DNA from: Rhodocyclaceae bacterium
Lineage (GTDB): Bacteria > Pseudomonadota > Gammaproteobacteria > Burkholderiales > Rhodocyclaceae
Assembly: GCA_019455325.1 (NCBI GenBank)
Contig: JACFMQ010000003.1
Location: 248,001-312,000 of the forward strand
Length of the DNA stretch: 64,000 nucleotides
Direction of reading: 5' to 3'
Shown here: in pieces, positions 1 to 64,000 of the stretch
Position numbering within the stretch: the stretch's first letter is position 1
Layout: every line of letters begins with the position of its first letter
Made by a program: the position numbers and the translations under genes
The notes under the pieces: model-generated
The model's database searches: none
The model's input: only the letters and a program-made list of their open reading frames with translations
Told to the model about the DNA's origin: nothing

Positions 1-332
1 TCGATGCCGGCAAATGGCTATCCGCCAATGCCACCGATTCACCACGGGTCTACATCGAGAGTGGGCGTGCAGCCTACTATGCTGGCTGGAAGCATCGAAA
101 CCGGCCGCCCGAGACGCGGAACACCCTGGCCGAGGCGCTTTCCCGAGGCGAGTACGATCTGCTGGTGCTGGAGGTGTCGCGCGAGGAAACCGGATTCGAG
201 AAGTGGGCCGAAGGTGCAGGACTGCGCATCGTGCAACGCTTCGCCCACTCCGGCAACGACGATGTCATCGTCGCAGAACCAGCGCACCCTCAGCCGCCCA
301 ACGCCCCGTCCAGCACCGAACGCAGTCGCTGA
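1..332 (+). CDS. C-terminal end of a membrane glycosyltransferase-like protein (5' truncated by the window)
   Basis: An open frame enters from the left edge (codons in phase with base 3) and ends at TGA 330-332, giving about 109 residues. It contains no membrane segment. It reads like the soluble tail that follows the membrane domain of ArnT/PMT-type glycosyltransferases, with a YIESGRAAYYAGWK stretch and then GEYDLLVLEVSREE. Third positions are strongly G/C, which supports coding. Its last 43 bases overlap the 3' end of the convergent glycosyltransferase gene. Family assignment is tentative because the catalytic part lies outside the window. Confidence 0.5.
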   Translation, partial: DAGKWLSANATDSPRVYIESGRAAYYAGWKHRNRPPETRNTLAEALSRGEYDLLVLEVSREETGFEKWAEGAGLRIVQRFAHSGNDDVIVAEPAHPQPPNAPSSTERSR

Positions 333-1291
333 TGGACCGGCCGGAGGTCAAAGTCGGCCGCCGCCTTCCGTCGCCCGGCCGCCCCCATCGCCTCGCGCAA
401 TCCGGCGTCCGCCGCCAGATCGGCGATCCGGTTTGCCCAGGTTTCCTCGTCGCCGGCCAGGAAGCCGTTCACCCCCTCCTCGACGATCCGGGCATTGGCG
501 CCGCACCCCGAAGAGACGACCGGCAAACCCGCCGCCATGTATTGCAGTACCTTCAGCGCACATTTGCCGCGGCTCCAGTCATCGTCGCGCATCGGAGCGA
601 TACCGATGTGTGCGCTCGCCAACTCCCGGGCTTCGCTGTCTGCCTGCCAGCGGACCGGAAGAACCGGCAGGCCGGCGTCGGGCAGATCGAAATCGGCGAT
701 CACCTTGAGCCGTAGCCCCGGAATGCGGACGGCCGCGGCACGCAGCCAGGGCAGGATATCGACCAGATATTTGCGCGTCGAACTACTGCCTATCCAAACC
801 AAGTCGACGCTCTCGGCAGGCTTGTCGGCAGAAACCGCATAGCGATCCACGGCGAGCGCCGTCGGCACCAGCGTAACCGCGCGATTGAAGGCTTTCGCCC
901 GATCCTCCAGGAATTCGTTACCGGCCATCACGTGGTCGCAAACCTTGATCATCGCGGCAAAGCGCCGCATGCGGGTTGCCGACGGAGAGCCGTCGGTCGC
1001 ACAGAAGATCGCATCGTCGAAATCGAAGATCAAGCGGCGTGCGCTGCGGCGCAGCAGCCACAGGAAAGGCACCGGAAAGGTCTTGCGCAGGACGACGACC
1101 ACGTCCGCCGCCGCCGCCTGCCGGCAGGCGGCAAAGAATGGCAGCAGACCGCCGGCAGCAGTTGCATGCACCGGCTCGAATCCGTTTTCGCGCAGATGCG
1201 GGAAATACTGCAGCGCGCGGTAGCGGGTCGAGGACGAATTCTCGCCCTTGGAAATGAACAGGATGCGTTTCAAGATTCGATCTCCGGTCAC
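290..1291 (-). CDS. Glycosyltransferase family 4 (GT-B) protein
   Basis: The 333-residue protein has the GT-B layout. The N-terminal half starts KRILFISKGENSSSTRYRAL. The C-terminal nucleotide-sugar half has the GT4 signature KVLQYMAAGLPVVSS followed by GVNGFLAGDEETW. It probably transfers a sugar from an NDP-sugar to an envelope glycan or lipid-linked intermediate; the acceptor cannot be read from sequence. It starts 6 bases after the stop of the upstream kinase fusion gene and is the last gene of a leftward three-gene operon (4143 to 290). A slightly later start near KRILF is possible. Confidence 0.85.
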   Translation of the reverse strand: MTGDRILKRILFISKGENSSSTRYRALQYFPHLRENGFEPVHATAAGGLLPFFAACRQAAAADVVVVLRKTFPVPFLWLLRRSARRLIFDFDDAIFCATDGSPSATRMRRFAAMIKVCDHVMAGNEFLEDRAKAFNRAVTLVPTALAVDRYAVSADKPAESVDLVWIGSSSTRKYLVDILPWLRAAAVRIPGLRLKVIADFDLPDAGLPVLPVRWQADSEARELASAHIGIAPMRDDDWSRGKCALKVLQYMAAGLPVVSSGCGANARIVEEGVNGFLAGDEETWANRIADLAADAGLREAMGAAGRRKAAADFDLRPVHQRLRSVLDGALGG

Positions 1292-1297
1292 CGCCGG

Positions 1298-3535
1298 TCA
1301 TTGCCCGCGTACGCGGGCTTTCAGCCGCTTCATTCCTCGCCGTCCGATGCTGCGCTTCAGCCACACCTTCAGATCGTACAGCGCGAACTTCAGGCGTGAC
1401 CAGACGTCGAAACGCCTGCCGAGTCGTGTCATGTAGAGCGACATCAGCCTGTCGCGCCCATGCCAGTCCAGCTTGTTGCAGATGCGGACCATATCGGCAA
1501 GACGCCGGCCCGACGATAGCGGGGTGTCGAAAGCATGGATGCGGCCGGTATCGATCAGGCTGAAGGTCAAGGTCCCGTCATCGGTCGCCGACGCCAGAAT
1601 GTTGCCGCCGGAAAGGTCGCGGAAAAAGATGCCACGGCCATGCATCCGGTGCAGGTAGTCGCAGAGCTGGCGATAGGCACTGTCCTGCGCGATGCCGGCA
1701 AAGGTCGGCTCGCCGCGTGCGAAAGCGGCGAACATCTCGCGCACGGCAAAATCGGCGCGGACATGTTCACAAACGTAGAAATTGCGCATCAGCGTCGTGT
1801 CGCCGCGCCATTCGAACCAAGCCACGGGGACAGCGACGCCGATCCCTCTGCGCAACAGCTCGCAGGTCCCGCTCCAACTGCGCAGGCCTTTCGATGGCTT
1901 CAGACGGTCGAGCAATTTTTTGTGGAAGTACATCTTCACCGGCTGCTTGACCACCAGCTTCGCCTCCGGCCGGCGCGGGTCGGATACGGTCCATACGGCA
2001 TTGCGCGCATGACGCAGTGCGGCTTCACGCGACGGCGCGACCAGCCGGTCGGGATGGATCACCCCGAGGAGGCGGCTGGCCTCATCCAGCGATCCGGCAA
2101 CGACGATACCCTCCCAACCGCGCTCACGGAAATGGAAGTGGCGGCAACCGGGCCGGTGCCAAGCAAGCGCGACGCCGGGAAGCAACGCCGCTCCCGGCCG
2201 CAGTTCCACCGATGCCGAGGCCGGCCAGCACAGGTAGCGCGGCGATTCGCCGACCAGTACCCGGGATGCCTCGCGCGCATCCTCGGGGATTCCGTCGCGG
2301 CTGCGGAAATCCGCCGCTGCCAAATCGTCGGCCGAATAGAGATCGGCAAGCGCCGCAGCACGACCGTTGATCGTCCATACCGCGTGGATGAGGTGCCTGG
2401 TCGAACGGAAGGCGTGCACCTCCAGTCCCTCCGTCGCACTCAGACGCCCTTCGTAGCAGGCGCCGGGCACGAGCGCCGCAAAGGCGTGCAGCGCATGCAG
2501 CGCCGGCCGTACGCGCAGGTCGCCGCGGCCGCCTTCGACGCTGGCGTAGTGGGTGATTCTTTCCAGCGCCGGATACGGCCGCTCGCCGTTATCGACGAGT
2601 CCCTCGCGGTGGCAGATCAGCGGCCCCCACCAGGCACGCTCCAGCGCGCCGGAGGCAGCGCAGAGGAGCATGTAGCGGGTGAGGTAATCGGCCTGCTTTT
2701 CCTCGCTGTCCGGCAGCATCCGCTCGATGCGCGGCAGGGTCCAGAAGGCGGACGGCGAGACCAGCCGGGGCACCCCGTGGTCGGCGCCGAGACGGGCCAG
2801 CAGCCGGGCCTTCTTGATCAGATTGAACTTGTGCAGGCGGACGAGGCGACGCCCGAGAATCTTGTGGTCGAAGCGTTCGGGTTCCGTGCAGCGTTCCGAG
2901 AACAGGTTGTCGGTATGAATGTCGGGCAGCAGGCCGCGCTCGGCGAGCAGCGCCAGCATGCCGACGTTCCACGGCGGCTCGAAATCGGTGACGCCCGGCC
3001 CCATCAGCGTCAATCCGCGCCTGCGCACCTCGTGCCAGCCGATCTCCCACATCGACAGGAAGCCGGACAGCGAGTGGCCGCACCAACGCTGCCGGTTGAC
3101 GGTCGTCCCCAGCTCGACCCGCTCGACCGCCGCGCCGTATCGGTCGAGCGTCCTCGACACGAATGCCCGCCAGCGCGCGGCAGCCCGTTCGTCGGGCATG
3201 GCCAGCGCATCCTCGCGCAACTGGACGAGATGCAGGGTGACACGGAATTCCTCGGCGAGCAGCCTGGCCAGCAGACGCTCGCCGTCACCGCCTTCGTCCG
3301 CGCCCGAGAAATCCACCCGGACATGCCGGATGCCCGCCGCGCGCAGCCGCTCGACGATGAAGTCGTCGACCTCCGGGTCCGCGGCAGCGGCCACGCCGAC
3401 CCCGGCAAACGCCGGATCCACGACGTGCCCGCCGGCCGGAGGGCGCTGCCCGCCGGGGAAACGGAAGCGCCCGCGCACGATGGCGCTCGCAACCGCAAGG
3501 CCGAAACGCAGCCGTGGATCGAACCGCGCCGGCAT
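1298..3535 (-). CDS. Glycosidase-like domain fused to an LPS/RIO-type kinase domain
   Basis: The product has 745 residues in two parts. Residues 1 to about 430 resemble a beta/alpha-barrel glycosidase-like domain (IRHVRVDFSG, TLMGPGVTDFEPPWN, LLPDIHTDNLFSER). The last 230 or so form a small kinase of the Kdo/LPS kinase type: a lysine-containing segment LVVKQPVKMYF, catalytic loop HGRGIFFRDLSGGNIL with the expected Asp and Asn, and metal-binding FSLIDTGR. It may phosphorylate a core or lipid-linked sugar while the barrel binds or trims glycan; this is inference. The start ATG overlaps the stop of the upstream kinase gene by one base, implying translational coupling. Such kinase domains usually stand alone, so the fusion is notable. 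Confidence 0.75.
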   Translation of the reverse strand: MPARFDPRLRFGLAVASAIVRGRFRFPGGQRPPAGGHVVDPAFAGVGVAAAADPEVDDFIVERLRAAGIRHVRVDFSGADEGGDGERLLARLLAEEFRVTLHLVQLREDALAMPDERAAARWRAFVSRTLDRYGAAVERVELGTTVNRQRWCGHSLSGFLSMWEIGWHEVRRRGLTLMGPGVTDFEPPWNVGMLALLAERGLLPDIHTDNLFSERCTEPERFDHKILGRRLVRLHKFNLIKKARLLARLGADHGVPRLVSPSAFWTLPRIERMLPDSEEKQADYLTRYMLLCAASGALERAWWGPLICHREGLVDNGERPYPALERITHYASVEGGRGDLRVRPALHALHAFAALVPGACYEGRLSATEGLEVHAFRSTRHLIHAVWTINGRAAALADLYSADDLAAADFRSRDGIPEDAREASRVLVGESPRYLCWPASASVELRPGAALLPGVALAWHRPGCRHFHFRERGWEGIVVAGSLDEASRLLGVIHPDRLVAPSREAALRHARNAVWTVSDPRRPEAKLVVKQPVKMYFHKKLLDRLKPSKGLRSWSGTCELLRRGIGVAVPVAWFEWRGDTTLMRNFYVCEHVRADFAVREMFAAFARGEPTFAGIAQDSAYRQLCDYLHRMHGRGIFFRDLSGGNILASATDDGTLTFSLIDTGRIHAFDTPLSSGRRLADMVRICNKLDWHGRDRLMSLYMTRLGRRFDVWSRLKFALYDLKVWLKRSIGRRGMKRLKARVRGQ

Positions 3536-4143
3536 CAGACGTCGTCCGCTGCGGGCGCCCGCCCACTGACCACGGCATCGAGATCGAGCCAGTCGCGCTC
3601 GTCGGCGATGCCCTGCATGCGGCGCACATTGCGCGCGCGCAGATAGCGGCCGAGCGGCCAGGGATAGATGCGCAGATCGGAGAAGTCGATCAGGCCGAGC
3701 CGGCCGTCCGGCGTGCGCACGACGTTGCCGAGGTGCAGCGAGCGGAAATAGACGCCCGCGTCGTGCAGGCGGACGATGAAACGGGTGAGGTCGTCCCGCA
3801 GGCGGCGGCGCTGCGCCGGATCGAGCCCCCGGCAGACCAGTTCGCGCAGCGTGGCGCCGGGCAGCGGCCGGTAGTGGACGGCGTCGCGCGCCAGCTCGGC
3901 GATACGGAAGACGCCGATCACCTCCGGCACCGGCACGCCGATCCGCGCCAGCGCCGCGGCATTGGCGGCGAAGCGCCGGGCGTAGGGATAGAACGCGGCC
4001 GAAGAGAGCAGACGCTTGCGGCGAAAGAGCTTGAGGATGGAACCGTCGGCCAGCCGCAGCACCTTGTCGCCGTGCGGGTCCCTTTCGAGCACCTCGGCGC
4101 CCTCGCACATGGCGAGATAATCCTGCTGCATCAGCTTCTTCAA
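3535..4143 (-). CDS. RIO/BUD32-like LPS kinase family protein with atypical catalytic loop
   Basis: This 202-residue single-domain protein shows the fold pattern of small LPS-core kinases. VLRLADGSILKLFRRKRLL carries the nucleotide-binding lysine region and GLIDFSDLRIYPW the metal-binding Asp. The catalytic loop reads HDAGVYFRSLHLGNVV: Ser-Leu stands where Asp-Leu is expected, although the Asn is kept. From memory, relatives annotated as toluene-tolerance or BUD32-like share the FRSLHLGN form, so this may be a family trait rather than a defect. It is the first gene of the leftward operon and is divergent from msbA, with a 116-bp shared promoter region. Confidence 0.75.
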   Translation of the reverse strand: MKKLMQQDYLAMCEGAEVLERDPHGDKVLRLADGSILKLFRRKRLLSSAAFYPYARRFAANAAALARIGVPVPEVIGVFRIAELARDAVHYRPLPGATLRELVCRGLDPAQRRRLRDDLTRFIVRLHDAGVYFRSLHLGNVVRTPDGRLGLIDFSDLRIYPWPLGRYLRARNVRRMQGIADERDWLDLDAVVSGRAPAADDV

Positions 4144-4259
4144 CGCGCGGCCCGCCCGGAAAAAACGGGTAGTTTACCGCCTCGCACGGTCGCGAGGTAC
4201 GCGAACGGCGCGTGCTAAACTCGCGCGTCCGCCTTCCCAGCCCCCGCGACCGCCCGTCC

Positions 4260-6053
4260 ATGCCGCCCACCGCTCCCGCTCCGGCGCCCTCGCTGAAGAT
4301 CTACCTGCGCCTGCTCGGCTACGTCCGCCCCTTCATCGGCGCCTTCGTCGTCAGCATCGCCGGCTATCTGATCTTCGCCTCGTCGCAGCCGATGTTCGCC
4401 GCCGTGCTCAAGTACTTCGTCGACGGCCTCGGCGCAGCGCCTGGCACGACGCAGCACCGGTTGCCGCTGCTCGGCAGCGTCGAGCTGATGTACGGCATCC
4501 CGATCCTGATGGTGCTGATCATCGTCTGGCGCAGCATCGGCTCGTTCCTCGGCAACTACTATCTCGCCAAGGTTTCGCTCGGCCTCGTCCACGACCTGCG
4601 GCTGGCGCTGTTCAACAGCCTGCTGCGCCTGCCGAACGCCTATTTCGACCAGCAGAACTCCGGCCACCTGATCTCGCGCATCACCTACAACGTGACCATG
4701 GTCACCGGCGCCGCCACCGACGCCATCAAGGTGGTGATCCGCGAGGGACTGACCGTCGTCTTCCTCTTCGGCTACCTGCTGTGGATGAACTGGAAGCTGA
4801 CCGCGATCATGGTCGCCGTGCTGCCGGTGATCGGCCTCATGGTCGGCAGCGCCAGCCGCAAGTTCCGCAAGCAGAGCAAGAAGATCCAGACGTCGATGGG
4901 CGACCTGACGCACGTCGCCTCGGAGACCATCCAGGGCTACCGCGTCGTCCGCAGCTTCGGCGGCGAGGACTACGAGTCGGCGCGCTTCCAGGCGGCGAGC
5001 GAGGACAACACCGTCAAGCAACTGCGCATGGTGAAGACCGGCGCCGTGTTCACGCCGGCGCTGCAGCTCGTCACCTTCTCGGCGATGTCGGTGATCCTCT
5101 TCCTCGTGCTCTTCATGCGCGGCGACGCGTCGGCCGGCGACCTCGTCGCCTACATCACGGCCGCCGGCCTGCTGCCGAAGCCGATCCGCCAGCTCTCCGA
5201 GGTCAGCGGCACGATCCAGAAGGGGCTGGCCGGCGCCGAAAGCATCTTCGCGCAGCTCGACGAGGCGCCGGAGTCCGATCGCGGCACGGTCGAGCGCGAG
5301 CGCATCGCCGGCCGCATCGAAATCCGCGGGCTGAGCTTCACCTACCCCGGCAGCGACCGGCGCGTGCTGGAGGACGTCGACATCGTCGTCGAACCGGGGC
5401 AGATGGTTGCCATCGTCGGTCGTTCGGGCAGCGGCAAGTCGACGCTGGTCGGTCTGATCCCGCGCTTCTATCACCACAGCGAGGGGCGGATACTGATCGA
5501 CGGCGTCGACATCGAGGGTTACACGCTCAGGAACCTGCGCCGGCACGTCGCGCTGGTGACGCAGCAGGTGGTGCTGTTCAACGACACCGTGGCCGCCAAC
5601 ATCGCCTATGGCGACCTGGCGCAGGCGCCGCGCAGCGAGATCGAGAAGGCGGCCGCCGCCGCCCACGCCCGGGAATTCATCGACCGGCTGCCGCAGGGCT
5701 TCGACACGCCGGTCGGCGAGGATGGCGTGCTTCTCTCCGGCGGCCAGCGGCAACGCCTGGCGATCGCCCGCGCGCTGCTCAAGAACGCACCGATCCTGAT
5801 CCTCGACGAGGCCACCTCGGCGCTCGACACCGAATCCGAGCGCCACATCCAGGCGGCGCTCGACGAGGTGATGAAGGGGCGGACGACGCTGGTCATCGCA
5901 CACCGCCTGTCCACCATCGAGAAGGCCGACCTGATCCTGGTCATGGACCAGGGGCGCATCGTCGAGCGCGGCACGCACGCCGGGCTGATCGCCGCCAATG
6001 GCCACTACGCGCGGCTGCACGCCGTGCAGTTCCAGGAAGCTGCCGCCGGCTGA
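4260..6053 (+). CDS. msbA: Lipid A export ABC transporter, permease/ATP-binding protein MsbA
   Basis: A full-length 597-residue half-transporter that, as a dimer, flips lipid A-core across the inner membrane. About six hydrophobic helices occupy residues 20-310. The ATPase domain has Walker A GRSGSGKST, signature LSGGQRQRLAIARALL, Walker B ILILDEATSALD and the H-loop in IAHRLST. The ATG at 4260 gives the family's usual length; upstream in-frame codons at 4212 only add an unrelated basic stretch. Lipid A/core kinase and glycosyltransferase genes flank it on both sides. The next gene converges on it, 8 bases away. Confidence 0.95.
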   Translation: MPPTAPAPAPSLKIYLRLLGYVRPFIGAFVVSIAGYLIFASSQPMFAAVLKYFVDGLGAAPGTTQHRLPLLGSVELMYGIPILMVLIIVWRSIGSFLGNYYLAKVSLGLVHDLRLALFNSLLRLPNAYFDQQNSGHLISRITYNVTMVTGAATDAIKVVIREGLTVVFLFGYLLWMNWKLTAIMVAVLPVIGLMVGSASRKFRKQSKKIQTSMGDLTHVASETIQGYRVVRSFGGEDYESARFQAASEDNTVKQLRMVKTGAVFTPALQLVTFSAMSVILFLVLFMRGDASAGDLVAYITAAGLLPKPIRQLSEVSGTIQKGLAGAESIFAQLDEAPESDRGTVERERIAGRIEIRGLSFTYPGSDRRVLEDVDIVVEPGQMVAIVGRSGSGKSTLVGLIPRFYHHSEGRILIDGVDIEGYTLRNLRRHVALVTQQVVLFNDTVAANIAYGDLAQAPRSEIEKAAAAAHAREFIDRLPQGFDTPVGEDGVLLSGGQRQRLAIARALLKNAPILILDEATSALDTESERHIQAALDEVMKGRTTLVIAHRLSTIEKADLILVMDQGRIVERGTHAGLIAANGHYARLHAVQFQEAAAG

Positions 6054-6061
6054 ACGCCCGC

Positions 6062-7498
6062 TCAGGCGGGCGGCAGATGCCGGTCGAACCAGTCGCGCAG
6101 CGCCGAACCTGCCGGCCAGTTGCGCAGCAGGCGCGCCCGGTCGCGCTGCCAGGCGCGCGCGTGGGCGGCGGCCGAGCGGTGCTGCCGCATCGCGTCGAGG
6201 TCGATGAGCACGACGCGCTCGCCGTCCCAGAGCAGGTTGCTCGCCTTCAGGTCGCCGTGGCTGATGCGCAGCCGGTGCAGTTTTCCGAACAGGTCGACGA
6301 TGGCCGCGGCCTCGGCGGCCGGCGGCTCGTGCGCGGCATCGAGGCGGTCGAGCAGGCTCGGCCCGGGGCAATGGGCGACGATCAGCCAGGCGCGCCGGCG
6401 CAGCGGGCCGAAGCGCTCCTCGACCAGCGCCAGCGGCGCCGGCGTGGCAATGCCGAAGAAGCGCAGCCGGTGCGCTTCGCGCCAGGAATGCCAGGCCCGG
6501 CTCGGGCGCCACAGGCGCGAGGCCGCGTGGCCGGCGCTCTTCAGGTTGTAGCGTTTGACGACGCAGTCGCCGACCGCGGCAACGGTGCAGGTGCCGCCGT
6601 CCTTGAGCAGCCGGCCGGCGGCGATCGCCGCGTCCGGATCGGCGAGCAGCGGCGCCAGCGGTTCCGCCTGCTCGCGGACGACGGCGACGAAGCGGTCGAA
6701 TTCCCGGCGCACGGCGAACAGCGAGCAGTCGCGCACGCTCTTCGCCAGCAGGTCGTCGAGCCGGCGCGCGCGCACCGCCGCCGTCTCCCGCAGCAATTCG
6801 CCGGTCGCCGCCGGGGGCCGGCCGCCGCCGCGCGCGTAGGCGGCGAGCAGCGGCTCCGGGCGATCGTCCCAGTCCACCGGCAGTTGCGCCAGCAGGACGG
6901 CGAGATTGGCGATCGCCGCCGCCGGCGGCAGGGGACGTCCCTGTTCCGGCGCGCGCACGCCATCGCCGTCGATGACCAGCAGACGTTCGCCGACGCGCAG
7001 AAAATTGCCGAGGTGCAGGTCGTCCTGAACGAGGCCGGCGGCATGCATCCGGCCGAGCATGGCCAGCGCCGGTTCGAGCATGGCAACGGCCCGCGCGTCG
7101 CCGGCGGGCAGATCGGCGACGCGCGCCCAGGCTTCGGCGAGACTCTCCGCGGAGTCGAGGAATTCAGTGGCGAGGACGTGGCCGCCGCCGGCCAGTTGCG
7201 CCGCCAGCAGCGGCGCCGGCGTCGGGATGCCGGCGGCAAGCAGCGCGTCGATGCCGGCGCGCTCCTGCGCCCAGTGGCGCGCGCTGCCGGCGGCGACGAA
7301 AAGTTTGGCGAGCACGCGCCGGCCGGCGAACTCCGCCTCGCCGACGATGCGCTTGCCGGGCAGCACGCGCAGCAGGCCGAGGAGCGTCAGCGTCCGGCCG
7401 TCGGCGAGGGCGATGCGGCACGGCACCGCCGGCCTGCGCCCGGCCGCGCGCAGGGTCGACGCGTCGGCGGACGGAATGGCGATCGACGGCAAGGCCAT
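6062..7498 (-). CDS. Tandem double LPS/RIO-type kinase
   Basis: This 478-residue protein contains two consecutive small kinase domains. The first has loop HAAGLVQDDLHLGNFL and metal-binding LLVIDGDGVR (residues about 150-190). The second has CVVKRYNLKS, loop HRLRISHGDLKASNLL and VVLIDLDAM (residues about 300-440). Both keep catalytic Asp and Asn, so both could be active, perhaps on two positions of lipopolysaccharide core sugars (inference). It lies 9 bases downstream of the start-side end of a GT2 gene (starts at 8328) and converges with msbA. ATG 7498 is chosen because the upstream frame overlaps the neighbouring gene and lacks similarity. Confidence 0.8.
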   Translation of the reverse strand: MALPSIAIPSADASTLRAAGRRPAVPCRIALADGRTLTLLGLLRVLPGKRIVGEAEFAGRRVLAKLFVAAGSARHWAQERAGIDALLAAGIPTPAPLLAAQLAGGGHVLATEFLDSAESLAEAWARVADLPAGDARAVAMLEPALAMLGRMHAAGLVQDDLHLGNFLRVGERLLVIDGDGVRAPEQGRPLPPAAAIANLAVLLAQLPVDWDDRPEPLLAAYARGGGRPPAATGELLRETAAVRARRLDDLLAKSVRDCSLFAVRREFDRFVAVVREQAEPLAPLLADPDAAIAAGRLLKDGGTCTVAAVGDCVVKRYNLKSAGHAASRLWRPSRAWHSWREAHRLRFFGIATPAPLALVEERFGPLRRRAWLIVAHCPGPSLLDRLDAAHEPPAAEAAAIVDLFGKLHRLRISHGDLKASNLLWDGERVVLIDLDAMRQHRSAAAHARAWQRDRARLLRNWPAGSALRDWFDRHLPPA

Positions 7499-7506
7499 GA
7501 CACCGC

Positions 7507-8328
7507 TCAACGATCGAGCGAATCGTCGGCGAGGATCGCGTCGGCGTCGATGCCGCGCAGTTTGTTGCCGATGCGTTTGCGGCCATTGCGCACATTGCGC
7601 CGGCTGCTGCCAAGGTCGGGATTGAGCACCATCGTCGCATGATTCACGTGGTCGACGTATCGGCCGAGATGCTCGGATTCGAGGAAGCGCATGCGATGGC
7701 CAGCCGCTACCATCTTGCGGTGCATGACGCTGCCAGCGACGGTATCGCCGTCGGCAAAGCCGGTGCCGAGCGCGCGGATGACATCGGTGCGATACATTGC
7801 GCAGTGGCTGCGCAGGTAGTGCAGGCTGTCGTCGAAACGCTCGGCGCGGTAGCTGCGGCGGCCGGTCAGCCGATGCTGCGCGACCTTGATCGATTTTTCG
7901 AGGCGACGTCCGAGCCGTTGCAGCCAGGTCTTCGATTCCAGCTTCCACGAACCGACGCCGGCCAGCTTCTCGTCCTCCGCGAACGGCGCGAGCAGCACGT
8001 CGAGCCAGTCGGCGCGACGGACGAAGGTGTCGGTATGGATCGACAGCACGAAGGGGGTCGTCACCCGCGCCAGCGCCAAGTCCAGCGCGCGCGCGTGCGA
8101 CAGCGGCGGCGTGTCGTCGGGCTCGGCGCGGCGTTCGATCAGCTCGATCCACGACAGGGTCCGCAGATAGTCGAGCGAGGCGTCGCCCGAATCGTTGTCG
8201 ATGACGATCACCTTCGCGCGGCCGGGGTCCGTATGCTTGCGCAACAGTCGCAGGCAGATGCGGGTGATCTCCGGCGTCCGGTAGTTCGGCACGAGGATGG
8301 TGACCTGCGGTTCCGTCGGTTCTTCCAT
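7507..8328 (-). CDS. Glycosyltransferase family 2
   Basis: The 273-residue protein has an N-terminal GT-A fold: QVTILVPNYRTPEIT, then IVIDNDSGDASLDYLR. A possible metal-binding cluster is SIHTDTFVRR rather than a plain DXD. It has no transmembrane segment, so it is a cytoplasmic transferase likely acting on O-antigen or core intermediates made with the adjacent dTDP-rhamnose enzymes. ATG 8328 is preferred over the longer frame start because AGGAAAGCCT lies just before it. It is followed closely by the tandem kinase gene in the same direction. Confidence 0.85.
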   Translation of the reverse strand: MEEPTEPQVTILVPNYRTPEITRICLRLLRKHTDPGRAKVIVIDNDSGDASLDYLRTLSWIELIERRAEPDDTPPLSHARALDLALARVTTPFVLSIHTDTFVRRADWLDVLLAPFAEDEKLAGVGSWKLESKTWLQRLGRRLEKSIKVAQHRLTGRRSYRAERFDDSLHYLRSHCAMYRTDVIRALGTGFADGDTVAGSVMHRKMVAAGHRMRFLESEHLGRYVDHVNHATMVLNPDLGSSRRNVRNGRKRIGNKLRGIDADAILADDSLDR

Positions 8329-8353
8329 AGGCTTTCCTGGCGCGGGACGCGCC

Positions 8354-8911
8354 TCATCTCTCCTCTGCATGCGCAGCGGCATCGGTCAGGCGCTCGCCCT
8401 GCGCATCCTTGGCCGACAGCACCGGCGGCCCCGCCAGCGGCCATGCGATGCCGATGTCCGCGTCGTCCCAGCGAATGCACCGCTCGTGCGCCGACGCGTA
8501 GTAATCCGTCGTCTTGTAGAGGAACTCCGCCGTCTCCGACAAGGTCAGGAAGCCGTGCGCGAACCCCGGCGGAATCCACATCTGCCGCCTGTTCTCGGCC
8601 GACAGAATCTCGCCCACCCATTTGCCGAAGGTCGGCGATCCCTTGCGGATGTCCACGGCGACGTCGAACACCTCGCCGACGATCACCCGCACCAGTTTGC
8701 CCTGCGCCTTCGGCGGCAACTGGTAGTGCAGGCCGCGCAGCACGCCCTTCGCCGAGCGGGAGTGGTTGTCCTGCACGAAATCCGGATCGACGCCGGTCGC
8801 CTCGCGGAAGGTCTGCCGGTTGTAGCTCTCGAAGAAGAAGCCGCGCTCGTCGCCGAACACGCGCGGTTCGAGCAGGACAACGTCGGCAATCGCCAGTTTC
8901 GTCGCCTTCAT
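8354..8911 (-). CDS. rfbC: dTDP-4-dehydrorhamnose 3,5-epimerase
   Basis: A cupin-fold enzyme of 185 residues, the normal RmlC length. It epimerises C3 and C5 of dTDP-4-keto-6-deoxyglucose, the third step of dTDP-L-rhamnose synthesis. Diagnostic stretches are GFFFESYN, QDNHSRSAKGVLRGLHYQ (with the catalytic His in LHYQ), WIPPGFAHGFL and FLYKTTDYY. It shares base 8911 with the rfbA stop region and is the last of four overlapping genes rfbB-rfbD-rfbA-rfbC. Confidence 0.96.
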   Translation of the reverse strand: MKATKLAIADVVLLEPRVFGDERGFFFESYNRQTFREATGVDPDFVQDNHSRSAKGVLRGLHYQLPPKAQGKLVRVIVGEVFDVAVDIRKGSPTFGKWVGEILSAENRRQMWIPPGFAHGFLTLSETAEFLYKTTDYYASAHERCIRWDDADIGIAWPLAGPPVLSAKDAQGERLTDAAAHAEER

Positions 8912-9801
8912 CAGAACACCGCCTCCTGCAGCAGGCGCAGCAGGTACTGGCCGTAGCCGTTCTTCGCCAGCGGCGCGGCCAGCGCCTGCAGCCGGGCGGC
9001 GTCGATCCAGCCCTGGCGCCAGGCGATCTCCTCGGGGCAGGCGACCTTCAGCCCCTGCCGCTTTTCCAGCGTGGCAATGAACTGGCTGGCCTCGAGCATG
9101 GACTCGTGCGTGCCGGTATCGAGCCAGGCATAGCCGCGGCCCATGATCTCGACCGACAGCGCGCCCTGCTCCAGGTAGAGACGGTTGAGATCGGTGATCT
9201 CCAGCTCGCCGCGGGCGGACGGCTTGAGGTTCTTCGCCAGTTCGACCACCTGCCGGTCGTAGAAGTAGAGGCCGGTCACCGCGTAGTTCGACTTCGGCTG
9301 CTTCGGCTTCTCTTCCAGGCTGATCACCTTGCCGCCGGCGTCGAACTCGGCGACGCCGTAGCGTTCCGGGTCGTGCACGTGGTAGGCGAAGACCGTGGCG
9401 CCGTCGTCGCGCGCCGCGGCGCTGTCGAGCAGGCGGTGGAAGTCGTGGCCGTAGAAGATGTTGTCGCCGAGCACCAGCGCCGACAGGTCGTCGCCGATGA
9501 ATTCGTCGCCGATGATGAAGGCCTGCGCCAGACCGTCCGGCGAGGGCTGCACGGCGTAGGTCAGTTCGATGCCCCACTGCGAACCGTCGCCGAGCAATTG
9601 CTCGAAGCGCGGCGTGTCCTGCGGCGTCGAGATCACCAGGATCTCGCGGATGCCGGCGAGCATCAGCGTCGTCAGCGGGTAGTAGATCATCGGCTTGTCG
9701 AACACCGGCAGCAACTGCTTGGAGACGGCGAGCGTCGCCGGATGCAGGCGGGTGCCGGCGCCGCCGGCGAGGATGATGCCTTTACGTTTTTTAGTAGCCA
9801 T
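8911..9801 (-). CDS. rfbA: Glucose-1-phosphate thymidylyltransferase
   Basis: A 296-residue enzyme making dTDP-glucose from dTTP and glucose-1-phosphate, the first step of the rhamnose pathway. The N-terminal nucleotide-binding signature is [29 protein letters not shown] carries the metal-binding Asp and [19 protein letters not shown] is the sugar-binding region. It overlaps rfbD by 11 bases upstream and touches rfbC downstream, so the operon is translationally coupled. Confidence 0.97.
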
Positions 9802-10705
9802 TCGATTTCTTCAGTGCGAGCAGTTGCAGCATGCGGGAAAGGAAGGGGCGCCAGTCGGGCAGTTCGAGGTCGAAATCGCGTTCGAGCCTGCCGCAGTCGA
9901 GGCGCGAGTTTGCCGGCCGGCGCGCCGGCGTCGGGTAGTCGACACTGCCGATGGCGGCCACGGAGTCCGGCGCCGGCAGGCCGGCGAAGCCGGGCGTCGC
10001 CGCGGCCAAGCGCAGGATCTCGCGGGCAAAGCCGCACCAGCTCACCGGATCGGCCGCCGCCAGGTGGTAGAGGCGGGCGTCGCCGATCTCGCCGCCGCGC
10101 CGCGTCGCCGCGAGGATCTGGCCGGTGACGTCGGAGAGCAGCGCAGCCGGCGTCGGCGCGCCGACCTGGTCGTCGACGACGCGCAGCGGCCGCCCTTCGC
10201 CGGCCAGCCGCAGCACGGTCTTGACGAAGTTGTGGCCGCGCGCGCCGAACACCCAACTGGTGCGGAAGATCAGCGCGCGGCCGCCGGCGGCGAGCACGCC
10301 GTCCTCGCCGTCGCGCTTGGTCGCGCCGTAGACCGAGAGCGGGCAGGTCGGGTCGGTCTCGACGTAGGGCGCAGGCTTGTTGCCGTCGAACACGTAGTCG
10401 GTCGAGTAATGCACGAGCAGCGCGCCGAGCGGCTTCGCCGCCTCGGCCATCACCGTCGGCGCCACGGCGTTGATCGCGCGCGCGAGTTCCGGCTCGCTCT
10501 CGGCGCGGTCGACCGCGGTGTAGGCAGCGGCATTGACGACGATGCGCGGCTTGACGGCGGCGATCGCCGCGCGGATCGCCGCCGGATCGGCGAGATCGCA
10601 ATGCGCACGGTCGAGCGCGGTGACCGCGCCCAGCGGCGACAGCGAACGCTGCAACTGCCAGCCGACCTGGCCGTCGCTGCCGAAGAGGAGGATCGGCGTC
10701 GTCAT
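9791..10705 (-). CDS. rfbD: dTDP-4-dehydrorhamnose reductase
   Basis: A short-chain dehydrogenase-type protein of 304 residues that reduces dTDP-4-keto-rhamnose to dTDP-L-rhamnose. Visible features are the nucleotide-binding loop [22 protein letters not shown], and the catalytic Tyr-Lys pair in [14 protein letters not shown] 10705 overlaps the rfbB stop as ATGA, and the stop region overlaps rfbA. Confidence 0.97.
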
Positions 10706-11766
10706 GCGCGCGCCCCGTAGTTCTGTTCGGTCCACTGCCGATAGGCGCCGGAAGTCACGTCGGCAACCCAGTCGGCGTTGTCCAGATACCAGCGCACGGT
10801 CTTCTCGATGCCGGTGGCGAAGGTCTCGGCCGGCCGCCAGCCGAGTTCGCGCTCGATCTTCCGCGCGTCGATCGCGTAGCGGCGGTCGTGGCCGGGGCGG
10901 TCGGTGACGTAGGCGATCTGGTCGCGGTAGGAGCCGGCGGCCTTCGGCCGCGCCGCGTCGAGCAGATCGCACAGCGTGTGCACGATGGCGATGTTCGGCA
11001 TCTCGTTCCAGCCGCCGACGTTGTACACCTCGCCGATCCGGCCGGCTTCGAGCACGCGCCGGATCGCCGCGCAGTGGTCGCCGACGTACAGCCAGTCGCG
11101 GATCTGCTGGCCGTCGCCGTAGATCGGCAGCGGCTTCCCGGTGAGCGCGTTGTGGATCATCAGCGGGATCAGCTTTTCCGGGAACTGGTAGGGGCCGTAG
11201 TTGTTCGAGCAGTTGGTCGTCAGCACCGGCAGCCCGTAGGTGTGGCAATAGGCACGCACGAGGTGGTCGGAGGCGGCCTTGGACGCCGAGTACGGGCTGT
11301 TCGGCTGGTACGGATTGGCTTCGGTGAAGGGCGGATCGTCGGCCGTCAGCGACCCGTAGACCTCGTCGGTGGATACGTGCAGGAAGCGGAAGGTCTGCCG
11401 CTCGGCGTCGGACAGCGCCGCGTAGTGGGCGCGCGCGCATTCGAGCAGGTTGAAGGTGCCGACGATGTTGGTCTGGATGAACTCGCCCGGCCCGTGGATC
11501 GAGCGGTCGACGTGGCTCTCGGCGGCGAAGCCGACGACGGCGCGCGGCCGGTGCTGCGCGAGCAGCGCGGCGACCAGCTCGCGGTCGCCGATGTCGCCGC
11601 GCACGAAGACGTGGCGCGGGTCGTTTTGCAGCGACTTCAGGTTTTCGAGGTTGCCGGCGTAGGTCAGCCGGTCGAGGTTAACGACGGTCTCGTCCGACCG
11701 CGCCAGCCAGTCGAGGACGAAGTTGGCGCCGATGAAGCCGGCGCCGCCGGTGACGAGGATGGTCAT
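10702..11766 (-). CDS. rfbB: dTDP-glucose 4,6-dehydratase
   Basis: An extended SDR enzyme of 354 residues converting dTDP-glucose to dTDP-4-keto-6-deoxyglucose with bound NAD. It has the Rossmann loop [15 protein letters not shown], the catalytic segment [11 protein letters not shown] and [13 protein letters not shown] with the Tyr-Lys pair. It is the first gene of the rml operon. galE lies upstream on the same strand, only 24 bases away, so the promoter may be in front of galE. Confidence 0.97.
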
Positions 11767-11790
11767 GCGCTTCTCCCTGCTTGTTTTCGT

Positions 11791-12825
11791 TCAGTCCGCG
11801 GCGCCGTAGCCGTCCGCGCCGTAACCGTCCGGATTCGCCGACTGCCAGCGCCAGGCGTCGGCGCACATGCGCTCGATGCCGAATTCGGCCCGCCAGCCCA
11901 GCGCCTCCGCGGCCAGGGTCGGATCGGCATAGCAGGCGGCGATGTCGCCGGCGCGGCGCGACGCGATGCGGTAGGGGATCGGCCGGCCGCTGGCGCAGGC
12001 GAAGGCCGCCACCATTTCCAGCACCGAATGGCCGCGCCCGGTGCCGAGATTGACGGTGACCACGCCCGGCCGCTGCCGCAGCGCTTCGAGCGCCTTCAGA
12101 TGGCCGCGCGCCAGATCGACGACGTGGATGTAGTCGCGTACGCCGGTGCCGTCCGGCGTCGGGTAGTCGCCGCCGAAGACCATCAACTCCGGCCGCCGGC
12201 CGATCGCCACCTGGCTGACGAAGGGCATCAGGTTGTTCGGGATGCCGGCCGGGTCTTCGCCGATCAGCCCGGACTCATGCGCGCCGACCGGGTTGAAGTA
12301 GCGCAGGATGCCGAAGCGCCAGCGCGCGTCGGCGCGCGCCAGGTCGCGCAGGACGTCTTCGACCATCAGCTTGCTGCGGCCGTAGGGGTTGGTCGCGGAC
12401 AGCGGGAAATCCTCGCGGATCGGCACCGTGGCCGGCTCGCCGTAAACCGTCGCCGACGAGCTGAAGACCAGCGTGCGCACGTCGGCCGCGTCCATCGCCT
12501 TGAGCAGCGACAGGCTGCCGTTCACGTTGTTGTCGTAGTAGGCGAGCGGCCGCTCGACCGATTCGCCGACCGCCTTCAGCCCGGCGAAGTGGATCACCGC
12601 GTCGATGCGCTGCGCGGCGAACAACCGGGAAAGAGCCTCGCCGTCGCGCACGTCGCCGCGCACGAAGTCGGGCGCGCGGCCGGCGATGCGGGCGACACGG
12701 GAAAGCGCCTCCCGCTTCGAATTCGACAGGTTGTCGAGGACGACGACCTCACAGCCCGCCGCCAGCAGTTCGACGCAGGCATGCGACCCGATGTAGCCGG
12801 CGCCGCCGGTGACCAGCACCTTCAT
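11791..12825 (-). CDS. galE: UDP-glucose 4-epimerase
   Basis: A 344-residue SDR epimerase interconverting UDP-glucose and UDP-galactose. It has KVLVTGGAGYIGSH at the N-terminus, VFSSSATVYGEP and the catalytic Tyr-Lys in NPYGRSKLMVEDVL, plus the family's C-terminal ending. The start at 12825 places the Rossmann strand directly at the N-terminus; an in-frame ATG at 12843 would add six residues. It heads the leftward galE-rfbBDAC-GT2-kinase gene run and is divergent from waaC across 145 bases that must carry both promoters. Confidence 0.95.
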   Translation of the reverse strand: MKVLVTGGAGYIGSHACVELLAAGCEVVVLDNLSNSKREALSRVARIAGRAPDFVRGDVRDGEALSRLFAAQRIDAVIHFAGLKAVGESVERPLAYYDNNVNGSLSLLKAMDAADVRTLVFSSSATVYGEPATVPIREDFPLSATNPYGRSKLMVEDVLRDLARADARWRFGILRYFNPVGAHESGLIGEDPAGIPNNLMPFVSQVAIGRRPELMVFGGDYPTPDGTGVRDYIHVVDLARGHLKALEALRQRPGVVTVNLGTGRGHSVLEMVAAFACASGRPIPYRIASRRAGDIAACYADPTLAAEALGWRAEFGIERMCADAWRWQSANPDGYGADGYGAAD

Positions 12826-12970
12826 CGCCGGGATTCCATGCACGGCGCCGTTGCCACGCGGGGAACGGGCCGGCGCGGACGTTGCGGGAACTGGGGAACG
12901 GAGCGCTGCATGCGGGGCGATCCCTTATAATGCGGGCCTGGCCGAGAAAAAGGACATTATTCTACCCGCG

Positions 12971-13927
12971 ATGCGCATCCTGCTGGTCAAAACCTCCTCG
13001 CTCGGCGACGTCATCCACAACCTGCCGGTGGCCGCCGATCTCGCGCGGCGCTTTCCCGGCGTCGAGATCGACTGGTGCGTCGAGGAATCCTTCGCCGACG
13101 TTCCGCGCCTCGCCCCCGCCGTCCGCGAGACGATCCCGGTCGCGGTCCGCCGCTGGCGCAGGAACCTCTTCTCGGGCGCGACCTGGCGCGAGATCGGCGC
13201 GCTGCGCCGGCGGCTCGCCGGCGGCGGCTACGACGTCGTGCTCGACACGCAGGGCCTGTTGAAGAGCGCGCTGATCGCCGCCCTCGCCGACGGCCAGCGC
13301 CTCGGCCACGACCGCGATTCGGCGCGCGAGCCGCTGGCCGCCCGCTTCTACGACCGGACCTTCTTCGTGCCGCGCGACCTGCACGCCGTCGAGCGCAACC
13401 GCCAGCTCGCCGCCGCCGCCTTCGGCTACGCGCTGCCGCCGGCGCTCGACTACGGCATCGTCGCCCCCAATTTCGCCGCGCCCTGGCTGCCGCAGGCGCC
13501 GCTCGCCGTGCTGCTCACGGCGACCAGCCGCGACGACAAGCTGTGGCCGGAAGCGGACTGGATCGCGCTCGGCCGCGAGCTGGCGCAGCGCGGCCTGACG
13601 CCGGTGCTGCCGGCCGGCAGCGCGGCCGAACGGGCGCGCGCCGCGCGCATCGCCGAAGCCCTTCCCGGCGCCGTCGCCGCGCCGCCGCTGTCGATCCGCG
13701 AACTCGCCGGCGTTCTCGGCCGGGCGCAACTGGCGATCGGCGTCGACACCGGCCTTGCCCATCTCGCCGCCGCGCTCGGCGTGCCGACCGTGGCCATCTA
13801 CACCGCGACCGAGCCGGCGCTGACCGGCGTCGCCGGCGCCGGCTTCGCCCGCAACCTCGGCGACGCCGGCCGCCCGCCGTCCGTCGGCGAGGTGCTCGCT
13901 ACCGTCGACGAAGCGCTCTCCGGCTGA
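12971..13927 (+). CDS. waaC: Lipopolysaccharide heptosyltransferase I
   Basis: A GT9 enzyme of 318 residues that adds the first L,D-heptose to Kdo2-lipid A. It starts MRILLVKTSSLGDVIHNLP, the family's N-terminal signature. The GT-B C-terminal half contains LLTATSRDDKLWPEADW and IGVDTGLAHLAAALGVPTVAIY. Its TGA overlaps the ATG of waaA, so the two core genes are coupled. Confidence 0.95.
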   Translation: MRILLVKTSSLGDVIHNLPVAADLARRFPGVEIDWCVEESFADVPRLAPAVRETIPVAVRRWRRNLFSGATWREIGALRRRLAGGGYDVVLDTQGLLKSALIAALADGQRLGHDRDSAREPLAARFYDRTFFVPRDLHAVERNRQLAAAAFGYALPPALDYGIVAPNFAAPWLPQAPLAVLLTATSRDDKLWPEADWIALGRELAQRGLTPVLPAGSAAERARAARIAEALPGAVAAPPLSIRELAGVLGRAQLAIGVDTGLAHLAAALGVPTVAIYTATEPALTGVAGAGFARNLGDAGRPPSVGEVLATVDEALSG

Positions 13928-15198
13928 TGGCGCGTCTGCTCTATTCGCTGTGCTTCTACCTGGCGCAGCCGCTCGTCTGGCTGCGCCTGCTGATGCGCGG
14001 CCGCAGGCAGCCCGAGTACCGGCGGCACGTCGGCGAACGCTACGGCTTCTACCCGGCGCCGCCGGCGCGGCCGCTCCTCTGGCTGCACGCGGTGTCGGTC
14101 GGCGAGACGCGCGCCGCCGAACCGCTGATCGAGGCGCTGCTGGCGGCGCATCCACGGCACGCGCTGCTGCTCACGCACATGACGCCGACCGGCCGCGAGA
14201 CCGGCAGGATCTACGCCGAGCGCCACCCCGGCCGCGTCATCCAGGCCTACCTGCCCTACGACCTGCCGGACGCGGTGGCGCGCTTCCTCGACCGCTTCCG
14301 CCCGGAATTCGGTGTCTTCATGGAAACCGAGCTGTGGCCGAACCTGGTCGCCGCGGCCAAGGTGCGCGGCCTGCCGCTGGCGCTGGTCAACGCCCGCCTG
14401 TCGGAAAAGTCGCGGCGCGGCTACCGGCGGTTCGCCGCGCTCGTCGCGCCGGCCTTCGCCGCGCTCGACCTGGTCGCCGCGCAGACCGCCGACGACGCCG
14501 AGCGGCTGGCAAGCGTCGGCGCGCGCGCACCGCAGGTCACCGGCAACCTCAAGTTCGACGTGACGCCCGATCCGGCCAAGCTCGCCCACGGCGCCAACTG
14601 GCGCGCCGAGATCGGCGGCCGGCCGGTGTGGCTGGCGGCCTCGACCCGCGACGGCGAGGAGGCGCTGATCCTCGACGCGCTCGCCCGCATCGCGCTGCCG
14701 AACCTGCTGCTGATCCTCGTGCCGCGCCACCCGCAGCGCTTCGACGAAGTCGCCGCGCTCGCCGCCGGCCGCGGCCTGGCGCTGAAGCGGCGCAGCCTGG
14801 AGGAATTTCCGGACGCCGGCACGCGCGTCTGGCTCGGCGACAGCATGGGCGAGATGGCGAGCTACTACGCGGCGGCGGATCTGGCGCTGATCGGCGGTTC
14901 GCTGCTGCCCTTCGGCGGGCAGAACCTGATCGAGGCGGCGGCCTGCGGCTGCCCGGTCGTCGTCGGCCCGCACACCTTCAACTTCGCGCAGGCGGCCGAC
15001 GACGCGGCGGCCTGCGGCGCCGCGCGGCGCATTGCCGGCGTCGGCGAACTGGCCGGCGCCGTCGCGGACATTCTCGCCCACCCCGAGCTGCGGGCGAACA
15101 TGCAGGAAAGGGCCCTCGCCTTCAGCCGCGCGCACCAGGGCGCGACGGCGCGGACCATGGACTTGCTGACAGCGCTTACTGCGCGAGCAGCGCGTTGA
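13927..15198 (+). CDS. waaA: 3-deoxy-D-manno-octulosonic acid (Kdo) transferase
   Basis: A 423-residue GT30 transferase that adds Kdo to lipid IVA. An N-terminal hydrophobic anchor (LLYSLCFYLAQPLVWL) is followed by LWLHAVSVGETRAAEPL, which carries the proposed catalytic Glu. Later come MTPTGRETGRIY, FMETELWPNL and the C-terminal GGQNLIEAAACGCPVVVGPHTFNF. It is coupled to waaC. The last 23 bases overlap the convergent tolC-family gene. Confidence 0.96.
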   Translation: MARLLYSLCFYLAQPLVWLRLLMRGRRQPEYRRHVGERYGFYPAPPARPLLWLHAVSVGETRAAEPLIEALLAAHPRHALLLTHMTPTGRETGRIYAERHPGRVIQAYLPYDLPDAVARFLDRFRPEFGVFMETELWPNLVAAAKVRGLPLALVNARLSEKSRRGYRRFAALVAPAFAALDLVAAQTADDAERLASVGARAPQVTGNLKFDVTPDPAKLAHGANWRAEIGGRPVWLAASTRDGEEALILDALARIALPNLLLILVPRHPQRFDEVAALAAGRGLALKRRSLEEFPDAGTRVWLGDSMGEMASYYAAADLALIGGSLLPFGGQNLIEAAACGCPVVVGPHTFNFAQAADDAAACGAARRIAGVGELAGAVADILAHPELRANMQERALAFSRAHQGATARTMDLLTALTARAAR

Positions 15199-16507
15199 CC
15201 TTCGCCAGATCGGTCTCTTCCAGCGTGCCGACCGCAGCCTTCAGCCGCAGTTGCGCGAGCAGCGTGTCGTACCACGCGCGCGCCAGGTCGCGGCGGGTGG
15301 CGTAGACCTGCTGCTCGGCGTTGAGCACGTCGATGCCGATGCGCACGCCGACCTCGTAGCCGAGCCGGTTCGATTCGAGCGAGCTCTGGCTGGAGACCAG
15401 CGCCGCCTTCAGCGCCGTCACCTGCGCCGTGCCGTTGGCGACGCCGAGCCAAGACTGGCGCGCCGCCTGCGCGGCGTTGCGGCGGGCCGCTTCCAGTTGC
15501 TGGCGGGCGGCCTCGCGGTTGGCCTCGGCTTCGCGCGTCCGCGAGTTGACGAGCCCGCCCTGGTACAGCGGGATGTTCAACTGCAGCGCGGCGGTCGTCG
15601 ACCGCGTCTCGAAGGCCGGCGTCGCGCTGGTGCCGACCGTCGGCAGCGCGGCGTTCTGCGCCGCATTGCCGTGGGCGACGACGGCGTCCAGCGTCGGATA
15701 GTGGCCGGCGCGGTTCCTTTCGATTTCCTTCACCGCGAGTTCGACGGCGAGCTGCTGCAACTGCACCGAAATCGCGTCCTTCTCGGCGGCCTCGACCCAA
15801 GGCGCCATGGCGTCCGGCTGCGGCCGTTCCAGCGTCGCCTGTTCGCGCAACTGCGCGAGCGCGCCCGGATCGCGGCCGACCACCACCTCCAGCGCGCGCC
15901 GCCGGATCTCCAGCTCGCTCTCGGCGGCGATCTCCTGCGCCGTCGCCAGGTCGTAGCGCGACTGCGCCTCGTGCGTGTCGACGATGGTCGCTGTGCCCAC
16001 CTCGAAGTTCTTCTTCGCCTGCTCCAGTTGCTGCGCGATCGCTTTCTTCTGCGCCTGCAATGCGCGCAGGTTCTCCTCGGCGTAGAGCACGTCGAAATAG
16101 GCCTGGGCGACGCGCAGGATGACGTCCTGCTGCGCCTGCGCGAACTGCGCCTCGGCCTGCGCCGCCTGCGTCTTGCCCTGCTGCCAGGCGACCACGTTCT
16201 GCCAGCGGAACAGCGGCTGCGTCAGCGTCACCGTATAGCCGTGGCTGTTGTAGTCGGCCTTCGACGACGGCATGCCGCTCATCTCGCGCTTGAGGTCGTT
16301 CCACTGCGTGTTGGCCCCGGCGCCGAGCGTCGGCAGCAGGCCCGAGAGCCCCTGCGCCTCCTTCTCGCGACCGGCGTCGGCGAGGTGGCGGGCGGCGAGG
16401 TACTGCGGGTCGTTCTCCAGCGCCAGCCGGTAGACCTGCAGCAGGTCGGCGGCGTGGACGCCACCGGCGAGAAGGGCGGCGGAAACGAGCAGGGACAGTC
16501 TTTTCAT
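15176..16507 (-). CDS. tolC: TolC family outer membrane channel protein
   Basis: A 443-residue protein with a cleavable signal peptide (MKRLSLLVSAALLAGGVHA). Two homologous halves are rich in long helices (QAQQDVILRVAQAYFDVLYAEE; VSSQSSLESNRLGYEVGVR), as in trimeric TolC channels. It probably exports substrates with an inner-membrane partner, possibly the RND/MFP pair encoded nearby. It is the last gene of the pcm-rhodanese-tolC unit. Start 16507 puts the signal peptide at the N-terminus; an upstream ATG at 16516 is also possible. Confidence 0.93.
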   Translation of the reverse strand: MKRLSLLVSAALLAGGVHAADLLQVYRLALENDPQYLAARHLADAGREKEAQGLSGLLPTLGAGANTQWNDLKREMSGMPSSKADYNSHGYTVTLTQPLFRWQNVVAWQQGKTQAAQAEAQFAQAQQDVILRVAQAYFDVLYAEENLRALQAQKKAIAQQLEQAKKNFEVGTATIVDTHEAQSRYDLATAQEIAAESELEIRRRALEVVVGRDPGALAQLREQATLERPQPDAMAPWVEAAEKDAISVQLQQLAVELAVKEIERNRAGHYPTLDAVVAHGNAAQNAALPTVGTSATPAFETRSTTAALQLNIPLYQGGLVNSRTREAEANREAARQQLEAARRNAAQAARQSWLGVANGTAQVTALKAALVSSQSSLESNRLGYEVGVRIGIDVLNAEQQVYATRRDLARAWYDTLLAQLRLKAAVGTLEETDLAKVNALLAQ

Positions 16508-16531
16508 CGAGGGCATGGCGGGAATCCGCTG

Positions 16532-16864
16532 TCAGTAGCGTGGCATCGACGGATCGACGTTCTCGGCCCAGGCCGCGACGCCGCCGCTGAGGTTGTAGAC
16601 GGAAGCAAAGCCGTTGCGCTCGAGGAAGAGCGCGACCTGGAAGGAGCGGACGCCGTGGTGGCAGACGACCACGGTGTCGGCGTCAGGATCGAGTTCCGGC
16701 AGGCGCGGCGGCACGGCCGCCATCGGCAGCGCGAGCGCGCCGTCGATGCGACAGATCGCCGTCTCCCACGGTTCGCGGACGTCGAGCAGCACGGGCCCGG
16801 GGCGTTCGCTGCGGCCGGCGGCAGCCAGCCATTCCGCGAGTTCGTTCGCCGAGATCTGTCGCAT
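16532..16864 (-). CDS. Rhodanese-like domain protein
   Basis: A single rhodanese domain of 110 residues with the active-site Cys in VVVCHHGVRSFQVA and the preceding LLDVREPWE motif. Such small cytoplasmic rhodaneses transfer sulfane sulfur; the acceptor is unknown. It sits between pcm (13-base gap) and tolC (24-base gap) on the same strand. As I recall, this arrangement recurs in Rhodocyclales. Confidence 0.92.
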   Translation of the reverse strand: MRQISANELAEWLAAAGRSERPGPVLLDVREPWETAICRIDGALALPMAAVPPRLPELDPDADTVVVCHHGVRSFQVALFLERNGFASVYNLSGGVAAWAENVDPSMPRY

Positions 16865-16877
16865 TCCCCTCCGGTTG

Positions 16878-17549
16878 TCAGAAGACGAACTGCTCGCGCT
16901 GGACGGCGTTCTTCAGCGGCGCCGTCACGGTTTCGAACAGGTTCACGGTGTTGAAGGTGGTCTCGCCGGTGCGCGTCACCAGTTGCGCCTCCATCGCCGG
17001 CGCCTCGCCGACGATGGCCACCAGGCGGCCGCCGACCTTGAGCTGCTGCAGCATTTCCGGCGGCAGCACCGGCAGCGAGCCGGAGACGACGATGACGTCG
17101 AACGGCGCGCCGTTCGGCCAGCCGCGGGCGCCGTCGCCCTTGACCAGGTTGACGTTGTTGACGCCGGCGCGGGCGAGGTTCTGGCGGGCGACTTCCAACT
17201 GCGCGCCGTCGATCTCGACCGAGGTCACCGAAGCGGCGCGGGCGGCGAGCAGCGCCGCCATGTAGCCGCTGCCGGTGCCGATCTCGAGCACCTTGTCGCC
17301 CGGCTTGAGGCCGGCTTCCTGCAGCAGGCGGGCCTCGATCTTCGGTTCGAGCATGGTCGAGCCGTTGGCGAGCGGCAGCTCGACGTCGGCGAAGGCCAGC
17401 GCCGCGCTGCCTGCCGGCGTGAAATCCTCGCGCTTCACCTGCGAGAGCAGGCCGAGAACGTCCGGATCCAGCACCTCCCAGGGGCGGATCTGCTGCTCGA
17501 TCATGTTGAAGCGTGCCTGTTCGAAATCCATGTTGACCGCCGTATTCAT
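16878..17549 (-). CDS. pcm: Protein-L-isoaspartate O-methyltransferase family protein
   Basis: A class I SAM methyltransferase of 223 residues. SAM-binding motif I is VLEIGTGSGYMAALLA; the upstream helix FNMIEQQIRPWEVLD and ANGSTMLEPKIEARLLQ are typical of Pcm-like proteins. The substrate motif differs from the canonical Pcm GST.I box only slightly (NGST). It repairs or modifies isoaspartyl residues if functional. It is the first gene of the pcm-rhodanese-tolC unit, with an AT-rich palindrome directly upstream. Confidence 0.85.
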   Translation of the reverse strand: MNTAVNMDFEQARFNMIEQQIRPWEVLDPDVLGLLSQVKREDFTPAGSAALAFADVELPLANGSTMLEPKIEARLLQEAGLKPGDKVLEIGTGSGYMAALLAARAASVTSVEIDGAQLEVARQNLARAGVNNVNLVKGDGARGWPNGAPFDVIVVSGSLPVLPPEMLQQLKVGGRLVAIVGEAPAMEAQLVTRTGETTFNTVNLFETVTAPLKNAVQREQFVF

Positions 17550-17570
17550 CGCTCTCCCCGTCGCGCGTAT

Positions 17571-17590
17571 ATATTAGTCGAAGCTAATAT
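17571..17590. promoter_or_regulatory. AT-rich palindrome upstream of pcm, candidate operator
   Basis: ATATTAG (17571-17577) and CTAATAT (17584-17590) form a perfect 7-bp inverted repeat around TCGAAG. It lies 21-41 bases before the pcm start on the minus strand, with a TATAT -10-like stretch, in an otherwise GC-rich neighbourhood. The form is compatible with a MarR/winged-helix operator; no cognate regulator is visible nearby. Confidence 0.35.
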
Positions 17591-17611
17591 GTGTGTCCAA
17601 AGAAAGCAGAA

Positions 17612-20600
17612 TTATACCTCGTGCGCCGGGCGCCTTGTCTCGGGCGTCACCCGGTACCAGGCGGCGTAGAGCGCCGGCAGGAAGAGCAGCGTGAGCACGG
17701 TGGCGACGATCAGGCCGCCCATGATGGCAACCGCCATCGGCCCCCAGAAGACGCTGCGGGTGAGCGGGATCATCGCCAGGATCGCCGCCGCCGCGGTCAG
17801 CATGATCGGCCGGAAGCGGCGCACGGTCGAGCCGACGATCGCCTCCCAGGTCGGCTTGCCGGCCTTCTCGTCCTGCTCGATCTGGTCGACGAGGATCACC
17901 GAGTTGCGCATGATCATGCCGGACAGCGCAATGACGCCGAGGTTGGCGACGAAGCCGAAGGGCACGTTGAAGGCGAGCAGCGCCATGGCCACGCCGATCA
18001 GCCCGAGCGGCGCGGTGAGCAGCACCATCAGCGTGCGGCCGATGCTCTGCAACTGGATCATCAGCAGCGTGACGACGGCGACCAGCATGATCGGCATCAC
18101 CGCCTTGATCGAGGATTCGCCCTTGGCCGACTCCTCGGTGGTACCGCCCAGTTCGATGCGGAAGCCCGGCGGCAGCGCGGCGCGCACGGCGTCGAGCGCC
18201 GGGTCGATCTGCGCCGAGACCACCGGCGCCTGCATGCCGTCGCGGATATCGGCCATCACCGTCACCGTCGGCAGCCGGTTGCGCCGCCAGATCTGGCCGG
18301 TTTCCAGCTCGTAGTGGATTCTCGCCACCTGCGCCAGCGGCACGTGGCCACCGCCGGCGGTCGGCACGTTGACGTCGGCCAGCCCGGCGAGGTCGGCGCG
18401 CTCGGCCGGCGTCGCCCGGATGACGACGTCGATCGACTGGTCGCCCTCGCGCAACTGCGTCACGGCGGCGCCGATCAGCACGGTCTGCAGCGCCTGCGAG
18501 AGCGACTGCGTGCTGACGCCGAGCGCGCGCGCCCGTTCCTGGTCGACTTCGAGGCGCACGGCCTTCGCCATCTCGTGCCAGTCAAAGCTGACGTCGGCGG
18601 TGTGCGGGTTGGCGCGCATCACCGCCGCCACTTCCTCGGCCGCGCGGCGCAGCGCGCCGATGTCCTCGCCGGAGACGCGGAACTGGATCGGGTAGCCGAC
18701 CGGCGGACCGTTTTCCAGCCGCAGCACGCGCGTGCGCACCCCGCTCCACGCGCCATCTTCGCCGGCGAAGGCCGCTTCCAGCCGTGCCTTCAGATCCTCG
18801 CGCGCCTCAATGCCGTGCGTGGTGACGACGAGCTGGGAGAAATTGTCCTGGAACAGCTTCTGGTCGAGCGGCAGGTAGAAGCGCGGGCTGCCGTTGCCGA
18901 CATAGGCGGCGACCGCCTGCACCGAGCGCGCCATTTCCGGCGTTTCCAGCAGCAGGCGCTCGACGCGCTTCGTCGTTTCGTCGCTCGCTTTCAGCGAGGC
19001 GCCCTGCGGCAGCGTCAGGTCGATCAGCAGCTCCGGCCGGCTGGACGCCGGGAAGAACTGTTTCTGCACGCCGCCGTTGAAGGCGGCGATGGCCAGCCCG
19101 AAGACCGCGACCGTGGCGCCGATGACCAGCCAGCGCCGGCGCACGCACCAATTAACGAGCGCGCGGAAGCGGCGGTAGAACGGCGTCTCGTAGATGTTCT
19201 CGCCGTGCTGCTGCGCCTTGGCAGCGAGCTTCTGCGGGTCGAGCAGCTTGTAGCCGAGGTAGGGCGTGAAGACGACGGCGACGACCCACGAGACGAGCAG
19301 CGCGATGGTGACGACGGCGAAGATCGAGAAGGTGTACTCGCCCGCCGCCGAGCGCGCGAAGCCGACCGGCGTGAAGCCGGCGGCGGTGATCAGCGTGCCG
19401 GTGAGCATCGGGAAGGCGGTCGAGGTGTAGGCGAAGGTCGCCGCGCGGAAGCGGTCCCAGCCCTGCTCCATCTTCACCACCATCATCTCGACGGCGATGA
19501 TCGCGTCGTCGACCAGCAGCCCGAGCGCGATCACCAGCGCGCCGAGCGAGATGCGCTGCAGGTCGATGCCGAAGACGAGCATGAGCAGGAAGGTCACGGC
19601 CAGCACCAGCGGGATCGACAGCGCGACGACGGTGCCGGTGCGCAGGCCGAGGCTGAGGAAGGAGACGGCGAGCACGATGGCGATGGCCTCGCCGAGCGAG
19701 AAGACGAAGAGGCGGATCGACTGCTGCACGATCTCCGGCTGGTCGGCGACGACGTGCACGTCGATGCCGGCCGGCAGCTCGGCTTCCAGCCGCCGCATCT
19801 CGGCCTTGAGCCGCTCGCCGAGGTGGATCACGTCGCCGCCGCGCGCCATGGCCACGGCGACGCCGACCGCGTCCCGGCCCTGCACGCGCATGCGCGGCGC
19901 CGGCGGTTCGACGAAGCCGCGGCGCACCTCGGCCAGGTCACCGAGGCGGTAGACGCGGCCGTTGGCGACGATCGGCGTCGCCTTGACGCCGTCGACGCCG
20001 ATCAGCTCGCCGTCGACGCGCAGGCGGATGCGGTCGCTCGCCGTCTCGAAGAAGCCGGCCGGCGCCATGGCGTTCTGCCGCGCCAGCGCGTCGGCGAGCT
20101 GGGCGACCGTGAGATTCTGCGCGGCCAGCCGGGCGTGCGAGATCTCGACGTAGATCTTCTCGTCCTGGACGCCGATCAGCTCGACCTTCTTCACGTCCGG
20201 CACCTGGCGCAGCTCGCGCGCGATGCGGTCGGCGTGGCGGCGCAGCGCCGCGTCGTCGAAGCCGTCGCCGGTGAGCGCGAAGATGCTGACGAAGGTGTCG
20301 CCGAACTCGTCGTTGGCGAACGGTCCCTGCACGCCGGCGGGCAGCGTGTGGCGGATGTCGTCGATCTTCTTCCTGACTTCGTACCAGGCGTTCGGCACCT
20401 CCTTCTTCGGCGTGTAGTCCTTGAGCACGATGAACAGCAGCGACTCGCCGGCGCGCGAGCTGGAACGGATGACGTCGACCCACGGCGTCTCCTGCAGCTT
20501 CTTTTCCAGCCGCTCGGTCACCTGCAGCTCGACCTCGCGCGCCGTGGCGCCCGGCCACAGCGTCCGCACGATCATCGCCTTGAAGGTGAAGTCCGGGTCC

Positions 20601-20716
20601 TCGGCGCGGCCGAGCTTGAAGTAGCTGAGCGTGCCGGCGACCATCAGCACGATCATCAGGTAGAGCACCATCGAGCGGTGCCGCAGCGCCCACTCGGAAA
20701 GATTGAGGTGCCTCAT
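17612..20716 (-). CDS. RND-family efflux pump, inner membrane permease
   Basis: A 1034-residue AcrB/HAE1-like transporter with 12 membrane helices and two large periplasmic loops. The TM4 proton-relay aspartates are visible in LGLLVDDAIIAVEMMV. It pumps substrates from the inner membrane/periplasm to an outer membrane channel. The start at 20716 overlaps the stop of the adaptor gene (ATGA), so the pair is co-translated. A TetR gene lies upstream. The nearby TolC-family gene could complete the tripartite pump. Confidence 0.94.
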   Translation of the reverse strand: MRHLNLSEWALRHRSMVLYLMIVLMVAGTLSYFKLGRAEDPDFTFKAMIVRTLWPGATAREVELQVTERLEKKLQETPWVDVIRSSSRAGESLLFIVLKDYTPKKEVPNAWYEVRKKIDDIRHTLPAGVQGPFANDEFGDTFVSIFALTGDGFDDAALRRHADRIARELRQVPDVKKVELIGVQDEKIYVEISHARLAAQNLTVAQLADALARQNAMAPAGFFETASDRIRLRVDGELIGVDGVKATPIVANGRVYRLGDLAEVRRGFVEPPAPRMRVQGRDAVGVAVAMARGGDVIHLGERLKAEMRRLEAELPAGIDVHVVADQPEIVQQSIRLFVFSLGEAIAIVLAVSFLSLGLRTGTVVALSIPLVLAVTFLLMLVFGIDLQRISLGALVIALGLLVDDAIIAVEMMVVKMEQGWDRFRAATFAYTSTAFPMLTGTLITAAGFTPVGFARSAAGEYTFSIFAVVTIALLVSWVVAVVFTPYLGYKLLDPQKLAAKAQQHGENIYETPFYRRFRALVNWCVRRRWLVIGATVAVFGLAIAAFNGGVQKQFFPASSRPELLIDLTLPQGASLKASDETTKRVERLLLETPEMARSVQAVAAYVGNGSPRFYLPLDQKLFQDNFSQLVVTTHGIEAREDLKARLEAAFAGEDGAWSGVRTRVLRLENGPPVGYPIQFRVSGEDIGALRRAAEEVAAVMRANPHTADVSFDWHEMAKAVRLEVDQERARALGVSTQSLSQALQTVLIGAAVTQLREGDQSIDVVIRATPAERADLAGLADVNVPTAGGGHVPLAQVARIHYELETGQIWRRNRLPTVTVMADIRDGMQAPVVSAQIDPALDAVRAALPPGFRIELGGTTEESAKGESSIKAVMPIMLVAVVTLLMIQLQSIGRTLMVLLTAPLGLIGVAMALLAFNVPFGFVANLGVIALSGMIMRNSVILVDQIEQDEKAGKPTWEAIVGSTVRRFRPIMLTAAAAILAMIPLTRSVFWGPMAVAIMGGLIVATVLTLLFLPALYAAWYRVTPETRRPAHEV

Positions 20717-21732
20717 CGTTCGCCGCCCGTCGGCGCGGCCTCGGCGACGCGGATCTTCTCGCCGGGCGACAGCTTGTGCACGCCGGCGACGACGATGCGC
20801 TCGCCGGCGGCGAGGCCGGCGGCCAGCTCGACCGCGTCGGCGCGATAGCGCGCGACTTCGACCGGGCGCAGCGACACCGTGGCGTCGGCGCCGACCAGCC
20901 AGACCGCCGGTCGGCCGTCCTGCTGGAACAGCGCCGCCGGCGGGACGGCGATGCGGCCGGCGCCGGCGTCGGCGAGGAAGCGCACATTGGCGCTCATGCC
21001 GAAGCCGATGCGCTCGTCGGCATCGAGGATGGCGACGCGGGCGGCGTAGGTGCGGCTGGCCGGATCGGCGACCGCCGCCACCTCGCGCAGCCGGCCGCGG
21101 TAGCGGCGCTCCGGCTCGGCCCACAGCGAGACTTCCACGGTCTCGGCCCGGCGCGCTTCCGGCAGACGCCCCTCGGGAATGGCGATGGCCACTTCCGGCG
21201 TGTCCAGGCGGGCGATGCGGAACACCGCCTGGCCGGCGGCGACGACCTGCCCGGCCTCGGCCAGCGCCTGGCCGACGACGCCCGGCTGCTCGGCGCGCAG
21301 CTCGGTGTAGGCGCTCTGGTTGCGGGCCAGGCCGGCCTGCGCGGCGGCGGCGTCGAAGGCCGTCTGGCGCGCGTCGACGGCGGCCTGGCTGACGAAGTTC
21401 TGCTCGCGTAGCTCGCGGTAGCGGCGCAGGTCGGCGTCGGCCAGCCGGCGCTGCGCCTCGGCCGCCTGCGCGGCGAGCCCGGCGTCGACCGGGTCGAGGC
21501 GGGCGAGCACCTGGCCCGGGCGGACGACGGCGCCGGCGTCGACCAGGCGCTCGGCGAGCTTGCCGCCGATGCGGAAGGCGAGCGGCTGCTCGATGCGCGA
21601 GCGCACCTCGCCGGCGTAGGCGTGGACGTCGCGGGCGTCGCTCGCGCCGACGACGGCGGTCAGCGTCGGGCGCAGCGGCGGCGGCGGCGACGCCTCGCGC
21701 CCGCAGGCGGCGAGCAGCAGGACGGCGAGCAT
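20713..21732 (-). CDS. RND efflux periplasmic adaptor (membrane fusion protein), lipoprotein
   Basis: A 339-residue HlyD/AcrA-type adaptor. The start at 21732 gives a lipoprotein signal MLAVLLLAACGREA with lipobox LAAC. It is followed by beta-barrel and lipoyl halves (RIGGKLAERLVDAGAVVRPG; GQALAEAGQVVAAGQAVF) and a central helical hairpin with QAAVDARQTAFDAAAA. The frame stays open upstream, but that part is the translated inverted repeat at 21769-21891 and is rejected as N-terminus. No clear ribosome-binding site precedes 21732. Its stop overlaps the RND gene. Confidence 0.9.
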   Translation of the reverse strand: MLAVLLLAACGREASPPPPLRPTLTAVVGASDARDVHAYAGEVRSRIEQPLAFRIGGKLAERLVDAGAVVRPGQVLARLDPVDAGLAAQAAEAQRRLADADLRRYRELREQNFVSQAAVDARQTAFDAAAAQAGLARNQSAYTELRAEQPGVVGQALAEAGQVVAAGQAVFRIARLDTPEVAIAIPEGRLPEARRAETVEVSLWAEPERRYRGRLREVAAVADPASRTYAARVAILDADERIGFGMSANVRFLADAGAGRIAVPPAALFQQDGRPAVWLVGADATVSLRPVEVARYRADAVELAAGLAAGERIVVAGVHKLSPGEKIRVAEAAPTGGER

Positions 21733-21768
21733 GGCTGCCGCTGTCGGGCGAAGGGGAGAAAAACGTCC

Positions 21769-21891
21769 ACCGCAGAGGCGCAGAGGCGCAGAGATTCGCA
21801 GAGAAAGGCAAGGCAGGGATGGCTCGCCTGATGGAGTGTTCCGCTTTTGATCTTCTCTGCGTTTCCTCTGCGCCTCTGCGCCTCTGCGGTA
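21769..21891. repeat. Imperfect inverted repeat with GCAGAGGC units (dispersed intergenic element)
   Basis: The left arm (from ACCGCAGAGGCGCAGAGGCG at 21769 to about 21808) and the right arm (about 21853-21891, ending CGCCTCTGCGCCTCTGCGGT) are reverse complements over nearly 40 bases, with a roughly 44-base centre. It separates the TetR gene from the adaptor gene. Its form matches the CGCAGAGG/CCTCTGCG intergenic palindromes scattered in many proteobacterial genomes (from memory). It could fold in the operon transcript. Confidence 0.75.
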
Positions 21892-21908
21892 GGTGTTAAC
21901 AGCGTTCA

Positions 21909-22580
21909 TCAAGCGCATTGCATACCCTCCGGGGCAGCCAAGAGGCCGTTCACAAGGATGTCGAACTGCGTGTCGAGAAAGCGGCCGGGGTCGATGTCCT
22001 CGCCGCAGACGCACAGCGAATGGCGCCAGATGCTGAGCATGAGCAGCGGCGCGATGATGACGTCGATGCACGATTCGACGTCGAGCGGGCGGAATTCGCC
22101 GCTGGCGATGCCGCGCCGCAGCGCCGCGCGCAGCAGCGAACGGCCGCGGGCGATGACGTGGTCGTGATAGAAGCGGACGACCTCCGGGAAGTTGCACGAC
22201 TCGGAGACGACCAGCTTGGGCACGCCGCCGAGCCGGGTGCTGCCGATCTGCTGCCACCAGCCGAGCAGCAGCTCGCGCAGCAGTCCGACGCTGGCGCCCT
22301 GATATTCGGCGAAACGCTGCTCGGCGGCGGCGAGCGCCGGCACGATGCCCTCCTCGATGACCGCCTTGAACAGCGCCTCCTTGCTGTCGAAATAGAGGTA
22401 GAGCGTGCCCTTCGAGACGCCGGCGCGGGCGGCGACGTCGTCGAGGCGGGTGGCGGCAAAGCCTTTCTCGACGAAGAGGTCGAGGGCGGCGGCCGTCAGC
22501 TCGGACGGGCGCGCCTCCTTGCGGCGCGCACGCGGGCGCCGGACGGCAGAGGCCGGCGGGGAAGGAGAGGAAACGGACAC
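21909..22580 (-). CDS. TetR family transcriptional regulator of the efflux operon
   Basis: A 223-residue repressor. The N-terminal HTH contains TRLDDVAARAGVSKGTLYLYFDSKEALF, the classic TetR signature, after a basic arm. The C-terminal part is an all-helical ligand domain. It is transcribed in the same direction as the MFP and RND genes and starts beside a perfect palindrome, so autoregulation and control of the efflux genes are likely. Confidence 0.93.
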   Translation of the reverse strand: MSVSSPSPPASAVRRPRARRKEARPSELTAAALDLFVEKGFAATRLDDVAARAGVSKGTLYLYFDSKEALFKAVIEEGIVPALAAAEQRFAEYQGASVGLLRELLLGWWQQIGSTRLGGVPKLVVSESCNFPEVVRFYHDHVIARGRSLLRAALRRGIASGEFRPLDVESCIDVIIAPLLMLSIWRHSLCVCGEDIDPGRFLDTQFDILVNGLLAAPEGMQCA

Positions 22581-22607
22581 GATGGGAAGCTTTCCGACAG
22601 GCTAATG

Positions 22608-22621
22608 ACTGACCGGTCAGT
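22608..22621. promoter_or_regulatory. Palindromic TetR-type operator
   Basis: ACTGACCGGTCAGT is a perfect 14-bp palindrome, 28 bases upstream of the TetR start. TGACCGGTCA-type sites are typical for repressors of this class guarding RND pump operons. It probably overlaps the promoter of the tetR-MFP-RND operon. Confidence 0.65.
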
Positions 22622-22813
22622 AATCTATCGGCGCGGCAAAGGCCTGTCAATTCCGTCGTCGTGCGCGCCACCTCAAGGCCGCGATGCCCGCTTTCCCGGA
22701 GAAGGTGCGCGCCTCGCGGCGCATCGGCGGGCGCGCAGCGCCGGCGACCGACGGGAAGGCGCGGACGCGCCCGCACGCCGCCGCATGCGGCGACGACGGC
22801 CGTCCGCTCCCCG

Positions 22814-23164
22814 TCAACGCGCCAGCCGCAGCAGCTCCCGGCGGACGGTGCCGGCCGCCTGCCGGTATTCGGCCAGGCGCGCGCGCAGCGCGTCCGCATC
22901 GCCGCGCTCCCAGGCGAACGCCGCGCGTTCGAGCGCGCGCCGGCAGTCCATGCAAGTCCTGTGCAGCGGGTCGAGGCTTGCCGCCGGCAGCAGTCCCTTC
23001 CTCTGCATCTCGCGCATCGCCGCCGCCGGCCGGCAGGCGCAGGACGCCCCGCCGCCCGCGAGGAAACGGGCGGCGACCTGCAGGGTTCCGGCATAGCAGG
23101 CGTTGAACAGGGACTGCACCGCGTAGTGGCGGCCGACCGTCTTGAATCCGCTGCTGGCGTTCAT
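22814..23164 (-). CDS. Hypothetical protein with CXC and CXXC cysteine pairs
   Basis: A 116-residue soluble protein of unknown function. It has four notable cysteines in two pairs (SCACRP near residue 44, TCMDCRR near residue 74) and Arg/Ala-rich helices after them, which suggests a metal site or redox role, but I recognise no family. The start at 23164 is supported by GGGGAG 5 bases before the ATG and rejects a longer frame. It stands alone between divergent or convergent neighbours. Confidence 0.55.
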   Translation of the reverse strand: MNASSGFKTVGRHYAVQSLFNACYAGTLQVAARFLAGGGASCACRPAAAMREMQRKGLLPAASLDPLHRTCMDCRRALERAAFAWERGDADALRARLAEYRQAAGTVRRELLRLAR

Positions 23165-23307
23165 GGCGTCTCCCCGGGCAATGGTGTGCGTTCGCCGGGC
23201 CAAGGATGCGCAGGGAATGTTGCGCACCGATGACGCCCCGGACCGGCGTGCCTAAAGCCGCGCCCGCCGGATGTCGTTAAGGACTCGTCGTCCACGGGGA
23301 AGCCGCC

Positions 23308-23652
23308 ATGACCCCGATTCGCGCCACCACCTCGCCGCCGCTGCCGCTCGAAACCCGGGACCGCCCGCGCCCGGGTTCGCGCCCCGCCGTGCAGCCGGTC
23401 CGCCTCGAACGCGAGGTGGAGGCCGACCGCCGCCGCTCGCTGCGCGAGGAGCTCGACGCCGCCGACGAGCACGTGCCGACGGACGCGGAATTCGCGGAAG
23501 CCGCGGCAGACCCGGCCACGCAGCTCGCCGCCGCGCACGAATTGGCCGGCGAACTCGAACGGCTCGGCGGCGACGCGCTGCGCCTGCTGCAGCCGCTCTC
23601 CCCCGAAGTCCGGCAACTGGCCGACGGCACGCACGTCGACGAACAGGCGTGA
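23308..23652 (+). CDS. Hypothetical acidic helical protein
   Basis: A 114-residue protein with no recognised domain. The first 35 residues are Pro/Arg-rich and likely disordered. The rest is Glu/Ala-rich helix (EREVEADRRRSLREELDAAD). A GGGGA ribosome-binding site lies 7-8 bases before ATG 23308. It precedes rep by about 100 bases on the same strand. Confidence 0.5.
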   Translation: MTPIRATTSPPLPLETRDRPRPGSRPAVQPVRLEREVEADRRRSLREELDAADEHVPTDAEFAEAAADPATQLAAAHELAGELERLGGDALRLLQPLSPEVRQLADGTHVDEQA

Positions 23653-23756
23653 GCGCCTTGCGGTAGAATCCGCTGCCGTACCGCCCATGCCGCGCCCCGG
23701 TCCGCCGGGGCGCTTCGCTTTCCAGCCGAACCCGCTTCGCCCCCCGTCCGCTGCCC

Positions 23757-25751
23757 ATGTCCGCCCTGCTCAACGCCCCGCAACGCGAAGCCATCCGCCA
23801 TCTCGACGGCCCGCTGCTGGTGCTCGCCGGCGCCGGCTCGGGCAAGACGCGGGTGATCACGCACAAGATCGCCTACCTGATCCAGGAATGCGGCATGCGG
23901 CCGTCGAACATCGCGGCGATCACCTTCACCAACAAGGCGGCGAAGGAGATGCAGGAGCGCGTCGGCAAGCTGCTCGAAGGCACGTCGACGAAGGGGCTCA
24001 CCATCAGCACCTTCCACGCGCTCGGCGTGCGCATCCTGCGCGAGGAGGCGAAGGCGCTCGGCTACAAGCCGAACTTCTCGATCTTCGATTCCACCGACTG
24101 CTACGGCATCGTCTCCGACCTCGCCGGCAGCGTGGACAAGGCGACCATCAGGAAGCTGCAGAACGTCATCTCCAACTGGAAGAACGCGCTGGTGACGCCG
24201 GACATGGCGGTGAAGCTCGCCCAGGACGACACCGAGGCGCTCGCCGCGCGCGCCTACCGCGACTACGCGGCGACGCTGAAGGCCTATCAGGCGGTCGACT
24301 TCGACGACCTGATCATGCTGCCGGTGGAACTCTTCGAGAACCACGCCGAGGTGCGCGAGAAGTGGCAGAACCGCCTGCGCTACATCCTCGTCGACGAATA
24401 CCAGGACACCAACGCCTGCCAGTACAAGCTGCTCAAACTGCTGACCGGCGCGCGCGCCATGTTCACCGCCGTCGGCGACGACGACCAGGCGATCTACGGC
24501 TGGCGCGGCGCCGACATCGAGAACCTGCGCGGCCTGCCGCGCGACTATCCGAACCTGAAGGTGATCAAGCTCGAACAGAACTACCGTTCGACGGTGCGCA
24601 TCCTGAAGGCGGCGAACGCGCTCATCGCCAACAACGAGAAGCTGTTCGAGAAAAGGCTGTGGTCCGACCTCGGCATGGGCGACATGATCACGGTGACCGC
24701 CTGCAAGGATCCGGAGAGCGAGGCCGAGTCGGTGGTGATGAAGCTGCAGGCGCACAAGTTCGAGCACCGCACGACCTTTTCCGACTACGCCATCCTCTAC
24801 CGCAGCAACCACCAGGCGCGCATCTTCGAGCAGTACCTCAGGAACCAGAAGGTGCCCTACCTGCTCTCCGGCGGGCAATCGTTCTTCGACAAGGCGGAGA
24901 TCAAGGACATCACCGCCTACCTGCGGCTGTTCGCCAACCAGGACGACGATCCGGCCTTCATCCGCGCCGCGACCACGCCTAGGCGCGGCATCGGCGGCGC
25001 CACCCTGGAGGCGCTCGGCACCTATGCCGGCGAGCGCCACGTCTCGCTCTTCGCCGCGGTCTTCGAGGAAGGCTTCGCGCACCGCGTCGCCAACCGCCAG
25101 CTCGAACCGCTGCTCGAATTCTGCGAATTCATCAACCGCATGGAATGGCGGGCGAAGAAGGAGCCGCCCGGCCAGGTGCTGCCCGACCTGCTCGCCGCCA
25201 TCGGCTACGAGAGCTGGCTGTACGACCACGAGGAGACGCGCACCGCCGACACCAAGTGGAAGAACGTGCAGGAGTTCGTCGCCTGGCTCACCAGGAAGGG
25301 CGAGGAGGACGAGAAGACGCTGATCGACCTCACCCAGACCATCGCGCTGATCAACCTGCTCGACAAGGGCGACTCCGACTTCGACGGCGTCCAGCTATCC
25401 ACGCTGCACGCGGCCAAGGGCCTCGAATACAAGCACGTCTTCCTGGTCGGCATCGAGGAAGGGCTGCTGCCGCACCGCGAGTCGCAGGACCCGGTGAAGA
25501 TCGAGGAGGAGCGCCGGCTGATGTACGTCGGCATCACGCGCGCGCAGCGCAGCCTGCACGTCACGCACTGCGAGAAGCGGCCGGCCGGCAAGGAATGGGC
25601 GCCGTGCGAACCGTCGCGCTTCATCGACGAGATGGGCAAGGACGACCTGCGCTTCGCCGGCGGCAAGGCGGAGAAGGCGGAACCGGACAAGGCGTCGTCG
25701 GGCGCCAGGCTGGCGGCGATGAAGGCGCTGCTCGCCGCCGGCAAGTCCTGA
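23757..25751 (+). CDS. rep: ATP-dependent DNA helicase Rep
   Basis: A 664-residue SF1A 3'-5' helicase. Visible motifs are I (Walker A) LAGAGSGKTRVIT, Ia TFTNKAAKEM, II DEYQDTNACQY, III GDDDQAIYGWRGAD, IV LEQNYRS, V STLHAAKGLEYKHVFLVG and VI RLMYVGITRA. Its length and N-terminus match Rep rather than UvrD, lacking UvrD's longer C-terminal tail. Rep clears protein roadblocks ahead of replication forks. Confidence 0.95.
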   Translation: MSALLNAPQREAIRHLDGPLLVLAGAGSGKTRVITHKIAYLIQECGMRPSNIAAITFTNKAAKEMQERVGKLLEGTSTKGLTISTFHALGVRILREEAKALGYKPNFSIFDSTDCYGIVSDLAGSVDKATIRKLQNVISNWKNALVTPDMAVKLAQDDTEALAARAYRDYAATLKAYQAVDFDDLIMLPVELFENHAEVREKWQNRLRYILVDEYQDTNACQYKLLKLLTGARAMFTAVGDDDQAIYGWRGADIENLRGLPRDYPNLKVIKLEQNYRSTVRILKAANALIANNEKLFEKRLWSDLGMGDMITVTACKDPESEAESVVMKLQAHKFEHRTTFSDYAILYRSNHQARIFEQYLRNQKVPYLLSGGQSFFDKAEIKDITAYLRLFANQDDDPAFIRAATTPRRGIGGATLEALGTYAGERHVSLFAAVFEEGFAHRVANRQLEPLLEFCEFINRMEWRAKKEPPGQVLPDLLAAIGYESWLYDHEETRTADTKWKNVQEFVAWLTRKGEEDEKTLIDLTQTIALINLLDKGDSDFDGVQLSTLHAAKGLEYKHVFLVGIEEGLLPHRESQDPVKIEEERRLMYVGITRAQRSLHVTHCEKRPAGKEWAPCEPSRFIDEMGKDDLRFAGGKAEKAEPDKASSGARLAAMKALLAAGKS

Positions 25752-25780
25752 TTTCGCGCGGCCCGCCGCGCCAACGAAAA

Positions 25781-25802
25781 GGGGATGCCCGCAGGCATCC
25801 CC
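25781..25802 (-). terminator. Intrinsic terminator of the cytochrome c gene
   Basis: GGGGATGCC and GGCATCCCC form a perfect 9-bp stem around CGCA. On the minus strand it is followed by TTTTCGTT, so it best terminates the leftward cytochrome gene, but it may also stop rep transcripts from the other side. Confidence 0.75.
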
Positions 25803-25824
25803 GTCGTGCCCGGCCGCGGCCGGC

Positions 25825-26271
25825 TTACTTCGACAGCCCGAGCAGGTGCTCGACGGCGGCCGCGACCTCGTCCTCGCTGAGGTCGGCGCCGCCGCCCTTC
25901 GGCGGCATCGCGCCCTTGCCGTTGAGCACGCTCTTCAGCAGCTCGGCCGAGCCCTTGGCGATGCGCGGCGCCCAGGCGCCCTTGTCGCCGGCCTTCGGCG
26001 CGCCGGCGACGCCGGTGGCGTGGCAGGCCTGGCAGACCTTGGCGTAGACCGTGGCGCCGTCGCGCGGCTGGCCGTCGCCGCCGCCGGCCGCCGCCTTCTG
26101 CAGCTCGAAGCGCGCCACCGGCTGGATGCGCTGGTCGACGTCGTCGTCGACGGCCGTCGGCGCAGCGCCCTTGCCGAGCATCGACAGCGGTACCAGGAGG
26201 ACGACCAGCAGCACGGCGACGGCGATCACCACGAACATGATCGAACTGGAGGAATGGGGTTTCTCGGCCAT
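25825..26271 (-). CDS. Membrane-anchored cytochrome c5-type protein
   Basis: A 148-residue protein with one N-terminal membrane anchor (IMFVVIAVAVLLVVLLVPLS). The c-type domain faces the periplasm and carries the heme attachment site CQACHATG (residues about 85-92) and a probable axial Met in GAMPPKGG. It carries electrons between respiratory complexes. It ends in a strong terminator and is convergent with rep. Confidence 0.92.
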   Translation of the reverse strand: MAEKPHSSSSIMFVVIAVAVLLVVLLVPLSMLGKGAAPTAVDDDVDQRIQPVARFELQKAAAGGGDGQPRDGATVYAKVCQACHATGVAGAPKAGDKGAWAPRIAKGSAELLKSVLNGKGAMPPKGGGADLSEDEVAAAVEHLLGLSK

Positions 26272-26391
26272 GGGGGATTCCTTGTGTTTTGTTGATATGG
26301 ATCGACGATTATATCGCCCCTTCCCCCTGCCGCCATCAGGGTCAAATTGGACGCGCCGGCTGAAACCGGCTATGCTTGTCGCCCTTTCCGC

Positions 26392-26468
26392 GCGCCCGTA
26401 GCTCAGCTGGATAGAGTACTGCCCTCCGAAGGCAGGGGTCGGACGTTCGAATCGTCTCGGGCGCGCCA
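26392..26468 (+). tRNA. tRNA-Arg (anticodon CCG)
   Basis: A complete cloverleaf is readable. The acceptor arms are GCGCCCG (26392-26398) and CGGGCGC (26458-26464), then G and an encoded CCA (26466-26468). The anticodon stem CTGCC/GGCAG holds loop CTCCGAA, so the anticodon is CCG, reading CGG arginine codons. The T arm contains GTTCGAATC. The gene is intact although the prophage begins less than 200 bases downstream. Confidence 0.97.
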
Positions 26469-26472
26469 GATT

Positions 26473-26507
26473 CAGGCCGCTGATTCCATCGCGGAATCAG
26501 CGGCCTG
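26473..26507 (+). terminator. Hairpin downstream of tRNA-Arg
   Basis: CAGGCCGCTGATTCC (26473-26487) pairs perfectly over 15 bp with 26493-26507 around loop ATCGC, starting 4 bases after the tRNA CCA. No T-run follows, so it may act as a processing or attenuating hairpin rather than a classic terminator. Confidence 0.55.
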
Positions 26508-26650
26508 CCCGGCGAATCCACCGGAATCGAGAAGGCCCGAAACAACGATGCCCCGCCTGTGTGGGGAGGTGATCGTTTTGGCACTGGGCCATTGAGAGCG
26601 TGAAGGACCGGACAGGCCGCAGCCGTGCGGGATTCCGGGCGATGGCCCGC

Positions 26651-26708
26651 TGAAACGTTCAACGTTGGTTTTTGCGCAAAACCGCCCGCAGGGTGGGCAG
26701 TTTTGCGC
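26651..26708. other. Candidate left terminus with transposase-site-like repeats
   Basis: TGAAACGTTCAACG at 26651 begins with the TG dinucleotide expected of Mu-family ends. It contains GTTTCA on the complementary strand, a core of Mu transposase sites. Two copies of a TTTTGCGC/GCGCAAAA motif follow; at 26674-26708 they form an inverted repeat (GCGCAAAAC-N-GCCC stem) that could also terminate repressor transcription. The exact boundary cannot be proven without the right end. Confidence 0.35.
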
Positions 26709-26734
26709 TGTTTTTGGCGCCGGCCGATACCGGA

Positions 26735-27337
26735 TCAGCCGGTGATGGCCAGGTAGAACTCGGCGGCGGCGCGCAGGGCTTCGATGCGTGCGACCAGGGC
26801 GGGGTCGGACTCAGCGAAGGGCCGCCAGGCGGCGACCAGATCAAGCACCCTCTGCGCGACCTCGCGCGTCATCGGCTCGGTCAGCTTGTGCTCGGCCGTG
26901 CGCAGCATCACGAGCAGCATCTGCCGGCGGTCATCGTCCGTCGGGTCAAGTATTCGCCGCGCCACGTCATACGCACCTCCCGCCTCCTCCACTCTGGCCG
27001 GCTCGCCGCTGCGCCGGAGGAAGCGCAGCTGATCCTGCGCTTCCTCGCGCTGTAGCAGCATCTCCCCCTCACCTGTCAGCAGCCAGTTGGCGTTAACCCC
27101 CGCAGCCACGAGTGCGCCGATCATCTGCCCCCCCGGGATGCTTCTGCCGCCCTCGTTATCCTGCAGGCCACGATTTGACGTGGCACCAGCCATCGCCGCG
27201 AGCTTGTCCTGTGTGAGGCCGAGCGCCGTCCGGGCGACCTTGATCCTCTTCCCGACAGATGTCGCCGTCAAGTTGACGGTTTCGGCGCGCGAGGCGTCAA
27301 CCGGAGAGTCTACGTTCCTGCCCGGTTGACGCTTCAC
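26735..27337 (-). CDS. Phage repressor, CI/C type, without peptidase domain
   Basis: A 200-residue DNA-binding protein. An HTH (residues about 25-90) contains KRIKVARTALGLTQDKLAAM and the phage-repressor stretch VNANWLLTGEGEML. The C-terminal 100 residues are helical and lack the S24 Ser-Lys protease found in LexA-cleavable repressors. It should silence the early genes and maintain lysogeny. GTG 27337 is chosen because AGGGG lies about 6 bases upstream; the longer frame from TTG 27403 runs into the operator region. It is divergent from the Ner gene. Confidence 0.88.
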   Translation of the reverse strand: MKRQPGRNVDSPVDASRAETVNLTATSVGKRIKVARTALGLTQDKLAAMAGATSNRGLQDNEGGRSIPGGQMIGALVAAGVNANWLLTGEGEMLLQREEAQDQLRFLRRSGEPARVEEAGGAYDVARRILDPTDDDRRQMLLVMLRTAEHKLTEPMTREVAQRVLDLVAAWRPFAESDPALVARIEALRAAAEFYLAITG

Positions 27338-27416
27338 GCAAGCCCCTGATTTATTTCGCAATACACGTTTCGTCGAACCTCGCACGAAAAAACGAAGAGT
27401 CAACCTGTCAAAACCG

Positions 27417-27446
27417 TTGACACAACACGTTTAAACGTGTTGCAAT
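27417..27446 (+). promoter_or_regulatory. Early promoter with palindromic operator in its spacer
   Basis: TTGACA at 27417-27422 is a consensus -35 box. TGCAAT at 27441-27446, 18 bases later, is a plausible -10. The spacer is filled by the perfect 20-bp palindrome CAACACGTTTAAACGTGTTG (27423-27442). A second half-site ACACGTTT occurs at about 27363. Binding of the repressor or Ner here would block polymerase, as at Mu Pe. Confidence 0.7.
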
Positions 27447-27481
27447 GCCGTTCATCGCACCACCACCATGAGGCGCAGGAA

Positions 27482-27814
27482 ATGGCAAACAACACCCCGA
27501 AAAAAGCCAGTCAAACAGACTGGCACCCGGCCGACATCAAGGCCGCACTCGACAAGGCTGGCTGGACGCTGCGCGCGCTCGCCGCGCACCACGGCATCCG
27601 GGCCTCCTCGACGCTGTCGCACACCTTCGAGCGGAGCTACCCGCTCAACGAGAAGCGCATCGCCGACGCCATCGGCGTGCCGCCACAGGTGATCTGGCCC
27701 TCTCGCTACTACCCGGGCGGCACGAAAAAACCGCGCGGCCTGCGCGGCGTCCGTGCCCTCCAGTCTACTCAATCCCGCTGCCAGAGCAATGGCAGCGAAC
27801 GCAAAGCGGCGTAG
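27482..27814 (+). CDS. ner: Ner-family transcriptional regulator
   Basis: A 110-residue protein closely patterned on Mu Ner/Nlp. DWHPADIKAALDKAGWTLRAL is followed by SSTLSHTFERSYPLNEKRI and the diagnostic VIWPSRYYPGG. Ner turns down early and repressor transcription after lytic induction. The C-terminal 35 residues are an extra basic tail compared with Mu Ner (75 aa). It is the first gene after the early promoter. Confidence 0.92.
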   Translation: MANNTPKKASQTDWHPADIKAALDKAGWTLRALAAHHGIRASSTLSHTFERSYPLNEKRIADAIGVPPQVIWPSRYYPGGTKKPRGLRGVRALQSTQSRCQSNGSERKAA

Positions 27815-27816
27815 AC

Positions 27817-28251
27817 ATGCGCCGGCCTGCCGACTCGCTGACAAGAGATCTCTTCGAGGTACCGGCCCCGGCCGTCAGCCTGCCGGGCGCGCTCGACTAC
27901 AGCCTTGCCGTGCGCCGGCTGCTGGTCGAGGCCATCAAGACCAGCGACCTCAACGCCAGCCAGGTCGCTGCGCGTATGGCCGAACTGGTCGGCGCTCCGA
28001 TCTCCGAGCACCAACTGCACGCCTGGACAGCGCCGAGCCGCGAAGGCTGGCGCTTCCCGCTCGAATACCTGCCGGCCTTCGAGGTGGCTGTCGAGACGAC
28101 GGCGCTGACGGCCTGGCTGGCAAGCGTTCGGGGCGGGAAGGTGCTGATGGGCAAGGAAGCGCTCGATGCGGAGATCGGCAAGCTGGAGCGCCAAAAGGAA
28201 GACGCCGCGCGAAAAATCCGTCAACTCAAGCAGGCGATGGGAGAGATGTGA
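27817..28251 (+). CDS. Conserved phage protein preceding the transposase, putative DNA-binding
   Basis: A 144-residue protein. The middle part (ASQVAARMAELVGAPISEHQLHAW) reads like an HTH and the C-terminus is a charged coiled coil (EIGKLERQKEDAARKIRQLKQ). It lies between ner (2-base gap) and MuA (one-base TGATG overlap), so it belongs to the early transposition operon. Proteins of this kind are common before transposase genes in B3-like phages. The specific function is unknown. Confidence 0.6.
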   Translation: MRRPADSLTRDLFEVPAPAVSLPGALDYSLAVRRLLVEAIKTSDLNASQVAARMAELVGAPISEHQLHAWTAPSREGWRFPLEYLPAFEVAVETTALTAWLASVRGGKVLMGKEALDAEIGKLERQKEDAARKIRQLKQAMGEM

Positions 28252-30569
28252 TGAATACCCCGGCACTGAGGGAGGTTCAGCATTACACGCTGGCAGAGAT
28301 CGCCGAGGCGCTCGGCTGCTCGAAGCAGTTCGTTGCGCTTCGCGCAAAAAATGACGCATGGCCGTTTAACGAGGTGCCCTGTCGCGGTGGCAAGAAGCGA
28401 CTCTACCCCGCGGCGACGCTACCCAAGCCCATCGCCGACGCCCTGCAGCTTGCCCGCCTGCACCAGCACATGGCCGCGCTACCCGTACCGGCCATCACCT
28501 CCGAACCCTCCCCCGGCGCGACTTCCCCCTCCCTGGTCGCGCCGCTTTTCCCCGTTGCCAGCGCATCGGCGACGGGTCTTTCTCTTCGTACCACCGCAGG
28601 CGATGCCACCGCGCCGGCCCTGACCAGCCGCCAGCTCGACGTCGAGCGCGCACGCGAGCGGCTACTCGACTTCATCGCGGCCTTCCCCGGCTCGATCGCC
28701 CGCGCCATCGACCACCTGAACGCCGAGCGATACGCCGGCCGCCTGCCGCTGCCGCTGGTCTGGGCCTTCGACAACGCATGGGACAAGCCCCGCGCCAACC
28801 TGCGCCTCACCGTCAAGACCTATCACAACTGGCGGCAGGCGAAGGCGCGGCGCGGTCGCGCGGCCCCCAAACGCATCCAGCCCGACATGGAGATCAAGCC
28901 GTGGTACGGGCTGCTGCTCGCCCTGCGCCAGCGCCCCCAGGGGAGCTGTTACACCTGGATTCACGAGCAACTCGTCAAGCGGTGGGATCGCGCCTGGGGC
29001 GACGACACCCCGAGCTACGACGCCGTGCGCCGCGTCTGCGTGGAGAAGCTCTCGGTCATCGACCAGCTCAAGGGCCGGTGGACCGGTTCCGCCCTGCGCC
29101 AGCACAAGCACTGGAAGCCGCGCACGTCGGACGGAATGGTGCCGTGGCAAGAGGTGCACGCCGACGGCTGGAACACACACTTCACGGCGCCGCACCCACA
29201 GACCGGCGAGTTCGTCACCTACGAAGTCTGGCATTTCCACGACGTGGCCACGCGCTTCGTCCCGCCGCCGGGCATCGGCCTCACCGAGACCTACGAGGTC
29301 ATCACCGCTGGCCTGGAACGATGCGTTCGCGCCGGCGGCATGATGGCCATCCTGCAGACGGACAGCACGAAGGTCGTCAAGCGCTCGCCGCGCTTCACCG
29401 CCGACCCCTTCGCGGCCCTCTCCGAGCGCGCCGGCATAACCGTGGTGCACCCGGTCGAGGTCGGAAACTCCCAGGCGAACGGCATCTGCGAGAACTTCAA
29501 CACCTGGCTCGACAAGCAGGCGCGCGAGCTGGCCACGTACCAGGGCAAGGGCATGGACAGCCTAAGCCTCAAGCGGATCAAGAAGCTCACCGAAAAGATG
29601 GTCAAGGCGGCTACCGCCGGCGACCTGGTCGAGCGCGACCGACTGCACCGCGAGGCCGAGCGGGCCGGCAAGGGGCGCGTGTTCCGGAGCTACGCCGAGG
29701 CGGAGGCGTGGATCAATGCCGTGTGCGACCACTGGAACGACGAGCCGCATCGCGAGCTCCCCAAGATCGCCGATCCGTTGACCGGCCGGCGTCGCCATCA
29801 GACGCCGCGCGAAGCGATGCAGGCGCATATCGATGCAGGCTGGCAGCCCGTCGCGCTGTCCGACGATCACCTCGTCGACCTCTTCCGGCCGCACGTGCGC
29901 TGCAAGGTCACGCGCGAGGCCGTCGCGCCGATCGGCAACAAGCAGCGTTACAGGTTTCCCGGTCTCGGCGCCTGGAACGGCCAAGAGGTTCTGGTGGCGA
30001 TCGACCCGATGGACTGGCGCGCGGTGTGGGTCAAGACGCTCGAAGGCGAATTGCTCGGCGTCGCCGATCTGGTCGAGGCCAGCGGCTACCGCGCCAAGAG
30101 CCAGTACGAGCTGGCCGAGGAAAAACGCGCCAGCGCGCAAATCAAACGCAAGACAGACGACATCGCCAAGATTCGGGCGCGCTCCGGCCTGCAGATCGCC
30201 GCACCGGTGGCCAGCCAGATCGTCATCGGCGGGCGTGTCATCGACGCCGCGGCCCTCTCGTCCATCACTACGCCCATCGACGCCGCATTGCCGCAGGCGA
30301 CTCCGGCCGCACCGGGCGACACACACATCTCGGCGCGTGAAGTCGTCCAGGCCGACACCTCACCCACGCCACGCAGCCGCCGCGAAATGAGCAACGACGA
30401 GCTGCTCGCCGCATGGCAGGCCATCGACGCCCGGATCGCCGCCGGAGAGGCGGTGAGCGACGACGATGCCTACTGGCACGGCAGCTTCCAGCGCCATCCG
30501 ATATGGCGCGCCTGGGCGAGGACGCAGGGGCAGGAAACGGGAAACACCAAGAGGTGGGCCGCCGCGTAG
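28251..30569 (+). CDS. Mu-type DDE transposase (MuA)
   Basis: A 772-residue transposase that cuts and joins phage ends during integration and replicative transposition. The N-terminal HTH (HYTLAEIAEALGCSKQFVALR) matches the MuA end-binding domain. The RNase H core has the triad Asp in EVHADGWN (about residue 305), Asp in LQTDSTKV (about 370) and Glu in ANGICENFN (about 413). A basic C-terminal domain for MuB/ClpX contact follows. It is longer than Mu A (663 aa), mostly through the linker and C-terminus. Confidence 0.95.
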   Translation: MNTPALREVQHYTLAEIAEALGCSKQFVALRAKNDAWPFNEVPCRGGKKRLYPAATLPKPIADALQLARLHQHMAALPVPAITSEPSPGATSPSLVAPLFPVASASATGLSLRTTAGDATAPALTSRQLDVERARERLLDFIAAFPGSIARAIDHLNAERYAGRLPLPLVWAFDNAWDKPRANLRLTVKTYHNWRQAKARRGRAAPKRIQPDMEIKPWYGLLLALRQRPQGSCYTWIHEQLVKRWDRAWGDDTPSYDAVRRVCVEKLSVIDQLKGRWTGSALRQHKHWKPRTSDGMVPWQEVHADGWNTHFTAPHPQTGEFVTYEVWHFHDVATRFVPPPGIGLTETYEVITAGLERCVRAGGMMAILQTDSTKVVKRSPRFTADPFAALSERAGITVVHPVEVGNSQANGICENFNTWLDKQARELATYQGKGMDSLSLKRIKKLTEKMVKAATAGDLVERDRLHREAERAGKGRVFRSYAEAEAWINAVCDHWNDEPHRELPKIADPLTGRRRHQTPREAMQAHIDAGWQPVALSDDHLVDLFRPHVRCKVTREAVAPIGNKQRYRFPGLGAWNGQEVLVAIDPMDWRAVWVKTLEGELLGVADLVEASGYRAKSQYELAEEKRASAQIKRKTDDIAKIRARSGLQIAAPVASQIVIGGRVIDAAALSSITTPIDAALPQATPAAPGDTHISAREVVQADTSPTPRSRREMSNDELLAAWQAIDARIAAGEAVSDDDAYWHGSFQRHPIWRAWARTQGQETGNTKRWAAA

Positions 30570-30628
30570 TTCGCGCTACGCAGCGGCCCGATTTGAAGCA
30601 CTGACGCAAATCAGCAGGAAGATTCTAC

Positions 30629-31348
30629 ATGACGCAATTCGCCAACATCCACAACGTCGGCCTTGTGCGCACGGCCGTCGAGAAACTGGTCGGCCGAAAC
30701 AACGGCCTGCCTGGCTTCGGCGCCATCTACGGGCCGGCCGGCTACGGCAAGAGCACCGCGCTGCTCGCCGCCGCCAACGCCACCCGAGCCTACTACGTGC
30801 AGTTGCGCAGCGCGTGGAGCCGCAAGGCGTTCCTGGAAAAAATCCTCGCCGAGATGAGCATCCGCCCGGCCGGGACCATCCCGCAGCTACTCGACCAGGT
30901 GTGCCAGCAGCTCGCCGCCTCCGGCCGGCCGCTGATGATCGACGAGTTCGACTACTGCCTGAAGAGCGCCGGCATGATCGAGCTGGTGCGCGACATCTAC
31001 GAAGCCTCGCAGTCGCCGGTCATCCTGGCCGGCGAGGAGCTGTTGCCGACCAAGCTCAAGCGGTGGGAGCGGTTTCACAGCCGCGTCCTCTCCTGGATTC
31101 CGGCGCAGCCGGTGAGCCTGGCCGACGCGCAGGCGCTGGCGCCGATCTACTGCCCGGTGCCAGTTGCCGACGACTGGCTGCAGATGGCCGTCGACGCCGC
31201 CGGCGGGTCGGTGCGGCGCGTGTGCGTGAATCTCTCCAACGCCGCCGACGAGGCCGCCATCGAGGGGTGGCGTGCCATCGACCGCACGGCCTGGGGCAAG
31301 CGCCCAATCTACACGGGTGAGGCACCGGAGCGGAGGGCTGCTGCGTGA
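30629..31348 (+). CDS. Mu B-type AAA+ target-selection ATPase
   Basis: A 239-residue ATPase with Walker A YGPAGYGKST (about residues 34-43) and Walker B LMIDEFDYC. In Mu, MuB polymerises on DNA, delivers target DNA to the transpososome and gives immunity to self-insertion. It is shorter than Mu B (312 aa) because it lacks the N-terminal HTH appendage, like the B proteins of B3-type phages. It follows MuA on the same strand. Confidence 0.9.
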   Translation: MTQFANIHNVGLVRTAVEKLVGRNNGLPGFGAIYGPAGYGKSTALLAAANATRAYYVQLRSAWSRKAFLEKILAEMSIRPAGTIPQLLDQVCQQLAASGRPLMIDEFDYCLKSAGMIELVRDIYEASQSPVILAGEELLPTKLKRWERFHSRVLSWIPAQPVSLADAQALAPIYCPVPVADDWLQMAVDAAGGSVRRVCVNLSNAADEAAIEGWRAIDRTAWGKRPIYTGEAPERRAAA

Positions 31349-31572
31349 TGCACCTCGACCCGCTACAACGTCTCCTGCGTTGGATTCCCGTGGAGGAGAG
31401 CCTCCCGGATGCCGATCAGACTGTCCTCACGTACCTGCCCATCGACAGTGATGAGCCTGTCTGGCCGGGCTACTGGGACGGCGAGCGCTGGTTCAGCGCA
31501 GAAGGCTTCGAGATCGTCGTGACGCATTGGACGGAATTTCCCGAGCCACCGGAGGCCCGTCATGGCGCGTAA
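31348..31572 (+). CDS. DUF551-like small phage protein
   Basis: A 74-residue protein. RWIPVEESLPDADQTVLTYLP, then WPGYWDGERWFS and VTHWTEFPEPPE, match the DUF551 pattern common in phage early regions; its function is unknown. ATG 31348 overlaps the MuB TGA. Its 3' end overlaps the next gene by 11 bases. Confidence 0.7.
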   Translation: MHLDPLQRLLRWIPVEESLPDADQTVLTYLPIDSDEPVWPGYWDGERWFSAEGFEIVVTHWTEFPEPPEARHGA

Positions 31573-32212
31573 ACCCGCCCACATCGAACTCATCGGCGGC
31601 AAAGGACTGCGTCAGCGTGTGTGGGACCGCATCCGGTCGCTGCCGCAAGGAGCCGAGTTCGTCCTGCGCGACATGGTCGTCGGGCAGGAAGCGACGGCAA
31701 CCGTGCGCGACTACCTGTACGCGCTGGCGCGCGGCGGCTATCTCGCTCGCCGTGACGTGCCGAACGAGGGGAGCAGCAACTACCAAGCCAAACGCTACAC
31801 GCTCGTCGTCGACGCCGGTGCCGAGGCGCCGCGCCTGCGCCGCGACGGATTGCCCGTCACGCAAGGGCTCTCGCAGGAGCAGATGTGGCGGACGCTGCGC
31901 ATGGCCAAGGGCGACATCAACGCCCGCGAACTGGCCGCACATGCCAGCACGCCGACGATCGCCGTCGCCGAGGCCGCTGCCAAGCAGTACATCAGGATGC
32001 TGTACCACGCCGGCTACCTGAAGCTGACCCGCAAGGGACATGGCATCGGCGCTGGCGGCGTGCAGGCACGCTACCGGCTGCTGTCGGCGCGTGACACCGG
32101 CCCGCGGCCGCCGATGATCTGCCGGACCAAGGTCGTCTTCGACCCGAACGAGAACCGGGTCGTCTACGTGCCCCCCGTCAGCGAGGAGGACGCGATCTAT
32201 GGCCGCCAGTGA
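31562..32212 (+). CDS. Hypothetical early protein with winged-helix features
   Basis: A 216-residue protein. Two segments look like helix-turn-helix units (LRDMVVGQEATATVRDYLYALARGGYL; INARELAAHASTPTIAVAEAAAKQYIRML), each followed by a basic beta-hairpin, so nucleic-acid binding is plausible. It sits in the early run after MuB and overlaps both neighbours. I do not recognise a named family. Confidence 0.6.
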   Translation: MARKPAHIELIGGKGLRQRVWDRIRSLPQGAEFVLRDMVVGQEATATVRDYLYALARGGYLARRDVPNEGSSNYQAKRYTLVVDAGAEAPRLRRDGLPVTQGLSQEQMWRTLRMAKGDINARELAAHASTPTIAVAEAAAKQYIRMLYHAGYLKLTRKGHGIGAGGVQARYRLLSARDTGPRPPMICRTKVVFDPNENRVVYVPPVSEEDAIYGRQ

Positions 32213-32561
32213 CACCGTCGACCTCGGGCTGGCCATGCATCTGCTGCGCCTGGCCGTCGACGCCGCAGGGAAGCGCGGCAAGGCACACGTCGCCACCCGG
32301 CTCGGCGTCTCACGCTGCTACGTCTCGCGCGTGCTGTCGCCGACCGACACGTGCCGCTGCCCGCTCTCGGACGCCGTGGCGCAGCGGATCATCGACCGCT
32401 ATCACGTCATCCCCGAGTGCCCGGCCACGCTCCAGCCGCAGCCGCGCAGCGAGTGCGCCCGCATCTCGCACGGCGCCGCGCCGACCCACAACCCCCTGTC
32501 GATGCGCATCTGGCGCGTGTGCCAGACCTGCGTGCACAAACCCGAGGAGATCGCCAAATGA
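32199..32561 (+). CDS. Small HTH protein of the early region
   Basis: A 120-residue protein. Its HTH reads GKAHVATRLGVSRCYVSRVLSP with a recognition helix resembling Cro/LacI-type readers. The C-terminal half carries several Cys residues. It overlaps the previous gene by 14 bases and the next by ATGA. It could bind DNA as an early regulator; the role is unproven. Confidence 0.6.
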   Translation: MAASDTVDLGLAMHLLRLAVDAAGKRGKAHVATRLGVSRCYVSRVLSPTDTCRCPLSDAVAQRIIDRYHVIPECPATLQPQPRSECARISHGAAPTHNPLSMRIWRVCQTCVHKPEEIAK

Positions 32562-32881
32562 TGACTCTCGTCTCGCCCCCGGCGCCGGCCGAGCCGGCGA
32601 CCGCCAGCAGCGCGCCGCCCGTCACCGCCAACCTCGCCTGGATGTCGGCGCTCGCCGCCGCCGCCCGCTGCGGCGAGTGGCTGGTGATGCAGGGCTACCA
32701 GCTCATCGGCCTGGAGATCGACCACCTCGGCCCGTGCATCCGCATCGCCTACAGCGCCCGCGCCGAGCACCACCTCGACGGCGCCAACGTCGGCCGCATC
32801 TGCCTGGGCGGCCAGACGCGCCTGGTCTATGCCGCACGCCGCTTCGACTGCGCGATCCGGTGGGAGGTGATATGCGACTGA
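32558..32881 (+). CDS. Hypothetical small phage protein
   Basis: A 107-residue protein starting at an ATG that overlaps the previous stop (ATGA). A Pro/Ala-rich first 25 residues precede a compact domain with RIAYSARAEHHLDGANVGRI and several Cys. No family is recognised. It is supported by coupling and G/C-rich third positions. Confidence 0.5.
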   Translation: MMTLVSPPAPAEPATASSAPPVTANLAWMSALAAAARCGEWLVMQGYQLIGLEIDHLGPCIRIAYSARAEHHLDGANVGRICLGGQTRLVYAARRFDCAIRWEVICD

Positions 32882-33000
32882 TCGGACGATTCGCCCGCCG
32901 CGCCGCCGCGCAGGTCGCGCGCGCCTGGCTGGCGCTGCGCTACTGGCGTCAGCTCGGCTACTCGTGGCACCTGGCCTGGATCAAGGCGGAGCGCGCGTGA
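32872..33000 (+). CDS. Very small basic protein
   Basis: A 42-residue, Arg/Trp-rich protein (GRFARRAAAQVARAWLALRY). It overlaps the previous gene by 10 bases and the next ATG by one base, and GGGAGGTGAT precedes its ATG. It may be a small membrane-associated or nucleic-acid-binding peptide; function unknown. Confidence 0.45.
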   Translation: MRLIGRFARRAAAQVARAWLALRYWRQLGYSWHLAWIKAERA

Positions 33001-33905
33001 TGGCCGGCAGGGATCGCATCGATTCGGCCCCTCGGTCGAGGCCGAAGACCGGCATCACGTCGGACTCGCCGGCCGGCCGCGTCCTGCAGGCGCTGCGCGC
33101 CGGGCCGATGACCAGTGGCGAGCTGGACGAGCGTTTCCCCGGTCGCCATATCTCGCACGTCCTCGGCACGCTCGCCCGCGCCGGCCTGGCCCGGAAAGAC
33201 GGGCAACAGGGCTGGTGGCAGCTCACCGACGCCGGCCGCACAGCCTGCCCGCTGCGCAACCCGCTGGCAGCGGCAGTTGCCCCGGCTCCGGCCGGCGCCG
33301 CCGGCGGCCGGCTGACCGCCAACAGCACCCCGCGCACGACGGCCAGCGTGCCGATGCGCCCCATCACCACACCGAATCCCTCTGAGGAGACATCCATGAG
33401 CAAATCCACTCCGGGGCCGGCGTCCAAGGCCAAGCCCGCCCTCTCCGCCGCCATCGCCGGTATCGATAAGTCGCACGCGATCAGCCGCGAGGATCTGATC
33501 GCGCGTGCCGCGTGCCCCGACATCGAGCGCAGAACCCTTGCGAATGCCATCAAGGCGATGGTCTCTGAAGGCACTGTGTTGGCGGCCTGCGGCGCGACGC
33601 GCGCACGGCGTTACTTCGACATCCGCACGCTGGCGCCGGCTGGCAGCATGCACACGGCTCAACTCGACGCCGGCGCCACTCCGTCGCGCACCGTATCGCC
33701 GGCGCCCGCTGCGGTCGCCGCGCCGCAGGACAGCCATGCCAAACCGCCGTCGGCACCTCCTGTCGTCGAATACGCCCTCTACTCCGACGGCCGGCTCGCC
33801 ATCATCGACGGCGACGAAATCCTCGTGCTGCCGCCGGACGACACCCGCCGCCTCGCCTTCTTCCTCGGCTGCTTCGAGCGGCCCTCTCAACCCCTGGCCG
33901 CCTGA
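33000..33905 (+). CDS. Early-region protein with winged-helix N-terminus and possible internal start
   Basis: A 301-residue protein. Residues about 25-75 form a winged helix (VLQALRAGPMTSGELDERF; LARAGLARKDGQQGWWQLT). A disordered Ala/Pro linker follows, then a second wHTH-like region (ISREDLIARAACPDIERRTL) and the C-terminal SDGRLAIIDGDEILVLPPDD. A strong GAGGAG stands 7 bases before an in-frame ATG at 33396, so a 169-residue C-terminal product may also be made. DNA binding is inferred only. Confidence 0.6.
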   Translation: MAGRDRIDSAPRSRPKTGITSDSPAGRVLQALRAGPMTSGELDERFPGRHISHVLGTLARAGLARKDGQQGWWQLTDAGRTACPLRNPLAAAVAPAPAGAAGGRLTANSTPRTTASVPMRPITTPNPSEETSMSKSTPGPASKAKPALSAAIAGIDKSHAISREDLIARAACPDIERRTLANAIKAMVSEGTVLAACGATRARRYFDIRTLAPAGSMHTAQLDAGATPSRTVSPAPAAVAAPQDSHAKPPSAPPVVEYALYSDGRLAIIDGDEILVLPPDDTRRLAFFLGCFERPSQPLAA

Positions 33906-33916
33906 AAGGAGCCGCA

Positions 33917-34450
33917 ATGAGCAACAAGAAACCCCGCATCAAGACCTCGGCCAGCGCCGTCCCGGTACCGCAGGCACGCGAAGGCGTCGCCGACTACATC
34001 CGCGAGATCGGCGAGCGCCAGCGCGAGCTGACGCGGATCGAGGCCGACATGAACGACGAGATCGCCCGCATCAAGGAGCGCTACGAGGCCGACGCCGAGC
34101 CGCACCGCCAGCGCATCAACACGCTCACCGCCGGCGCGCAGATCTGGTGCGAGGCCAACCGCGAGCAGCTCACGCAGGGCGGCAAGGTGAAGACCGCCGC
34201 CTTCACCACCGGCGAAATCCAGTGGCGCACGCGTCCGCCCTCGGTGCGTATCACCGGCGCCGAGGCCGTGCTCGACCTGCTGCGCCGGATGGGCCTCACG
34301 CGCTTCATCCGCGAGAAGGAGGAGGTGAACAAGGAAGCGATCCTCAACGAGCCGGAGGCCGTGGCGCACGTCGGCGGCATCAGCATCAGCCAGGGCGAGG
34401 ATTTCCTGATCGTGCCGTTCGAGGCCGAACTGACCGGGGAGGCTGCGTGA
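33917..34450 (+). CDS. gam: Host-nuclease inhibitor Gam
   Basis: A 177-residue protein, nearly the length of Mu Gam (174). A long N-terminal helix (YIREIGERQRELTRIEADMND) is followed by IWCEANREQLTQGGKVKTA, IQWRTRPPSVRITG and ILNEPEAVAHVGGISISQGEDF. Gam dimers coat double-stranded DNA ends and block RecBCD-type exonucleases. AAAGGAG precedes the ATG. It is the last clearly Mu-like early gene before the DGR. Confidence 0.94.
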   Translation: MSNKKPRIKTSASAVPVPQAREGVADYIREIGERQRELTRIEADMNDEIARIKERYEADAEPHRQRINTLTAGAQIWCEANREQLTQGGKVKTAAFTTGEIQWRTRPPSVRITGAEAVLDLLRRMGLTRFIREKEEVNKEAILNEPEAVAHVGGISISQGEDFLIVPFEAELTGEAA

Positions 34451-34692
34451 TGGAGCGAGATTTTTCCGTGGTGGCCATCAAGGTGAACTGCTCCGGCTCC
34501 TGGGCGAACCTGGTCACCGTTCCCGCCGCTCGTTACGACGAGGTCAAGGCGGCCTGCACCGTGCTTGCCGGGGCGCATCGCGGACCGATCCGTTTCAAGG
34601 CCATCGACGCGGCCGGCGGCGTGATCGAGGAATACAGCCCGATGCCCCCGAGCGGGATCTGCGAGTGGCACGAACCCCGGCACAGGAGGTGA
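34450..34692 (+). CDS. Hypothetical small phage protein
   Basis: An 80-residue protein whose ATG overlaps the gam stop by one base. A mixed alpha/beta pattern is visible (VVAIKVNCSGSWANLVTVPA; PIRFKAIDAAGGVIEEYSP). No family is recognised; coupling to gam suggests an early function. Confidence 0.5.
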   Translation: MERDFSVVAIKVNCSGSWANLVTVPAARYDEVKAACTVLAGAHRGPIRFKAIDAAGGVIEEYSPMPPSGICEWHEPRHRR

Positions 34693-34696
34693 CGCA

Positions 34697-34882
34697 ATGA
34701 CCCCGCCCGACACCGCCGCCCGCGCCGAACTCGCGCAAGCGATCACCACGCTCGGCCGCCTGCTGCCGATGGGGATGCAGGTGCTGATCTACCACCCGCC
34801 CGGCGAGCAGCGTGCCGCCATCGAAACCCTCTACCCGGACGGCTCGGCCACCCGCCACTGGGTCGACCAGGCCATGCACTGA
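34697..34882 (+). CDS. Hypothetical small phage protein
   Basis: A 61-residue protein preceded by AGGAGGTGACGCA, a very strong ribosome-binding site. It has a helix followed by VLIYHPPGEQRAAIETLYPDG. Unknown function; it is the last gene before the first DGR target, 16 bases away. Confidence 0.5.
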   Translation: MTPPDTAARAELAQAITTLGRLLPMGMQVLIYHPPGEQRAAIETLYPDGSATRHWVDQAMH

Positions 34883-34898
34883 CCCTATGGAGACCCTC

Positions 34899-35270
34899 AT
34901 GAGCAAAGCGCAATGGATCAAGGAAAACCTCTCCCCCGGCGAGGAGTACGCCGGCCTCATCCTCGGCAAGAACGGTGAACAGGACTATCACCTGATTCTC
35001 CTGCCCGGCGAGGCCGAGAAGGTCACCTGGCCGAAGGCCAGCGAATGGGCCGGGAAAGCCGGTGGCGAACTCCCCACCCGCCGCGAGCAGTCCCTCCTGT
35101 TCGCCAACCTCAAAGAGCACTTCAAGGCCGCCTGGTACTGGTCGTGCGAGCAGCTCGCCTCCGACGCCGGGTTCGCCTGGGATCAGTACTTCCTCAACGG
35201 CGGCCAGGGCGACCACCACGAGAGCGTCGAGGGCCGCGCCCGCGCCGTCCGCAGATTGCCCATTCAGTAA
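34899..35270 (+). CDS. DGR target protein 1 (DUF1566/C-type-lectin-like variable protein)
   Basis: A 123-residue protein. Its C-terminal two thirds follow the DUF1566/CLec pattern (DYHLILLPGE, ASEWAGKAGGELPTR, LLFANLKEHFKAAWYW) and end in the variable repeat VR1. The diversified residues lie between FAW and SVEGRARAVRR: the template's Asn codons have become Asp, Tyr, Leu, Asn, Gly, Gly, Asp and His. It has no signal peptide or membrane segment. GGAG 6 bases before ATG 34899 decides the start. A paralogue follows 25 bases downstream. The role is presumably ligand or receptor binding. Confidence 0.88.
   Translation: MSKAQWIKENLSPGEEYAGLILGKNGEQDYHLILLPGEAEKVTWPKASEWAGKAGGELPTRREQSLLFANLKEHFKAAWYWSCEQLASDAGFAWDQYFLNGGQGDHHESVEGRARAVRRLPIQ
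35150..35256 (+). repeat. DGR variable repeat VR1
   Basis: A 107-bp copy of the template repeat at 36298-36404, at the 3' end of target gene 1. It differs at 11 positions, all of them adenines in the template (changed to G, T or C). The flanks are identical, including the GC-rich 3' part GGGCCGCGCCCGCGCCGTCC that should serve as the initiation-of-homing site. Confidence 0.95.
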
Positions 35271-35295
35271 TTCATCCATTTCAGGAGCGCACGCA

Positions 35296-35745
35296 ATGAC
35301 CATCACCCTTGAGGCCATCAAGGCCGAGCAGTCGAAGATCGCTGCCATGATCTCGGCGTTCGAGCAGCAGCCGTCCTATCCGATCAGCGTCCCGTTCCCG
35401 CCCCTCAACGAGGGCGAGAAGTTCGTCGGCGTGGTCATCAGCGCCGACGGCAGCCGCCGGCACTACCTGATCCTGCTGCCTGGCGAGCAGGCGAACATCA
35501 AGTGGCAGCAGGCGATGGATTGGGCGCAGTCCATCGGCGGCGAGCTTCCCGACCGCGTCGAGTCGGCCCTGTTGTTCGCCACCATGAAGGATGAGTTCGA
35601 GCCCGAGTGGTACTGGACACGCGAGCAGCTCGCCTCCGACGCCGGGTTCGCCTGGCTTCAGACCTTCTACCGCGGCGACCAGCGCGACGGCCGCAAGAGC
35701 GTCGAGGGCCGCGCCCGCGCCGTCCGCAGATTAGTCATTCAGTAA
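35296..35745 (+). CDS. DGR target protein 2 (DUF1566/C-type-lectin-like variable protein)
   Basis: A 149-residue paralogue of target 1 with a different, helical N-terminus (TLEAIKAEQSKIAAMISAF). It shares RRHYLILLPGEQ, IGGELPDRVESALLFATMK, WYWTREQLASDAGFAW and the C-terminal SVEGRARAVRRLVIQ. The variable residues are Leu, Thr, Tyr, Arg, Asp, Arg, Asp, Gly, Arg, different from target 1 at almost every site. AGGAG precedes ATG 35296. Expression with target 1 and avd as one transcript is likely. Confidence 0.88.
   Translation: MTITLEAIKAEQSKIAAMISAFEQQPSYPISVPFPPLNEGEKFVGVVISADGSRRHYLILLPGEQANIKWQQAMDWAQSIGGELPDRVESALLFATMKDEFEPEWYWTREQLASDAGFAWLQTFYRGDQRDGRKSVEGRARAVRRLVIQ
35625..35731 (+). 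repeat. DGR variable repeat VR2
   Basis: A 107-bp copy of the template repeat at the 3' end of target gene 2. It differs at 13 positions, again all template adenines. The set of altered adenines overlaps but is not the same as in VR1, so the two repeats were mutagenised independently. The same GC-rich 3' end is present. Confidence 0.95.
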
Positions 35746-35769
35746 TTCGGTAATTCGATTTTCGTCAGC

Positions 35770-36123
35770 ATGGCACTCCACACCGAACTGCCGATCTACA
35801 AGGTCGCCTACGACCTGTTCGACGCCAGCACGGATCTCGCCAAGAACATGCCGCGCGATTTCAAGGCGAGCATCGGCGGCAAGCTCCGCGACGAGTGCGT
35901 CGACATCGTCACGCTGATCTTTCGGGCCAACGTCGCGCAGGACAAGACGCCGCACCTGGACAAGCTCATCGAGCGCGTCCAGGTGATCGAGCTGATGCTC
36001 CGGCTGTCGCGCGACAAGCGCCTGATTTCGACGGGCCAGTACGCCAAAGCCGTCGAGCTGACCCGTAGCGTCAGCCGGCAGGCCGGTGGGTGGCGCCGCT
36101 CCGCACGTTCGCCTGCTTCATGA
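35770..36123 (+). CDS. avd: DGR accessory variability determinant (Avd-like)
   Basis: A 117-residue all-helical protein with the four-helix pattern of Avd/23S-IVP proteins: LPIYKVAYDLFDASTDLAKNMPR, then GGKLRDECVDIVTLIFRAN, LIERVQVIELMLRLSRDKRLIS and YAKAVELTRSVSRQAGGWRRS. In Bordetella phage BPP-1, Avd forms a pentameric barrel that binds the RT and template RNA and is essential for mutagenic cDNA synthesis. It lies directly between the second target and the template repeat, the standard place. The start is the only ATG giving full length; its ribosome-binding site is weak. Confidence 0.88.
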   Translation: MALHTELPIYKVAYDLFDASTDLAKNMPRDFKASIGGKLRDECVDIVTLIFRANVAQDKTPHLDKLIERVQVIELMLRLSRDKRLISTGQYAKAVELTRSVSRQAGGWRRSARSPAS

Positions 36124-36137
36124 TGGTCAAGGCCACC

Positions 36138-37577
36138 ATGACTGAGCGACTCTTTAATCTGGTCGTGCCGCTGGCTCACGAGGCCACCGCCATGCGCACC
36201 GCAGATACCGCCGGCAGCAGCCGGGGCCGGTCTGGCGCAGTTTCCCCGCTGATCGGCGACAGCCTTCGGCGGGGCGACGTGGATAGCACGAATGGACGCA
36301 GCTCGCCTCCGACGCCGGGTTCGCCTGGAATCAGAACTTCAACAACGGCAACCAGAACAACAACCACAAGAGCGTCGAGGGCCGCGCCCGCGCCGTCCGC
36401 AGATCAATACGGCTGCCACCAGCCTGCTGACTTTTCTTTCGTCGCCCTGGTCGAGGCGTACTTCGACTGCCGCCGCAACAAGCGCAACAGCGACGCCGCG
36501 CTCGCCTTCGAGCAGCGCCTGGAGTTCAACCTCTACCGGCTCTACCGCGAACTGGCCGACGGCACCTACCGGCCGGGCCGCTCGATCTGCTTCGTGGTCA
36601 TCCGGCCCAAGCCCCGCGAAGTGTGGGCGGCCGATTTCCGGGACCGGATCGTGCACCACCTGCTGTACAACCGCATCGCACCGCGCTTCCACGCCGCGTT
36701 CGTGGCCGATAGCTGCGCCTGCATCCCCGGCCGGGGAACCCTCTACGCCGCGCGCCGCCTGGAAAGCAAGGTGCGCAGCGCCACACAGAACTGGAGCCGG
36801 CCGGTCTGGTACCTGAAACTGGATCTCGCCAACTTCTTCGTCAGCATCGACAAGCGCATCCTGCGCGAGCAGCTCGCCGCGCGCGTTACCGAACCCTGGT
36901 GGATGCGCCTGGCCGAGACCATCCTGTTTCACGACCCACGCGTGGGCGTCGAGCTGCGCGGATCGCCGGCCCGGCTGGGGCTTGTCCCGGAACACAAGCG
37001 TCTGGCCCGGCAGCCCTCGCATCTCGGCCTGCCCATCGGCAATCTCAGCAGCCAGTTTTTCGCCAATGTGCACCTCGATGCACTCGACCAGTTCATCAAG
37101 CATCGCGTCGGCGCCAGGCACTACGTCCGCTATGTCGATGACTTCGTGTTGCTTCACCCATCTCCGCAGTGGCTCAACGATGCCAAGGCCAGGATCGAGG
37201 CATTCCTCGCCGATCGCCTGCACCAGCGCATCAACCCGGCCAAGACCATCCTGCAGCCCGTCGAGCGCGGCATCGACTTCGTTGGCCACGTCCTGAAACC
37301 GTGGCACCGCGCAACGCGCCGCCGCACGGAGGGCGAAGCGCGGCGCCGGGTTGCCGTAACGCCGGAAGAAGATTTCCTCGCCGTGGCCAACAGCTACTTC
37401 GGCCTGCTGCGCCAGGCACAGCACAGCCATCACAGCCGCGCGCGCCTGGCCAACGTCGTGCGCCGCCGGGGGCGCTGCGTCAAGGGCGATCTTACCAAGA
37501 CCTATCCGAGGGGCCTGATGCTAGACCGCGGTGTCGGCGGCGTAGCACCGGCCCCTGCGCTTGGAAACTCGAAATGA
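36138..37577 (+). CDS. DGR reverse transcriptase
   Basis: The RT core begins around base 36429 (FSFVALVEAYFDCRRNKRNS) and includes YRPGRSICFVVIRPKPREVW, DFRDRIVHHLLYNRI, WYLKLDLANFFVSIDK and the DGR-type motif LPIGNLSSQFFANVHLDALD. The catalytic YVRYVDDFVLLH has its YVDD at about 37131-37142; INPAKTILQPVERGIDFVGHVL follows. The IGNLSSQ box in place of QGxxxSP is diagnostic of DGR RTs. No ATG, GTG or TTG lies in frame between the TR and the core, so translation must start upstream and read through the TR in another frame. ATG 36138 (AAGG 5 bases before) is chosen; GTG 36279 is the alternative. The stop overlaps the next ATG. Confidence 0.9.
   Translation: MTERLFNLVVPLAHEATAMRTADTAGSSRGRSGAVSPLIGDSLRRGDVDSTNGRSSPPTPGSPGIRTSTTATRTTTTRASRAAPAPSADQYGCHQPADFSFVALVEAYFDCRRNKRNSDAALAFEQRLEFNLYRLYRELADGTYRPGRSICFVVIRPKPREVWAADFRDRIVHHLLYNRIAPRFHAAFVADSCACIPGRGTLYAARRLESKVRSATQNWSRPVWYLKLDLANFFVSIDKRILREQLAARVTEPWWMRLAETILFHDPRVGVELRGSPARLGLVPEHKRLARQPSHLGLPIGNLSSQFFANVHLDALDQFIKHRVGARHYVRYVDDFVLLHPSPQWLNDAKARIEAFLADRLHQRINPAKTILQPVERGIDFVGHVLKPWHRATRRRTEGEARRRVAVTPEEDFLAVANSYFGLLRQAQHSHHSRARLANVVRRRGRCVKGDLTKTYPRGLMLDRGVGGVAPAPALGNSK
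36298..36404 (+). repeat. DGR template repeat TR
   Basis: A 107-bp repeat matching VR1 and VR2 except at adenines. It is rich in AAC/AAT: read in the target frame it encodes eight Asn codons between Trp and Ser, the AAY design that allows many residues but never a stop codon. It has no target-gene sequence upstream and soon meets a stop in that frame, so it is a template and not a third target. It sits between avd and the RT core, as in known DGRs. Confidence 0.95.
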
Positions 37578-37894
37578 ACTGGAAGATGACGATGGAACAA
37601 CTAACACAAGAGCAAGCGATTGCGTTTCACGACAGTGGCGCCTGGAAGCAAATGGGTATCCGCGAGCGGGCTGTCTTCCAGATGGCACAAGACCGGCTGT
37701 GCATGCCGTTCAGCGAGTTTCACAAAGCGTGCGAAGAAGTGCTTGGTCGCCCGGTTTATACGCACGAGTTCGGCATGAATCGCGACGGCCTGCAAGCTGA
37801 GCTGGAAGGTAAAGCAAAGGCACCAACGCTTGAAGAGATTTTGGCAATGCTGCCGGCTGAAAAAACGGTGGTTCTGATGCACAACGGGGAGTAG
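37574..37894 (+). CDS. Small phage protein translationally coupled to the DGR reverse transcriptase
   Basis: A 106-residue protein starting at an ATG that overlaps the RT stop (ATGA); further in-frame ATGs at 37586 and 37592 are possible, the last with GGAAG upstream. The sequence has WKQMGIRERAVFQMAQDRLCMPFSEFHKA and VLGRPVYTHEFG, a pattern I recall from uncharacterised phage proteins (DUF7736-like). Function unknown; its coupling to the RT makes it a candidate DGR-linked gene. Its codons are less GC-rich than its neighbours. Confidence 0.6.
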   Translation: MNWKMTMEQLTQEQAIAFHDSGAWKQMGIRERAVFQMAQDRLCMPFSEFHKACEEVLGRPVYTHEFGMNRDGLQAELEGKAKAPTLEEILAMLPAEKTVVLMHNGE

Positions 37895-37901
37895 ACGCAC
37901 C

Positions 37902-38345
37902 ATGCCCCGCACCCTCACCACCGAACGCCTCCGCCTCACCCGCCTCGTGCACGTCGCCCGCCGCGAGCTGGCGATCGCCGACGACGCTTGGCGCGCGCTG
38001 CTGCGCAGTGATCGCTTCAAGGTCGACAGCTCGGCCGACCTGTCGATCGGCGGCCTCGAACGCCTGCTGCTGCACCTGAAAGCCTGCGGCTTCAAGGTGC
38101 GGCCGAATCCGCAGAAGAAGCTGCCCACCCCGCACAAGGGGCTGGCGCTGACCAAGCAGGACATCGAGGCCAAGATCGCCTGTCAGCTCAAGGCCCTCGA
38201 CAAGCCCTGGCCCTACGCGCACGCCGTGGCGCGGCGCATCCACCCCGCGGTGTCGGCCTTCGAGTTCCTGACGCCCGAGCAGCTCGGCGATGTCTCCAGC
38301 GCGCTCGAACGCACGATCCGTTACCGGCAGCGAGGCGCGGCCTGA
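37902..38345 (+). CDS. gemA: GemA-like regulatory protein (Mu gp16, DUF1018)
   Basis: A 147-residue protein. RLTRLVHVARRELAIADDAWRALL, LLLHLKACGFKVRPNP and WPYAHAVARRIHP fit the DUF1018 family. Mu GemA alters host gene expression and DNA supercoiling. Standing just upstream of the Mor-like gene is the same order as in Mu, which shows that the DGR cassette was inserted between the Gam and GemA blocks. Confidence 0.85.
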   Translation: MPRTLTTERLRLTRLVHVARRELAIADDAWRALLRSDRFKVDSSADLSIGGLERLLLHLKACGFKVRPNPQKKLPTPHKGLALTKQDIEAKIACQLKALDKPWPYAHAVARRIHPAVSAFEFLTPEQLGDVSSALERTIRYRQRGAA

Positions 38346-38346
38346 A

Positions 38347-38769
38347 ATGACGCTGCTGCCGCCCTCCATTCAGGAAATCGTGCGCCTGGTCGGATTCGGC
38401 AAGGCGATGGCGCTGGTACGCGAATTCGGCGGCCAGGAAATGCCCATCCCGCGCACCGAGCGCGGCGCCGCCTGGGCGGCACTCGTCGAGCTGATCGGCG
38501 AGCCGGCCACACGCACGCTGACGGCCGCTATTCCCAGCGGCCACGAGAAGATCTACATCGCGCTCTGCTACCGCGCCATGAAGGCCGATCGCAACCGCCG
38601 GATGATCGCTCGCTACGACGAACTCCTCGCCGCCGGGCATAGCAGCCGGGGCGCCGTCTCGGTGATCGTGCGCGAGTTCGGCCCGATCTGCTACCGCCAG
38701 GTGGAGAAGATCGTCAATTCGCCGCTGCCGCCGCAGGAGGTCGCGGTGGCGCAGGGAGCGTTGTTCTAG
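38347..38769 (+). CDS. mor: Mor/C-type transcription activator
   Basis: A 140-residue protein of the Mor family. IQEIVRLVGFGKAMALVREFGGQEMPIPR is the dimerisation part. HTH MIARYDELLAAGHSSRGAVSVIVREFGPICYRQVEKIV ends the DNA-binding domain. Mor switches on middle transcription in Mu; only one Mor/C-type protein is visible here, so it may also drive the late promoters. It starts 1 base after the gp16-like gene. Confidence 0.88.
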   Translation: MTLLPPSIQEIVRLVGFGKAMALVREFGGQEMPIPRTERGAAWAALVELIGEPATRTLTAAIPSGHEKIYIALCYRAMKADRNRRMIARYDELLAAGHSSRGAVSVIVREFGPICYRQVEKIVNSPLPPQEVAVAQGALF

Positions 38770-38811
38770 GACAATGCGATAGGTGAACAACATGAGACAC
38801 GGGGAGCCGAC

Positions 38812-39279
38812 ATGAAAAGACAAGCGACGATGATCGCCGCGCTGCTTTGCCTCTTGCCGCTTCAGGGCGCCGCTGCAACCGACTATCACATGTGCTACAG
38901 CCCCGGCACGCAGGCTATCGTGTTCAAGGCGGCGCCCTGCGCACCGGGCATGACGGCGCAACCGTCGCCCGACTACCCGCGCAGCGGGTTCAACCCGGAG
39001 GCCGTGGCACGATGCGAGGCAGAGGCTGCGATGCGCGGCGAACTGGCCGGCGGCACGGCGGCGACGCCGCGCGAGAAAAAAGACAAGTTCGATGCTGTCC
39101 AGGTTGGAATGACGTCCGAGTGCGTTCGGCAGGTGCTCGGAGAACCCTCGGAGGTCAACGCCTACAACTACGGCGGCGGCCCCCGCGAGCAGTGGATCTA
39201 CAGGACAGGTAAATTCCTGCGCGACCACTACGTCTATATCCGCGCCGGCCGCGTGTCGTCGCTCTCGCTCTCGCGCTGA
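38812..39279 (+). CDS. Secreted protein with SmpA/OmlA (BamE)-like C-terminal domain
   Basis: A 155-residue protein. It has a signal peptide (MIAALLCLLPLQGAAA, cleavage near AAA-T), then Cys-containing YHMCYSP and AAPCAPG. The C-terminal half, VQVGMTSECVRQVLGEPSEV and QWIYRTG, has the BamE/OmlA look. GGGGAG precedes the ATG. It would be periplasmic. It may be a lysogenic-conversion or superinfection factor; this is a guess from its position between the Mor and lysis genes. Confidence 0.6.
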   Translation: MKRQATMIAALLCLLPLQGAAATDYHMCYSPGTQAIVFKAAPCAPGMTAQPSPDYPRSGFNPEAVARCEAEAAMRGELAGGTAATPREKKDKFDAVQVGMTSECVRQVLGEPSEVNAYNYGGGPREQWIYRTGKFLRDHYVYIRAGRVSSLSLSR

Positions 39280-39281
39280 CC

Positions 39282-39599
39282 GTGAACCGCGCGATCATCG
39301 TTGCCCTGCTGCTGCTCGCCGGCTGGATGGGCTGGCACAGCCACCAGTATTTGGAGAGGGTGGCCGAGGCACAGCAGGAGCAACGGCTGACGGCCATCCG
39401 CGAAGCCGTCGAGGTGCAGGCGAGAATCAATTTCCTCGAACAGACGGAGCGGGAGATGACTGCGCGCTACCTCGAACTTCGGGCGGAAGAGATGTACTGG
39501 CAGCGCGAAGTCGAGCGCCTTGAGCGCGAGCGGGTTGAGTTCCGCATACGGACGGCTGAGAGAATCCGCGCCCTCAAGGAGCGCGCCGGGATGCCTTGA
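39282..39599 (+). CDS. Membrane-anchored coiled-coil protein
   Basis: A 105-residue protein starting at GTG 39282, two bases after the previous stop. One N-terminal membrane helix (AIIVALLLLAGWMGWHSHQYL) is followed by a long charged coiled coil (EQTEREMTARYLELRAEEMY). The topology resembles an i-spanin, but a better Rz is present downstream. Probably co-expressed with the secreted protein before it. Confidence 0.55.
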   Translation: MNRAIIVALLLLAGWMGWHSHQYLERVAEAQQEQRLTAIREAVEVQARINFLEQTEREMTARYLELRAEEMYWQREVERLERERVEFRIRTAERIRALKERAGMP

Positions 39600-39632
39600 C
39601 GCCGGTGCCAAATCGCGCGCAAAATCCGCGAC

Positions 39633-39782
39633 GGTGCTCAAAACACCTTTGCCGAAGCGGTTTCCGCGCCCGAGATTCGCGGTTTTTTTGCGTCCATTGG
39701 TTCCTTCAATGGCCGGGTGTGCGAGGAATAAAAGACCCGCAAGGGGAATAACTCCGCCTGTCTTCGGCAGGTTTTGAGCACC
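39633..39782 (+). ncRNA. C4-type antisense RNA candidate upstream of the Rha-like gene
   Basis: GGTGCTCAAAAC (39633-39644) is perfectly complementary to GTTTTGAGCACC (39771-39782), and GGTTCCTT (39699-39706) to AAGGAACC (39817-39824), which overlaps the ribosome-binding site of the regulator at 39831. A CUUCGG-capped hairpin followed by GTTTTG (39757-39776) can end a short RNA. Two loops that target a downstream leader and ribosome-binding site are the layout of P1/P7 C4 RNA, which silences antirepressor genes. Exact ends are unknown. Confidence 0.55.
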
Positions 39783-39830
39783 CGGCCGCCCCGCCGTTCG
39801 GGGCGACATCCCTCAAAAGGAACCGAAGCC

Positions 39831-40487
39831 ATGCAACTCATCCACCAGAACGGCGAACGCCTGTTCGTCAGCTCGCTCGACATTTCCAACCACTTCGGCA
39901 AGCAGCACAAGGACGTACTGCGGGCAATTCGTGACCTCGACTGCTCCGAGAGTTTCAACCGGCGCAATTTTGCGCTGGTCGAATATCAGGACGCCAAGGG
40001 CGAAAAACGCCCGGCCTACGAAATCACCCGCGACGGCTTCGTCTTCCTGTGCATGGGCTTCACCGGCCCGCAGGCGGCGCTGTGGAAGGAACGCTACATC
40101 GACGCCTTCAACCGCATGGAGGCGGCGCTGAGAGTCCAGGCGCCGGCCTTGGCGCAGGACATGACGCTGGCGCGCGAGGTCGGCCAGTTGAAGGATGCGC
40201 TGGCGGCAACGCAACAGACGGTGGCCGGCCTGGTGCGGCAGCTGATGCAGGCGAAGGATCGGGAAATCCGCCTGCTGCGCCTGCGCCAGCAGGAGGAAGC
40301 GCAGCGCCGCATCGACCGGGTGATCCTGCTCGAAGCCGCCGGCACGCCGCGCGCGCAGATCGTCGCCACCACCGGGCTGTCGTTCAACTACGTCCGCCAG
40401 ATCGTCTTCCGCGCCCGCCGCGACGGGCATCGGGGCATCGACGTCACGCCGCGCCAGGGCGACCTCATGCTGGAGGCGCAGGCATGA
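39831..40487 (+). CDS. Rha-family phage regulatory protein
   Basis: A 218-residue protein. The N-terminal Rha domain contains RLFVSSLDISNHFGKQHKDVLRAI, FNRRNFALVEYQDAKGEKRP, YEITRDGFVFLCMGFTG and WKERYIDAFNRMEA. A coiled coil and a C-terminal HTH (AGTPRAQIVATTGLSFNYVRQIV) follow. Rha/antirepressor proteins influence the lysis-lysogeny decision. The AAGGA ribosome-binding site lies in the predicted antisense target, suggesting translational control. Confidence 0.85.
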   Translation: MQLIHQNGERLFVSSLDISNHFGKQHKDVLRAIRDLDCSESFNRRNFALVEYQDAKGEKRPAYEITRDGFVFLCMGFTGPQAALWKERYIDAFNRMEAALRVQAPALAQDMTLAREVGQLKDALAATQQTVAGLVRQLMQAKDREIRLLRLRQQEEAQRRIDRVILLEAAGTPRAQIVATTGLSFNYVRQIVFRARRDGHRGIDVTPRQGDLMLEAQA

Positions 40488-40693
40488 GCGCCGCCGCCGC
40501 GCTCGACGGCGCCGCCCGCACCGCCGGCCGCATCCACTCGCTGGCCACGGCCGCCGAGGTCGTCCAGTCCGGCAGCGGCCTGGCGGATCGGCGGCAGATC
40601 GATACCGTCGTGATCGACCTCATCGATGTCATCGCCGACCTCTCCCGGCAGATCGAGGTCATCGCGGAAGCGGCCCAGCAACCCCCGCCGTAA
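40484..40693 (+). CDS. Hypothetical small helical protein
   Basis: A 69-residue protein starting at an ATG overlapping the Rha stop. It is one long amphipathic helix pair (QIDTVVIDLIDVIADLSRQIEVI). Unknown function. It is the last gene before a strong terminator, ending the transcription unit. Confidence 0.5.
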   Translation: MSAAAALDGAARTAGRIHSLATAAEVVQSGSGLADRRQIDTVVIDLIDVIADLSRQIEVIAEAAQQPPP

Positions 40694-40713
40694 CCCGCGC
40701 TGCCAGCGCCTTC

Positions 40714-40739
40714 AGCCCCGCCCGAGGCGGGGCTTTTTG
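40714..40739 (+). terminator. Intrinsic terminator before the lysis operon
   Basis: AGCCCCGCC and GGCGGGGCT form a 9-bp perfect stem around CGA followed by TTTTTG. It separates the regulatory genes from the lysis/late operon and directly precedes a candidate late promoter. Confidence 0.9.
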
Positions 40740-40744
40740 TTTCT

Positions 40745-40793
40745 GCCGAATTCCTTCCCCCCCGCCCGATCTCCTCGCGCGCGCGACCATGCT
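40745..40793 (+). promoter_or_regulatory. Candidate late promoter A (lysis operon)
   Basis: GCCGAATTCCTTCCCCCCC (40745-40763), then TCGCGCGCGC and CATGCT near 40788. The first block is nearly identical to sequences at 48140 (before gene I) and 53370 (before the tail genes), the operon heads where phage Mu has or would need activator-dependent late promoters. The block sits at about -40, where a Mor/C-type activator binds. No standard -35 is present. Confidence 0.5.
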
Positions 40794-40953
40794 CCGCATG
40801 TGCTCGCGCTGCCGCCATTACCGCCTCGACCCCGATGATCGCCTGACCCCGCACGGCTACGGCCGCTGCGCGCATCTGCCGGTCGGCCACTACCGCAGCC
40901 GGCACGCCGTCGACTGCTATCTCACGCCCTCGCGTTACGAGGCGGCACCGTGA
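40789..40953 (+). CDS. Small Cys-rich protein upstream of lysozyme
   Basis: A 54-residue protein. CSRCRHYRL, GRCAHL and a further Cys (VDCYLTPS) could bind one metal ion. ATG 40789 or 40798 are possible starts. Its stop overlaps the GTG of the lysozyme gene, so it is probably translated as the first gene of the lysis operon. Its start is close to the promoter motif, so a leaderless or short-leader mRNA is possible. Confidence 0.55.
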   Translation: MLRMCSRCRHYRLDPDDRLTPHGYGRCAHLPVGHYRSRHAVDCYLTPSRYEAAP

Positions 40954-41456
40954 AGTCGCGCCTGCTCATCGCCTCGCTCGCGCTCTCCGCCGCCGGCCTG
41001 GTCGGCATCGTGGCGCACGAGGGCTACACCGACGGCGCCGTGATCCCGGTGCCGGGCGACGTGCCGACCATCGGCTTCGGCAGCACCCGTCGGCCGGACG
41101 GCTCGCCGGTGCAGATCGGCGACCGCACGACGCCGCCGCAGGCGCTCTCTCGCGCGCTCGCCGACGTGCGGCAGTTCGAGGGGGCGCTGCGGCAGTGCGT
41201 CACCGTGCCGCTGCACCAGCACGAGTACGACGCCTACATCGGGCTGGCCTACAACATCGGCAGCGGCGCCTTCTGCGGATCGACGCTTGTCCGCAAGCTC
41301 AACGCCGGCGACTACGCCGGCGCCTGCGACGAAATCCTGCGCTGGCGGCGCTTTCAGGGGCGCGACTGCTCGGCGCCGGAGAACGCACGGATATGCGGAG
41401 GCCTGTGGGTGCGGCGGCAGGGCGAGCACCGGCAGTGCATGGGGGACGCCGCGTGA
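40950..41456 (+). CDS. Phage lysozyme (GH24, signal-anchor-release type)
   Basis: A 168-residue endolysin. The N-terminal weakly hydrophobic SAR segment (LLIASLALSAAGLVGIVA) is followed by catalytic Glu in HEGYTDGAVIPVPGDVPTIGFG. YDAYIGLAYNIGSGAFCGSTLV is the conserved lysozyme core. It cleaves peptidoglycan after membrane release. GTG 40950 overlaps the previous stop. Its end overlaps the Rz gene (GTGA). A short Cys-containing insertion (RDCSAPENARICGG) lies near the C-terminus. Confidence 0.92.
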   Translation: MKSRLLIASLALSAAGLVGIVAHEGYTDGAVIPVPGDVPTIGFGSTRRPDGSPVQIGDRTTPPQALSRALADVRQFEGALRQCVTVPLHQHEYDAYIGLAYNIGSGAFCGSTLVRKLNAGDYAGACDEILRWRRFQGRDCSAPENARICGGLWVRRQGEHRQCMGDAA

Positions 41457-41971
41457 TCGCCGCGTCCACGGCTCGCCTTGCGCTGGCCGCCGCACTTGTG
41501 GCGGCCAGCTTCGCCGCCGGCTGGACGGCCAACGGCTGGCGCCTCGGCGCCGAGCTGGCCGAGCTGCGGCGCGAGCACGCCGAGCAGACCGCCCAGGCCG
41601 TGCTCGATGCCGGCGCCCGCCTGATCGAGGCCACCACACGCGGCGACGCGCTCCAGTTCCGCCTCGCCGAGGCCGAGACCGCCCGAGATACCGCCCTACA
41701 GGAGACCCAACATGCGCTGCGCCGCGTTACCACTGGCCGCCCTTGCCTCGATGCTGCTGCTGTCCGCCTGCTCAACGGCGCCGGTGCCCTCGCGCCCGCC
41801 GGCGCCGTGCCCGAGACCACCGGCGAGCCTCTACGCGCCGATGCCGCCGTTGCCACCGATACCGACGTCGCCCTCTGGGCGGCGCACGCCCGACGCAGCT
41901 ACGACACCTGCCGGGGGCGGCTCGCCGCCATCGACGCCTTCTACGCCGGCGAGCGGGGCGACGGTGAGTGA
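41453..41971 (+). CDS. i-spanin (Rz-like)
   Basis: A 172-residue protein with one N-terminal membrane helix (LALAAALVAASFAAGWTANGW) and a periplasmic coiled coil (GAELAELRREHAEQTAQAV), the i-spanin plan. It spans the periplasm with the nested o-spanin to fuse the two membranes at lysis. It starts at GTG 41453 inside the lysozyme stop and contains the Rz1-like frame (from 41712). Confidence 0.85.
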   Translation: MIAASTARLALAAALVAASFAAGWTANGWRLGAELAELRREHAEQTAQAVLDAGARLIEATTRGDALQFRLAEAETARDTALQETQHALRRVTTGRPCLDAAAVRLLNGAGALAPAGAVPETTGEPLRADAAVATDTDVALWAAHARRSYDTCRGRLAAIDAFYAGERGDGE

Positions 41972-42101
41972 CGCCGACGAGCGCGGCTGCGCGGTGTGCG
42001 GCGACCCGACCGCCGGGCGCCATGTCGAGACCTGCGCGGAGTGCGCGCAGCTGATCGCGCGCGGGGCGCGGTGGGATGCAGGAATGGCGGGGGGAGTTTA
42101 A
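41712..42101 (+). CDS. o-spanin (Rz1-like) lipoprotein frame running into a zinc-finger domain
   Basis: A 129-codon frame embedded in the alternate frame of Rz. The first part has a lipoprotein signal (LPLAALASMLLLSACST) and is very Pro-rich (PPAPCPRPPASLYAPMPPLPP), as in Rz1. The frame has no stop at the end of Rz but continues through GTG 41964 into CAVCGDPTAGRHVETCAECA. Either Rz1 has gained a C-terminal zinc finger, or it is the same reading frame as a separate small gene. Both readings are possible. Confidence 0.75.
   Translation: MRCAALPLAALASMLLLSACSTAPVPSRPPAPCPRPPASLYAPMPPLPPIPTSPSGRRTPDAATTPAGGGSPPSTPSTPASGATVSDADERGCAVCGDPTAGRHVETCAECAQLIARGARWDAGMAGGV
41964..42101 (+). CDS. DksA/TraR-type zinc finger protein (alternative start in the Rz1 frame)
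   Basis: From GTG 41964, which overlaps the Rz stop region, the frame gives 45 residues with CAVCG and CAEC separated by 13 residues, the C4 zinc finger of TraR/DksA-like phage proteins. In Mu-like phages a small TraR/DksA protein often follows the spanin genes. It could be made independently or as the tail of the Rz1 frame. Confidence 0.6.
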   Translation: MSDADERGCAVCGDPTAGRHVETCAECAQLIARGARWDAGMAGGV

Positions 42102-42421
42102 TGGATATTCGCGTCTGGCTTCAGCTCATCAACATGGTCGGCACCTTCGCCCTCGGCGTGTGGCTCTACCTCGAAAAGCGCAGCGACAAGACCAACGACC
42201 GCATCACCGACCTGGCGGTGAAGGTCGACGCGCTCGACAAGGATGTGTCGTCGCTCAAGACCGCCGCCGCCGGCGCGCCGGATCACGCCGACCTGGCTCG
42301 GGTGTACGAATCGATCAACAACCTCGCGGCGACGCTGAATCAGCTTGTGGGCGAGACGCGCGTGCAGAGCGAAAACCTGCGGCTCATCCTCAACCAGGTC
42401 GCGCAGAAGGGAATGAAATGA
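42101..42421 (+). CDS. Mu gp25-like protein (DUF2730)
   Basis: A 106-residue protein. An N-terminal membrane helix (LQLINMVGTFALGVWLYLEK) is followed by a coiled coil with VKVDALDKDVSSL. This matches DUF2730/Mu gp25 in layout and position. Its ATG shares a base with the preceding stop and its end overlaps the next gene (ATGA). Its role in the late operon is unknown. Confidence 0.78.
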   Translation: MDIRVWLQLINMVGTFALGVWLYLEKRSDKTNDRITDLAVKVDALDKDVSSLKTAAAGAPDHADLARVYESINNLAATLNQLVGETRVQSENLRLILNQVAQKGMK

Positions 42422-42690
42422 GCCTCGCCGCCCGTAACGCCGAACTCATCCGCCGGCGCGGCATTCTCGCGCTGCTCTTCTTCGCGCCGGGCCAGGTGCT
42501 CGCGGCCCGGAAGCTGCGCGACGATCTGGAGGCCGTGCACGGCCAGGTGGCCACCGTCGACCGCGTGCGCGCCGATCTCCTGTGGCTGGCCGATGTCGGC
42601 CTGCTCCAGGTCGCCGGCGACACCGCCACGCTGACCGAACGCGGCCGCGAGGTGGTGCAGGATCGGGCGGCGATGCCGGGGGAGGTGTGA
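42418..42690 (+). CDS. Mu gp26-like winged-helix protein
   Basis: A 90-residue protein with a compact winged-helix pattern: NAELIRRRGILALLFFAPG, LRDDLEAVHGQVATVDRVRADL and the wing LLQVAGDTATLTERG. Position between gp25- and gp27-like genes matches Mu. DNA binding is inferred from the fold. Confidence 0.7.
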   Translation: MSLAARNAELIRRRGILALLFFAPGQVLAARKLRDDLEAVHGQVATVDRVRADLLWLADVGLLQVAGDTATLTERGREVVQDRAAMPGEV

Positions 42691-42911
42691 TGCCGATCTA
42701 CATCCTCGATCTCTACACCCTCGGCGCGAGCATGGCGGTCGGCTTCGTCATCGGTATTGATGATTTCGACGATTTCCCCTGGGCGTCTCGGGTCGTGGTC
42801 GCGCTCATCATCGGTTTTGCCTGGCCGCTCGTCGTCCTGCACTGGCTGGCCGTCACCTCCGCTAGGAGGTGGCGGAAGAAGCGCCCGGAGGTTAACGATG
42901 GCGCACGGTGA
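42690..42911 (+). CDS. Small membrane protein, possible holin
   Basis: A 73-residue protein with two predicted membrane helices (LYTLGASMAVGFVIGI; VVVALIIGFAWPLVVLHWL) and a basic C-terminal tail (RRWRKKRPEVN). This is the topology of small holins or pinholins, and a SAR lysozyme needs one, but its position inside the gp26-gp27 block is unusual for a holin. It overlaps the previous and next genes. Confidence 0.5.
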   Translation: MPIYILDLYTLGASMAVGFVIGIDDFDDFPWASRVVVALIIGFAWPLVVLHWLAVTSARRWRKKRPEVNDGAR

Positions 42912-43401
42912 GGAAAAAGTCCGCGCGGTGCGTGCCGCCTACGTCTTCGACCAACTCGGCCTCGAGGTGGCTGCCATGAAGCACTGCGTGCCGGAGGCCA
43001 CGGCGCGGCGCTGGAAGCGCGAGGCCAGGGCCGAGGGCGACGACTGGGACAAAGCGCGCAGCGCGCAGATGATCGCCGGCGGCGGCATCGAGGACGTGGT
43101 GCGGCAAACGCTGGCCGTGGTGGTGCAGCAGGTTCAGGCCACCGTCGAGCTGATCCAGAACGCCCCCGACATGCCGCCGGCCGAGAAGGTACAGGCGCTG
43201 GCCAGCCTCGCGGATGCCTACAACAAGTTGATGGCGGCCTCCAAACGGCTGATGCCGGAGACGGACAAGCTGGCGGTGGCGATGGACGTGATCAAGCGTT
43301 TCGGGGAGTTCATCGGCCGCCGCAAGCCCGCGTTGGCCGCAGAGTTCGTCGAACAGATCGAGGCGTTCGGGGACGAGATTGCGAAGGCGTATGGCCGATG
43401 A
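42898..43401 (+). CDS. Mu gp27-like terminase small subunit (DUF1804)
   Basis: A 167-residue protein. An N-terminal HTH (VRAAYVFDQLGLEVAAMKH; ARRWKREARAEGDDWDKAR) is followed by helical EDVVRQTLAVVVQQVQATVE and RFGEFIGRRKPALAAEFVEQ. Matches DUF1804, the recogniser of the packaging site in Mu-like phages. Its stop overlaps the terminase start. Confidence 0.88.
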   Translation: MAHGEEKVRAVRAAYVFDQLGLEVAAMKHCVPEATARRWKREARAEGDDWDKARSAQMIAGGGIEDVVRQTLAVVVQQVQATVELIQNAPDMPPAEKVQALASLADAYNKLMAASKRLMPETDKLAVAMDVIKRFGEFIGRRKPALAAEFVEQIEAFGDEIAKAYGR

Positions 43402-45047
43402 GCGCTGGCACCCGCAAAGCCTTCCTCGCCGACCTGGCCAACCTCGCCGCCACGCTGCGCACGCGCATCGAGGCCGAGGTCACCGGCTTCGACCCGGACC
43501 CTGCCGCCATCCAGGTGCGCCGCCAGCGCGCGCAGGATGACTTCGAGTTCTTCGTCGGCGCCTATTTTCCCCACTACGTGCGCAGCCCGCACAAGAGCGC
43601 GCTGCACCGTTACCTCTTCGACCGCCTGCCGGCCATCGTCGCCAGCGACAAGGGCGAGACCGACGCCATCGCCGCGCCGCGCGGCGAGGCCAAGTCCACG
43701 CTGGTATCGCAGCTCTTCGTGCTCTGGTGCCTGGTCACCGGCCGCAAGCGCTACCCGGTGATCGTGATGGACAGCATCGACCAGGCGTATCCGATGCTGG
43801 AGGCGATCAAGGCCGAGTTGGAGTTCAACCCGCGCCTCTCGATGGATTTTTCCGAGGCGTGCGGTCAGGGCCGCGTGTGGCAGGCCGGCACCATCGTCAC
43901 GCGCGGCGACGCCAAGGTGCAGGTGGCCGGCAGCGGCAAGAAGCTGCGCGGCCTGCGCCACGGCCCTTACCGGCCCGACCTCGCCGTGCTCGACGACATC
44001 GAGAACGACGAGCAGGTGAGGAACCCCGAGCAGCGCGACAAGCTGCAGAGCTGGGTGCACAAGACCATCCTGCCGCTGGGCGGCGCCGGCGCGAAGTTCG
44101 ACGTGGTGTATATCGGCACCATCCTGCACTACGACTCGGTGCTCTCGCGCACGCTGGCCAACCCCATGTGGCGCACCGCGCGCTTCAAGGCGCTGATCCA
44201 GTGGCCGGACCGCATGGATCTGTGGGACCGCTGGGAGGAGACCCTGCGCAACGAAGGCGAGGCGGCGGCGGAACAGTTCTACGCCGAGCGGCGTGCCGAC
44301 ATGGAGGCCGGCGCGGAAGTGAGCTGGCTGGCCCGCCCGCTGCTCGCGCTGATGAAGATCCGCGCCCGCGACGGCCACGACACCTTCGACAGCGAGTACC
44401 AGAACGATCCGGTCGCGGGCGACAACGCCCCCTTTGCCGGCATCATCCAGTTCTGGGTCAATCGCCTGGCGGCGTGGATCTTCTTTGGCGCGTGCGACCC
44501 TTCGCTCGGCAAGGCCGGCGCCAGCCGCGACCCCTCGGCGCTGCTGGTCGGCGGCCTGAACCGCGAGACCGGCATTCTCGACGTGGTGGAGGCCGCGATC
44601 AGGAAGCGCCTGCCCGACCGCATCATCGAGGACGTGATCGCGCTCCAGACCGAATACCGCTGCCTGCTGTGGGTCATCGAGACCGTGCAGTTCCAAGCGT
44701 TCCTGTATTCCGAGCTGGTCAGGCGCGCGGCCGAACGCGGCATCCCGGTGCCGGCGCGCGGCGTGCAGCCCATCGCCGACAAGCTGCTGCGCATCGAGTC
44801 GATCCAGCCGCACGTGAAAAACGGCCTGATCCGCCTGCACCCGGGCCAGACGACGCTGATCGCGCAGCTCACCCACTTCCCGAAGGCGGATCACGACGAC
44901 GGCCCGGATGCGCTGCAGATGCTGTGGATGGCCGCCACCACGATGCGCGTCGGCACCGAAGGCTTCCACAGCCTCGGCCGGCACGGTGCCGGGCAGGAAG
45001 GTGGCGCCGACGATCTCGGCGGCTTCGGCGGCCGGCGGATGTTTTAA
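43398..45047 (+). CDS. Terminase large subunit (Mu gp28-like)
   Basis: A 549-residue packaging motor. The N-terminal ATPase has AAPRGEAKSTLVSQLFVLW (Walker A variant) and DLAVLDDIENDEQ (Walker B). The C-terminal RNase H-like nuclease has WIFFGACDPSLGKAG and DHDDGPDALQMLWM with acidic metal ligands. It cuts and packages headfuls including host DNA next to the prophage ends. Confidence 0.95.
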   Translation: MSAGTRKAFLADLANLAATLRTRIEAEVTGFDPDPAAIQVRRQRAQDDFEFFVGAYFPHYVRSPHKSALHRYLFDRLPAIVASDKGETDAIAAPRGEAKSTLVSQLFVLWCLVTGRKRYPVIVMDSIDQAYPMLEAIKAELEFNPRLSMDFSEACGQGRVWQAGTIVTRGDAKVQVAGSGKKLRGLRHGPYRPDLAVLDDIENDEQVRNPEQRDKLQSWVHKTILPLGGAGAKFDVVYIGTILHYDSVLSRTLANPMWRTARFKALIQWPDRMDLWDRWEETLRNEGEAAAEQFYAERRADMEAGAEVSWLARPLLALMKIRARDGHDTFDSEYQNDPVAGDNAPFAGIIQFWVNRLAAWIFFGACDPSLGKAGASRDPSALLVGGLNRETGILDVVEAAIRKRLPDRIIEDVIALQTEYRCLLWVIETVQFQAFLYSELVRRAAERGIPVPARGVQPIADKLLRIESIQPHVKNGLIRLHPGQTTLIAQLTHFPKADHDDGPDALQMLWMAATTMRVGTEGFHSLGRHGAGQEGGADDLGGFGGRRMF

Positions 45048-45059
45048 CCAGGAACGACC

Positions 45060-46634
45060 ATGAAAATCCTCGACGCCAACGGCCACCCCGTCGACACCGG
45101 CGCCCTGCGCGAGCCGCAGACCAGCCGTATCGCGCTCCTGCAGCACCAGATGATCGAGAGCCAGCTGGACGGCCTCACGCCCGCCCGCGCGGCGCGCATC
45201 CTGAAGGACGCCGACCGGGGCGACCTCACCGCCCAGGCGCAGCTCTTCGACGACATGCTGGACCGCGACGCCCACCTTCGCGCGGAGTACGACAAGCGGC
45301 GCGGCGCGCCGGTGGCGCTGGACTGGCGAATCGAGCCGCCGCACAACGCCAGCGCCGCCGAAAAGGCGGCCGCGGCCTGGGCCGAGGAGATGCTGCGCGA
45401 CACGGTGGACGACCTGGAGGACGTCGTCCTCGCCATGATGGACGCGCCCGGCTACGGCTATGCCGCCGTCGAGCTGGAGTGGGAGCGTTACGGTAGCGAC
45501 TGGATCCCGAACTTCCACCCGCGCCCGCAGACCTGGCTCACCACCGACGCGAACCGGCGCGCGCTGCGCCTCGCGGACGGCACGGCCGACGGCGCCGCCC
45601 TGCAGCCGATGGGCTGGCTGCTGCACCTGCCGAGCAAGATCAAGACCGGCTATCTCGGCCGCGCCGGCCTGTTCCGCGCCTGCCTGTGGCCGTTCCTGTA
45701 CAAGAGCTACGCCATCGGCGACTTCGCCGAGTTCCTGGAAACCTACGGCCTGCCGATCATCCTCGGCAAATACATGGCCGGTGCGCCCGAGCCAGAGAAG
45801 GCCAGCCTGATGCGCGCCGTGGCCGCGCTCGGCCGCGACGCGCGCGCCATCATGCCCGACGGCATGTCGATCGAAATCCAGAAGATCACCGGCGGCGGCG
45901 AAGGCAGCCACCACCTGAACATGGTCGACTGGGCCGACCGCGCCCACTCCAAGGCGACGCTCGGCCAGACCACCAGCAGCGAGGCGCGCGGCACCGGCCT
46001 CGGCTCCGGCGTGGCCGACCTGCACGGCCAGGTGCGCGCGGACATCCTCCGGTCGGACGCGCGCCAGCTCGCCGGCACGCTCACCCGCGACCTGGTGTAT
46101 CCGCTCATCGCGCTCAACCGGCCGGGCGTGGACAGCTACCGCCGCTGCCCGCGCTTCGCCTTCGACGTGGTCGAGTCGGAGGATCTGGAAAAATACGCGG
46201 AGGCGCTGCCCAAGCTGGTCGGCGTCGGCCTGACAATCCCGCGCACCTGGGCACACGAGAAGCTGCGCATCCCGCTGCCGGCGGCCGACGAGGCGGTACT
46301 CTGCGCGCCGGCGGCCGATGGCGCGGTAACGGCGCCCGGCGGCGCGGCGGCCGCCTTCGCCGCGCTGAAGGCCCGGCCGCCGGCGCAGGACGCCGTCGGC
46401 CGCTCGCTCCCCCGGCTCGCCGCCGAGGCCGATGCCGAAGTGGCCGGCTGGCTGGCGCGGATCGACGCCATGCTCGACGCCGCGGGCAGCCTGGAGGAAT
46501 TCCGCGAGCAGCTGCTGGCGTGCTACCCCACGCTGCCGGCCGAGAAACTGGCGACGGTGCTGGCGCACGCCTTCGCCACCATCGAGCTGCGCGGCCGGGC
46601 CGAGGTCGCCGATGAGGCCGGGGCGGGCGACTGA
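45060..46634 (+). CDS. Portal protein (Mu gp29-like, DUF935)
   Basis: A 524-residue portal subunit. DDLEDVVLAMMDAPGYGYAAVELEW, DFAEFLETYGLPIILGKYM, TLGQTTSSEARGTG and LAGTLTRDLVYPLIALN are DUF935 landmarks. Twelve copies would form the head vertex through which DNA passes. Its stop overlaps the next ATG. Confidence 0.94.
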   Translation: MKILDANGHPVDTGALREPQTSRIALLQHQMIESQLDGLTPARAARILKDADRGDLTAQAQLFDDMLDRDAHLRAEYDKRRGAPVALDWRIEPPHNASAAEKAAAAWAEEMLRDTVDDLEDVVLAMMDAPGYGYAAVELEWERYGSDWIPNFHPRPQTWLTTDANRRALRLADGTADGAALQPMGWLLHLPSKIKTGYLGRAGLFRACLWPFLYKSYAIGDFAEFLETYGLPIILGKYMAGAPEPEKASLMRAVAALGRDARAIMPDGMSIEIQKITGGGEGSHHLNMVDWADRAHSKATLGQTTSSEARGTGLGSGVADLHGQVRADILRSDARQLAGTLTRDLVYPLIALNRPGVDSYRRCPRFAFDVVESEDLEKYAEALPKLVGVGLTIPRTWAHEKLRIPLPAADEAVLCAPAADGAVTAPGGAAAAFAALKARPPAQDAVGRSLPRLAAEADAEVAGWLARIDAMLDAAGSLEEFREQLLACYPTLPAEKLATVLAHAFATIELRGRAEVADEAGAGD

Positions 46635-47410
46635 TGGCCGGGCCGGACATCCAGAGCGATTTCGAGCGCCCCTACGCCGAGCAGCAGCAGTTCTTCCGCG
46701 ACAAGGTCAACCTGCCGACCGAACGCTGGGACGACATCTGGCAGGCCGCGCACGATCGCGGCTTCGTCGTGGCCGGTGCGACCAAGGCCGAGCTGCTCGA
46801 CGATCTGCGCCAGGCCGCGGACAAGGCCATCGACAGCGGCACCACGCTGGACACCTTCCGCAAGGATTTCCGCGACCTGGTCGCCCGTCACGGCTGGACG
46901 GGCTGGACCGGCGAGGGCACGCCGGGCGGCGAAGCCTGGCGCACGCGGGTGATCTACGAGACCAACCTGCGCACCAGCCACGCCGCCGGCCGCTGGCGCC
47001 AGCTCACCGATCCGGCGCTCCTGAAGACCCGGCCCTGGTGGCGCTACGTGCACAACGACAGCGTGCTCTCGCCGCGCCCGCACCACAAGCGCTGGGGCGA
47101 CCTGCGCCTCACCCTGCCGCACGACCATCCGTTCTGGCGGACGCACTTCCCGCCCAACGGCTGGGGCTGCCGCTGCCGCGTGACGGCGGTGCGCGCCCCC
47201 CGGCCGGGCGACCGCACCGCGCCGCCCGAGGGCTGGGACGCGCGCGGCGACGACGGCCTGCTGCCCGGCATCGACAAGGGCTGGGCCTACGCCCCCGGCG
47301 CCGAGGCGGCGACGCCGCTGCGGGAGATCGTCGAGCGCAAGCTGGTGAACCTCGACGGCCGCATCGGTGCGCTGATGATGCAGAGCCTGGCGGCGGTGCT
47401 CGGTCGATGA
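46634..47410 (+). CDS. Head morphogenesis protein (Mu gp30/F-like)
   Basis: A 258-residue minor head protein. RVIYETNLRTSHAAGRWRQL and HFPPNGWGCRCRVTAVR are the phage Mu F/SPP1 gp7 landmarks. It joins portal and capsid assembly. Overlaps the portal stop and the gpG start by 4 bases. Confidence 0.92.
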   Translation: MAGPDIQSDFERPYAEQQQFFRDKVNLPTERWDDIWQAAHDRGFVVAGATKAELLDDLRQAADKAIDSGTTLDTFRKDFRDLVARHGWTGWTGEGTPGGEAWRTRVIYETNLRTSHAAGRWRQLTDPALLKTRPWWRYVHNDSVLSPRPHHKRWGDLRLTLPHDHPFWRTHFPPNGWGCRCRVTAVRAPRPGDRTAPPEGWDARGDDGLLPGIDKGWAYAPGAEAATPLREIVERKLVNLDGRIGALMMQSLAAVLGR

Positions 47411-47934
47411 GCGCGCCGCTCTCCCTCGTCGTCGATGACCGGACGGTGCTCGATGCGCTCGCCCGCCTCTCGGCTGCGCTCGGCCCCGCCGGCCTGGCGC
47501 CGGCGATGGCGGAGATCGGCGAGGAACTCGGCGAGTCGACGCAGCAGCGGTTTTCCGCCGGCACCGCGCCCGACGGCACGCGCTGGGCGCCGCTCAAGCC
47601 GGGCACGGTGCTGGCCCGGCTGGCGAAGATCAGCGGCGCCTACGCGAAGAAGAGCGGCCGGCTGGGGGCGAAGGGGGCCGGCGCCGTGATGGGCATGAGG
47701 CCGCTGATCGAGACCGGCATGCTCCAGGACGGCATCCACCACCAGGTCATCGACGGCGGCGCCGGCGTGGCCGTCGGCACCAACCGTTTCGCCGGCGAAT
47801 GGGCGGGCGGCGCCGCCGTGCACCAGTTCGGCAGCCGCGACGGCCGCGTGCCGGCGCGGCCCTTCCTCGGCCTCTCGGCCGAGGATCGGACGACCGTGCT
47901 GGAGATCATCGAGGCACATCTCTCCGGAGGGTGA
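47407..47934 (+). CDS. Virion morphogenesis protein (Mu gpG-like tail completion)
   Basis: A 175-residue protein. STQQRFSAGTAPDGTRWAPLKPGT, KSGRLGAKGAG and HQFGSRDGRVPARPFLGLSAEDR match phage virion morphogenesis/tail-completion proteins. It probably helps joining of head and tail. It is the last gene before a terminator. Confidence 0.9.
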   Translation: MSAPLSLVVDDRTVLDALARLSAALGPAGLAPAMAEIGEELGESTQQRFSAGTAPDGTRWAPLKPGTVLARLAKISGAYAKKSGRLGAKGAGAVMGMRPLIETGMLQDGIHHQVIDGGAGVAVGTNRFAGEWAGGAAVHQFGSRDGRVPARPFLGLSAEDRTTVLEIIEAHLSGG

Positions 47935-47945
47935 TCGCCCGCTGC

Positions 47946-47973
47946 GAAAAATCGCGCCGTGGCGCGTTTTTTC
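47946..47973. terminator. Intrinsic terminator between gpG and gene I
   Basis: CGCGCC and GGCGCG around GT form a 6-bp stem with AAAAAT before and TTTTTT after, so it can act in both directions. It closes the head-packaging operon ahead of the candidate promoter of gene I. Confidence 0.85.
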
Positions 47974-48139
47974 GTACCCGGTGGCGGCGTAGGTATTGCC
48001 GACGTGCCGATCGCTCGCCAGAGGCGCGTTAAAGGCGCGTTACCGGCGCACTTGCGTGCGTGCGTCCCACCGGTTTTTCGCATCGGGCCGGCGCGGCGCG
48101 CGCGGACGGCGCCGATCGCGGCATCCGGCCGGTCGCTCC

Positions 48140-48185
48140 GCCGAACTGTTTCCCCCCTCTCCCGGCACGGCCCGCCACCTATCGT
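48140..48185 (+). promoter_or_regulatory. Candidate late promoter C (protease/scaffold operon)
   Basis: GCCGAACTGTTTCCCCCC (48140-48157) differs at three positions from the blocks before the lysis and tail operons. CTATCG at about 48179, 39 bases downstream of the block start, could be the -10. It lies between a terminator and gene I, where phage Mu has the activator-dependent PI promoter. Confidence 0.5.
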
Positions 48186-48192
48186 GAGCGGC

Positions 48193-49230
48193 ATGGCAAA
48201 GCAAACCTCCACCGCACTGGCCGCGCTGACCTTCACGCTGGCGCCCGCCGCCCGTGAAATCCAGCTCGCGCCGGCCGGGCCGGCCTTCCGCTCCGCCGAC
48301 GGATCCGGCCGGCCGGGCGACGTGCCGGCCTGGCGCATCGACGCCGACATCGCCGAGCGGGTGATCGCGCGCTGTGCCGCCCGCGCCAACCGCTGCGTCA
48401 TCGACTACGAGCACCAGACGCTGCTGGCCGAGAAGAACGGCCAGCCGGCGCCGGCGGCCGGCTGGTTCGGCGCGCTGGAATGGCGCGACGGACAGGGCCT
48501 CTTCGCCGTCGACGTCGAATGGACCGAGCGCGCGGCGGCAATGATCGCCGCCGGCGAGTATCGCTACCTCTCCCCCGTGTTCGATTACGACCGCCGCACC
48601 GGCGAAGTGCTGACGGTGCGCATGGCGGCGCTGACGAACGACCCCGGCATCGACGGCATGGCCGCCGTGGCGCTTTCGGCGGCATTGGCCGCCCATGATT
48701 TTCAACCCGAGGAGGATCGCATGAACGAGACCCTGAAGAAGCTGCTGGCAGCCATCGGGCTGCCGGCCGACGCGCCGGAGGCCGATGCGCTGGCCGCCGT
48801 TGGCGCGCTGAAGGAAAAGGCCGGCAAGGCCGACGACGCGCAGACGCAACTGGCCGCGCTGAAGGCGCAGGCGCCCGACCCGGCCAGGTACGCGCCGGTG
48901 GAGGCCATGCAGGCGCTGCAGGGCGAGGTGGCGGCGCTGAAGGCGGCGCGGCTCGAGCGCGAGGTGACCGAGACGGTCGAGGCGGCACTGGCCGCGGGCA
49001 AGCTCACCGCGCCGCAAAAGGCGTGGGCCGAGGCGCTGGGCAAGAGCGACCTCGCCGCGCTCAAGGCTTACGTGACCACGGCGCCGGCCATTACCGCGCT
49101 CACGGGCATGCAGACCGACGGGAAGCCGCCGGCCGGGGCCGGGGGCGGCGGTGCTGCCACCGACGCCGAGGTGGCGGTCATGAAGGCGCTCGGCCTCACC
49201 GCCGAGGAATTCAGCAAGGGAAAGGAGTAA
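48193..49230 (+). CDS. Head maturation protease with scaffold domain (Mu I-like)
   Basis: A 345-residue protein. The N-terminal protease half has CVIDYEHQTLLAEKNGQPAP, GWFGALEWRDGQGLFAVD and GEYRYLSPVFDYD, the Mu gp32/I signature (with possible catalytic His in YEHQ). The C-terminal half is Ala/Glu-rich coiled coil for scaffolding. It processes and guides the capsid. A separate scaffold may start internally at 48721. Confidence 0.9.
   Translation: MAKQTSTALAALTFTLAPAAREIQLAPAGPAFRSADGSGRPGDVPAWRIDADIAERVIARCAARANRCVIDYEHQTLLAEKNGQPAPAAGWFGALEWRDGQGLFAVDVEWTERAAAMIAAGEYRYLSPVFDYDRRTGEVLTVRMAALTNDPGIDGMAAVALSAALAAHDFQPEEDRMNETLKKLLAAIGLPADAPEADALAAVGALKEKAGKADDAQTQLAALKAQAPDPARYAPVEAMQALQGEVAALKAARLEREVTETVEAALAAGKLTAPQKAWAEALGKSDLAALKAYVTTAPAITALTGMQTDGKPPAGAGGGGAATDAEVAVMKALGLTAEEFSKGKE
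48721..49230 (+). CDS. Internal-start scaffold protein (Mu Z-like)
   Basis: GGAGG stands 5 bases before an in-frame ATG at 48721 inside the protease gene. It would yield a 169-residue helical protein (MNETLKKLLAAIGLPADAPE) identical to the protease C-terminus. Mu makes its scaffold gpZ in just this way. The strong ribosome-binding site supports independent translation. Confidence 0.7.
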   Translation: MNETLKKLLAAIGLPADAPEADALAAVGALKEKAGKADDAQTQLAALKAQAPDPARYAPVEAMQALQGEVAALKAARLEREVTETVEAALAAGKLTAPQKAWAEALGKSDLAALKAYVTTAPAITALTGMQTDGKPPAGAGGGGAATDAEVAVMKALGLTAEEFSKGKE

Positions 49231-49233
49231 CGC

Positions 49234-49644
49234 ATGGGCGCGCTCACGCAGGCACGCAACACCCCCCAGAAGGCCGGTGAGGTCTTCGACTTCCCGGTCA
49301 AGGGCTCGACCACGATCCACCAGGGCGCCCTCGTGGTGCTCGCCGCCGGCCTGGCGGCCGGGGGCAGCACGGCCGCCGGCCTCATCGCCGTCGGCCGCGC
49401 CGAACTCACCGTCGCCGCCGTCGCGGACGGCGACGCGCAGGTGCCGGTGCGCCGGGGCGTCTTCAAGTACGCCAACAGCGCCGCGGGCGACCTCATCACC
49501 CAGGCCGACGTCGGCGCCGACTGCTGGATCGTCGATGACCAGACCGTGGCCAAGACCCACGGCGGCAACACCCGCTCGCGCGCCGGCAAGGTGGTGGGCG
49601 TGGCGGCCGACGGCGTCTGGGTCCAGATCGGCCTCGGCCTCTAA
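49234..49644 (+). CDS. Capsid decoration-like protein (DUF2190-like)
   Basis: A 136-residue beta-rich protein. [45 protein letters not shown] and CWIVDDQTV are typical of small capsid-associated proteins next to major capsid genes. It probably stabilises the head. It lies 3 bases after the scaffold stop with AAAGGAG before its ATG. Confidence 0.7.
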   Translation: MGALTQARNTPQKAGEVFDFPVKGSTTIHQGALVVLAAGLAAGGSTAAGLIAVGRAELTVAAVADGDAQVPVRRGVFKYANSAAGDLITQADVGADCWIVDDQTVAKTHGGNTRSRAGKVVGVAADGVWVQIGLGL

Positions 49645-49663
49645 TCTTTTCGGGAGACATCTC

Positions 49664-50560
49664 ATGCAGATCACGCCTCAAATCCTGGTCTCGCTGGCCC
49701 AGGGCTTCAATGCCGCTTTCCTGCGCGGCTTCGGTTCGGTGACGCCGTCCTGGCAGCAGGTGGCGATGCTGGTGCCGAGCACGTCGGACGCCGAGAACTA
49801 CGGCTGGATGAAAGACCTGCCGGGCATGCGCGAGTGGGTCGGGCAGCGCGTCATCCACAACCTGGAAGCGACCGCCGCGCAGCTCAGGAACAAGAAGTAC
49901 GAGCACACCATCGGCGTCAAGCGCGACGCCATCGACGACGACAAGCTCGGCATCTACAGCACGCTCTTCGCGCAGCAGGGTGAGATCGTCGCGCGTCACC
50001 CGGACGACCTGGTGTGGGGGCTGCTGCCCCAGGGCTTCGCCACCAAGGGCTTCGACGGGCAGTACTTCTTCGACGCCGACCACGCGGGCTTCGACCGCGA
50101 CGGCAAGGAGAAGAGCTGGAGCAACACCGGCGGCGGCGCCGGTACGCCGTGGTTCGCGATGGATCTCTCGCGCGCCTTCATGAAGCCGCTGATCTTCCAG
50201 AACCGCAAGGCGGCGAAGTTCGTGCGGAAGACGCGCGACGACGACGACACGGTGTTCATGGAGGACACCTACCTGTTCGGCGCGGACGCGCGCTACGTGG
50301 CCGGCTTCGGCTTCCACCAGCTCGCCTACGGCAGCAAGCAGACGCTGGACGCCGCCGCCTACGAGGCGGCGCGGCTGGCGATCTCCGGCCAGTTCCGGCC
50401 GGACGGCAGTCCGCTCGGCGTGAAATGCACGCACCTGGTCGTCGGCCCCTCGAACGAGGCCAAGGCGCGCACGCTGCTGGAGAAGGAGCGCCTGGCCAAC
50501 GGCGAGGACAACATCTGGCACGGCACCGCCGAGCTGATCGTGTCGCCCTGGCTGGCGTGA
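49664..50560 (+). CDS. Major capsid protein (Mu gpT-like)
   Basis: A 298-residue head subunit. ILVSLAQGFNAAFLRGFG, YGWMKDLPGMREWVGQR, NKKYEHTIGVKRDAIDDDKLGIY and the C-terminal IWHGTAELIVSPWLA are gpT landmarks. Length agrees with Mu T (305). GGGAGA precedes the ATG. Confidence 0.95.
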   Translation: MQITPQILVSLAQGFNAAFLRGFGSVTPSWQQVAMLVPSTSDAENYGWMKDLPGMREWVGQRVIHNLEATAAQLRNKKYEHTIGVKRDAIDDDKLGIYSTLFAQQGEIVARHPDDLVWGLLPQGFATKGFDGQYFFDADHAGFDRDGKEKSWSNTGGGAGTPWFAMDLSRAFMKPLIFQNRKAAKFVRKTRDDDDTVFMEDTYLFGADARYVAGFGFHQLAYGSKQTLDAAAYEAARLAISGQFRPDGSPLGVKCTHLVVGPSNEAKARTLLEKERLANGEDNIWHGTAELIVSPWLA

Positions 50561-50841
50561 TGACGATGAGTACCGAAAAAAAGAAGCCGGTCGCCTCGGC
50601 GGCCAAGGCCGGGGCGAAGGAGACCGCCTCGGCGCCTCCCGCCACCCGGCCGCCCGGCGACGAGTCGCCGACGCATCTCGGCGTGCGTGCGCGCACGCCG
50701 GGGTTTCGCCGCGCCGGCCGCGCCTGGAGCGACACGGAGACCGTCGTACCCATCGATGCGTTTTCCGCGGACGAGATCGAGGCGCTGGCGTCCGAGTCCG
50801 AGCTGTCGGTGACGTTCATCGTCGAACGGGCGGGCGGGTGA
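50560..50841 (+). CDS. Mu gp35/HI1506-like protein
   Basis: A 93-residue protein. A disordered Lys/Ala/Pro-rich N-terminus precedes FRRAGRAWSDTETVVPIDAFSADEIEALAS, the Mu gp35 pattern. Its ATG overlaps the capsid stop and its end overlaps the next start. A structural accessory role is likely but unproven. Confidence 0.75.
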   Translation: MTMSTEKKKPVASAAKAGAKETASAPPATRPPGDESPTHLGVRARTPGFRRAGRAWSDTETVVPIDAFSADEIEALASESELSVTFIVERAGG

Positions 50842-51260
50842 GCGTCATGGCCTACGCCACGCTGGCCGATCTCTACGCGCGCTTCGGCCGCGAGGAGATC
50901 GACCAGGTGGCCGATACCGACGGCACCGGGTCCGCCGACCCGGTGCTGGTCGGCCGCGCGCTGGACGACGCGGCGGCCGAGATCGACGCGGCCCTCGTCG
51001 GGCGTTACCAGTTGCCGATGGTGCCGGTGCCGCCGCTGCTGACGCGCATCGCCTGCGACCTCGCCCGCGAATCCCTCTACAGCGACACGCTGCCGGACGT
51101 GGCCGAGGCGCGCGCAAAAACGGCGCGCGGCCTGCTGCGCGCGATCGCCACCGGCCAGCTGCGGCTCGACGGCGCGGCGGCGGCGCCGACCGGCGGCACC
51201 GGCGGGCAGGACACGGTGGAGATCGTCACCGGCCGCCGCCACTCCCCCTTCGGAGGTTGA
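50838..51260 (+). CDS. Mu gp36-like head-tail connector protein (DUF1320)
   Basis: A 140-residue helical protein. YATLADLYARFGREEIDQVADTD, RALDDAAAEIDAALVGRYQLP and LARESLYSD match DUF1320. GTG 50838 overlaps the previous stop; ATG 50847 is the alternative. It likely closes the portal for tail joining. Confidence 0.88.
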   Translation: MSVMAYATLADLYARFGREEIDQVADTDGTGSADPVLVGRALDDAAAEIDAALVGRYQLPMVPVPPLLTRIACDLARESLYSDTLPDVAEARAKTARGLLRAIATGQLRLDGAAAAPTGGTGGQDTVEIVTGRRHSPFGG

Positions 51261-51261
51261 G

Positions 51262-51714
51262 GTGTCGCTGCTCAACGCCGGCTCGTATCTGATCGAACGT
51301 GCGCGCGAGGCATGTCCGGCCGCGCGTGGAAACGTGTTCTCCACGGACGACCTCGCCGGCGTGGCCGAAAAAACCCAGGTGGCGCCGGCGCTGCACGTGG
51401 TGCTGTACGGCTACCAGCCGGCCGAGGACGACGGCGACGGCACCGTGCGCTGGGACGAGGTGTGGCTGGTGGTGGCCGTGGTCAAGCACGCCGCCCGCCG
51501 CGACCGGCCGCTGGCGCAGCAGAAGGAGGCGGTGCCGCTCGTCGCCGAGGTGCTGGCCGCGTTCTCCGGCTGGCGTCTGCCGGCGGAAAGCGGCGTGCAT
51601 TGCCGGCTGAAGGTGGTGCCCGGCCCGCGTCCGCATTTTTCGGAGACGCACGCCTATTTCCCGGTGGCGCTGCGCACGCAGCCGAAGACGGCTGGCGTGG
51701 AGGACGACGCCTGA
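51262..51714 (+). CDS. Mu gp37-like protein (DUF1834)
   Basis: A 150-residue protein starting at GTG 51262. LHVVLYGYQPAEDDGDGTVRWDEVWLVVAVVKH is a compact alpha/beta core typical of head-tail joining and tail-terminator proteins, at the position of Mu gp37. It ends exactly at the next gene's start. Confidence 0.8.
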   Translation: MSLLNAGSYLIERAREACPAARGNVFSTDDLAGVAEKTQVAPALHVVLYGYQPAEDDGDGTVRWDEVWLVVAVVKHAARRDRPLAQQKEAVPLVAEVLAAFSGWRLPAESGVHCRLKVVPGPRPHFSETHAYFPVALRTQPKTAGVEDDA

Positions 51715-52073
51715 TGCCCGCCATCCGCCGCCGCCTCGCCCTCGAGCAAGGGGCCGTCTACCGCGACGTAATCCGCCTCAAACAGCCCGACGGCACGCCC
51801 GTCGATCTCACCGGCTGCACGGCCCGGATGCAGATCCGCACCCTCGACGGCCGCCTGCTGCTCGATCTCTCCACGCCGCCAGGCAGCGGCCTCGTGATCG
51901 ACGGCCCGGCCGGCGTCATCCATCGCCGCATCACCGCCGGCCAGACCGCGCTGCTGCCTATCGACGGCGGGCTGTACGACCTGGAGATCACGCCGCCCGC
52001 CGGCCCGGACGACACCTGGCGCCTCTACCAGGGCGCCGTGAGCGTGAGCGCCGAGGTAACGCGCGATGACTGA
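51714..52073 (+). CDS. Beta-rich structural protein (possible fibre/adaptor)
   Basis: A 119-residue protein. YRDVIRLKQPDGTPVDLTGCTARMQIRT and GLYDLEITPPAGPDDTWRLYQGAVSVS form an Ig-like beta sandwich pattern seen in N-terminal domains of phage fibre or baseplate proteins. It opens a four-gene cassette (51714-53367) inserted between gp37 and the tail tube. Confidence 0.55.
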   Translation: MPAIRRRLALEQGAVYRDVIRLKQPDGTPVDLTGCTARMQIRTLDGRLLLDLSTPPGSGLVIDGPAGVIHRRITAGQTALLPIDGGLYDLEITPPAGPDDTWRLYQGAVSVSAEVTRDD

Positions 52074-52230
52074 TGCGGGCGCCCCCGTGGTGCTGGTGGA
52101 AGTCGTCGTGCCGGTGCCGCCGCAGGAGGTCGAGCTGGGCATCCCCGGTCCGCCGGGGCCGCCCGGCCAATCCGAGGCCGGCGAGTACGACACCGACCTC
52201 GCCCTGATTTATCAAACCGCCAAACTGTAA
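52066..52230 (+). CDS. Small protein with collagen-like Gly-Pro-Pro repeats
   Basis: A 54-residue protein overlapping the previous gene by 8 bases. After a Val-rich strand (VVLVEVVVPVPP) comes GIPGPPGPPGQ, four collagen-like triplets, then an acidic tail. It may trimerise a thin fibre. Too short for family assignment. Confidence 0.55.
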   Translation: MTDAGAPVVLVEVVVPVPPQEVELGIPGPPGPPGQSEAGEYDTDLALIYQTAKL

Positions 52231-52240
52231 GGAGACTGCA

Positions 52241-52738
52241 ATGGCACTCGATACCCGTCTCGTCGCGCTGGCGCAGGCCGTCGGCGCCGACATCAAGGCC
52301 CTGCTCGCCGGCCAGGGCAACCTCGCCGCCCTGACCACCGAAGCCAAGGGCTCGCTGGTGGCCGCGCTCAACGAGCTGCACGCCGCGCTCTCCGCCGGCG
52401 CCGGCATCGACGACAACGCCGGCGCCGGCGACACGGACAGCACCTGGTCGGCCGACCGGATCATTACCGCGCTCGCCGCCCTCAAGGGGGAGATCGTCGA
52501 CGGCGCGCCGGCTGCCTACGACACGCTGCTGGAGATCGCCGAGGCCCTGGGCGACAACGATGCGGCGATGGGCAACCTGCTCGCGGCCGTGGGCAACCGC
52601 GTGCGTTACGACGCCGAACAGGGGCTCACCTCCGGGCAGCAGGCACAGGCGCGCGACAACATCGGGGCGGTGTCGGCTGCCGCCATCGGCGACCCGGAGA
52701 CCGACCTGGTCGCGCTCTACGTGGCGGCGAAGGCATGA
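52241..52738 (+). CDS. Tail-fibre-like trimerising protein
   Basis: A 165-residue protein resembling repeats of long tail fibres: helical ALNELHAALSAGAGIDDNAGAGDTDSTWSADRI, then AYDTLLEIAEALGDNDAAM and a terminal GLTSGQQAQARDNIGAVS, which is common in fibre N-terminal and connector parts. AAGGAG precedes its ATG. It overlaps the collar gene by ATGA. Confidence 0.65.
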   Translation: MALDTRLVALAQAVGADIKALLAGQGNLAALTTEAKGSLVAALNELHAALSAGAGIDDNAGAGDTDSTWSADRIITALAALKGEIVDGAPAAYDTLLEIAEALGDNDAAMGNLLAAVGNRVRYDAEQGLTSGQQAQARDNIGAVSAAAIGDPETDLVALYVAAKA

Positions 52739-53367
52739 GCATGATCGAGCGGCTGGCGGCCCTCATCGCCGCCATCGGCGCCGACATGCGCGCCGCCTCG
52801 CCGATGCTTGGCGAGGTACGCATGCTGGCCGTGGAGCAGGTGCCGGACGGCTGGGTGCCGTGCGACGGGCGCCTGCTCGATGTCGCCGCCTATCCCGAGG
52901 CAGCAGCCGCGCTGGGTGCCCGGTGGGGCGGCGACGGCGTCACCACGTTTGGCGTGCCGGACATGCGCGGCAGATTTCCGCTCGGCGCCGAGGCGGCAGA
53001 TATTGGCGGCATCGGCGGTGCGGCGTCCGTCACGTTGAGCAACGCGCACCTGCCGGCGCAGGTCACCGGCAGCGTGACCGGGCAGACCATCAACGGCTCG
53101 GTCACCGTCAATGCGCTCAACGGTGACAGTCCGCCCGCCGGCGGCGTCAATATTCCCACCGGCACCGCCAATACCGTCGGCAAGACAGGTTCGGTGCTCA
53201 ACTTCTACCCCCCTAGTGCGAGCAACAAGATCGCCGTTCCCACCACCCACAACCTGAGCGTCACCGGCGGCAACGTCACGATCAACGGCGGCGGCGAACC
53301 GGTGCCAACCGTGCCGCCGTGGGCCGGCGTCGGGTTCGTGGTCTACATCGGCGCGCCCGTGACGTAG
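52735..53367 (+). CDS. Tail collar domain protein
   Basis: A 210-residue protein. EVRMLAVEQVPDGWVPCDGRLLDVAAYPEAAAALGARWGGDG and FGVPDMRGRFPLGA are the phage tail collar (T4 gp12/MdpB-type) signature. The C-terminal part is beta-rich with Ser/Thr/Asn repeats and GVGFVVYIGA. It probably forms a short receptor-binding fibre. Confidence 0.85.
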   Translation: MSMIERLAALIAAIGADMRAASPMLGEVRMLAVEQVPDGWVPCDGRLLDVAAYPEAAAALGARWGGDGVTTFGVPDMRGRFPLGAEAADIGGIGGAASVTLSNAHLPAQVTGSVTGQTINGSVTVNALNGDSPPAGGVNIPTGTANTVGKTGSVLNFYPPSASNKIAVPTTHNLSVTGGNVTINGGGEPVPTVPPWAGVGFVVYIGAPVT

Positions 53368-53369
53368 CC

Positions 53370-53415
53370 GCCGAATTCCTTCCCCCCGGCCGGCCATCGC
53401 GCGCGCACATAGCAT
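53370..53415 (+). promoter_or_regulatory. Candidate late promoter B (tail operon)
   Basis: GCCGAATTCCTTCCCCCC (53370-53387) repeats the block before the lysis operon over 17 identical bases. TCGCGCGCGC at 53397 and CATAGCAT at 53408 follow, with almost the same spacing as at 40745. It precedes the tail tube gene by about 50 bases and follows a gene stop directly. Confidence 0.5.
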
Positions 53416-53465
53416 GGCCGCTCAACCCGCATCACGACTCAACCACAACGCACGAGGAGCGCACC

Positions 53466-54227
53466 ATGAGCACCGTCCGCACCCAGAGCTACATCGGCAA
53501 GGGCAGCATCAGCATCGCCCGTCCTGGCAAGCCGCTGATCCCCATCGGCAATACCTCCAAACTCGAATTCGCCATTGAGGAGGACAAGAAGGAGCTGGCC
53601 GACTACGAGAATACCGGCGGCGGCATCGCCGACGCGATCTCGCGCATCAAGAGCGTGCGGCTCTCGCTCTCGGTGCACAAGCTCTCGCCGGAGAATCTGG
53701 CGATGGCCCTGCGCGGCGGGCTGGTGTCGACCGCCGCCGGCGCGGTGGCCGACGAGGTTCACGAAGACGTGCAGGCCGGCGGCCTGGTGGTTTTCGCCAA
53801 GCCGCAGGATCTCGAAAAATCGCTGGTGGTGACGGATGGCGAGGAAATCGACACGGTGACCTACCAGGAAGGCCGCGACTACGTGCGCCGCCGCGCCGGC
53901 ATCGTGACCGTACCTGTCGCCGATGGCGGCACGATCCCCAACGAGAGCGACATCGCGGTTTCCTACACCGCGCTCTCGTCCATCACCGTGGAGGCGCTGA
54001 CCAACGTGGGCGAGGAGGTGCGCCTGGTGTTCGACGGCGTGAACGAGGCCAACGGCCTGCCGCTGCTGGTCGATGCGTTCCGCGTCAAGCCGGGGGCCGC
54101 GAAGGGCTGGAGCCTGATCGGCGACGATTTCTCGGCGCTGGAGATCGAGGCCGACGTACTCAAGGATGACTCCCGCACCGGCCTCGGCCTCAGCAGCTTC
54201 TTTTCCGCGCGCATGGGTGGCCTGTAA
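53466..54227 (+). CDS. Major tail tube protein (siphovirus type)
   Basis: A 253-residue protein. SIARPGKPLIPIGNTSKLEFAIEE, KSVRLSLSVHKLSPENLAMALRG, YVRRRAGIVTVP and SLIGDDFSALEIEADVLKD match long-tail tube subunits of the siphovirus class. No sheath gene precedes it, which marks the tail as non-contractile. GAGGAG precedes the ATG. Its stop overlaps the next gene. Confidence 0.85.
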   Translation: MSTVRTQSYIGKGSISIARPGKPLIPIGNTSKLEFAIEEDKKELADYENTGGGIADAISRIKSVRLSLSVHKLSPENLAMALRGGLVSTAAGAVADEVHEDVQAGGLVVFAKPQDLEKSLVVTDGEEIDTVTYQEGRDYVRRRAGIVTVPVADGGTIPNESDIAVSYTALSSITVEALTNVGEEVRLVFDGVNEANGLPLLVDAFRVKPGAAKGWSLIGDDFSALEIEADVLKDDSRTGLGLSSFFSARMGGL

Positions 54228-54577
54228 TGGCTGCGCGCGTGATCCAGACCGTACCCGCCTGCGGGCGCGACGTTCAGGTGAAAGAGCTGACGGTAAGCGA
54301 GATTCGCCAGTGGCTGGCCGATCTGTCGGCGCCGAAGGCCGAAGCAGAGGCCGACGTGGTCGATCAACTGCTGTTCGAAGGCGCGGCGATCTCCGAGATC
54401 GGCCGGATGAGCGACCTCACCACTGCCGAGCTGGCCAGCGCCAGGCCGAGCGAGCTGGAGGCGATCCTCGCCCGCTGCAGGGAGGTGAACAGCCATTTTT
54501 TCGCGCTGCGCGCCCGGCTGCAGACGCTGGGGGTGGCGGCGATGGCCTCGATGCCGCCGAGTGCGAGCGCCGCCTGA
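54227..54577 (+). CDS. Tail assembly chaperone, short form (G-like)
   Basis: A 116-residue protein located between the tail tube and the tape measure, the place of lambda G. It is helical (EIRQWLADLSAPKAEAEADVVDQLLFEG; LASARPSELEAILARCREVN). A slippery heptamer near its end permits a frame shift producing a longer form. The chaperone would coat the tape measure before tube polymerisation. Confidence 0.75.
   Translation: MAARVIQTVPACGRDVQVKELTVSEIRQWLADLSAPKAEAEADVVDQLLFEGAAISEIGRMSDLTTAELASARPSELEAILARCREVNSHFFALRARLQTLGVAAMASMPPSASAA
54496..54502 (+). other. Programmed -1 frameshift site (T TTT TTC)
   Basis: In the chaperone frame the codons CAT-TTT-TTC give the canonical slippery heptamer T-TTT-TTC. 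A -1 slip enters the frame that stays open to TGA 54690. That frame has no ATG, GTG or TTG before its conserved part, so it needs the slip to be expressed. This is the arrangement of lambda G/GT. Confidence 0.65.
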
Positions 54578-54690
54578 CGGCGCTCGAAAAGACCGCCCTG
54601 GCGCTCATCGCGGCGGGGCACGTCGGCGTGTGGGATTACCCGTGGCGGGTGTTTCTGCTGGCGATCAGCGAAGCAGGCGGCCGGCGGTGA
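54502..54690 (+). CDS. T extension of the tail assembly chaperone (frameshift product GT)
   Basis: After the slip the frame adds 62 residues to 92 of G (about 154 in all). It contains CERRLTALEKTALALIAAGHVGVWDYPWRVFLLAISEA, a compact helical domain resembling T parts that contact the tube subunits. Third positions are G/C-rich, and the tape measure gene follows. Confidence 0.6.
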   Translation, partial: RAARPAADAGGGGDGLDAAECERRLTALEKTALALIAAGHVGVWDYPWRVFLLAISEAGGRR

Positions 54691-54835
54691 AGAGGACGAG
54701 GAACATCGCGCCGCCGGTCAGCACGGCAAGGCCGCCCCAGTGGATCAGCCGATCGGCGCCGCCCGTCAGGGCCACGATACAGCAGGCGCCGGCGACCGTT
54801 TGGTAACGGCGCTCGAAACGACTTTCAAGGTTCAT
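54665..54835 (-). CDS. Possible small antisense-strand membrane protein
   Basis: A 56-residue frame on the opposite strand in the only gap of the tail operon. It has two hydrophobic stretches (VAGACCIVALTGG; LAVLTGGAMFLVLFTAG) after a basic N-terminus. It may be a real moron-like gene or a chance frame; the short plus-strand frame here looks worse. Weak support. Confidence 0.25.
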   Translation of the reverse strand: MNLESRFERRYQTVAGACCIVALTGGADRLIHWGGLAVLTGGAMFLVLFTAGRLLR

Positions 54836-54839
54836 TCTC

Positions 54840-57800
54840 ATGGCTGCTTCCGATCTGTCCGTTGCGCTGAAGATCACCGGGGACGCCCGAGCCGCCGTGG
54901 CGGCGCTGGAGGAAACGCGACGCGCGCAGCTTAACGCCTTCAAGGCCGGCAGGGAAGAGGCCGACAAGGCTGCGGCGAAGTGGAAGGCGGCCGAGGGCGA
55001 GGTGAAGAAACTCGCGGCGGCGGCGCGCGAATCCGGGGGCGGTCATGTGCAGCACGCCGGAGCGTTGGCCGCTGCCGCCGATCAGGCGGCGAAATCCAAG
55101 GCGGCCTGGGTCGGAAGCACGCAGGCGCTGCATCAGCAGCGCGCGGCGCTACAGCAGAACGCACAAGCCCTGGCGGCGATGCGGGCGAGCGAGGCGCAGG
55201 CAGCGGCGGAGTCCGCGCGGCGCCGGCAGGCAGCCCGGCTGGATTCGGCGCGCGAGACGCTGGACGTCAGGCCATTCCGCGACATCGCCCGCGAGATCGC
55301 GCTGGGCGAGGCGGCCTACAAACGCCTGGCGGCCAGCGGCAAGCTCAGTACCGCCGAGCTGGCGCAGGCCAAGATGAAGCTCATCGAGCGCACTCAGGCG
55401 CTGCGCGCGCAGACCAACGGCTGGGCCGAGGCACTCGGCAAGGTGCGCGGATCGGCGATAGCCCTCCTGGCTGGCACGGCCGCATCCATCGGCGCGGCGG
55501 TCGCGCAGGCGGCCCGCTTCGAGCTGGCGATGGCACAGGCGAAGAAGTACATCGATTTCCCCGACGAGAACGGCTTTACCCGCCTGCGTGCCGAGCTGCT
55601 GGCGATGACGCGCGAGCTGCCGCTGACAGCAGTCGAACTCTCCAAGATCGCCGCCGCCGGTGGGCAGGCGGGCGTCGCTGCCAACGAGATCGGCGACTAC
55701 GTGCGCACCGTCGCCAAGATTGCCGAGGCATTCGACATGCTGCCGGAAGAGGCGGGCGCCGCCTTCGGCAAGCTGCGCACGGTGTTCGGGCTCTCCATCG
55801 CGCAGACGAAGGATCTGGGCGACACGATCAACTGGGTGGGCGACAAGATGGCCAACGTGGCCGAGCGCGACCTGGTGAATGTAGCGGTGCGCGCCGGCGG
55901 CATGGCGCGGCAACTGGGCTTGAGCGCGAAGCAGACCGTGGCGCTCGGCGCCGCCTTTTTGACGCTGGGCACGCCGCCCGAGATTGCGGCCAACGCCATC
56001 AACGCGCTTCTGATCAAGCTCTCCACGCTCAACGGCGCCGAGGACAAGGTGCAGGAGGCGTTCTCGTCCTACATCGGCAGCATCGAGGAGTTCACGGCCG
56101 CCATGCTGGCCGACCCGGCCAAGGCGATCGATGCCTTCCTGGAGAAGGTCAACGCCTTGCCGGAATCGGTGCGCCCCATTGCGCTCTCGCATATCCTCGG
56201 GCTGGAGTACGCCGACGACATCGCCAAGCTGGCGAGCGGCATCGACGACTATCGCCGGGCGCTGGAACTGGCCGCCGATGCGGCCGCGCAGGGTGGCGTC
56301 GATGCGCAGTTCGCGGAGCTGATGGGCACGGCAAGCAAGCGGTTCGAGTTGCTGAAAAATGCGGCGGCGGCGACGGCGATTGTCTTCGGGAATCAACTGC
56401 TGTCGGGTCTCGTGAAGGTCGCGGAGGCGATCCGTGACGTGGTGGTGAATGTCGGCAGGCTGATCGACGCCGTGCCAGGTTCGGCGGCCGCGCTGTCGGT
56501 GCTGGTGACGACCCTGGCGGGCATCGGCGCGGCGCGCGTAGGCATGGCGGCGGTCGGCGTCATCGTCGGCAAGCTGACCGGCGGAATGACGCTCGCCGCC
56601 GCCGGCGCAGGGGGGCTTGCGCGTGGGGTGCTGGCCGTGGCCGCCCGGTTCGCCCCTTGGGTCGTTGGCATCCAGGCCGTGCTGTGGGGGCTGGACAAGC
56701 TGTTCGGCCCCGACCGCGAGGCCGCCCAGGCCGAAGCGGCGAAGAAGACGCAGGCCAATGCGGACGCCTTCGGCAAGCTGGCCGATGCCGTGCGCAAGGC
56801 CGGCGGCAACTATCAGGTGATCGAGGCCGCCGCGCGGCAAGCCGCCACCGCCGACGAGACGACGCAGCAGCAACTGCTGGCGAACGCGCAGAACTACACG
56901 GATACGGTGTTGCAGAAGGCGCGGCAGTTGGCCGGCGAGAAGATGCGCCTGGCCGACCTGGTGGCGCAGCGGCAGGCCGTGGCTTCCGGGCAGGAGACGA
57001 GCAGCGAGGAACAGTCGGTCAAGGCACGCATCGCCGAGGTGAGGAAGCTGGCGGGCGAGAAGCGGAAGGCGATGGACGAGGCCATCTCCGACATGAACCG
57101 TTACCGCGATGCCGCTATCGCCGCCTACGAGCGCGCGGCCGGCATCCGCATGAGCACCGCCGACAAGATTCGGGAGATTCGCCGGCGCGACATGACGGAG
57201 GAGCAGCAGCAGGCCGACATCGCCGCGCAGGCAATGGCGAAGCTCGAGGCAGCCGAGCGGAGACTGGCGGAAGCACGCCGCCTGGCCGCCGCCGGTAACG
57301 TGGGCGGCGCCGAGAAAGCCGCGGCAGCGGCCGAGAAGCTGGCGCAAGAGGCGGAGAGCCTCGGCACCAACCTCAAGAATACCGGACGGGCCATCGACAT
57401 CGTCGGCAAGGCTGGCGCCATTGCCGAGGCCGCCGCACGGGCAGCCGGCGATGCCAATCAGAAGGCGGCCGAAGGCATGCGTCAACGCGCCGCCGATCTG
57501 CAGCGCGAGATCGACGGGCTGACGAAAAAGCTCGACGACCTGGAACGCCGAGAGCGGATCATCAAGATCGACGCCGACATCGCCGCCGCGCAGGCGAACA
57601 TCAGGGCAATCCAGTCCGCCCTCGACAACTTGCGCGACAAGACGATCACCATCACCACGGTGCATCGGTCGGTCGAGCAGCACGCCATCGGTGGCCTGGT
57701 CGGGATCTCGTCGGCCGCCGCCGGCGTCCGCCATTTCGCCACTGGCGGCCACCTGCCGGGCTATGGCGGCGGCGACCGCATCCGCGCGCTGCTCGAGGCT

Positions 57801-58082
57801 GGCGAGTTCGTGATGCGCAAGGAGGCGGTGCGCCACTACGGCCTGGCCGCGATGAGCGCGATCAACGCCATGCGCGTGCCGCTGCCCGTGCGCGCGGCCG
57901 GCGCCGCACGCCTGCCGGGTTTCTCCACCGGCGGCCCGGTGGGCAACGTCTCCGGCGCGCGCGGCGGCGACGTGGTGGATATCCGCGTCCAGTTCGGCTC
58001 GCGGAAGATCGAGCTTTCCGGCGCGCGCGACCAGGCGATGGCGCTCGCTGGCGCGCTGCGCGAACTGTCGAGAGGGGCGTGA
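54840..58082 (+). CDS. Tail tape measure protein (TP901 family)
   Basis: A 1080-residue protein setting tail length. The N-terminal coiled coils (VAALEETRRAQLNAFKAGRE) are followed by a TP901 core at about residues 215-400 (LLAMTRELPLTAVELSKIAAAGGQAG; GDKMANVAERDLVNVAVRAGGMARQLG). Hydrophobic segments lie around 540-600 and more coiled coil at 620-930. The C-terminal FATGGHLPGYGGGDRIRALLEAGEFVMRKEAVR motif ends many tape measures. At about 1.5 angstrom per residue the tail would be roughly 160 nm (estimate). Confidence 0.93.
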   Translation: MAASDLSVALKITGDARAAVAALEETRRAQLNAFKAGREEADKAAAKWKAAEGEVKKLAAAARESGGGHVQHAGALAAAADQAAKSKAAWVGSTQALHQQRAALQQNAQALAAMRASEAQAAAESARRRQAARLDSARETLDVRPFRDIAREIALGEAAYKRLAASGKLSTAELAQAKMKLIERTQALRAQTNGWAEALGKVRGSAIALLAGTAASIGAAVAQAARFELAMAQAKKYIDFPDENGFTRLRAELLAMTRELPLTAVELSKIAAAGGQAGVAANEIGDYVRTVAKIAEAFDMLPEEAGAAFGKLRTVFGLSIAQTKDLGDTINWVGDKMANVAERDLVNVAVRAGGMARQLGLSAKQTVALGAAFLTLGTPPEIAANAINALLIKLSTLNGAEDKVQEAFSSYIGSIEEFTAAMLADPAKAIDAFLEKVNALPESVRPIALSHILGLEYADDIAKLASGIDDYRRALELAADAAAQGGVDAQFAELMGTASKRFELLKNAAAATAIVFGNQLLSGLVKVAEAIRDVVVNVGRLIDAVPGSAAALSVLVTTLAGIGAARVGMAAVGVIVGKLTGGMTLAAAGAGGLARGVLAVAARFAPWVVGIQAVLWGLDKLFGPDREAAQAEAAKKTQANADAFGKLADAVRKAGGNYQVIEAAARQAATADETTQQQLLANAQNYTDTVLQKARQLAGEKMRLADLVAQRQAVASGQETSSEEQSVKARIAEVRKLAGEKRKAMDEAISDMNRYRDAAIAAYERAAGIRMSTADKIREIRRRDMTEEQQQADIAAQAMAKLEAAERRLAEARRLAAAGNVGGAEKAAAAAEKLAQEAESLGTNLKNTGRAIDIVGKAGAIAEAAARAAGDANQKAAEGMRQRAADLQREIDGLTKKLDDLERRERIIKIDADIAAAQANIRAIQSALDNLRDKTITITTVHRSVEQHAIGGLVGISSAAAGVRHFATGGHLPGYGGGDRIRALLEAGEFVMRKEAVRHYGLAAMSAINAMRVPLPVRAAGAARLPGFSTGGPVGNVSGARGGDVVDIRVQFGSRKIELSGARDQAMALAGALRELSRGA

Positions 58083-59908
58083 TGGGAAAGCGTGAAGCCG
58101 CCGTGCCCGTGCCGTTCTACGTCTGCCGGCGGCCGGATTTCGACGAGGTGCTGGACGACTGCGACCGCCCATTGCTGGAGTGGATCGAGTCGGTGCCGGT
58201 TGCACAGCGTACGCCGCCAATGACTCGGGAGCGGCAGCGCATCGTCACCGAGACGCACGCCGCGCGCGACAGCGCGCTGGCGCAGTGCGAGGCCAGCCGC
58301 TACGCCTCGCGCGGCGAGGACGACGGCGAGCCGCATCTGCACGTGGCGATCACCAGCCGGCTGGATGGTCGGCGCGGCCGCTCGAGCACGGCGGTCGGTG
58401 ACAGCAAGCCGAGCGCGCAGGTAACGGTGTCGTTCTCGCCCGACCAGGCGTGCGGGCCGGTGCCGTTCGAGGTGCTGCATCGGCTGGATAAGGTGTTCGC
58501 CAATTTAAGGATGGATGCACTCTCTGTCGGGTCTGTCGACGTCCTACCAGGTGCGTACACGCTTCCTCCCTTGGATGGCGAATACCTGCAGTTCGTCGTT
58601 CCCGCCGATGGCATCATCCATGACATTTGGGTCTTCCCGCGAATCATTAATTTTTCGGGAGGGATGGGAAAGCTGCTTGACCTGTCGGCCGAGTACGCAG
58701 TGGTCGACTCTCCCCCGCCGCCGGCTGAGTTGCTTGGCCGAAGCGAGTCATTCGATGTCGAGCGGGTGGACTTTATTCGCTATGGTCAGGTCGCCGATGA
58801 CAACAGGCTGTCGGTCTCTGTGTACATCGAGATGACGCATGAGACTACGGGGGCGGTGCTGTCGCATATTTTTCCAGACATCCCGTTCACGACAAGCCAG
58901 AAATTCGATTGGCCGGCCGGCATCAGTCTCGATCGGGCCGGGAGTACATCCATGCCCGTCGGCTTACCAGCTGCCGCAGTCCCTGATGGGTGGTGGCGCG
59001 TCCGAATGCTGATGGGGCGGCCTGTCGGCGCGCTGGTTGCGTGGGCAACGTATGGGGGAGCCATGCAAACGTGGAGCGATTTTTTCGCCATTCAACTCGG
59101 CACGATGGGCGCCCCATTGCCGGTAGGCGGGATCGCTCTGTGGGAGGGCCGCTACAACCTGTTTAAAACCGGGCCAGGAGCGGGGAAGGCTTTGTTGCGT
59201 GTGATCAGTTGGCGCCCGGAGCCATCCATCGGGACGCGCGTCGCATTCCGGCTCGTGAGCCCCACGCAACAGTCGTTAAGTCTCCGCAGCCGGGCCGGCG
59301 TTACCCGCGATCTGCCGCCCTATACGGAGAGCGACACGGTGTATGCGCTGATCCGTGAGCCCATGATCGCCCCAAGTTTTGTCGCGCTATCAGATGGCGG
59401 ATTTGTTTTCGGGGGGCCTCTCGGTTTCGGGGTGATCCTGTCCGGGGATGAGTTCGTGCCCGATATTCTTTTCCAGAAACAGGATGCAGCGCATATCGGC
59501 GAATCTTCTGGCAATGAACTGATCGTCTCGGCGAGCTATGAAAGGCAGGTTCAGGTTGGCCCTGAGTATGTATGGGAGCCCACCATCGAAATCCGGCGCC
59601 AAGGCATCGATTTTGACGCCTACGAATCTCTCACAGTACGCGAGTCTGATGTCCGCCGCTTTGACTACAGCTACGGAGGCCCGATTGTGTTGTGTGCCAT
59701 CGACTGGTTGCCGGAAGGCCGCGCCGCCACAGTTACGCGAATCATGTCAGAAATGCAGGAGTGGGATGAGGCCAACGCAGCTACCAGGAATCACAGTTAT
59801 GAGGTGCTGCAGCTTCCGATTCTTGTCATCCAAGGTTTGCGGTACGAATCGTTATTCGACGGTAGAAACGTCTCCGCCGCCGACAGCGACGTCATCGTGT
59901 TGAGGTGA
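58082..59908 (+). CDS. Large tail-tip/adhesin-like structural protein of mosaic composition
   Basis: A 608-residue protein of unknown family just after the tape measure; ATG 58082 overlaps its stop (GTG 58079 adds one residue). Bases up to about 58490 have the phage's usual GC-rich codons. From about 58500 to the end codons are markedly more A/T-rich (for example TTTAAGGATGGATGC, AGTTTTGTC), suggesting the C-terminal 470 residues were acquired separately. That part is beta-rich with Trp and Tyr (WSDFFAIQLG), compatible with a receptor-binding domain. Confidence 0.6.
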   Translation: MGKREAAVPVPFYVCRRPDFDEVLDDCDRPLLEWIESVPVAQRTPPMTRERQRIVTETHAARDSALAQCEASRYASRGEDDGEPHLHVAITSRLDGRRGRSSTAVGDSKPSAQVTVSFSPDQACGPVPFEVLHRLDKVFANLRMDALSVGSVDVLPGAYTLPPLDGEYLQFVVPADGIIHDIWVFPRIINFSGGMGKLLDLSAEYAVVDSPPPPAELLGRSESFDVERVDFIRYGQVADDNRLSVSVYIEMTHETTGAVLSHIFPDIPFTTSQKFDWPAGISLDRAGSTSMPVGLPAAAVPDGWWRVRMLMGRPVGALVAWATYGGAMQTWSDFFAIQLGTMGAPLPVGGIALWEGRYNLFKTGPGAGKALLRVISWRPEPSIGTRVAFRLVSPTQQSLSLRSRAGVTRDLPPYTESDTVYALIREPMIAPSFVALSDGGFVFGGPLGFGVILSGDEFVPDILFQKQDAAHIGESSGNELIVSASYERQVQVGPEYVWEPTIEIRRQGIDFDAYESLTVRESDVRRFDYSYGGPIVLCAIDWLPEGRAATVTRIMSEMQEWDEANAATRNHSYEVLQLPILVIQGLRYESLFDGRNVSAADSDVIVLR

Positions 59909-59912
59909 TCTC

Positions 59913-60296
59913 ATGTCTCTTCGTCTCGATGACATCGACCTCCCCGCCGGCCTCCACTGGTTCGACGAGTACACCGCCCACGCCGTCGTACAGTCGGTGC
60001 GGCGCACGCTCGACGGATCGCTGGTGGTCTATTACGCCGCGCTCGCCGCCGGCCGGCCGATCACGCTCGCCTCGGGCGAGGATCACGGCTGGCTGCGCGG
60101 CTCGACCGTGGATGCGCTGGCCGTGCTGGCCGCCAGTCCCGGCGCGATCTACACGCTCACGCTGCGCGGCGTCGCGCGCCGCGTGATGTTCCGCCACCAC
60201 GAGCGGCCGGCGTTCGAGGCGCGGCCGCTGTGGCCGCTGGCCAACCCCGGCCCGGACGACTGGTATCTCGCCACCCTCAAGCTCATGACCGTCTGA
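59913..60296 (+). CDS. Small tail protein of unknown function
   Basis: A 127-residue beta-rich protein. LRLDDIDLPAGLHWFDEYTAHAVVQSVRRTLDGSLVVYY begins like a distal-tail ring subunit, and WLRGSTVDALAVLAASPGAIYTLTLRG follows. It sits among tail-tip genes. GC content returns to the phage norm here. Family not recognised with confidence. Confidence 0.55.
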   Translation: MSLRLDDIDLPAGLHWFDEYTAHAVVQSVRRTLDGSLVVYYAALAAGRPITLASGEDHGWLRGSTVDALAVLAASPGAIYTLTLRGVARRVMFRHHERPAFEARPLWPLANPGPDDWYLATLKLMTV

Positions 60297-60307
60297 CAGG
60301 AGACCCC

Positions 60308-61315
60308 ATGCCATTGCAGGATCACGAAATCATCTGGCGCCCGTCGGCGCTGGTGTCCGACAGCACGCCGGCACAGAACGGCGGCCGGATGCGCTTTGGC
60401 GCCGCCATCGCATCCGGCGTCAAGAACAACCTCCTGCCGGACGTGTCGCGCGCCGAGCGCGAGGCCGGCGCGGTGAAGTGGCGCAAGGCGTTCATCCACG
60501 TGGCCTCGGCCGACGATTCGCCACTTCTGAACGCGCGCGTCTTCATCGACGCGCCGACGGCCGGCGACGATTTCGTCGTGCTGGTGCCGGGCACGGCGTC
60601 GGATACCGAGGATCAGATCGCCGGCCGCGCCTACGGCGTCGGCCGCCTCGCCGAGCCGCTGGCGGCCGACGACGACGTTGCCGTGGTGGTCGGCGAGCAC
60701 GCGGCCTACGCCACGCTGCAGCCGTTCCGCGTCGGTGACCTGGTGCGCATCGCCGACCGGCCGGCCACGGGCGGCGCCGGCAACGAGGCATTCGTCACGC
60801 TGACCGATGTGAGCTGGTCCGGCGCGGAGGTAACGCTGGCGTTCACGCCGGCGCTGTCCACCGGCTTCGGCACGGCCGATACCGTGGTGTCGTCGGTGAT
60901 TGAGCGAGCGGAGATCGCCGCCGCCATCGGCAATTTCGTCGTGACCAGCGCCCTCGGCACGTTCGACGGCGCCGATGATGGCCACGCTGTGGCGGTGGCG
61001 CGCGGCACGCCGGACGATGCCTGGCTGCTCACCTTCACCTCGGCCAGCGCGTTTTCGGTCGCCGGCCTGGCAAGTGGCGCGGTGGGCAGCGGCTCGATCC
61101 ACGCCGACTTCGCGCCGCTCAACCCGGCGACCGGCCTGCCTCTCTTCCGGTTCGACATGGATGCTTGGGGCGGCACATGGGTGGCCGGCGACACGCTGTC
61201 GTTCGTCACCGCCGCCGCCGCGCTGTCGATCTGGTATCGCCGCGAGGTGCCAGCCGGCGCCGGCAGCCTGGACTACACCGCTGCCTCGGTGGCGATCCAG
61301 GGAGAGAGCGCATGA
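60308..61315 (+). CDS. Hypothetical phage structural protein
   Basis: A 335-residue beta-rich protein. Blocks such as ARVFIDAPTAGDDFVVLVPGTASDT and VTLTDVSWSGAEVTLAFTPALSTGF suggest repeated small beta domains, and YRREVPAGAGSLDYTAASVAIQG ends it. Probably part of the tail tip. AGGAG precedes the ATG and its end overlaps the next start. Confidence 0.55.
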   Translation: MPLQDHEIIWRPSALVSDSTPAQNGGRMRFGAAIASGVKNNLLPDVSRAEREAGAVKWRKAFIHVASADDSPLLNARVFIDAPTAGDDFVVLVPGTASDTEDQIAGRAYGVGRLAEPLAADDDVAVVVGEHAAYATLQPFRVGDLVRIADRPATGGAGNEAFVTLTDVSWSGAEVTLAFTPALSTGFGTADTVVSSVIERAEIAAAIGNFVVTSALGTFDGADDGHAVAVARGTPDDAWLLTFTSASAFSVAGLASGAVGSGSIHADFAPLNPATGLPLFRFDMDAWGGTWVAGDTLSFVTAAAALSIWYRREVPAGAGSLDYTAASVAIQGESA

Positions 61316-62163
61316 CGACGATCGTCAAGCCGCACTGGGCGCAATTCACGCAAACCGGCGGCAGCGGGCTGGCGTCGGCGTTTGCCGCGGCGGCGCACGG
61401 CGAGGCCGGATTCGGCGGCACGCCGGCACCGGACCCGTCGCAGGGGCCGCCGGGCGCGCTGCTGACGGCCGCCGCCTGGGATGGCCCGGAGGGTGATCGG
61501 CCGGCCTGGACAGTGATGGACGTGCCCGGCGACGGGCTGACCGTTTCGGTGGGGTGGGCTGCCGACTTCGGGTCGCAGTGGATGCCGTTCAACTTCAGTT
61601 TTGCCGCCGATGCCGAGGTCGAGGTCTTTCTCAACGGCATCACGGGCGCGTGGTGGGTGGCCGAAAACGGCGTGCTGCGTGCCCTCGGGACGCGCGTGCG
61701 CCGCTTCCCGGTGGACATGGCCGACGGCGTCGTCTCGCGTTACATGCTGATCAAGCCTGTCGGGCCGAACGACTGGGGCACGCCGGGCGCCCTCAATGAC
61801 TACTGCGGGCGCTACCTGCGCCACGACGGTGCGCCATACGATCCGGTGACGCATCGATCGGACGCATCACGCAACGTTAACGATGTCACGTTCTTCACGC
61901 CGATCGGATCGATTGGCGTGGGGGGCAGCAAGCCGTTCGGCGCGCGTCTGCCGGATACGATGCCGCCGACGCTGGCGCCGGTCTTCCCGATCCCCTTCAG
62001 CACATCCAGTCCTCCGCCGCCGGCCTATATGGGCGAGCTGCTCGATCTCATGGTCGCCACGGATGGATTCAACCTTGAGGAGCCGCCGATTCCCGGATGG
62101 CGGCTGCTCAAGTCGGCGCCGGAGAATTCGGACTTCTTCTACGCCGTGCCGACGCACCTCTGA
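61312..62163 (+). CDS. Hypothetical phage structural protein
   Basis: A 283-residue protein coupled to the previous gene. LTVSVGWAADFGSQWMPFNFSFAADAEVEVFLNGITGAWW is a beta sandwich-like block. A Pro-rich linker (FSTSSPPPPAYMG) lies before the C-terminal FNLEEPPIPGWRLLKSAPE. Likely tail tip or fibre attachment; no family identified. Confidence 0.5.
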   Translation: MTTIVKPHWAQFTQTGGSGLASAFAAAAHGEAGFGGTPAPDPSQGPPGALLTAAAWDGPEGDRPAWTVMDVPGDGLTVSVGWAADFGSQWMPFNFSFAADAEVEVFLNGITGAWWVAENGVLRALGTRVRRFPVDMADGVVSRYMLIKPVGPNDWGTPGALNDYCGRYLRHDGAPYDPVTHRSDASRNVNDVTFFTPIGSIGVGGSKPFGARLPDTMPPTLAPVFPIPFSTSSPPPPAYMGELLDLMVATDGFNLEEPPIPGWRLLKSAPENSDFFYAVPTHL

Positions 62164-62169
62164 TCGTCG

Positions 62170-63537
62170 ATGGCGCCGATCCACTGGCCTCATCTCTTCG
62201 GCCTGCCGGTTCTAGGGCTGGCAGGGGAGCCTGTCGCCACTCCGGCAGCGCCGGCAGTGCGCGTCGCCGCCCGCTGCGTCACCCCCTACGCGCTGACGCT
62301 GGCAGCGTGCGCGGTGCTGCCCTACGGCGATCTGCGCGCGATCGCCACGGTACATCGGGCGCCATACCGTCTGCTCGGCCGCGGCGCCGCCACCGTGCAT
62401 GCGGCGCCCTATGCGCTTGTCGATGTGCAGCGCCATGCGCGGCAGTGCCGCACGCCCTGGGCGCTGCTCGCCGACCGCGCGCTGGTGCCGGTGGCAAACA
62501 CCCCGGAGCTGCTGCACGACGGCCGCACGCATCGCGTCGAATCGGCCGATCTCTCGTGCGACGAGGACAGCCCGGTGTGGCTGGCGCGCATCCGCCTGGC
62601 GGACGTGGAAAGCCACGCCGCCATCCGCCTGCTTGATGCCGTGACGCTGGTGCTCGGTATGGAGACCTTTTCTCTGGTCGTCGACGGCAAGAGCGTTTCG
62701 CGGCCGGAGGTAGTCGACGTGGCGCTGGAGATCACCGCGGTATCGCCACTGGCACTCGCCGATGCGCCCTGGGCGGCGCCGGTAACGGTGACGCACGCAC
62801 AGGCCGTGCCGGCGCGCGCGCTGGTGGAGCAGTTGATCGGGCCGGTGGACTGGCGCCTGCCGGCGTGGATCGTGCCGGCCGGCCGGGCGGCGTTCGACCG
62901 CGCGACGCCGCTCTCGATCGCCCGTGCGGTGGTCGGCGCCGCCGGCGGCCTGATCGAGAGCGCGCCGGACGGCTCGGTGATCTGCCGGCCGCGCCACCCG
63001 GTGCATGTACCGGACTACGACACGACCGCGCCGGCCGTGATCCTGACGGATGGGGATGTGTTTTCGGTGACAGAGACCGTGGCGCCGCGCTCCCTGGTCG
63101 ACCGCGTGACGGTGAGCAACGAGACCGCCACCGGCGGCCCGGAGGACCGCCTGGAGTACGAGGCGGACGAGGACGATACAACGCGCGGCACGGTGCGCGC
63201 CTGGCCGTGGCCCATGCGCGGCGTGTCGCTGGTGCATACCGGCCACCCGGCGACGGCAATCGTGGATCTCGGCGTGGTCACGTGGGAGGTGGTCGAGGTA
63301 GTCGAGTTCGTCGACGGATCGGCCACGGCGCGCTGGCCGGTGGCGGCTTGGCTCGGCGCCGAGTGGATGCGCGCCGACCTCGGCGCGGTACGGGCGGAGC
63401 GGACCCGGCTGACCGCCGGCGTCGCCGGCTACAGCCTGGCACGCGTGCGTTACGCGACGGCGGCGCGGGAATGGTCGGTGTCGCTTACCGCGGCGGCCGA
63501 GGAAGTGCAGTTCGTGTTGATGGACGAGGAGGCTTGA
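62170..63537 (+). CDS. Tail tip/hub-like protein
   Basis: A 455-residue protein. Repeats of the type VRVAARCVTPYALTLAACAVLPYGDLRAIATV occur in the first 130 residues. A hub-like region follows (THRVESADLSCDEDSPVWLARIRL; GMETFSLVVDGKSVSRPEVVDVALEITAV), with AAGGLIESAPDGSVICRPRHPV and SLVDRVTVSNETATG. These resemble baseplate-hub/tail-hub proteins that use a T4 gp27-like fold, but this is uncertain. Confidence 0.55.
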   Translation: MAPIHWPHLFGLPVLGLAGEPVATPAAPAVRVAARCVTPYALTLAACAVLPYGDLRAIATVHRAPYRLLGRGAATVHAAPYALVDVQRHARQCRTPWALLADRALVPVANTPELLHDGRTHRVESADLSCDEDSPVWLARIRLADVESHAAIRLLDAVTLVLGMETFSLVVDGKSVSRPEVVDVALEITAVSPLALADAPWAAPVTVTHAQAVPARALVEQLIGPVDWRLPAWIVPAGRAAFDRATPLSIARAVVGAAGGLIESAPDGSVICRPRHPVHVPDYDTTAPAVILTDGDVFSVTETVAPRSLVDRVTVSNETATGGPEDRLEYEADEDDTTRGTVRAWPWPMRGVSLVHTGHPATAIVDLGVVTWEVVEVVEFVDGSATARWPVAAWLGAEWMRADLGAVRAERTRLTAGVAGYSLARVRYATAAREWSVSLTAAAEEVQFVLMDEEA

Positions 63538-63539
63538 TT

Positions 63540-64000
63540 ATGGGCAGCGCAACGATCCGGGTGCAGTTCGGCAATCCTGACGGCACCGGCGCAGAGGGGC
63601 ATCTGTCGGCCGAGGTCGACACGCGCGAGGACGGCCTCAACGAGGGCCGCCAATCGTTCGAGCCGGGGGCGTCGGTGGCGATCCTGGTCTATCGCTCGGA
63701 CAACGTAACGGTGAGCCGGGTCGACTGTTCGGCCGGCTCGATCCGTGCCGGCGGTCAGACGACGGTGAGCCTCGAGGAGGACGTGACGTTCGGCGACGAG
63801 AGCGAGGCGACGCTGCGCGTGCCTGCGCTGACGGCGCCCGGCGTCAGGTGGTTCGGCCGCTCGCTCGGTGCGCTCGTGCTGCAGGCCGATAGGATGACGC
63901 TGCGCGCGGCCGAGAAGGGCGTGGCGGTCGCGCGCGTGACCTACCAGGCACGTGCGGACGTCTACCGGCTCAAGTCGCCGGCATCCATCGACGGCGAGAC
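63540..64000 (+). CDS. Phage structural protein, 3' end outside the window
   Basis: An open frame from ATG 63540, 2 bases after the hub-like gene's stop, runs to the window edge (153 codons). It contains YRSDNVTVSRVDCSAGSIRAGG and LGALVLQADRMTLRAAEKGVAVARVTYQA, a beta-rich pattern. It is presumably the next tail-tip gene. Function unknown. Confidence 0.55.
   Translation, partial: MGSATIRVQFGNPDGTGAEGHLSAEVDTREDGLNEGRQSFEPGASVAILVYRSDNVTVSRVDCSAGSIRAGGQTTVSLEEDVTFGDESEATLRVPALTAPGVRWFGRSLGALVLQADRMTLRAAEKGVAVARVTYQARADVYRLKSPASIDGE

Follow-up and report, generated by a model that had tools for sequence, protein, structure and literature searches.

A diversity-generating retroelement with an RT-15 RNA directly upstream of its template repeat in the early region of a Mu-like prophage

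Genes and repeats at the locus

The window analyzed here is a stretch of 64,000 nucleotides from a Rhodocyclaceae bacterium (contig JACFMQ010000003.1, positions 248,001 to 312,000), and all features described below lie on its forward (+) strand. Positions 34899–37577 constitute a complete diversity-generating retroelement (DGR), located among the early genes of a Mu-like prophage. A first-pass annotation had claimed two target genes with 3′ variable repeats (VR1 and VR2), an Avd-like gene, a template repeat (TR), and a DGR-type reverse transcriptase (RT), and each of these was found in the claimed order on one strand. Target 1 (34899–35270; 123 aa) consists of a single C-type lectin (Lcl_C-like) domain, as judged from its open reading frame, a structure model, and PDB matches. 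Target 2 (35296–35745; 149 aa), assigned from its reading frame and by homology, carries a longer N-terminus and the same domain, with 52–53% identity to target 1 in alignments.

VR1 (35150..35256), VR2 (35625..35731), and TR (36298..36404) were compared over 107 nt. As expected of a DGR, the repeats are nearly identical, and their mismatches fall at template adenines alone, 11/11 in VR1 and 13/13 in VR2 (p = 5e-8 and 1e-9, respectively, computed on the initial 106 nt, which include 27 adenines). A search of the genome with TR gave three matches, namely TR, VR1, and VR2, with no further VR elsewhere, and a search for AAC-rich repeat patterns found nothing. TR and the VRs have a GC-rich 3′ end in common. 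The VRs are trailed by tandem octamers that are absent after TRs: two units with a spacing of 8 (35261 and 35269) and a third one base off step (35278) follow VR1 (35261..35284), the first of them containing the stop codon of target 1, and three units with a spacing of 8 follow VR2 (35736..35759). This 8-nt periodicity holds family-wide. The octamer arrays 3′ of the VRs, like the RT-15 RNA between avd and TR and the overlap of TR with the RT gene described below, go beyond the first-pass annotation.

The Avd gene (35770–36123) scored above the cut-off for Pfam bAvd (44.6 bits; cut-off 40) and matched the PHROG Avd family (116 bits, E 2e-33); it stayed under the cut-off of the NCBIfam Avd model (51 against 80 bits) and a PDB sequence search with E up to 1 returned nothing for it. 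The RT (36279..37577) matched RVT_1 (61.8 bits) and the PHROG RT family (396 bits), and contains the IGNLSSQ and YVDD motifs. Placement in an RT phylogeny had been proposed as a check; in a tree of 39 RTs it grouped with DGR RTs, apart from two group II rows at 100/100, and within a clade of RT-15-carrying elements supported at 98/98. The tree, with only these two group II rows, speaks against a group II intron identity, which the first-pass annotation had named as a refutation. The best PDB sequence match was 8ub7 ‘Reverse transcriptase’ (E 4e-37), compared with E 4e-8 for the best group II RT, and the NCBIfam group II model gave 85 bits with a cut-off of 300.

TR/VR pairs were sought in 170 entries; eight had none (L001, L015, L027, L034, L077, L082, L151, and L168) and were excluded from TR-based counts, and five of the remaining 162 represent the window itself and its copies L002–L005. 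Across 353 VR-target pairs from 158 loci, window and duplicate contigs included, 4398/4447 mismatches fell at TR adenines; with duplicates removed, the figure was 3925/3972 (314 pairs, 140 loci). Eighteen loci that repeat another locus, a Magia duplicate among them, were dropped from the RT-start, coding, covariation, fold, synonymous-change, hairpin, and octamer counts. In the two nearest relatives, non-adenine changes in TR recur in both VRs, evidence that copying has taken place after they diverged. The first-pass annotation had named a lack of VR variation at template adenines in related strains as evidence against the element, and such variation is present: all 14 VR differences between L136 and L137 are of this kind, and it is also seen between the window and L084/L086. 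Among ten near-identical contig pairs compared, eight had no VR difference at all, and seven genomes of the genus held only weak short matches apart from the window’s own. Judged from its sequence, the DGR appears to have been active recently.

The statement that all parts look intact calls for one proviso: neither VR is followed by a strong hairpin of the kind present in BPP-1, the best stems being 3 and 4 bp. Stems of at least 7 bp were found in 55 of the 314 VR flanks across relatives. As described in PMC12875486, a hairpin 3′ of VR is not strictly required in the phage BPP-1 DGR, and we therefore did not count it as defining.

Carrier prophage and target proteins

The cassette is flanked upstream by a Mu Gam-like protein (33917..34450; Pfam Phage_Mu_Gam, 143.5 bits) and downstream by a GemA-like protein (37902..38345; Pfam GemA, 46.9 bits), as had been claimed. 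Further upstream lie homologs of MuA transposase (27753–30569; PHROG 310, 268 bits) and MuB (30629–31348; PHROG 296, 215 bits). Together with a late activator and head genes (Pfam, PHROG), these identify the carrier as a Mu-like prophage; its Pfam Mor match lies below the cut-off only. Among related loci, just 6/168 gave a match to MuA or MuB, a count that may miss some Mu-like carriers because most loci extend no more than 8 kb upstream. The cassette is a portable module, present in Mu-like and other phages. Its neighbors in relatives are early, recombination, and integration genes, as annotated from 115 of the 447 listed cluster representatives, nearly all on the cassette’s strand.

The structure model of target 1 (pLDDT 97.3) has its best PDB matches in the C-terminal domains of Legionella Lcl and Bdellovibrio Bd2740, and its Pfam Lcl_C match is below the cut-off only. 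The VR thus lies at the C-terminus of a C-type lectin-fold protein, for target 1 by model and for target 2 by homology only. This arrangement is like that of BPP-1 Mtd, in which VR forms the 3′ end of a gene whose product has a C-type lectin domain, as described in PMC10743442; Mtd is not named among the 50 VIA-align matches listed, which says nothing on absence. The targets are thus small proteins with a C-type lectin fold whose genes lie in the company of early genes (lengths across relatives were taken from 344 of 353 targets, open-ended reading frames excluded), and the proteins are probably soluble and produced along with early genes. By contrast, BPP-1 is described as having one tail-protein target of 381 aa.

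The targets could instead act in the virion as receptor-binding proteins, as in BPP-1, with genes that lie apart from those of the tail, and the DGR would then alter host range. The C-type lectin fold favors this, as does the account in PMC8144416 that tail proteins make up most of the viral DGR targets in three clades. For Burkholderia phage Magia, whose announcement had already noted a possible DGR and the rather short length of its target genes, adaptation or host range was proposed (PMC7883833). However, the proteins are short, with little beyond the lectin domain, the cassette sits among early, recombination, and integration genes, and the well-annotated Magia genome has no VR in its tail genes. 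We regard a receptor-binding role as possible rather than probable.

The RT-15 RNA and the start of the RT gene

Between avd and TR lie 174 nt, and an RT-15 RNA (Rfam RF03018; 36107–36298) is located there, directly 5′ of TR. The match (cmscan 195 bits, E 3.7e-49; gathering score 82 bits) is full-length, covering model positions 1–192 with 192 nt that end at TR. It is the sole Rfam match between 34500 and 38000 at E up to 1, and RF03022 was not found between TR and RT. Across 20 relatives, 29/48 base pairs show two-sided changes, with 0/500 shuffles as high; folding of the single window sequence was not significant (z −1.1; 23/200 shuffles as good). The RT RNA motifs reportedly stem from a 2017 paper. 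A search of an open-access library gave no paper naming RF03018 or RT-15 RNA, and the link to a DGR template repeat is drawn in the present analysis.

Gene order in the RT-15-carrying RT clade is avd, RT-15, TR, and an RT frame that begins in or beside TR. In all 23 loci of the clade scanned besides the window, RT-15 ends at most 6 nt from the start of TR, and it precedes TR in 0/16 other DGR rows of the tree. Searching outward from RT-15, we found Avd upstream in 74/76 loci, RT downstream in 70/73, and an adenine-biased TR in 61/65 evaluable loci; Rfam does not assign RT-15 to the two loci in which Avd and RT are both missing. Under strict filters, a search of 369 genomes of the class returned the window’s own genome only. 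RT-15 also precedes TR in Burkholderia phage Magia, Shewanella phage vB_Sb_QDWS, and Pseudomonas phages Cruim01, Haboob, and LPPA56 (5/5), and the RTs of the first four, where placed, belong to the same clade as the window RT. Unlike the window, none of these five carries an annotated Mu transposition gene in the stretches examined, and Magia encodes a third target, 7.1 kb away from TR. The Cruim01 record annotates RT-15 as a misc_RNA between Avd and RT.

The RT reading frame overlaps TR. It is open from 36090, and the conserved part of RT begins at about 36402. The last ATG, GTG, or TTG ahead of this part is GTG 36279, so TR would be translated as a leader of RT; no canonical start occurs from there to 189 nt past TR. 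In a survey of 132 loci, with four lacking the RT motif and four with a gene between TR and RT set aside, the possible RT start codons vary in position: some precede TR, some fall within it, and some come after it. Coding in the RT frame upstream of TR was rejected because third positions show no excess of change and relatives read this sequence in different frames. In the four relatives with an intervening gene, RT-15 and TR stay joined, and only 26–48 nt separate TR from that gene.

A consensus fold was not found in the 160 nt 3′ of TR (RNAalifold, 102 sequences; BPP-1-type spacers were not run as a positive control), nor in three control stretches (105–109 sequences). Synonymous change in the first three ten-codon blocks after TR was 0.52, 0.43, and 0.54, compared with 0.35–0.58 in later blocks (117 sequences). 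A conserved RNA inside the 5′ end of RT was set aside as lacking support on these two counts.

In BPP-1, the best-known DGR mechanism, a folded RNA located 3′ of TR draws in the enzyme and serves to prime cDNA synthesis, as described in PMC12875486. The window resembles it (mtd-avd-TR-brt) in that target, Avd, TR, and RT follow in the same order on one strand and change is adenine-specific. In BPP-1, however, avd abuts TR and 144 nt with RF03022 lie 3′ of it, whereas here RT-15 lies 5′ of TR and there is no 3′ spacer; in the comparison of TR spacing with other DGRs, locus L058 was mis-measured, a VR-VR pair having been taken in. Since no 3′ fold was detected, and RT-15 and TR remain adjacent even when another gene intervenes before RT, RT-15 most likely forms the part of the template RNA that binds the enzyme, in a position mirrored relative to BPP-1.

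Two other roles for RT-15 were considered. The element may be an ordinary DGR in which RT-15 regulates or processes the avd-RT messenger, for instance by controlling RT translation, and stands outside the template RNA. Every candidate RT start in the 160 nt that precede TR in the window falls within RT-15, and the Rfam line describes RF03018 merely as “RT-15 RNA”, both of which agree with such a role. Yet the RNA stays with TR and not with RT in the four relatives, the start codon candidates vary among members, and RT-15 occupies the mirrored place of the BPP-1 DGR RNA; we consider a regulatory role unlikely. Alternatively, RT-15 might serve mainly as a cDNA stop at the 5′ edge of TR, with RT-Avd recruitment and priming via the 3′ flank at the start of the RT frame. 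RT-15 ends where TR begins, and a motif in the end of BPP-1 avd halts reverse transcription, according to PMC12875486. The lack of a consensus fold 3′ of TR, a level of synonymous change at the RT 5′ end that is not below the range of the rest of the gene, and the short gap before the intervening gene make this improbable.

Proposed mechanism and related elements

The reading we prefer, at a probability of roughly 70%, is that the locus is a complete, recently active DGR of a distinct, RT-15-carrying RT clade, whose template RNA consists of RT-15 and TR. From the gene order, avd, RT-15, TR, and RT would be transcribed as one RNA, of which RT-15 and TR together would form the template RNA, RT-15 folding 5′ of TR as the most likely platform for RT and Avd. 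The RT would then copy TR and misincorporate opposite adenines, as the mismatch pattern shows, and the cDNA would replace the corresponding 3′ part of either target gene, as shown by TR changes recurring in the VRs of relatives. The GC-rich 3′ end common to TR and VR and the VR-only octamers may mark the recipient and spare TR. With a folded RNA 5′ of TR and an RT frame beginning at TR, cDNA initiation probably does not proceed via a 3′ spacer of the BPP-1 type, and the placement of the fold on the opposite side of TR suggests that copying is started or organized differently.

More tentatively, the clade may have an inverted template RNA, with an RT- and Avd-binding fold before TR, nothing folded after it, and a cDNA start other than the 3′-spacer self-priming of BPP-1 (for example, priming on a nicked VR beside the octamers), and with variable proteins that act in the infected cell as early proteins rather than as tail fibers. 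A recently decayed copy, to which the missing strong VR hairpin and the missing canonical RT start past GTG 36279 might point, is very improbable given that every mismatch is at a TR adenine, the frames are open, and TR changes are mirrored in the VRs of near relatives.

With its fold on the opposite side of TR and its RT frame beginning at TR, this natural clade allows a test of how much of the BPP-1 mechanism is general, and it suggests a concrete function to examine for the RT-15 RNA family. RT-15 with TR would also be a compact template RNA, one already separated from the RT gene in some natural elements. The locus also points to a class of phage DGRs with early-gene targets.

The window shares with DiGReF structural group 3, in which TR overlaps an end of an RT reading frame, the overlap itself, here at the 5′ end of the RT frame; the definition of the group, as given in PMC3521204, is silent on RNA 5′ of TR. 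Sister to the RT-15 clade in the tree (100/99) are the DGRs of Bacteroides phage F2 and contig MT836212. Unlike the window, these have no Rfam match at gathering score, but they share with it a longer avd-TR distance (128 and 68 nt, respectively) and a short distance from TR to RT.

The DGR cassette and its Mu-like carrier

All parts of the diversity-generating retroelement (DGR) lie on the plus strand: target 1 (34899–35270), target 2 (35296–35745), Avd (35770–36123), the template repeat (TR, 36298–36404) and the reverse transcriptase gene (RT, 3' end at 37577). Compared with the 107-nt TR, the two variable repeats (VRs) differ only at TR adenines, with 11/11 mismatches for VR1 and 13/13 for VR2 (chance p 5e-8 and 1e-9, respectively, over the first 106 nt), and the first-pass annotation was right to describe an intact DGR. 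Its placement of the cassette between Gam and GemA of a Mu-like prophage was also borne out: the prophage carries MuA and MuB homologues, Gam, the cassette, GemA and a late activator, followed by terminase, portal and head genes, and is Mu-like. Four related Mu-like contigs partly share this setting, with a Gam match upstream in L111 and L121 and a GemA match downstream in L121, L084 and L086. The only TR matches in the genome were at this locus with its two VRs.

The closest solved relative of the window RT by sequence was 8ub7, 'Reverse transcriptase' (E 3.9e-37), which we take to be the enzyme of the Bordetella phage BPP-1; the best group II RT match among solved structures had an E-value of 4.5e-8. 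A tree was built from 39 RTs, a hand-chosen sample of relatives with long branches in several rows. The window RT grouped with those of the related loci L084 and L086 (support 100/99), nested in a 21-row clade (98/98), and both group II rows stood apart (100/100), in agreement with the DGR-type RT proposed earlier.

The genome contains a second, distant DGR on contig 29 (L183; VRs at 5249 and 6224, TR at 7273, RT at about 8143–9327), with 18/20 and 14/17 TR/VR mismatches at TR adenines and no Rfam match.

An RNA preceding the template repeat

The main interest of the cassette is an RNA that the first-pass annotation overlooked. The avd stop codon is separated from the TR by 174 nt in the window, and by 138–232 nt in 136 of the 138 loci measured. 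Rfam identified the RNA RT-15 (RF03018) at 36107–36298 (195 bits, model positions 1–192, E 3.7e-49), its 3' end coinciding with the first base of the TR. RT-15 was likewise found by Rfam in 23/23 other clade loci scanned, its 3' end never more than 6 nt away from where the TR begins, and cmscan detected it in 21/21 rows of the window's RT clade and 0/16 of the remaining DGR rows.

An alignment of 20 RT-15 sequences gave 48 predicted pairs, kept in 95.4% of cells, with two-sided changes in 29 of the 48, a value approached by none of 500 shuffles and by no slid version of the alignment; this set leans towards the fold because its rows were picked as Rfam matches. A Rfam-independent folding run on 95 sequences predicted 41 pairs, 25 of them with two-sided changes. 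We also searched viral contigs from the RNA side with an exact 19-base RT-15 pattern, which returned at least 80 stretches, some overlapping the contigs of the RT scan. Among the matches listed, Avd lay upstream in 74/76, RT lay downstream in 70/73, and an adenine-biased TR followed at 129–169 nt in 61 of the 65 that could be judged. The misses comprised two stretches that are not RT-15 by Rfam (L190, L192), one with RT-15 and a shortened TR, still pairing with two VRs, and no RT match (L213), one with RT-15, Avd and RT in which no TR/VR pair was found (L202), and one whose contig ends soon after the pattern (L215). Position, covariation and co-travel strongly support RT-15 as the predicted 5' part of the DGR template RNA, and we infer its biochemical role. 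No paper naming RT-15 was found in the open-access collection searched, which does not include its probable source paper.

A layout mirrored relative to BPP-1

In BPP-1, avd abuts the TR (0 nt) and 144 nt separate the TR from brt, a space filled by RF03022, 'Bacteriophage Diversity-Generating Retroelement RNA' in Rfam. This 3' spacer is described as recruiting the RT-Avd complex, with an adenine within it priming cDNA (PMC12875486). The RT-15 clade shows the reverse order, a long gap 5' of the TR and the RT directly after it: of its 21 rows, 19 have 28–58 nt between the TR end and RT residue 20, and the other two contain an inserted gene. By contrast, this distance was 150–335 nt in 12 of 14 non-RT-15 DGRs with a TR, a set that excludes the genome's second DGR with its inserted gene. 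The avd-TR distance was 0–34 nt in nine non-RT-15 DGRs with an annotated Avd end, Bacteroides phage F2 apart. The two short-spacing exceptions, F2 (56 nt) and MT836212 (36 nt), are sister to the RT-15 clade in the RT tree, and their spacing suggests that the mirrored arrangement may predate RT-15. In both records (L311, L319) the gap is longer on the 5' side of the TR and short on the 3' side, and neither has a Rfam match. Another Rfam family, RT-14, occupies the stretch immediately 3' of an adenine-biased TR in Bacillus phage BalMu-1 (L308, 2286–2429), so RT-14 too is probably a DGR spacer RNA.

On the 3' side of the TR, RNAalifold predicted no pair within 160 nt (102 sequences), as in three RT control stretches, and synonymous change showed no visible suppression. 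A gene starting 26–48 nt after the TR separates TR from RT in four loci: a PAPS-reductase-like protein in L068, a cytosine methylase-like gene split across frames (by eye) in L104, a gene without a Pfam match in L060, and a further gene in L148. RT-15 and an adenine-biased TR were kept in 4/4 of these loci, which argues that both travel together and that proximity of the RT start is not required. The second DGR of the genome has a Dam-like methylase frame (by eye) in the same gap, a recurrent cargo site for different genes.

The phase of the RT frame relative to the TR was constant in 123/132 loci; all 9 off-phase loci have a start codon no more than 36 nt past the TR, versus 23/123 of those in phase (Fisher p 1e-6, for sequences that are related and not independent). 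Candidate RT start codons across loci fell upstream of, within or just after the TR. The window has no start codon between GTG 36279 and 189 nt past the TR, so that the RT would carry the translated TR as its leader. TR/RT overlap itself is not new, since a TR overlapping an RT end is already listed as a structural group by DiGReF (PMC3521204).

Copying, VR flanks and mobility

RT scans for relatives covered 80 of 113 genome loci and 80 of 342 viral-contig loci, and phage records were added. A TR/VR pair was recognised by the set criterion in 162/170 entries, a total in which the window and its own copies account for five. VR-target mismatches fell at TR adenines in 4398/4447 cases (353 pairs, 158 loci), or 3925/3972 without duplicate contigs (314 pairs, 140 loci). 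One, two, three and four targets were recognised in 16, 95, 41 and 6 loci, many contigs being incomplete. VR variation at template adenines, whose absence from related strains the first-pass annotation had given as grounds for refutation, was seen in two of ten near-identical pairs: of the 20 differences between L136 and L137 over 2643 bp, 14 fall in a VR, 14/14 of these at TR adenines, and the single difference between L094 and L095 in 5514 bp falls at a VR position where the TR has an adenine. The remaining eight pairs had no difference in a recognised VR. Two near-identical comparisons differed in other ways. Between L091 and L095, 6 of 11 differences cluster within 16 nt (L091, 5027–5042), downstream of the RT and outside any recognised VR; L006 and L090 have 0 substitutions and 109 gap columns, their second VR pair spanning 54 nt in one contig and 106 nt in the other.

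L084 carries five TR changes relative to the window. Outside shared adenines, VR1 has four differences, 4/4 identical to TR changes, and VR2 has five, of which four are TR changes and the fifth lies at a site with an adenine in the L084 TR and none in the window TR. The six TR changes of L086 are mirrored by 6/7 and 6/6 such VR differences. This mirroring in both VRs indicates that the TR was copied into both since the elements split.

The 3' flanks of VRs showed an 8-nt period (lag-8 identity 0.455, versus 0.222 after TRs and 0.269 in shuffled sequence). Two or more NNTTYR units at 8-nt spacing occurred in 228/314 VR flanks, 0/140 TR flanks and 8/314 shuffles, and the arrays extend over the stop codon of the target; in the window, VR1 is followed by two units plus a third that is shifted by one base, and VR2 by three. 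We propose the octamers as candidate marks of VRs as recipients. A hairpin of at least 7 bp followed 55/314 VRs, and none followed VR1 or VR2 of the window.

A match to the window's MuA or MuB was found in only 6/168 loci, a lower bound because most loci extend 8 kb or less upstream, but Magia, for instance, has a sheathed tail and encodes an integrase. Identity to the window in L084 and L086 was 97% and 95% for Avd and 90% and 82% for target 2, compared with 28% and 61% for MuA (matched part only), which argues that the cassette moves as a unit. The contig of L084, the closest cassette, was assigned to a Candidatus Omnitrophota bin, which probably reflects misbinning or a very wide transfer. 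Among other relatives, an Ideonella plasmid (L317) carries tandem pairs, with two Avd and two RT genes per annotation, and the gene at the Avd position in L306 (1872–2216) is annotated '23S rRNA-intervening sequence protein'.
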